This document shows positions 1 to 7,165 of a stretch of 7,165 nucleotides of DNA, piece by piece. The stretch comes from an uncultured Ruminococcus sp. (lineage in GTDB: Bacteria; Bacillota_A; Clostridia; Oscillospirales; Ruminococcaceae), in assembly GCA_947303535.1 (NCBI GenBank), contig CAMYYQ010000049.1, forward strand, positions 1 through 7,165. Reading direction: 5' to 3'. Made by a program: the position numbers and the translations under genes. Numbering within the stretch: position 1 is the stretch's first letter; every line of letters starts with the position of its first letter. The notes under the pieces are model-generated. The model was not told where the DNA came from, did not search any database, and saw nothing but the letters and a program-made list of their open reading frames with translations.

Positions 1-335
1 AGGCGATATCTGAGCTTATTGTAATCCAGCTTCAGATAAACGATAAAACCGTTATCGGCAAGATTTTTCATTGCTTTTCTGCCGTAAACAACACTTCCGC
101 CCGTAGCGATGACTGAATTTTCCGCATCAAGCCTGCTGAGAATACTGTTTTCGGTCTCAATAAAGCCGTCAACACCTTTTTCAGCAATGATATCTTTCAG
201 AAGCTTCTTTTCCTGCTCCTGTATTATCAGATCAGTGTCTATAAATTTGCAGCCAAGGAGTTTTGCAAGAATAACTCCTATGGTGCTTTTGCCTACTCCC
301 GGCATACCTATCAATACAATATTCTTTTTCACCAT
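1..335 (-). CDS. Shikimate-kinase-family protein (AroK-like), N-terminal part, runs off left edge
   Basis: This is a P-loop kinase of the shikimate kinase family (COG0703). That family phosphorylates shikimate to shikimate-3-phosphate with ATP in the cytoplasmic chorismate pathway. The 111 visible residues start MVKKNIVLIG. The Walker A motif GMPGVGKS lies at residues 10-17, the FIDTD motif at 31-35 (Mg and substrate aspartates), and ATGGS at 77-81. Two family positions differ. The usual GFR, whose Arg contacts shikimate, reads GFI (Ile59), and the usual GGG reads GGS (79-81). I recall similar GGS-type proteins in other anaerobes being annotated as shikimate kinase, so the family call is firm but the substrate is not. 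The ATG at 333-335 is chosen because an in-frame stop lies a few codons upstream. A GAGG element sits about 13 bases before it, which is rather far. The C-terminus, including the lid arginines, is outside the window. Confidence 0.85.
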   Translation of the reverse strand, partial: MVKKNIVLIGMPGVGKSTIGVILAKLLGCKFIDTDLIIQEQEKKLLKDIIAEKGVDGFIETENSILSRLDAENSVIATGGSVVYGRKAMKNLADNGFIVYLKLDYNKLRYR

Positions 336-371
336 AAAAGCATCAGGTCCTCAAAAAAATATTACTCTTAT

Positions 372-400
372 ATTTTAACGCACTTTGTGCAAAATGTCAA
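372..400 (-). promoter_or_regulatory. Sigma-A promoter for the shikimate-kinase-like gene
   Basis: On the minus strand a perfect -35 TTGACA (395-400) is followed by exactly 17 bases and a -10 TAAAAT (372-377). Transcription would start near 365, giving a leader of about 30 bases. The spacer contains the inverted repeat GCACAAAGTGC (380-390), which could be a repressor site. The -35 is a consensus match, so the promoter call is strong. The operator idea is only inference. Confidence 0.8.
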
Positions 401-449
401 TAGACAATTAGCCCATATATTGCGATATTTATTTTTTATATACTAAATA

Positions 450-478
450 TTGACAAATTACAGACGATATGGTAACAT
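450..478 (+). promoter_or_regulatory. Sigma-A promoter for the radical SAM gene
   Basis: A consensus TTGACA (450-455) is followed by a 17-base spacer and TAACAT (473-478). The predicted start near 485 leaves only about 15 bases before the ATG at 500, just enough to hold the AAGGAGG ribosome site at 487-493. The leader is therefore unusually short, leaving little room for leader-based control. Confidence 0.7.
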
Positions 479-499
479 ATTTACATAAGGAGGCATAAA

Positions 500-1444
500 A
501 TGAACAAAAGTCCTTTTATATATTCTGATGACAACAAGCGTTACTACACGCTGAATTATTATAACAAAAACAAATACGGCAGAAAGATATACAAAGCCGT
601 TATCGACTGCGGTCTTACCTGTCCGAATATAGACGGTACAAAAGGAGTCGGCGGCTGTATTTTTTGTGACGGCGGAAGCGGATATTTCACTCACACAGGT
701 CTGACCATACATGAGCAGCTTAAAAGAGAATACGAACGTATATCTCAAAAATATGGTAAAGGTGCAGAGTTCACCGCATATTTTCAGGCAAACACGAATA
801 CATATGCCCCTTGCAGCATCCTGAAAGAGCTCTTTTATTCAGCTTTGGAATTCCCAAACGTATGCGGTCTGTCTATCGGAACTCGCGCTGACTGTCTGTC
901 AGACGATATCATCGGACTTCTGTGTGATATAAACGAAAAAACAAATCTTACTGTAGAACTTGGAATGCAGAGCTGCCACGAGGAAAGTCTGAAACTGATA
1001 AACCGCTGCTGCACCCACAAGGAATTTCTTGAAGGGTATTATAAGCTCAAAGCAAAAAGCATAAGAGTCTGTCTGCACATCATCAATGGACTGCCTTTTG
1101 AAACTCCCGAAATGATGCTTGATACGGCTTATGAGATCGCAAAAATGAAGCCCGATGCGTTAAAGCTTCAAATGCTCCATGTTATCAGGGGAACACAGCT
1201 TGAAAAAATGTATAAAAACAATGAATTCAAGCTTTTAGAGCGAGATGAATACATTGATATAATCGTAAAACAACTTGAAATATTACCGCCTCAGACAGTT
1301 ATCGAACGTATAACAGGTGACGGTGACAAATCAAAACTCATTGCACCTATGTGGAGTGCGGACAAGATAGCAGTCCTCGGAGGGATAGACAAAAAGCTTG
1401 CCGAACTTGACACATGGCAAGGCAGGCTATATACCGAAAAATAA
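500..1444 (+). CDS. TIGR01212-family radical SAM protein (YhcC/YtqA type)
   Basis: This 314-residue protein has the normal length of the YhcC/YtqA family (COG1242). Radical SAM enzymes use a [4Fe-4S] cluster to cleave S-adenosylmethionine into a 5'-deoxyadenosyl radical. The likely cluster cysteines are Cys41, Cys53 and Cys56, in TCPNIDGTKGVGGCIFC. This is the long-spaced motif of the family rather than the common CxxxCxxC. Further family signatures are AYFQANTNTYAP (about 93-104), SIGTRADCL (about 126-134) and ELGMQS (about 153-158). From established work as I recall it, Bacillus subtilis YtqA (MnmL) belongs to this family and acts in forming the wobble-uridine modification mnm5s2U in tRNA. 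That role is possible here but not shown, and no partner methylase gene (MnmM/YtqB) is next to it. AAGGAGG at 487-493 sits 6 bases before the ATG and fixes the start. The TAA stop lies inside the base of the downstream terminator stem. Confidence 0.93.
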   Translation: MNKSPFIYSDDNKRYYTLNYYNKNKYGRKIYKAVIDCGLTCPNIDGTKGVGGCIFCDGGSGYFTHTGLTIHEQLKREYERISQKYGKGAEFTAYFQANTNTYAPCSILKELFYSALEFPNVCGLSIGTRADCLSDDIIGLLCDINEKTNLTVELGMQSCHEESLKLINRCCTHKEFLEGYYKLKAKSIRVCLHIINGLPFETPEMMLDTAYEIAKMKPDALKLQMLHVIRGTQLEKMYKNNEFKLLERDEYIDIIVKQLEILPPQTVIERITGDGDKSKLIAPMWSADKIAVLGGIDKKLAELDTWQGRLYTEK

Positions 1445-1473
1445 GGCAGGGATATTTCCTGCCTTAATGTTTT
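1437..1473. terminator. Bidirectional intrinsic terminator between convergent genes
   Basis: A perfect 9-bp stem, TAAGGCAGG (1442-1450) with CCTGCCTTA (1458-1466), encloses a 7-base loop. For minus-strand transcripts the stem is followed directly by five T residues (1441-1437), an excellent terminator for the lon-ysxC-lysA operon. For plus-strand transcripts it is followed by ATGTTTTATAT, a weaker T tract. The radical SAM stop codon (1442-1444) forms the first three bases of the stem, and the lysA stop begins six bases beyond it at 1472-1474. One hairpin therefore serves both genes. Confidence 0.9.
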
Positions 1474-2770
1474 ATATATCGTTTCTTATGATATCATCAA
1501 GTGTCTCTCTCTTAACAGCTATTCTCGATTTGCCTTCGTTTACAAATACGACAGCCGGCTTCTGAAGTCTGTTATAGTTCGATGACATTGAATAATTATA
1601 TGCACCTGTTGCACATACAGCGATTATATCTCCTGATTCTGCGTGCTGGAGCGGCATATTCTCGCCGATAAGGTCACCGCTTTCGCAGCATTTACCTGCA
1701 ATGGTGACCTTTTCGCTGCGCTCTTCATTTGCTTTATTCGCAACTATAGCCTCATATTCAGAACCGTAAAGGATATATCTCGGGCTATCAGCCATACCGC
1801 CGTCTACGGAGATATAAGTTCTTATGTTAGGTATCTCTTTACGCGCACCGACTGTATAAAGTGTTATTCCTGCGGGAGCTGCTATAGAACGTCCGGGTTC
1901 TATGTACATAATCGGCAGAGCTACACCAAGCTTCTCACATTCTGCCCTTACAACGCCTGAAACTCTTTCAAGATATACTTCAAAAGGTGCATGATCGTGC
2001 TCATCAAGATACTTTATACCAAAACCGCCGCCAAGATTGAGCCCCTTGACCTCGAAACCGAGATCATTCTTTATCTTTGCGATAAATCCAAGCATTACTC
2101 TTGCTGCTTCTTCAAAAGGTGCGATATCAAAGATCTGCGAACCTATGTGGCAGTGTAGTCCGCTTAAATTTACGTTTTTGCAGTTTATAGCCTCTTTGAC
2201 AGCTTCAAACGCCTCTCCTGTTTCAAGAGCAAAGCCAAATTTACTGTCGATCTGACCTGTTTTTACAAAATCATGGGTATGAGCGTCAATACCGGGTTTT
2301 ATACGGAACATAATATCAGGTTTTACATTCATTTCTGCCGCAATAGCTTCAAGTCTATGAAGCTCGCTTATATTATCGACTATGATATGTCCAACGCCGT
2401 CTTTCAATGCGAAACGCAGTTCTTCATCGGTCTTATTGTTGCCGTGGAAGCCGACTTTGTCCATAGGAAATCCTGCCTTATAAGCCGTATAAAGCTCTCC
2501 TATCGAAACTGCATCAAGACCGTCTCCTTCGCTTGCGACGATCCTGCACATCTCCATGCAGGAAAAAGCCTTGCTCGCATAGTGAACTTCACCTTTTCCG
2601 TCATAATACTTTTTCATACTGTCATGGAAACGGCGAAGAGTTTTTCTTATAAGCTGTTCGTCCATAACATAAAGCGGAGTGCCGTATTCCTTTGCAAGCT
2701 CCACTGTATCAACTCCGCCGATAGTAAGGTTACCTGCGCTATTGACAACGAGATTTTCGGATACAAACAT
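1472..2770 (-). CDS. lysA: Diaminopimelate decarboxylase
   Basis: This is a PLP-dependent fold type III enzyme that decarboxylates meso-2,6-diaminopimelate to L-lysine, the last step of lysine synthesis in the cytoplasm. Residue numbers here count from the longer ATG at 2779; subtract 3 for the preferred start. Lys70 in HYASKAF is the PLP Schiff-base lysine. HCHIGSQ lies at 209-215 and a glycine-rich phosphate-binding loop NLGGGFG at 248-254. YIEPGRS is at 292-298, and CESGD at 365-369 supplies the cysteine that completes the partner active site in the dimer. TGAYNYSMSSNYN (391-403) holds the C-terminal PLP/substrate tyrosine region. Length and order of motifs are normal. It is the last gene of the lon-ysxC-lysA operon, starting 24 bases after the ysxC stop, with no promoter of its own visible. 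The protein looks intact and fully functional. Confidence 0.97.
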   Translation of the reverse strand: MFVSENLVVNSAGNLTIGGVDTVELAKEYGTPLYVMDEQLIRKTLRRFHDSMKKYYDGKGEVHYASKAFSCMEMCRIVASEGDGLDAVSIGELYTAYKAGFPMDKVGFHGNNKTDEELRFALKDGVGHIIVDNISELHRLEAIAAEMNVKPDIMFRIKPGIDAHTHDFVKTGQIDSKFGFALETGEAFEAVKEAINCKNVNLSGLHCHIGSQIFDIAPFEEAARVMLGFIAKIKNDLGFEVKGLNLGGGFGIKYLDEHDHAPFEVYLERVSGVVRAECEKLGVALPIMYIEPGRSIAAPAGITLYTVGARKEIPNIRTYISVDGGMADSPRYILYGSEYEAIVANKANEERSEKVTIAGKCCESGDLIGENMPLQHAESGDIIAVCATGAYNYSMSSNYNRLQKPAVVFVNEGKSRIAVKRETLDDIIRNDI

Positions 2771-2778
2771 TTTTAACA

Positions 2779-2785
2779 TCCTTTC
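2779..2785 (-). promoter_or_regulatory. Ribosome binding site that decides the lysA start
   Basis: The minus-strand sequence GAAAGGA touches or overlaps the first possible ATG (2777-2779), leaving no room for initiation there. It sits about 8-9 bases before the second ATG (2768-2770), a normal spacing. The protein therefore most likely begins MFVSENL rather than MLKMFVSENL, three residues shorter. Confidence 0.6.
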
Positions 2786-2794
2786 AGGTATAAT

Positions 2795-3403
2795 TTATTC
2801 ATCAGTGACGTCATTGTCATCTGTGATATCCTCAACGATCTGTCTTAATTCCTCAACACCTTCAAATGTCTGAGAAGAAAAAGGTATAACATGAATATCT
2901 TCAAAACACGGTATCTCGTCCTTGAAAGCTTCCATACGCTTTGCCCGCTCCGTCTTGTTTAGCTTATCTGCTTTTGTAAGCACGATAACGAACGGCATTT
3001 CCGTGTCTATGAGATAATTTATCATCTGAACATCATCTTTTGTGGGAGCATGACGCATATCCACGAGCATGAATACAAGTCTGATATCTCTGTCGGAGCT
3101 GAGGTATCCTTCGATAAGCCCCGACCAGCGCTCCTTTTCCGACTTTGCAACCTTAGCATATCCGTATCCCGGAAGATCTACAAAATATATATTTTCCAGA
3201 CCGTAGAAATTTATCGTTGCAGTCTTTCCCGGAACAGAACTGACTCTTGCAAGATTTTTCCTGTTGAAAAGCTTATTTATGAGCGTTGACTTTCCTACAT
3301 TTGAATGTCCTGCAAATGCTATCTCTATCCTCTCGGGCGCAGGTATCTGAGAAAACTTTCCATATGCGGCGGTAAACTCCGCTTTGTTGTAATTCAGCTT
3401 CAC
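2795..3403 (-). CDS. engB: Ribosome biogenesis GTP-binding protein YsxC/EngB
   Basis: This 202-residue single-domain P-loop GTPase of the TrmE-Era-EngA-YihA class has the usual length for YsxC. The family is essential in Bacillus and acts in assembly of the 50S ribosomal subunit. All G motifs are visible: G1 GHSNVGKS at 32-39, G2 threonine within GKTATINFY (59-67), G3 DLPG at 76-79, G4 TKAD at 143-146, and G5 SSQ at 176-178. The family signature GYGYAKV is at 79-85. The start is GTG at 3401-3403, supported by a perfect AAGGAGG (3412-3418) 8 bases upstream. It lies 23 bases after the lon stop. The lon-ysxC order is conserved in many Firmicutes, often with clpX before lon. The tail is acidic (EDITDDNDVTDE). 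Nothing is missing or unusual. Confidence 0.96.
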   Translation of the reverse strand: MKLNYNKAEFTAAYGKFSQIPAPERIEIAFAGHSNVGKSTLINKLFNRKNLARVSSVPGKTATINFYGLENIYFVDLPGYGYAKVAKSEKERWSGLIEGYLSSDRDIRLVFMLVDMRHAPTKDDVQMINYLIDTEMPFVIVLTKADKLNKTERAKRMEAFKDEIPCFEDIHVIPFSSQTFEGVEELRQIVEDITDDNDVTDE

Positions 3404-3426
3404 GGCGTTTTCCTCCTTGTCTGAAT

Positions 3427-5595
3427 TTATTTTATAAGTGCTCTGTCAAGAACATCTTTGAGATCTTCTGCGTATACAAATTCTATAGGAAGAACTTTAC
3501 CGTGAAGTGTGACTTCACCTGTCATAGCGACATCTGATCTCACCTTAGTTCCCGAAAGTGCGGAAACAAGTGCAGTAGTCATAGTAACGCCCGCAGAAGG
3601 ACCGTCCTTTGGTACAGCTCCCTCGGGAGCATGGATATGGATATCGTTCTCCTTGTAGAAATCAGGAGAAATGCCGTATTTATCAGCAATACTGCGGACA
3701 TAGCTAACAGCTATCTTCGAGCTTTCTAGAACTTCGATAGGCATGAGAACTCCGCCGACTGATGTCCATGCGAGACCGTTTACAACGCCGACCTGATCTT
3801 TCTGTGATGAAAGATCGCCAAGATACTTGCGTATTCCGAGATAATCATTGATATCCTTAGCCTTTATGGTAACTCGTTTAGCTTCTCCTGAGGCTACTTT
3901 CTTTGCAGTTTTTCTGCAAAGCGAAGCTATGCTCCTTTCAAGAGAACGAACACCTGCTTCTTTAGTGTAGTACTGAATAAGCTCATTAATAGCATCATCA
4001 CTTATCTTGAGCTGAGTTGCCTTTAATCCCTGTTCCTTGAGCTGCTTCGGGATAAGGTGTTCCTTGGCAATGTGGAACTTCTCCTCTGCGGTATAGCTCG
4101 GGAGCTCGATAACTTCCATTCTGTCAAGAAGAGGTGCAGGTATAGCACCTACATTATTCGCTGTTGTAATAAATACTGCTTTGCTGAGATCAAAAGGTAC
4201 TTCTATGAAGTGATCGCGGAAAGCATTATTCTGCTCGGCATCAAGCACCTCAAGCATAGCTGATGAAGGATCGCCCTTGATATCACTGCAAAGCTTGTCT
4301 ATCTCGTCAAAAAGGATAAGCGGATTTGCAGAACCTGCCTGTGATATAGCTGTTATGATACGTCCCGGCATAGCTCCGACGTATGTCTTTCTGTGTCCTC
4401 TGATATCAGCTTCGTCACGAACGCCGCCCAATGAAACACGGGCATATTTTCTTCCCATAGCCTTAGCAATAGACTTTGCGATAGAAGTCTTACCAATACC
4501 TGGAGGGCCTGCAAGACAGATGATCTGTCCCTTTATCTCGGGATTGAGCATATGAACGGCAAGGAATTCAAGGATACGCTCCTTGACCTTTTTCAGTCCG
4601 TAATGATCTTTTTCAAGTACTGCTTCCGCCTTATCCATTGAAAGCTTAGCCTTAGTGTATTTCCCCCACGGCAGATCAAGCACAGTATCAAGATAATTCT
4701 TGATGACAAATGCTTCCTGAGATGACGGCGGCAGCTTTGTAAGCTTGTCAGCCTCTTTAAGAAGCTTCTCCTTGCTCTTCTCATCTATCTTCAGATCCAT
4801 TATGTCATTAATATAGCCAAAGGCTTCTTCGCCCTCGTCCTCACCAAGCTGCTCCTGGATAACTCTGAGCTGTTCACGCAGGTAAAACTCGCGCTGTCCC
4901 TTGTCTATACTGTTTTTTGTCTGCTCGTTTATAAGGTTTTCAAGCTCTAATATTTCTACCTCCGAGGTAAGACAAGCAAAAAGAACTGAAAGCTTGTTTA
5001 TAACATTAGTCTCTTCAAGAAGAGTCTGCTTGTCGCGATAATTGAGGTTGCAGTTGAAAGTTACTGTCTCAAAAAGCTTTACAGGTGAATCCTGTGTAAC
5101 TATTGAAGTGAGCAGCTCCTTGGGCATTCTCGGGAAGAACGAAGCATAACGCTCAAAAACGTCCTTGACTGTGCGCATCAATGCTTCTGCTTCAACTTCA
5201 TCAAGCTTTGCCCTTGAATAAGTTGGAGTACGCTTTACCTCAGCTTTAAGGACTTCGCCGTCGTCGATAAGTCTTACAAGATTTGCCTTGTATACGCCTT
5301 CTACAAGGACCTTCATGATATTGTCGGGAAGCTTCAGTACCTGCTTTACTTCCGCAACGACTCCGACTTTATAAAGGTCGGAAGCTTTAGGATTTTCAAC
5401 ATATGCCTCATGCTGTGTTACAAGGAAAAGCTTGCCTCCCTCTTTCAAAGAACGTTCAACAGCAGCCACGGATTTGCTGCGTGAAACATCAAAATGCATT
5501 ACCATTTTCGGAAAAGCAACAAGACCTCTCATTGCAACTGTATAAAGAATATTCGCCTCTTCTATATTTTTATCACTCTTGATGGTTTGTTCCAT
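3427..5595 (-). CDS. lon: Lon-type AAA+ protease with an apparently gapped protease domain
   Basis: LonA is a cytoplasmic ATP-dependent serine protease that degrades misfolded and regulatory proteins. The N-terminal substrate domain (about 15-210), helical linker with REFYLREQL (235-243) and AAA+ module are normal. Walker A is GPPGIGKT (363-370), Walker B LILFDEID (426-433), sensor-1 Asn about 480, arginine finger LLDR (489-492), sensor-2 GVRSLER (548-554). In the protease domain GLAWTSVGG, MPIEV, IHIHAPEGAVPKDGPSAG and the catalytic Ser667 are present. Two conserved blocks are missing. MPIEV (618-622) runs straight into LESSK, skipping the G-x-G-x4-TG-x-LG-x-VM stretch. VLPI (701-704) runs straight into EFVYAED, skipping GGLKEK with the catalytic Lys. 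At 722 residues it is about 60 shorter than typical LonA. It may lack peptidase activity. The start ATG has only a weak GGTGA ribosome site. It is first in the operon with ysxC and lysA. Confidence 0.93.
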   Translation of the reverse strand: MEQTIKSDKNIEEANILYTVAMRGLVAFPKMVMHFDVSRSKSVAAVERSLKEGGKLFLVTQHEAYVENPKASDLYKVGVVAEVKQVLKLPDNIMKVLVEGVYKANLVRLIDDGEVLKAEVKRTPTYSRAKLDEVEAEALMRTVKDVFERYASFFPRMPKELLTSIVTQDSPVKLFETVTFNCNLNYRDKQTLLEETNVINKLSVLFACLTSEVEILELENLINEQTKNSIDKGQREFYLREQLRVIQEQLGEDEGEEAFGYINDIMDLKIDEKSKEKLLKEADKLTKLPPSSQEAFVIKNYLDTVLDLPWGKYTKAKLSMDKAEAVLEKDHYGLKKVKERILEFLAVHMLNPEIKGQIICLAGPPGIGKTSIAKSIAKAMGRKYARVSLGGVRDEADIRGHRKTYVGAMPGRIITAISQAGSANPLILFDEIDKLCSDIKGDPSSAMLEVLDAEQNNAFRDHFIEVPFDLSKAVFITTANNVGAIPAPLLDRMEVIELPSYTAEEKFHIAKEHLIPKQLKEQGLKATQLKISDDAINELIQYYTKEAGVRSLERSIASLCRKTAKKVASGEAKRVTIKAKDINDYLGIRKYLGDLSSQKDQVGVVNGLAWTSVGGVLMPIEVLESSKIAVSYVRSIADKYGISPDFYKENDIHIHAPEGAVPKDGPSAGVTMTTALVSALSGTKVRSDVAMTGEVTLHGKVLPIEFVYAEDLKDVLDRALIK

Positions 5596-5661
5596 AAAAT
5601 CACCGCATTTCTGTAGGTATCATATTTATCCTCAAATAACGAAAAAAATCTTTTCCTAATT

Positions 5662-5690
5662 ATTATACTATACATTCAAAAAAAATTCAA
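5662..5690 (-). promoter_or_regulatory. Sigma-A promoter for the lon-ysxC-lysA operon
   Basis: The minus strand carries TTGAAT (5685-5690), a 17-base spacer and a perfect -10 TATAAT (5662-5667). The start would be near 5655, about 60 bases before the lon ATG. TTGAA occurs twice in direct orientation around a T run (5685-5690 and again at 5675-5680). I see no CIRCE element and no CtsR heptad repeat, so classic Firmicute heat-shock control of this operon is not evident. Confidence 0.8.
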
Positions 5691-5875
5691 CCCCTTGTTT
5701 GATTTTAAAAGCTGACAAGAAAAATATATAATCCAAATCATACTATCTGTAATTAAATAAATTATTCTTGTGATGATTTAAGCTATATTTTAATACAGGA
5801 GTATTGATATTGCATATGAATATTTGCGGAATATTAGCGCTTTCAACCAAATTTTGCGAACTTCCGGAAATATTC

Positions 5876-5904
5876 TTTACTTTTTGTTGAGAATGTGCTA
5901 TCAT
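5876..5904 (+). promoter_or_regulatory. Upstream tandem promoter candidate for the yerC-like gene
   Basis: TTTACT (5876-5881) and TATCAT (5899-5904) are separated by 17 bases. The -35 lies in the 10-base word CTTTACTTTT (5875-5884), which recurs at the same place in the next promoter. The -10 is an acceptable, non-consensus match. A transcript from here would have a leader of about 140 bases. Confidence 0.4.
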
Positions 5905-5974
5905 ATACACAAAGGTGTAGTTTCTTATTTAATATATTAGCATTTTATTGCCGTATTTTTTACGCAAAAAAGGC

Positions 5975-6003
5975 TTTACTTTTACGGAATAATGTGTTAA
6001 AAT
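5975..6003 (+). promoter_or_regulatory. Proximal promoter of the yerC-like gene
   Basis: TTTACT (5975-5980) and TAAAAT (5998-6003) are 17 bases apart, giving a start near 6010 and a leader of about 45 bases. CTTTAC at 5974-5979 and GTAAAG at 6004-6009 form an inverted repeat bracketing the whole promoter, a possible operator. The -35 word CTTTACTTTT (5974-5983) is shared with the upstream candidate promoter. Confidence 0.6.
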
Positions 6004-6027
6004 GTAAAGTAAGAAATCGTTGCATAC

Positions 6028-6038
6028 GCCTTTAAGGC
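6028..6038. repeat. Palindrome GCCTTTAAGGC in the yerC leader
   Basis: The 5-bp arms GCCTT and AAGGC surround a single central base, lying between the proximal promoter and the ribosome site. The position just downstream of the predicted start would suit a repressor site, for instance autoregulation by the TrpR-like protein encoded next. This is inference from position and symmetry only. Confidence 0.35.
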
Positions 6039-6054
6039 AGATTGGAGAATTACT

Positions 6055-6357
6055 ATGATCGACAAAATCAAATCCGAAAGCATGGATCTGCTCTTTGAAG
6101 CTATACTTACACTTGACTCAGTAGATGACTGTTATAAGTTCTTTGACGATCTCTGCACCAGCATCGAACTGAAAGCGTTTGCTCAGCGTCTTCACGTTGC
6201 TAAGCTCCTTGATGAACACAGAGTCTATAACAGCATCGTGACAGAAACAGGTGCAAGTACTGCTACGATAAGCAGAGTAAACCGTTCTTTAAAAGACGGA
6301 AACGATGGATATAACATAGTTTTTGACAGACTTAAAAAGAAAAATCTGCTCAAGTAA
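6055..6357 (+). CDS. YerC/YecD family TrpR-related regulator
   Basis: This 100-residue protein has the length and all-helical character of the YerC/YecD family (TIGR02531), which is related to the tryptophan repressor TrpR. TrpR-like proteins are dimeric helix-turn-helix DNA-binding proteins. The recognisable features are the family N-terminal part (LFEAILTLDSVDDCYKFFDD, about 13-32), the SIELKAFAQRLHVAKLL helices (about 36-52), and a helix-turn-helix in YNSIVTETGASTATISRVNR (about 58-77). The basic tail FDRLKKKNLLK follows. The function of YerC is not well established and the ligand is unknown. The GGAG at 6044-6047 lies 7 bases before the ATG. In several Firmicutes I recall yerC beside pcrA-ligA, whereas here its neighbours are lon and a cellulase. 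No clear terminator follows, so readthrough into the cellulase gene is possible. The molecule looks complete. Confidence 0.93.
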   Translation: MIDKIKSESMDLLFEAILTLDSVDDCYKFFDDLCTSIELKAFAQRLHVAKLLDEHRVYNSIVTETGASTATISRVNRSLKDGNDGYNIVFDRLKKKNLLK

Positions 6358-6365
6358 TTCGTGGT

Positions 6366-6371
6366 TATAAT
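6366..6371 (+). promoter_or_regulatory. Possible -10 element for the GH9 gene
   Basis: A perfect TATAAT lies 9 bases after the yerC-like stop and about 65 bases before the cellulase ATG. No matching -35 is seen at 16-18 bases. A TTGACA lies at 6323-6328 but is 37 bases away. A TG lies just upstream but one base off the extended -10 position. It may be a regulated or weak promoter, or chance. Confidence 0.35.
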
Positions 6372-6387
6372 GGTTTTTTCTCCGAGG

Positions 6388-6405
6388 CACGGGAAAAATC
6401 CCATG
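6388..6405 (+). repeat. Inverted repeat in the GH9 gene leader
   Basis: GGGA (6391-6394) and TCCC (6399-6402) flank AAAA. After one C/A mismatch the arms extend with CA and TG, giving CAC-GGGA-AAAA-TCCC-ATG over 6388-6405. It could be an operator for a cellulase regulator or a small mRNA hairpin upstream of the ribosome site. It lacks a following T run, so it is not an intrinsic terminator. Confidence 0.45.
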
Positions 6406-6435
6406 AAATAATTACTCTCGAAAGGAAGATTTGAC

Positions 6436-7165
6436 ATGAAAAAGGCGAAGATACTCAAAAAATCATTAGCCTGCTTGTCTGCTGCCGCTACTATTCTTTC
6501 AAGCGGTATCATCACAAGCGCAAATGCCGCAGTTATCACTGAGGGCAAGACAAACAACTATCACAACTACGCAGAGGCTTTACAGCTTGCGCTGTGCTTC
6601 TACGACGCAAACAAGTGCGGTGACGAGGTTGCTGATGACGGTTACTATTCATGGCGTTCAAACTGTCACGTTATCGACGCAGAGATCCCGCTCCAGCCAA
6701 TGAGTCCTATGCCTACAGTCGGCAAGGGCAAGACTGATGATCAGCTCAAGGAAGATCAGGGACTTGGTGCAGGCGATGACGGTAAAACAAAGCCAAATCT
6801 CGGTGACGATGATCCTGCTCTTTATGTCGGCGTAAATATGAGTCAGTCATTCATCGAAAAGAACAAGAAGTACCTCGATCCCGACGGAAACGGCACTCTT
6901 GATCTTACAGGCGGCTGGCACGATGCCGGTGACCACGTAAAGTTCGGTCTCCCGGGAAGCTATTCAGCTTCTACAGTGGGCTGGGGTTATTATGAATTCC
7001 GTGACTCTTATGAAGAGCTCGGACTCCAGAAGCACGTTGAAGATGAACTTCGCTGGATAAACGACTACTTCATGAAAGCAACATTTATGGACGATGACGG
7101 AAACGTAATCGCTTACTGTTATCAGGTCGGAGAGGGTAATAACGACCATAACTACTGGTGTCCTC
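6436..7165 (+). CDS. Secreted glycoside hydrolase family 9 (endoglucanase), N-terminal part, runs off right edge
   Basis: GH9 enzymes hydrolyse beta-1,4-glucans such as cellulose with inversion. The 243 visible residues begin with a signal peptide: basic MKKAKILKK, a hydrophobic core, and a cleavage site SANA|AV after residue 31. NYHNYAEALQLALCFYDANKCG (41-62) and YYSWRSNCH (70-78) are the first helix and loop of the GH9 barrel. DLTGGWHDAGDHVKFGLPGSYS (156-177) is the family signature, with DAGD (163-166) holding the aspartates that activate the nucleophilic water. The acid-base Glu lies beyond the window. Between His78 and Asp156 there is an unusually long acidic, low-complexity insert including GAGDDGKTKPNLGDDDP. 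No binding module or dockerin is visible yet. AAAGGA at 6421-6426 precedes the ATG by 9 bases. Codons favour AAC, AAG, TAC and CTC more than the neighbouring genes do, suggesting high expression. The protein probably acts outside the cell or on the cell surface. Confidence 0.93.
   Translation, partial: MKKAKILKKSLACLSAAATILSSGIITSANAAVITEGKTNNYHNYAEALQLALCFYDANKCGDEVADDGYYSWRSNCHVIDAEIPLQPMSPMPTVGKGKTDDQLKEDQGLGAGDDGKTKPNLGDDDPALYVGVNMSQSFIEKNKKYLDPDGNGTLDLTGGWHDAGDHVKFGLPGSYSASTVGWGYYEFRDSYEELGLQKHVEDELRWINDYFMKATFMDDDGNVIAYCYQVGEGNNDHNYWCP

Follow-up and report, generated by a model that had tools for sequence, protein, structure and literature searches.

In E. coli Lon the catalytic dyad is formed by Ser679 and Lys722, the lysine thus following 43 residues after the serine, and a proline directly before the catalytic serine is given as a rule for LonA (PMC9569914). 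Peptidase-dead Lon has been engineered by point changes, S679A in E. coli and S855A in human LONP1, which leave the AAA+ part intact and abolish a working Ser-Lys dyad. For the anti-aggregation activity of human LONP1, ATP hydrolysis is described as critical and protease activity as not critical (PMC8368198). Outside the Lon proteases, an ATPase is joined to a Lon-type domain in RadA, ComM/YifB-like proteins and BrxL, where these domains are folded and form families of their own. At the level of titles and abstract openings, no natural peptidase-free Lon was recognised in the literature. Closest to the gene described here is the LonA of the Ruminococcus flavefaciens group (endopeptidase La, MEROPS S16, TIGR00763), represented by a protein of 780 aa (P0001) and by the loci of R. 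flavefaciens ATCC 19208 (L001) and of the nearest genome (L097/G020). Here we describe a lon gene at the same locus and in the same gene order that lacks two blocks of its protease domain.

The window, a stretch of 7,165 nucleotides from an uncultured Ruminococcus sp., was analysed over its whole length (Table 1). The product of its lon gene matches the profile TIGR00763 with an E-value of 7.5e-233 and the Pfam families LON_substr_bdg, AAA, Lon_lid and Lon_C. The N-terminal LON substrate-binding domain (PF02190, E 7.6e-39, residues 19-206), the AAA+ module (PF00004) and the Lon lid (PF22667) are all present. Except for the two gaps in lon and small indels, the window is syntenic over its full length with R. 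flavefaciens ATCC 19208; genome G020 is closer, with identities of 90.4% and 91.8% in two aligned pieces and approximately 92% over lon. A plasmid origin of lon and a phage origin of the window were rejected, as megablast matched neither lon to the plasmid collection nor the full-length window to the phage collection. Among the neighbouring genes, that of the GH9 glycoside hydrolase is the best conserved of the window (96% versus G020) and the TIGR01212 gene the most divergent (87%, versus 91-96% for the other genes). The YerC/YecD regulator gene, 95% identical with G020, starts 460 bases from the start of the oppositely oriented lon. The top model for the kinase-like gene is the homoserine-kinase exception NF040667, which scores below its cut-off and above the shikimate kinase models.

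Table 1. Features of the window with their coordinates and strand.
Feature	Position	Strand	Remarks
Start of shikimate/homoserine-kinase-like gene	3-335	(-)	Cut by window end
Radical SAM gene, TIGR01212 (MnmL/YtqA), tRNA modification	500-1444	(+)	
lysA	1472-2779	(-)	3' of ysxC
ysxC/engB GTPase gene	2795-3403	(-)	Directly 3' of lon; intact, no gap versus L001 or G020
lon, LonA-type ATP-dependent protease	3427-5595	(-)	ORF of 722 aa, two in-frame gaps in protease domain
Remaining protease domain, as modelled	3430-3816	(-)	Residues 594-722, 129 aa
Junction 2	3483/3484	(-)	117 bases (39 codons) of relatives absent, in frame; DNA alignment
Codon of catalytic Ser667, retained	3595-3597	(-)	Computed from ORF start at 5595
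Junction 1	3727/3728	(-)	57 bases (19 codons) of relatives absent, in frame; DNA alignment
YerC/YecD-family TrpR-related regulator	6055-6357	(+)	TIGR02531
Start of GH9 glycoside hydrolase gene	6436-7164	(+)	PF00759, E 8.4e-40; cut by window end

Both gaps appear in DNA alignments with each of three relatives (L001, L002 and G020/L097), which confirmed the sizes of about 19 and 39 residues, both in frame, that the initial annotation of this DNA had estimated. The two deletions are separated by 244 bases. Compared with L001 and with G020, the coding sequences as we annotated them, two of which run off the ends of the window, contain no other gap; the remaining indels are of 1 to 13 bases and all intergenic. 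Outside the gaps the protein differs from P0001 by 8 replacements, and its N-terminal part is nearly identical. The blocks named at the outset were the right ones, their wording less so: the retained text before junction 1 reads MPIEVL rather than MPIEV, the leucine belonging to the upstream side, and the motif lost at junction 2 is GGLREK in close relatives and not GGLKEK. Among the 111 of 121 ORFs with a match to this pattern, 83 have REK and 28 KEK. Displacement of the blocks was rejected, since a tblastn search for them elsewhere in the window gave a single match of 8 residues with an E-value of 0.26.

The distribution of the gaps was determined at 127 loci, of which 121 gave a Lon ORF under our reading rule; some loci represent the same genome repeatedly, hence these are not 121 independent cases. 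Six loci were left out, two whose Lon genes deviate from the exact serine motif of the rule (L057, L074) and four with shorter Lon-type genes (L083-L086). The related genome-contig loci came from a search with the window protein, of which the best 80 of many were kept, each with one long Lon frame, L070 being cut by a contig end. Both blocks are present in all 121 ORFs, the nearest genome included, and of the 52 invariant columns in a 60-sequence alignment 15 fall within them; these 15 are lacking in the window. Judged from these sequences, the gaps exceed the natural length variation of Lon. When the 3' piece of lon was compared with 125 genomes of the genus, 113 gave a match and 12 gave none; among the matches listed that reach a junction, alignments stop within a few bases of it, except for that of G017, which spans junction 1 carrying 57 extra bases. 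A search with residues 598-722 alone was expected to place any same-gapped protein above intact Lon, and none stood above intact P0001 among the best 120 of 7999 matches, which are cluster representatives only. P0001 represents 27 clustered sequences, and a same-gapped twin may hide inside a cluster; the matches listed for this and for the full-length search do not include the 722-aa protein of the window itself. Among the relatives examined, then, no other record shows the gaps. A changed form conserved across these relatives, as in RadA, ComM or BrxL, was thus not found: the window has a private gap in what is elsewhere a standard LonA. It had been proposed that a normal block at this locus in close relatives would make the gaps an artefact; the relatives examined do have the block, and the gaps are private, yet an artefact is not proven thereby.

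Codon changes private to the window were identified by parsimony with G020 and two outgroups. Before the protease domain 55 of these changes are silent and one is replacing, and in the remaining protease domain 10 are silent and one replacing, which gives 65 silent and two replacing changes for the whole gene; all differences from G020 amount to 156 silent and seven replacing. In these codons we see no sign of long decay, changed selection or new function. A gene that had long been unconstrained would show more replacing changes, hence the gaps would be either very recent or not real, and slow decay was ruled out since the private changes are almost all silent. The initial annotation had held that two in-frame gaps argue against simple decay. 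That argument is weak: both would be in frame by chance in one of nine cases, and two such neighbouring events free of missense load fit an artefact or one complex event as well. As to mutational causes, clustered base changes around the gaps were rejected, as nowhere in lon do at least three differences from G020 fall within 5 bases, and a hairpin-driven deletion found no support, the two segments of an intact relative, folded as single-stranded DNA, giving z-scores of -1.18 and 0.43. In the relatives the gaps are not flanked by long repeats. Depending on the relative, microhomology comprises 0-1 base at gap 1 and 1-4 bases at gap 2; as a measure of slippage at direct repeats, these figures take the relatives in place of the window's own ancestor, and about half of random placements leave at least one base of homology.

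The catalytic lysine expected 43 residues past the serine is absent from the window Lon: this position is occupied by Glu710, versus Lys729 in P0001, which bears out the original claim that the missing blocks include it. Also as originally read, Ser667 is retained, with its preceding proline and an intact PKDGPSAG loop. The ATPase motifs were rightly called intact, as five AAA+ segments, which we take to be Walker A, Walker B, sensor 1, the arginine finger and sensor 2, agree with P0001 in position and letters. Lacking the known Ser-Lys dyad, the protein would not be expected to cleave peptides by the known mechanism. The intact serine loop is followed by four lysines (684, 700, 713 and 722), any of which might conceivably pair with Ser667 in a rebuilt peptidase, an idea against which both the residue at position +43, a glutamate, and the predicted structure of the domain speak.

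PF05362 matches the window protein in two stretches, the best covering 68-149 of 205 positions, and an intact control in one stretch (23-204); a full-length match, and with it a complete protease domain, was thus not found. The control domain (L097, 184 aa) was predicted with a pLDDT of 91.1 and a pTM of 0.89, and its model superposes on E. coli Lon domains with an rmsd of approximately 1.7 and on the E. coli S679A structure 6u5z with an rmsd of 1.3. The window domain was predicted with a pLDDT of 81.2 and a pTM of 0.79; its model has no strand of at least three residues, and its best structural match has an rmsd of 6.9. The missing blocks correspond to residues 28-46 and 128-166 of the control domain. 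The first of these takes in the last part of the first long strand, the strand after it and the beginning of a helix, its loss removing the strand and loop ahead of the domain's first helix; the second contains the GGLREK helix with the catalytic lysine, the following strand and two more helices. RadA, ComM and BrxL retain a folded Lon-type domain as a ring scaffold; the predicted window domain, with no strand of at least three residues, superposes on Lon domains at an rmsd of about 7, yet it is still Lon-like in Foldseek (44 matches at E-values up to 0.001, TMq up to 0.76), a likeness that probably stems from the Lon pattern in the predictor's input alignment. The models suggest loss and not rebuilding of the protease core, and the protein is probably without a proper protease domain. 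In the engineered peptidase-dead enzymes the changes are point changes, and human LONP1 S855A presumably leaves the fold in place as the E. coli mutant does, whereas the window domain appears to lose it. A rebuilt peptidase, one of the options first considered, is therewith highly improbable: the model is without the helix and strand on which the control carries its dyad lysine, there are no supporting substitutions, no relative examined shares the change and no sign of changed selection was seen.

Ten close relatives (G001, G002 and eight more) each have one full-strength Lon_C match, in frames of 784-829 aa. The other Lon_C matches in these genomes are weak; judging from their position and from frame lengths of 458-518 aa, we take these to be ComM/YifB-like and RadA proteins. 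Since each of the ten has one full LonA, the window gene may be the organism's sole Lon. Each of 196 genomes of the class has some match, and in 40 of them (hand count) none is better than an E-value of 1e-40; in eight of these 40 the matches reach 1e-26 to 1e-33 and are perhaps other Lon types, and genome completeness is not given. Because of these 40 genomes, absence of LonA, or of a strong Lon match, seems common in the class.

The intact ATPase motifs, the kept frame and the conserved N-terminal part would suit a genuine Lon that, having lost its peptidase, now serves and is retained as an ATP-driven unfoldase or chaperone, as had been suggested; other systems, such as the anti-aggregation function of human LONP1, offer a possible precedent. 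In these precedents, however, either the protein is complete or its Lon-type domain is still folded, whereas the window Lon appears from its model to lose the core. Moreover, a point change would suffice to kill the peptidase without removal of 58 residues, two replacing changes in total form no adaptive pattern, and the change is absent from every relative examined. We therefore consider such a role unlikely. Quite improbable is also that a wild Ruminococcus lineage stripped the peptidase from its sole LonA by two in-frame excisions, with the substrate-binding and AAA+ parts under full constraint, to give a natural Lon unfoldase or chaperone.

If this were a new type of Lon, further genomes should carry it and its changes should form a pattern of their own; neither was seen, which leaves a null allele of recent origin or an artefact in the record. 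In the latter case the organism's lon would be normal, and the sequence would have been altered by chimerism or misassembly of reads, by amplification or in some other way. A sequencing or assembly fault was among the options first raised, and it gains support from the gaps being private to a single record among those examined. In its favour also count the full constraint on lon around the gaps, the lack of a decay signature at two neighbouring events and the one full LonA that each of the ten close relatives searched retains. Short-read assemblies usually go wrong at long repeats, and the gaps are without these; the contig is otherwise syntenic with relatives, its coding sequences are without any other indel, and the frame is kept at both gaps, all of which argues against a fault. 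Amplification chimeras that join in direct orientation do exist, though they are a minority (69 of 475, of which 11 join segments less than 10 kb apart; PMC1855051). On balance an artefact is a serious candidate, at somewhat less than an even chance.

The reading that we tentatively prefer, at close to an even chance, is a recent, private, peptidase-null allele of LonA in a single lineage. The protease domain would have lost 19 and 39 residues, both in frame, through two deletions or through one complex event, leaving a product that would keep the substrate-binding and AAA+ parts and lose the catalytic lysine and most of the protease core. The protease domain of Lon also contributes to formation of the Lon ring, and poor folding or assembly of the product is therefore probable. 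We infer that the peptidase would be inactive, the allele young and a second Lon missing from the organism; the cell would then be functionally without Lon, a loss that is tolerable to bacteria. In favour of the null allele, the frame is kept at both gaps and the window has no further coding indel. Two separate nearby deletions without missense changes are unlike the gradual decay of a null gene, however, and the double frame retention is a weak hint that a full-length product has been selected for. The lack of long repeats at the gaps in relatives also speaks against it, as does the overall resemblance of the shortened-domain model to Lon, which the predictor's input alignment favours. Null allele and artefact of the record carry near-equal weight, and only reads would separate them.

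Either outcome alters the general picture of Lon little. If the gaps are an artefact, they caution against inferring the loss of an enzyme from one contig. If they are real, a fully constrained LonA of a fibre-degrading rumen bacterium can abruptly lose its peptidase, and the lineage would offer a natural test of the role of the Lon ATPase apart from proteolysis.
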